Positions 1 to 10,677 of a stretch of 10,677 bases of DNA are shown one piece after another. The stretch's first letter is position 1. Each line of letters opens with the position of its first letter. The stretch spans positions 1 through 10,677 of the forward strand of contig JAUCGN010000044.1 of NCBI GenBank assembly GCA_030378125.1. The letters are read 5' to 3'. The stretch comes from Thiotrichales bacterium HSG1. Lineage in GTDB: Bacteria > Pseudomonadota > Gammaproteobacteria > Beggiatoales > Beggiatoaceae. Made by a program: the position numbers and the translations under genes. The notes beneath the pieces were generated by a model. The model was not told where the DNA came from. It was given only the letters and a program-made list of their open reading frames with translations, and did no database searches.

Positions 1-229
1 GTTGGAGTCTATTAGGATTTTCTCCATAGCGACCATCGGTTGGTCGGCGAGAAGGCTGTACATAAGCAGCACTCCATGGTTCTGGGCCGATAGCTCTTAA
101 AAAGGTTGCCGGGTGAAAAGTTCCGGCTCCAACTTCCATATCATAGGGTTGTAGTAAAACACAACCTTGTTTTGCCCAATATTTTTGGAGGGCTAAAATT
201 AATCCTTGAAATGTTGTGGGCGATGACAC
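1..229 (-). CDS. glyQ: Glycyl-tRNA synthetase alpha subunit, N-terminal part (runs off the left edge)
   Basis: This is the catalytic alpha chain of the tetrameric (alpha2beta2) bacterial glycyl-tRNA synthetase, which charges tRNA-Gly in the cytoplasm. Only about 76 codons are inside the window. The minus-strand translation reads [19 protein letters not shown] near the start, then [19 protein letters not shown] and [18 protein letters not shown] at the edge; these blocks are highly characteristic of GlyQ. I chose the GTG at 227-229 because an AGGAG (235-239 on the plus strand, reversed) sits 5 nt upstream. No ATG lies in frame nearby, and GlyQ homology begins at TTFQG. The gene is divergent from the small gene at 394. 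A second GlyQ segment, from further into the protein, occurs at the right end of the window on the opposite strand. Confidence 0.96.
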
Positions 230-234
230 GACTA

Positions 235-239
235 CTCCT
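235..239 (-). promoter_or_regulatory. Ribosome binding site of glyQ
   Basis: CTCCT on the plus strand is AGGAG on the coding strand, 5 nt before the GTG at 227-229. It decides the non-ATG start of glyQ. Confidence 0.75.
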
Positions 240-327
240 GTTTTCAAATAAAATGAGCATTTTAACACATTATGATGTTATCGCTTATACACCTTACTAA
301 ATTAATTAAGTGTATACAGCTTACAAT

Positions 328-356
328 TTGATTGGATTCATTCTTTTGGATATAAT
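328..356 (+). promoter_or_regulatory. Sigma70-type promoter for the small gene at 394
   Basis: TTGATT (328-333) is followed after exactly 17 nt by a perfect TATAAT (351-356). The predicted start of transcription is near 363, giving a leader of about 30 nt. The promoter lies inside the longer reading frame that begins with GTG at 310, which argues that translation really starts at ATG 394. Confidence 0.65.
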
Positions 357-393
357 TAAATTCTCATTCCTCAATAACATAATAGGTAATCTA

Positions 394-753
394 ATGACTA
401 ACTATAAAATAGCTTTTGCTCCAGATTTAGATATAGATACTTCTGATTTTGTAAATGCTTGGAATGATACGTCTAATTGTCGTGAAATGGCGGAGGCAAA
501 GTTGGATGAGATGACGGCAACTGATTATGATTCTTCCACTGTTAAAGTTTTAGCATTGCTTGGTGTCTTTGCTACTGGAGTTGCTACTAATGCAATTTAT
601 GATTTAATTAAAACTACAGTGGTTAATTTGCCGGGTGTACAGGAAACGTTGGAGATAAAAAATATTCCTAAAAATGCTGATTTTCTTGATATTCAACAGA
701 TTGACCAACCAGATGGTAGCAAGTTGTTGATTATTGTTGTTAAGGAAAAATAG
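394..753 (+). CDS. Small unrecognised protein with one hydrophobic segment (119 aa)
   Basis: I do not recognise a named family. The protein starts MTNYKIAFAPDLD. Its N-terminal part is acidic and predicted helical, with AWNDTSNC at residues 22-29. A hydrophobic, Gly/Ala-rich stretch (residues 50-72, VKVLALLGVFATGVATNAIY and on) could be one membrane helix. The C-terminal half ends in QPDGSKLLIIVVKEK, which looks like a beta-hairpin. A frame-extending GTG exists at 310, but ATG 394 has AGGT (384-387) at good spacing and a strong promoter just upstream. The gene appears monocistronic: promoter upstream, hairpin terminator downstream. It is divergent from glyQ and upstream of the HEPN and CHAT genes. 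It could be a membrane-associated component or target of the neighbouring CHAT proteins, but that is guesswork from position. Confidence 0.7.
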   Translation: MTNYKIAFAPDLDIDTSDFVNAWNDTSNCREMAEAKLDEMTATDYDSSTVKVLALLGVFATGVATNAIYDLIKTTVVNLPGVQETLEIKNIPKNADFLDIQQIDQPDGSKLLIIVVKEK

Positions 754-798
754 GAATGCAAATTCTGTGAGCATTGTAGGATCGATAAAACTAAGTAT

Positions 799-843
799 AA
801 TCGACCATTTGTGTTAATTAAATTTATCTGAATGGTCGATTTT
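799..843 (+). terminator. Hairpin terminator after the small gene
   Basis: A perfect 11-bp inverted repeat (AATCGACCATT at 799-809, AATGGTCGATT at 831-841) has a 21-nt AT-rich loop and ends in TTTT (840-843). The U tract is short, so termination may be partial. TATAAT at 796-801 overlaps the left arm and could be a -10 box for the HEPN gene (weak TTGTAG at 774-779, 16 nt apart), in which case the hairpin would instead sit at the 5' end of that transcript. Confidence 0.55.
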
Positions 844-882
844 CCACATTGAACTAATCCAAAATATAGTTAACTAGAAAGT

Positions 883-1707
883 ATGGAATCAATATTATCC
901 AAACTAAAAGAAAGACATACTCAGTTTTGCACTCATTTAAGACATGGTTGGATAAATGTTGAATTACACTCTTATATAAAACAGCTTTTATCAGAAAAAT
1001 GTGAAGATGAAAATTATAGTGAATCTATGATAGTCAATTGTAAATCTCCAGTTGGTAAGGATTCTCAAGAAAATATTAGATTGAAAGGCAAAAATTTATT
1101 AGGATTTGTTAATTCAACTAAAGGAGCTGGAACAGAATGGGCTTTGCAATGGACTTTAGTGAGTTCAATAGCTTTATTTGAAGCTTTTATTAGTGATATT
1201 GCGACAATAATATATATGAGTAATCCTAAATATTTTCTAATAAATAATCAGGATAGAGTGATAGACTGTAAAGAAAATCATAAAGTAGCAAAGATTCTAA
1301 TTAATAGTGAATCAAGGGAAGAAGCATTAGAAAAGTTAATTGAAGAGAAGTTAAGAAGTATATTCTATGGAAATCCTATAGATGCTTTTATTAAATATAA
1401 CAACAAAAAACATAAAGATGGCAACCTAAAATTAAATTTAGATAAGGTATTTCATAATGAATGTTTTTATGAACTTCAGTTATATAAAGAGATGGTTGGA
1501 CGTAGAAATACAATCGTACATAATGTTGGAATCATTGATGATAAATATATAAGGGAAGTTGATAATATTTGTACAAAACTGTCTGGAGGAGATAAAGTGA
1601 GGATTGATAAAGATTATTCATTTAGTTCTTTAATGATATTAGATAATTTAGCAGCTTTATATACCAAACAGGTCTCAGTACAAATAAAAGAGGGAACATG
1701 GTCTTGA
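883..1707 (+). CDS. HEPN-fold protein with R-N-x3-H motif, probable RNase-type effector (274 aa)
   Basis: The all-helical protein has the two landmarks of HEPN-domain proteins of the kind annotated MAE_28990/RiboL-PSP. One is an N-terminal helix with SSIALFEAFISD (residues 94-105). The other is a C-terminal GRRNTIVHN, giving R208-N209-x3-H213, the Rx4-6H pattern that forms the active site of HEPN RNases. HEPN domains are common toxins and effectors that cut RNA in abortive-infection, toxin-antitoxin and NLR-like systems. The start is the only ATG near the beginning of the frame; the upstream sequence (AGAAAG) is a poor ribosome binding site. Codons are very A/T-rich, more so than in the following CHAT gene, which suggests a separate origin. 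The last residues (EGTWS) and the stop codon come from a hairpin belonging to the structured island that follows, so the native C-terminus may be lost. Family placement rests on motifs only. Confidence 0.7.
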   Translation: MESILSKLKERHTQFCTHLRHGWINVELHSYIKQLLSEKCEDENYSESMIVNCKSPVGKDSQENIRLKGKNLLGFVNSTKGAGTEWALQWTLVSSIALFEAFISDIATIIYMSNPKYFLINNQDRVIDCKENHKVAKILINSESREEALEKLIEEKLRSIFYGNPIDAFIKYNNKKHKDGNLKLNLDKVFHNECFYELQLYKEMVGRRNTIVHNVGIIDDKYIREVDNICTKLSGGDKVRIDKDYSFSSLMILDNLAALYTKQVSVQIKEGTWS

Positions 1708-1829
1708 AAAACCACATTCCCTATCATGTACCCATCCACCCCACTAATAAGCAGGGTGCTCGCCGGAGCCATACCTAAATAGGTAGTTACATGGGAGTCG
1801 ACCGGTGTTAAATTCTTTCCAAACATCAC
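1692..1829 (-). ncRNA. Structured GC-rich island, possible 3' end/omega-RNA relic of an IS200/IS605 element
   Basis: This GC-rich block interrupts very AT-rich DNA. Its stems become continuous only when the minus strand is read as RNA, because mismatches turn into G.U pairs. Examples are an 11-bp stem (1692-1702 with 1711-1721, loop 1703-1710) and a 9-bp stem with a UAUU loop (1737-1745 with 1750-1758). Smaller hairpins are CTC/GAG around 1759-1768 and ACCT/AGGT within 1772-1785; CCCAT (1731-1735) can pair with ATGGG (1791-1795) to enclose them. The minus frame also encodes GKNLTPVDSHV, reminiscent of the variable C-terminal tail of TnpB proteins, whose 3' ends overlap the omega-RNA and the hairpin-bearing right end. 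No tnpB catalytic part follows upstream on that strand. The structure is well supported by sequence; the IS200/IS605 identity is only a suggestion. Confidence 0.4.
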
Positions 1830-1900
1830 TTGTAGTTGTTAATTATAATAATCTAGTTAGTATTTATAGTCAAGTTTAAATTTTTAAAAAGCTATTATTT

Positions 1901-2064
1901 GTCTGAATCAGGATTTACAGAATTATAGAATTTTCAGAATAAAGGCAAAAATATTGACAATCTAAATTGTAGAGACAAGGCATGCCTTGTCTCTACGTTA
2001 CAATATAATTGGTTTTGATTGTTAATTCTGAAAATTCTATAATTCTGTGAATTCTGATTCAGAC
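1901..2064. repeat. Inverted repeat R1 with 40-bp arms in front of the first CHAT gene
   Basis: The left arm 1901-1940 and right arm 2025-2064 are complementary at 38 of 40 positions (mismatches at arm positions 12 and 16). Each outer end reads GTCTGAATCAG. The arms resemble the repeat at 9048-9149 (33 of 40 positions with its right arm), so this is a dispersed family and probably a small non-autonomous mobile repeat. It encloses an unrelated-looking perfect palindrome (1969-1996). The right arm ends one base before the ribosome binding site of the CHAT gene, so a large RNA hairpin would form in that leader if transcription starts upstream. Confidence 0.9.
1969..1996. repeat. Perfect 28-bp palindrome nested in R1
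   Basis: GTAGAGACAAGGCA joined to TGCCTTGTCTCTAC is self-complementary with no loop. GTAGAGAC...GTCTCTAC palindromes are a familiar dispersed repeat type in cyanobacteria and some filamentous bacteria (from memory, not searched). It sits in the middle of the larger inverted repeat and may have inserted into it. Confidence 0.9.
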
Positions 2065-2070
2065 AAGGAG
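2065..2070 (+). promoter_or_regulatory. Ribosome binding site of the first CHAT gene
   Basis: AAGGAG lies 6 nt before ATG 2077 and sets that start, rather than an in-frame GTG at 2047 inside the repeat arm. It directly abuts the end of R1, so it would stay single-stranded next to the hairpin. Confidence 0.85.
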
Positions 2071-2076
2071 AAAAAT

Positions 2077-5000
2077 ATGAACACAATAACCATCCGTGAA
2101 AAAAGTCAAATTGACGCAAACACTTACCAAGCTGAACTCTGTTTTAATGATGATATTCCGTATCAGATTGAAATTAAAAATCCATTTGCTGAGGCTAAAC
2201 AAGAGGAGCTTTTGGAGTGGTATTTTGAGGAATATTCAAAGTTTCCGTTTATGAAGCAAGTGGAGTTTGCTGAGGCGGCGGCGAGTATTGATACTTATGG
2301 TGAGGTTTTGTTTGAGCAGGTTTTTGGGCAACGTAAAGCGTACACTGAATATAGTAATGCCTTGCAAACTGGTGATTTAAAACTGGAAATAATTGGTTCG
2401 CCGGCTTTTCATCAGGTGCATTGGGAGGCTTTGAAAGATTCGGATTCTGACCATGCGTTGGCTTTGCATTATTCGATGATTCGTAAACCAGTTGTTGAGC
2501 AGCATCCGCAGCCAATGGCGAAAGGGAAGGAATCGGCAACGTTAAATGTGTTATTGGTGACTGCACGTCCTGATGGTAAGCATGATGTGGGTTATCGAAC
2601 TATTTCACGGCCTTTGGTGGAAATGCTGCAAAATGCGAAGTTGCCGGTTAAGATTGATATTTTACGGCCCGGTACTTATCAGGCTTTGGTCAAACAGTTG
2701 GAACAGGTGACGAATGAATATGGCAAAGGTTATTATCATTTGTTACATTTTGATGTGCATGGTGCGGTATTGAATTATGAAGAGTTGGAAGCAGGTCGTA
2801 AAGTAGAGCAGTTTAAGTTTTCTTATCAAGCAAGGTTTGGGCGGGAGGATTTGCAGCCGTTTGAGGGTTTGAAAGCATTTTTGTTTTTGCAGGGTGATAA
2901 GCAAGGACAGGCTGAACCGTTGGAAGCCACTGAGTTATCCAATTTGTTAGCTCATCATGGGGTTCCGTTGGTGATGTTGAATGCTTGTCAGTCGGCGAAA
3001 CAGGTTGGTAGTGTTGGTGAGACGAGTTTGGGTAGTCGTTTGATGCAAAGTGGAGTGCAAACTGTGGTGGCGATGGCTTATTCTGTGAAGGTGTCGGCAG
3101 CTAAAATCTTTATGCAGACTTTGTATGAAAATTTGTTTCAGCAGGTTAAGTTGAATGCAGCACTTCGGTTGGCACGTTTGGCTTTGTTTAATGATAAAAC
3201 TCGTATTGCTCATCATAATCAACAGATTAATTTGGAAGATTGGTTGTTGCCGGTGGTTTATCAGAGGCAGGTGGTTGATTTACCGTTACGGGAGTTGACT
3301 GTTGATGAGGAAGTGGCATATTGGCAGAATGAGGCATTGCGTTATGAAGCTCCGTCAACTCAATTTGGTTTTGTGGGGCGAGATTTGGATGTGTTGGAAG
3401 TGGAGAATCGTTTGTTATCGCAACGGAATATTTTGTTGATTTGTGGTATGGGTGGTACTGGTAAAACGACTTTGTTGCATCATTTGGGGGCGTGGTGGCA
3501 GACGACGCATTTTGTGAAGCGGGTGTTTTATTTTGGTTATGATGTGAAGGCGTGGAATCGGCAGCAGATTTTATTGGCTTTGGCTACGGAATTATTGCCA
3601 AATAGTGAAGTATTTAAAGCTATGAGCAAAAATGAATCAGCCCAACAAAAGATGATTGTTAAGAAGTTGCGTTCGGAGCGGCATTTGTTGATTTTGGATA
3701 ATTTGGAGTCTATCACTGGGTCGCATTTGGCGATTTTGCATACTTTGTCAGAGGATGAGCAGCAGGAATTGCAGTCTTTGTTGAATGGTTTGGTGGGTGG
3801 TGAGAGTTTGGTATTGTTGGGTTCGCGTGGGGAGGAGAAGTGGTTGGCAGCGGGGACTTTTGAAAATAATGTTTATGGGTTGGCTGGTTTGGATGCGGAG
3901 GCGGATTCGCAGTTGGTGGATTTGATTTTGGCTGCTCATGGGGTGAGTCATTATCGGGAGGCGGAGGAGCATCGGGAGTATTTGCAGAGCTTGTTGAAGT
4001 TGTTGGCTGGTTATCCGTTGGCTTTGCAGGTGGTGTTGGGGAATTTGGTGCGACAGACTCCTAAAGAGGTTTTGGAGGCATTGGAAGCTGGTGTTTCTGA
4101 GGGGTTGAATACTGGGGTGGAGACTGGGAATATTCATCAGGATAAAACAACTAATATTTTACGTTGTATTGATTATTCTTATGGGAATTTGTCGGAAGAT
4201 GCTCAGAAGTTGTTGTTGTGTTTGGCTCCGTTTACGGGGGTGGTTCGGAAAGACCTGTTTCCACAATATACTGAAAAATTACAACAACAACCGTTATTAG
4301 CTGGCTTACCTTTTGAACAATGGGAATCTGTGTTACAACAGGCAAAAAAATGGGGTTTATTAGAACAACATTCTGAACAACCGATATTTTTAACGGTGCA
4401 ACCAATTTTTCCTTATTTTATGCGGAATCGTTTGCAGTCAAAACCTGATTATCAAGCAGCAATTGAGACGGCGTTTCGGCAATATTATGATGAAATTGGG
4501 GATGCGTTGAAAGATTTGCTTCAATCCAAACAAAATAAGGAAAAACGAATGGGGCGAATGTTGGTATCTTTTGAATATGAAAATCTGTGTAAAGCATTGA
4601 ATTTTGCTTTAGTGGCACAGGTGTCAATTTTAAATTTTTATTACACATTATCTCTTTATTTGGATACTACCAAAGATTATGCACGGGGATTAGTTTTAGG
4701 TAAAGACGTATTATCCAGTTTGGAAAAATATCCAGATGAAACCTTGCAAGGACAATTAGGTGCTGAATTCGTTGGGCTAGTGGATGGTATTGCCACAAAA
4801 CAATGTTTTCTCAAGAAATATGCAGAAGCAGAGCAATCTTATCAAAAGGCTTTGTCAATTTGGCTTACTAACACGGGTTATAATGCTGATGAGATTAAAC
4901 AAAAAAGTGCAAGCATATATCACCAACTTGGTGTGGTAGCAAAAGAACAGCGTCAATGGCAAACTGCAAAACAGTATTATCAAAAGGCTCTGGCTATTTA

Positions 5001-5634
5001 TATTGAGTTTAATGATAAGTCTTCACAAGCCGGTGCTTATCACAATCTAGGTGTGCTAGCACAAGGACAGCATCAATGGTCAGAAGCAGAACATTATTAT
5101 CAAAACTCTCTAGCTATTAAAATTGAGTTTAATGATAAGTATGAACAAGCCCGCACTTATCATCATCTGGGAATGGTGGCACAAGAACAACATCAATGGC
5201 AAATTGCAGAACATTATTATCAAAAAGCTTTGATTATTTTTCTTGAATTCAATGATAAACTTTTACAGGCTCATTCTTATCATAATCTAGGAGAAATGGC
5301 AAGAGAACAAAAACAATGGCAAGCCGCCGAACAGTATTATCAAAAGGCTTTGGAGATTAAAATTGAGTTCAGCGATAAGTATGAACAAGCTGATACTTAT
5401 CAGCAACTGGGCATATTGGCCGAAGAACAAAAACAATGGCAACAAGCAAAGGACTATTTTCTTAAAGCATTAAATTTATTTTTTGAATTTAATGATTCAC
5501 ACAGTATTGAGACTCTTTCTTTACCTGCTCTTGCTCGTTTATACCAAGCCACCAACGACAACACCCTGCCCACTGCCGTTGCGGAGGTATTGGGGATTGG
5601 TGTTGAGGAAGTGTTGGAGAGGTTTGGTGTTTGA
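2077..5634 (+). CDS. CHAT protease - STAND (NB-ARC-like) NTPase - TPR protein (1185 aa)
   Basis: A large cytoplasmic NLR-like sensor and protease. Residues 1 to about 420 form a CHAT (caspase-like) domain: the N-terminal subdomain has SPAFHQVHWEALKDS, then HFDVHG carries the probable catalytic His228 and LNACQSA the probable Cys304. The STAND NTPase follows, with FVGR at 432-435, P-loop GMGGTGKTT at 457-465, Walker B LLILDN at 537-542, GSRGEEKW as the sensor region, and GYPLAL at 645-650. A winged-helix-like linker leads to at least five TPR units of exactly 40 residues, roughly residues 915-1147. In this family TPR ligand binding is thought to trigger NTP-dependent oligomerisation and activate the protease. 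The first catalytic motif (HFDVHG) departs slightly from the common HFSGHG. Codon use changes abruptly near 4240-4260. The TGA stop lies within a repeat (R2). ATG 2077 is preferred for its ribosome binding site. The protein is convergent with a second CHAT protein at 6144-8825. Confidence 0.92.
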   Translation: MNTITIREKSQIDANTYQAELCFNDDIPYQIEIKNPFAEAKQEELLEWYFEEYSKFPFMKQVEFAEAAASIDTYGEVLFEQVFGQRKAYTEYSNALQTGDLKLEIIGSPAFHQVHWEALKDSDSDHALALHYSMIRKPVVEQHPQPMAKGKESATLNVLLVTARPDGKHDVGYRTISRPLVEMLQNAKLPVKIDILRPGTYQALVKQLEQVTNEYGKGYYHLLHFDVHGAVLNYEELEAGRKVEQFKFSYQARFGREDLQPFEGLKAFLFLQGDKQGQAEPLEATELSNLLAHHGVPLVMLNACQSAKQVGSVGETSLGSRLMQSGVQTVVAMAYSVKVSAAKIFMQTLYENLFQQVKLNAALRLARLALFNDKTRIAHHNQQINLEDWLLPVVYQRQVVDLPLRELTVDEEVAYWQNEALRYEAPSTQFGFVGRDLDVLEVENRLLSQRNILLICGMGGTGKTTLLHHLGAWWQTTHFVKRVFYFGYDVKAWNRQQILLALATELLPNSEVFKAMSKNESAQQKMIVKKLRSERHLLILDNLESITGSHLAILHTLSEDEQQELQSLLNGLVGGESLVLLGSRGEEKWLAAGTFENNVYGLAGLDAEADSQLVDLILAAHGVSHYREAEEHREYLQSLLKLLAGYPLALQVVLGNLVRQTPKEVLEALEAGVSEGLNTGVETGNIHQDKTTNILRCIDYSYGNLSEDAQKLLLCLAPFTGVVRKDLFPQYTEKLQQQPLLAGLPFEQWESVLQQAKKWGLLEQHSEQPIFLTVQPIFPYFMRNRLQSKPDYQAAIETAFRQYYDEIGDALKDLLQSKQNKEKRMGRMLVSFEYENLCKALNFALVAQVSILNFYYTLSLYLDTTKDYARGLVLGKDVLSSLEKYPDETLQGQLGAEFVGLVDGIATKQCFLKKYAEAEQSYQKALSIWLTNTGYNADEIKQKSASIYHQLGVVAKEQRQWQTAKQYYQKALAIYIEFNDKSSQAGAYHNLGVLAQGQHQWSEAEHYYQNSLAIKIEFNDKYEQARTYHHLGMVAQEQHQWQIAEHYYQKALIIFLEFNDKLLQAHSYHNLGEMAREQKQWQAAEQYYQKALEIKIEFSDKYEQADTYQQLGILAEEQKQWQQAKDYFLKALNLFFEFNDSHSIETLSLPALARLYQATNDNTLPTAVAEVLGIGVEEVLERFGV
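4918..5517 (+). repeat. Five tandem 120-bp TPR-coding units
   Basis: Units beginning at 4918, 5038, 5158, 5278 and 5398 each start with a TAT codon (Tyr of YHxLG) and keep an exact 120-nt period. They share long near-identical stretches such as ATTGAGTTTAATGATAAG. Each encodes a 40-residue TPR ending in YYQKALxIxIEFNDK. The nucleotide-level similarity points to recent tandem duplication or gene conversion. Confidence 0.88.
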
Positions 5635-5786
5635 ACATGATTGTGCAAGATTTGCAGGATAAAACATGATTAAAAACCTTTAACCCAATGATTTTGCTTT
5701 TTAATCCTGCTCATCCTTAAATCCTGTATAATCTTGTTCAAACTAACTTTGGATTCTGAACATGATTGTGCAGGATTTGCAAGATA
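5631..5786. repeat. Inverted/direct repeat cluster R2 after the first CHAT gene
   Basis: TGAACATGATTGTGC begins a 30-bp unit at 5632-5661 that recurs at 5757-5786 in the same orientation with 28 of 30 identities. Between them, 5701-5741 is an imperfect inverted copy (reverse complement starts TTGAACAAGATTATACAGG). The arms 5631-5672 and 5701-5741 could form a long hairpin between the two convergent CHAT genes, possibly acting as a terminator. The TGA that stops the first CHAT gene (5632-5634) is part of the first unit. Confidence 0.82.
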
Positions 5787-6125
5787 TAGTAACATTCTTA
5801 CAAAACTGCATCATAAAAACAAATTATAGGTAAAAACATATTAGTTATAGTGTAGATTTCAGAAAACGTGCAACCGATTTTGTTATTGAAGAAAAAAATA
5901 GTATGAGAAGTGCGAGCAAAATATTCAATATACAGTATAATGAAAGAATGGGTAAAAATATTTAAAGAAACCGGAGAATTTTCTCCCAAACCAATTTGTG
6001 GAAACAACAAAGGTAAATTTATCAGAATTATCTCAACAAGTATTAGAATATCCAGATAGATTTCAATATGAATATGCCCAATATAGATTGTTTTTATGGT
6101 GCATAAATATATGGATGTTACTATA
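5785..6125. mobile_element. Internally deleted IS630-type element with terminal inverted repeats
   Basis: The left end reads TATAGTAACATTC from 5785 and the right end is its near-complement, finishing at 6125. The terminal inverted repeats extend to about 38 bp with roughly three quarters of positions matching; ATAAAAACAA recurs at their inner ends. Both ends finish in TA, the target duplicated by IS630/Tc1-mariner elements, leaving an element of about 337 bp (5787-6123). It contains only the N-terminal part of a transposase, so it is a deletion derivative (MITE-like). It sits at the edge of repeat R2 and ends 18 nt before the stop codon of the second CHAT gene. Confidence 0.75.
5840..6084 (+). 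pseudogene. Broken IS630-family transposase, N-terminal helix-turn-helix part
   Basis: Three consecutive frames join into one IS630-like N-terminus. The first is ISYSVDFRKRATDFVIEEK followed by SMRSASKIFN (from 5840). The second is MKEWVKIFKETGEFSPKP (frame of 5940). The third is VNLSELSQQVLEYPDRFQYE (frame of 6013). At least two frameshifts separate them, and the initiator appears mutated (ATT at 5840 where ATG is expected before SYSVDF). The DDE catalytic domain is absent. It cannot encode an active transposase; the terminal repeats around it could still be moved by a full-length relative elsewhere. The family call is from recall of the conserved layout. Confidence 0.72.
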
Positions 6126-6143
6126 CAATAAAACCTGACAGGT

Positions 6144-8825
6144 CTAAAGTCCCAACCACCTCCGCCACCATTTCTTTGGCTTCGGATTTTTCATTTCCTC
6201 AAGCAATCCAGCATAGTTTTCTGAATAGAGACGCACATCAGGATGATCAGGTTCAAAGAACTTATTTGCAATTTTTATAGCCCGTTCATACAATGGCTTA
6301 GCTTTTTCATAATCACCTTGAGTTTTATATAATGATGCTAAGTTATTAAGGTCAATTGCAACATCAGGATGTTCTTTACCATAAACTTTTTCATCAATAG
6401 CTAAAGAACGTTCATACAACGGTTTGGCTTGTTCATAATCGCCTTGGTCATCATATAATGATGCTTGGTTATTTAGGTCTCTTGCAACATCAGGATGTTC
6501 TTTACCATAAATTTTCTCATCAATAGCTAAAGCCCGTTCATACAATGGTTTGGCTGCTTGACAGTCACTTTGGTCTTTATATAATGTTGCTAAATTGTTT
6601 AGGGAAGTAGCTAAGAGTGGATGTTCTTCACCATGAACTTTTTCCCAAATATCTAAAGCCCGTTCATACAATGGTTTAGCTGCTTTATAGTCACCTTGAC
6701 TATAATATAATACTGCTAAGTTATTAATACTTTGTGCTATATCAGGATGTTCTTTACCATAAACTTTCTCACGAATAGCCAAAGAACGTTCATACAATAG
6801 TTTGGCTGTTTTATAATCACCTTGAATTCTATATAACAATGCTAAGTTGTTAAGGCTAGTTGCTACATCAGGATGTTCTTTTTCATGAACTTTTTCACTA
6901 ATAGCTAAAGAACGTTCATACAACGGCTTGGCTTCTTTATAATTACCTTGAGTTTTATATAATAATGCTAAGTTGTTAAGGCCAGTTGCTACCTCTGAAT
7001 GTTCTTCACCATAAACTTTTTCTTTAATAGCTAAAGAACGTTCATACAACGATTTGGCTGATTTATAATCAGCTTTACTATCATCTAAATAATAAGCAAT
7101 TTGATTCAATAAAATACCAGCCTCTTCAGATTCTAATTTCCATTCTTCAATCAATTCTGCACAAGTCAAAGCACAGGGTAATAAACGCTCACAAGTTGGC
7201 CAATCTGAAACCTCCATATCATAAGGAAAAATCCTATTCATCGCCAACACCGCCTTCTCCGCCCAATCCTTCTGCTCCTCACCCAACTCATGCCGCAATA
7301 TCCCCTGCACCAACCGATGAATCCGCAACATTCCCGCATCCCGCCACACAAACGAAAACTGCAACACAACCTTCAACGCCTGCTCAAACTCCAAATCATC
7401 CCAATCCCCAAACACCTCCTCAGGAATCCCATCAGGATGCAAAAACGCACATAAATTCAACAACTCAATCGCCTTCGGATTAGCCTGTTCAACCTTCTCC
7501 AACGACAACAACCAAGTCACCGCTATCGGGTCAGGATGATCCGACTCATTAACCACGACTCCCCGCTCTCGCAACAACTCATACCCATGCTTCCGATACA
7601 ACTTCAAATACCCTGCCAAACCACACAACGTCTCCCGCACATAAGCCCCAGCCTGATCCAACGCCAACGGCAACGCCCCCAACAACTCAACCAACTCCTC
7701 AGCCGTATTTCTATCAGCAAAACTATAATCCCCAATCGTCCCACTTTTAGAACGAGGTCTATCCAAAGCCTTCCGCAACAAAAAATTAACCCCATCATCT
7801 TGCGACATCTCATTAACTTTCACCGCCTGAGCAAACGGCTCCGTTATTTGAGTCCGAGTCGTCACCAAAACATGCCGATCCTTACCAGCCAACTCAGCCA
7901 ATTCACCAACCAACTTTATCTCATCCGCATTATCCAAAATCAACAACCAATGATCATGTTTCGCCAACCAATCCAAAACCGCCGCAACCATTGCCTCCTG
8001 CTCTTTCACCACTGGCAAACCCAACTCCCGACCAATCGCCTCCAACCCCAAATTTAACTCAGTTTTCGTATCCGCCAAACACCATAAAATTGCCCGATAT
8101 TCATACCGATGCAACCGAGCATAATGAGCTGCCGTCTGCGTCTTACCCATACCTCCCAAACCACTCAAAGCCGCCACATTCCGAAAATGCAAAGTTTCCT
8201 GTAACTCATGCAAAATCTCCAACCGCCCAGTAAACAAAGAATTTTCCGCTATCGGAACCAACCAATGAGAATTAACGAACCGTTGTTTCAAAACTGGCTT
8301 TAACCGCTCATCCTTGCTGGTAATATTCGCCCGTCCCAAATCAAACGCATCTGGAATCAATTCCCCAGCAGCCAACGCATCATAAAACCCAACCGCAAAC
8401 TGAATCGCTGCTCCATTCTGAATCGGCTGATTCATCCCAATAACAAAATCAACATGTTGCACAATAGCACTAGCCTGCAAAGCAGTAAAACAAGCATTCA
8501 AAATTACACAGTCAATATTAAATGGTTCTAAAAAATTAGCCAACGTCTCCCCATCAACGTCCTGCCTTTTACCAGCATCATCCTCCAACACAATCCCGGA
8601 TTGTCCAGCCCCATGTCCAGAAAAATGAATAATATTCGGTTTATGATCCAACAACGCATGACGCAACGCCTCAAGAGTAGTCGCCCATTGCTGCTTAAAC
8701 ACAAACTGTTCCCGAGATTGCAATCGCTGCAACTCTTTCTCAACTTGTTCAACTTCCTGTTTTAAATCCAATTGTGTTGTATTGCTGGGATTAGCAGCCA
8801 AAAATAAAATAGTTTTTTTATCCAT
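6144..8825 (-). CDS. CHAT protease - STAND NTPase - kinesin-light-chain-type TPR protein (893 aa)
   Basis: A second NLR-like protein, smaller than the first. Residues 1 to about 190 are a CHAT domain starting directly at the N-terminus (KTILFLAANPSNT). It has the canonical catalytic pair: HFSGHG with His71, and ILNACF with Cys112. The NTPase follows: FTGR at 198-201, P-loop GLGGMGKTQ at 222-230 (Lys228), Walker B LLILDNAD at 294-301, VTTRTQ at 321-326 and GALPLAL at 383-389. A winged-helix region comes next. Residues from about 586 to 880 are seven 42-residue TPRs of the kinesin light chain type (EKVYGKEHPDVA, LNNLA, AKPLYERSLAI). The protein ends in a basic, Trp-rich tail (KKWWRRWLGL) that could touch membranes or nucleic acid. 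The ATG at 8823-8825 has AAGG at 8833-8836, 7 nt upstream. It is probably an immune-type sensor protease; the substrate is unknown. Confidence 0.93.
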   Translation of the reverse strand: MDKKTILFLAANPSNTTQLDLKQEVEQVEKELQRLQSREQFVFKQQWATTLEALRHALLDHKPNIIHFSGHGAGQSGIVLEDDAGKRQDVDGETLANFLEPFNIDCVILNACFTALQASAIVQHVDFVIGMNQPIQNGAAIQFAVGFYDALAAGELIPDAFDLGRANITSKDERLKPVLKQRFVNSHWLVPIAENSLFTGRLEILHELQETLHFRNVAALSGLGGMGKTQTAAHYARLHRYEYRAILWCLADTKTELNLGLEAIGRELGLPVVKEQEAMVAAVLDWLAKHDHWLLILDNADEIKLVGELAELAGKDRHVLVTTRTQITEPFAQAVKVNEMSQDDGVNFLLRKALDRPRSKSGTIGDYSFADRNTAEELVELLGALPLALDQAGAYVRETLCGLAGYLKLYRKHGYELLRERGVVVNESDHPDPIAVTWLLSLEKVEQANPKAIELLNLCAFLHPDGIPEEVFGDWDDLEFEQALKVVLQFSFVWRDAGMLRIHRLVQGILRHELGEEQKDWAEKAVLAMNRIFPYDMEVSDWPTCERLLPCALTCAELIEEWKLESEEAGILLNQIAYYLDDSKADYKSAKSLYERSLAIKEKVYGEEHSEVATGLNNLALLYKTQGNYKEAKPLYERSLAISEKVHEKEHPDVATSLNNLALLYRIQGDYKTAKLLYERSLAIREKVYGKEHPDIAQSINNLAVLYYSQGDYKAAKPLYERALDIWEKVHGEEHPLLATSLNNLATLYKDQSDCQAAKPLYERALAIDEKIYGKEHPDVARDLNNQASLYDDQGDYEQAKPLYERSLAIDEKVYGKEHPDVAIDLNNLASLYKTQGDYEKAKPLYERAIKIANKFFEPDHPDVRLYSENYAGLLEEMKNPKPKKWWRRWLGL
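6189..7070 (-). repeat. Seven tandem 126-bp TPR-coding units
   Basis: The block TTCATACAA on the plus strand (coding for LYER) recurs at 6285, 6411, 6537, 6663, 6789, 6915 and 7041, an exact 126-nt period (42 codons). The units are close to identical over long stretches, so the array probably expands and contracts and may be misassembled from short reads. Confidence 0.9.
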
Positions 8826-8870
8826 TGTTAAGCCTTAAATACCTATTGAGGTCACACCTAGGACTCGCAT

Positions 8871-8904
8871 ATTGACAAAAGTATTATAATATGAATCAGT
8901 CAAT
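8871..8904. promoter_or_regulatory. Dyad-symmetric site upstream of the second CHAT gene
   Basis: ATTGAC (8871-8876) and GTCAAT (8899-8904) are perfect inverted half-sites around a near-central ATTATAAT palindrome (8883-8890). On the coding (minus) strand TATAAT at 8883-8888 could be the -10 box, about 60 nt before the start codon, but no -35 box lies at proper spacing. This may be an operator overlapping a promoter. The half-sites are short, so chance is possible. Confidence 0.3.
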
Positions 8905-9047
8905 TAAAGCAAAAAAAGAATTAAATGGTTAGGTAGTCTCAAAATAGGTAGTGGTAAATTCCACAAATTCTTGAAACATTACAAGTTTTTTTGAAGACAG
9001 CAATACTTTATTTAGAACTACCAAATCTTTGTATAGGACATTTTTTT
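8905..9047. other. Intergenic stretch without a recognised gene
   Basis: Together with the leader of the second CHAT gene and repeat R3, this fills the gene-free gap 8826-9237. The stretch is AT-rich. A short minus-strand open segment (about 8938-9048, with MFQEFVEFTTTYF) has no start signals and no family I recognise; it could be a gene remnant. CTTG/CAAG followed by seven T at about 8984-8991 is too short a stem to call a terminator. Confidence 0.4.
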
Positions 9048-9149
9048 GTCAGGATCAGGATTTTAAGAATTAACCGGATTTTTTATACTCAATAATTTAA
9101 AAATATTTTATCCTGAAAATCCTTTAATCTCGTAAATCCTGATTCTGAC
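9048..9149. repeat. Inverted repeat R3 before the MotB/ZorB-like gene
   Basis: The outer ends are GTCAGGATCAGGATTT on the left and AAATCCTGATTCTGAC on the right; the complementarity continues imperfectly towards an AT-rich centre. The reverse complement of the right arm matches the left arm of R1 at 33 of 40 positions, so R1 and R3 belong to one dispersed family. Confidence 0.82.
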
Positions 9150-9237
9150 AATTAAAAATGATTTAAATCAATACATTATAAAAAATATCTTATACAAAAA
9201 CAATTAATCACTTTAATATAAAATTCGGGTTAATAAT

Positions 9238-10266
9238 ATGTTCAATGATGAAACTGAAAGCAATGTATCTTGGATAGGTTTTTCTGACCTATTTTTCCAT
9301 CTGTTTATCTTCTTCTTTATAGTTTTTATAGTGGTTAAAATTTCGGCTATGGAAACAATCAAAGACCATAACTCATACACCGCTCAATTAGAACAAGAAT
9401 ACAGCCAAGAAATAGCTTATTTAAACAAACAAATCAAACTATTGGAAGCAAAGCTAAAAGATTGCATGGAAAAAGTTGCCATCTGTGAATTTGACACGCA
9501 ACAAATGTCTGATGATAAAAGCGAATTAAAGCTACAAATCAAACAATTAGAAAGCAAATTAAAAGACTGTCGTCAAGACTTACAAGAATGTCAAGCTTCA
9601 TTGTATGCCTACCAACAGGATAATCAAAGGTTAAAATATAAATTAAGAAAATACAAGAATTTAGTCAAATATGAAGGTTATGGCCCTGATACCTCCAAAG
9701 TTGAGACTAATAAAAATGAGTTGTTTCAACAGATTGCCACTAATTATAATTTTGTTAATACAAAGGGTGAACATTGTATTCCAATTTTAGCAAATGACAA
9801 AATTTGTGTAGAAGATACTACTTTGCAAGAACAAACAATTAGCTTTGGCAGCAGCGTGTTATTTACTTCGGGGCAAGCCAAATTAAAAATACGTGGCAGA
9901 GATATATTGACCACTGTAGGCAATGTAATTAGAAGCAAATTATCAGCAATTCAAGAAATTCAAATTCAAGGTCATGCCGATACCACCGCCCCAAGACAGT
10001 TTGATATTAATTCCCAACAAAGTCAAAAATATAATCTAAAATTAGCTTCTGAACGAGCATTGGAAGTATTTTTGTTTTTAAAGGAACAGCTTTCCATTAA
10101 TCCAGCCCAAGTATTAATGTCCGCTACCTCTTTTGGTAGTTATAAACCAGTTACAAGAAATGCTGAGGATAATTATACTTGGGAAAGAATTAGGTTGGAA
10201 AATGATGATGATGATAAAAAACAGCTTAATCGCCGAATTGAAATAGTTTTAACTTATAAGCGTTGA
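9238..10266 (+). CDS. MotB/ZorB-like inner-membrane protein with coiled coil and OmpA domain (342 aa)
   Basis: The N-terminus has the layout of MotB/ZorB-type stator subunits: W12 and an S16-D17 pair at the start of a single membrane helix (about residues 13-33, WIGFSDLFFHLFIFFF). The Asp matches the ion-carrying Asp of MotB. A long charged coiled coil spans about 45-140 (LEAKLKDC and LESKLKDC repeats). From about 200 comes an OmpA/MotB peptidoglycan-binding domain: SFGSSVLFTSGQ, then QGHADT with D248, LASERALEV with R273, and a closing NRRIEIVL. The helix would lie in the inner membrane with the OmpA domain gripping the cell wall. MotB partners MotA and ZorB partners ZorA; neither partner is in the window. 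ATG 9238 is the only start that keeps the whole helix; the ribosome binding site is weak. An ordinary OmpA-family envelope protein is the alternative. Confidence 0.82.
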   Translation: MFNDETESNVSWIGFSDLFFHLFIFFFIVFIVVKISAMETIKDHNSYTAQLEQEYSQEIAYLNKQIKLLEAKLKDCMEKVAICEFDTQQMSDDKSELKLQIKQLESKLKDCRQDLQECQASLYAYQQDNQRLKYKLRKYKNLVKYEGYGPDTSKVETNKNELFQQIATNYNFVNTKGEHCIPILANDKICVEDTTLQEQTISFGSSVLFTSGQAKLKIRGRDILTTVGNVIRSKLSAIQEIQIQGHADTTAPRQFDINSQQSQKYNLKLASERALEVFLFLKEQLSINPAQVLMSATSFGSYKPVTRNAEDNYTWERIRLENDDDDKKQLNRRIEIVLTYKR

Positions 10267-10276
10267 TTATGAACTC

Positions 10277-10305
10277 TTTACTTCACACAATTATCACTAT
10301 ATAAT
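10277..10305 (+). promoter_or_regulatory. Sigma70-type promoter in front of nuoL
   Basis: TTTACT (10277-10282), 17 nt, then a perfect TATAAT (10300-10305). The leader to ATG 10341 would be about 29 nt. A private promoter fits the fact that nuoL here is not preceded by nuoK. Confidence 0.55.
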
Positions 10306-10340
10306 TGCTCATAACTTTTCAAAGTTGCACAGGATAATAT

Positions 10341-10622
10341 ATGCAAGATACTCTTCTCATTATTGTTTTAGCTCCGTTAATTGGGGCTATTATCGCTGGA
10401 TTATTTCCAGTTAGCCGTCGTATTGCTCACTCGGTGACTATTGGGGCAGTTGGGTTAGCTTTCTTTCTGTCGGTTTATGTATTTTACCAAATAATTTTTG
10501 CTGGTCATGCGATTTATAATGAAACTTTATACACTTGGCTGGTAGCTGGTAATGTGAGATTAGAAGTTGGCTTTATGGTTGATTCACTCACTGCGGTGAT
10601 GATGTTGGTTGTCACCTTTGTG
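10341..10622 (+). CDS. nuoL: NADH-quinone oxidoreductase subunit L, N-terminal part (interrupted by a join)
   Basis: NuoL is the large antiporter-like, proton-pumping subunit of respiratory complex I in the inner membrane. The frame begins MQDTLLIIVLAPLIGAIIAG with an AGGA (10331-10334) 6 nt before the ATG. It runs through hydrophobic segments to GFMVDSLTAVMMLVVTFV, the start of the conserved NuoL core (normally VVTFVS then LLVHxYxxGYM). After V94 (10620-10622) the NuoL sequence stops and GlyQ sequence continues in the same frame. Full-length NuoL is over 600 residues, so only its first ~94 are present. The gene usually follows nuoK in a nuo operon; here an OmpA-type gene precedes it. Confidence 0.9.
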
Positions 10623-10677
10623 GAAGACAATTGGGAATCACCAACTCTAGGAGCGTGGGTATTGGGTTGGGAACTTT
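10617..10677 (+). pseudogene. glyQ: Internal GlyQ fragment joined in frame to nuoL (probable chimera)
   Basis: From 10617 the frame reads FVEDNWESPTLGAWVLGWEL, which matches the GlyQ core segment ([20 protein letters not shown] in E. coli, from memory). The glyQ start at the left edge stops at residue 76; this piece would begin about 37 residues later in the protein. It is on the opposite strand from that start. TTTGTG (10617-10622) fits both nuoL and glyQ and so is a microhomology at the join. It is not a functional gene as arranged. Confidence 0.88.

Follow-up and report, generated by a model that had tools for sequence, protein, structure and literature searches.

An apparent NuoL-GlyQ fusion at a contig end of Thiotrichales bacterium HSG1 is probably an amplification chimera

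Introduction

Does the open reading frame at the right end of contig JAUCGN010000044.1 of Thiotrichales bacterium HSG1, which passes from nuoL into glyQ, encode a genuine fusion protein, or did the join originate in the laboratory? The window, i.e., the whole stretch of DNA analysed here (10,677 bases), is the complete contig (G000:C327), and its left and right ends are both contig ends. It is part of a fragmented draft genome (457 contigs totalling 2,223,787 bases; completeness 63%) of an organism that belongs with the giant sulfur bacteria. An initial annotation had proposed an inverted, chimeric join, produced by multiple displacement amplification (MDA), and we examined this proposal using the window, the other contigs of the assembly, and related genomes.

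Results

Structure of the join

The open reading frame at 10341-10676 (+) has no stop codon up to the contig end and showed two Pfam matches: Proton_antipo_N at residues 66-94 (2e-07) and tRNA-synt_2e (GlyQ) at residues 91-111 (1.3e-07), the latter to profile positions 106-126. nuoL starts at 10341 (+) and is read through codon 94, and the same frame is GlyQ from 10617; in blastn comparisons with relatives, the nuoL match extends to 10621 and the glyQ match begins at 10616 or 10617. The two domain matches and the blastn boundaries bear out the in-frame switch from nuoL to glyQ that had been described initially. The 5' part of nuoL (10341-10622, +; codons 1-94, including the word common to both genes), recognized by its Proton_antipo_N match and its identity to congeners, shares 92-96% of its protein sequence over 92 residues with three congeners and 91% with the fourth. 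The misplaced tail (10617-10677, +) comprises 61 nt out of the middle of glyQ, corresponding to PF02091 positions 106-126, and has 82-87% DNA identity to the glyQ of congeners over 56-61 nt. The 5' part of glyQ, the gene of the glycyl-tRNA synthetase alpha subunit, lies where the initial annotation had placed it, at the other end of the window on the opposite strand (2-268, -), and runs off the left contig end; it was identified by PF02091 (positions 1-70 at 2-211 (-), E = 1.4e-36) and by 85-88% DNA identity to the glyQ of four congeners.

At the join the window reads TTTGTG (10617-10622, +), a word common to nuoL and glyQ according to the blastn boundaries and an 11-row alignment of both genes. 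TTTGT was invariant in all 11 rows, i.e., 5 nt are secure. The microhomology of 6 nt originally suggested therefore stands in its first five bases, and its sixth base is left open: nuoL reads TTTGTA in all four congeners, and the glyQ rows vary at this position. A common word of 5-6 nt lies within the 2-21 nt looked for at the junction of an MDA chimera. Assuming uniform base composition, a random join would display at least 6 common nt with a chance of about 0.0013 and at least 5 nt with a chance of about 0.005, and both values would be somewhat higher in this AT-rich DNA. The reading frame is preserved across the join because NuoL and GlyQ both have Phe-Val there, with their codons in equal phase, which we take to be a coincidence of about one in three.

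Spacing, orientation, and comparison with relatives

The distance between the equivalents of base 1 and of position 10617 was 110 nt in all ten relatives with glyQ (the left match begins at base 1 in five of them and at base 8 or base 12 in the rest, an offset for which we corrected), in agreement with the roughly 37 residues thought to be missing between the two glyQ pieces. The tail thus has its place 110 nt beyond the first base of the contig, on the opposite strand. With the glyQ start at 2-211 (-) and the tail at 10617-10677 (+), the join is inverted, as looked for in an MDA chimera, and the joined points are about 10.7 kb apart when the 110-nt gap is borrowed from the relatives, close to the span of about 10 kb first estimated; the main class of published MDA chimeras spans less than 10 kb. 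A join so near to the contig's own other end can hardly be random, which points to an event within one molecule.

Of the 19 other genomes searched for nuoL, 16 gave a match, in open frames 647-677 aa long, and of the 12 searched for glyQ, 10 did so; each gave one match without stops, and the glyQ copy of G003 is cut by a contig end. The two are separate genes in the relatives, located at 3.31 and 3.52 Mb, i.e., about 207 kb apart, in the single-contig relative G006, and a NuoL-GlyQ fusion was absent from the relatives searched for nuoL (19 genomes) and glyQ (12 genomes). Among 47 loci that matched the frame, judged by the extent of the match, 46 cover at most residues 1-95; the remaining locus (L041, from the same record as G002) covers residues 1-104, and its open frame encodes an ordinary NuoL of 648 aa. 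A blastn search of plasmid records, from which near records may be omitted, yielded no match to the junction.

No further antiporter-like genes were found downstream of nuoL in four stretches of relatives (L029, L031, L033, L035); in L037 (G006), nuoL is followed by two weakly similar genes, placed as nuoM and nuoN would be. In this lineage, nuoL appears to have become separated from its operon.

Other features of the window

Upstream of nuoL, the gene at 9238-10266 (+) encodes an OmpA/MotB-like protein with an N-terminal hydrophobic stretch and a coiled-coil-like middle, which is matched by ZorB models (best 1.3e-14); no ZorA-like match was found among the five proteins scanned, and the gene shows no similarity to the one upstream of nuoL in G002. 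Two large convergent genes (2047-5634, + and 6144-8825, -) carry CHAT protease-like, NB-ARC/AAA-like, and TPR domains, the second with a weak PADLOC 'chat' match. The gene at 883-1707 (+) has a HEPN_RiboL-PSP match under the curated cut-off (23.7 vs 28.4 bits). Inverted-repeat elements are present at 1883-2066 and 9042-9167; 45-nt arms (93% complementary) flank a perfect 28-nt palindrome at 1969-1996, a related copy lies at 9107-9167, and similar stretches occur in relatives' loci L028, L029, L034, and L035. A scan of the window for Rfam families and tRNA genes detected none.

Other contig ends of the assembly and control genomes

We examined 81 contigs of the assembly including the window; 65 could be read, amounting to 471,958 bases with 129 contig ends. 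The longest exact overlap between two contig ends was 127 nt, which suggests that the assembler used a word of 127. On this ground we rejected the idea that the 61-nt tail is an overlap of one assembler word at a branch of the assembly graph; the tail is better taken as a dead end. Exact matches of at least 30 nt touching contig ends numbered 23, and two of these lie within one contig, one of the two being inverted: positions 1-118 of contig L094 are an exact inverted copy of 2449-2566 (118 nt), and positions 1-75 of contig L102 are an exact direct copy of 10910-10984 (75 nt). No third copy of either tail was found in the readable contigs examined. In both contigs an open frame enters the tail, and the source of the tail overlaps another open frame, and we count these two matches as likely chimeric tails. 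The other 21 matches join different contigs, and several plainly represent one repeat family. Three contigs (the window, L094, and L102) thus have misplaced tails, all shorter than 127 nt, a length that would fit a dead-end chimeric read because any tail exceeding it would be joined to the true path.

Two small and repeat-rich genomes served as controls. G004 (20 contigs, 38 ends) had 13 end-touching matches, three of them within one contig and all three inverted (L179, L175, L184). As chimeras these were rejected: over 98-150 nt the copies share 97-98% of their bases and so fall short of an exact match, and more matching pieces follow; they are probably real repeats. A large palindrome, imperfect and about 6.2 kb long, occupies positions 1-6181 at the contig end of L179 (G004:C15); it is 98% identical over the 150 nt tested. 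G001 (12 of 20 contigs readable, 22 ends) had eight end-touching matches, none within one contig; when matches down to 25 nt are admitted, a single inverted one, 28 nt long, reaches a contig end (L196). End-touching matches were no commoner in the genome of the window (23 at 129 ends) than in these controls (13 at 38 and 8 at 22). The case for chimeric tails elsewhere in the assembly consists of a pair of tails that are exact and apparently present in a single copy, just one of the pair being inverted.

Missing parts of nuoL and glyQ

A search for further nuoL and glyQ sequence in the readable contigs of the genome yielded nothing beyond the start of nuoL and the two pieces of glyQ. The nuoL remainder was not among these contigs, and the window itself stops 110 nt before a would-be reciprocal junction, at which the glyQ start would enter the nuoL remainder. 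All 16 fetched contigs of up to 1,781 nt from this genome read only N, as did eight contigs of up to 2,673 nt from G001, i.e., contigs below about 2-3 kb were unreadable. Because small contigs read only N and the genome is 63% complete, the absence of second copies is weak evidence, and the missing parts of both genes may reside in unread contigs.

Type of assembly

The contig numbers look as if they had been sorted as text by rank. Single large contigs fall in size from 19,136 to 16,562 nt, and the blocks of smaller contigs between them hold 8, 8, 9, 10, 7, 10, 9, 9, and 10 contigs, i.e., 80 of 90 possible ranks (C61-C65, C71-C76, and C81-C86 were assumed to be small); one pair (C88, C90) is out of size order by 1 nt. 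At the small end of the order the blocks hold 6, 5, 3, and 0 contigs. If read correctly, this order implies that the original assembly drew most of its contigs in this size range from the genome of the window, which suggests a single-cell or single-filament assembly rather than a bulk metagenome. Accounts of other family members (PMC4914600, PMC4971068) describe MDA before sequencing.

Discussion

It is very probable that the NuoL-GlyQ fusion protein read from this frame is an artefact with no biological basis. The tail join was probably formed in vitro as a chimeric DNA molecule, most likely during MDA with phi29 polymerase. A strand being copied rightward through nuoL would come loose, its free 3' end would anneal by 5-6 bases to single-stranded glyQ DNA about 10.7 kb upstream, and extension would proceed from there through glyQ in the opposite direction. 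If the true continuation of nuoL were absent from the assembly at this point, the assembler would pass into glyQ along one or more chimeric reads and halt where these ended, leaving a dead-end tail of 61 nt. In the true genome the contig would be continued rightward by the rest of nuoL, and leftward by 110 nt of glyQ and then the sequence of the tail.

In the account of MDA chimeras by Lasken and Stockwell (2007, PMC1855051), 406 of 475 were inverted, 337 of these 406 joined points less than 10 kb apart, and at least 2 complementary nt were present in 76.8%; the mechanism described there is that a displaced 3' end primes on a nearby single strand. The join in the window resembles this class, as described, in being inverted within one region, in its short common word and kilobase spacing, and in having the second segment upstream of the first, with a stretch between the joined points. 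It differs in that it is known from an assembled contig instead of reads, amplification of the sample being inferred, and in its spacing of about 10.7 kb, just above the class below 10 kb; since the same source gives complementarity in only 34.8% of inverted chimeras beyond 10 kb, this is a mild point against MDA. On balance, an anatomy corresponding to the dominant class in that account, together with the exact misplaced tails on L094 and L102, supports the MDA interpretation originally put forward.

Another laboratory step (library PCR, ligation, or fold-back of fragment ends) or a mis-closed assembler gap could have made the join without MDA, since the contig displays the product alone, with nothing specific to phi29, and any read across the join would leave an identical artificial tail. 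The combination of an inverted join within one molecule, a short common word, and kilobase spacing is nevertheless that of the MDA class as PMC1855051 describes it, and we regard these other steps as an unlikely source. The words that assemblers usually employ are far longer than 5-6 bases, and so a join made by software only is hard to reconcile with the common word observed.

A real chromosomal inversion at a microhomology, with one breakpoint in nuoL and the other in glyQ, would produce an identical junction on the right, and neither the rest of nuoL nor that of glyQ was found in readable contigs, the left contig end lying 110 nt short of where the reciprocal junction would appear. It would, however, break nuoL as well as glyQ, which is an essential gene, and would need a reciprocal junction plus survival without intact glyQ, or extra copies, none of which were detected in the contigs that could be read; nor does the fusion occur in any relative searched. 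We consider such an inversion highly improbable. Giant sulfur bacteria are considered polyploid, and a real inversion might be confined to a minority of the chromosome copies, the others keeping nuoL and glyQ intact; this hypothetical variant leaves the exact tails on L094 and L102 unexplained and is likewise highly improbable. An amplification chimera is thus the preferred explanation of the join.

A fusion annotation would mislead, as the initial annotation had warned: no NuoL-GlyQ fusion should be annotated from the gene model at 10341-10677, and the tail at 10617-10677 needs to be trimmed or flagged. The contig ends of this assembly merit a check for short misplaced tails, which scores of completeness and contamination are not built to reveal. 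We regard the join as an ordinary contig-end chimera, and the finding is chiefly a warning.
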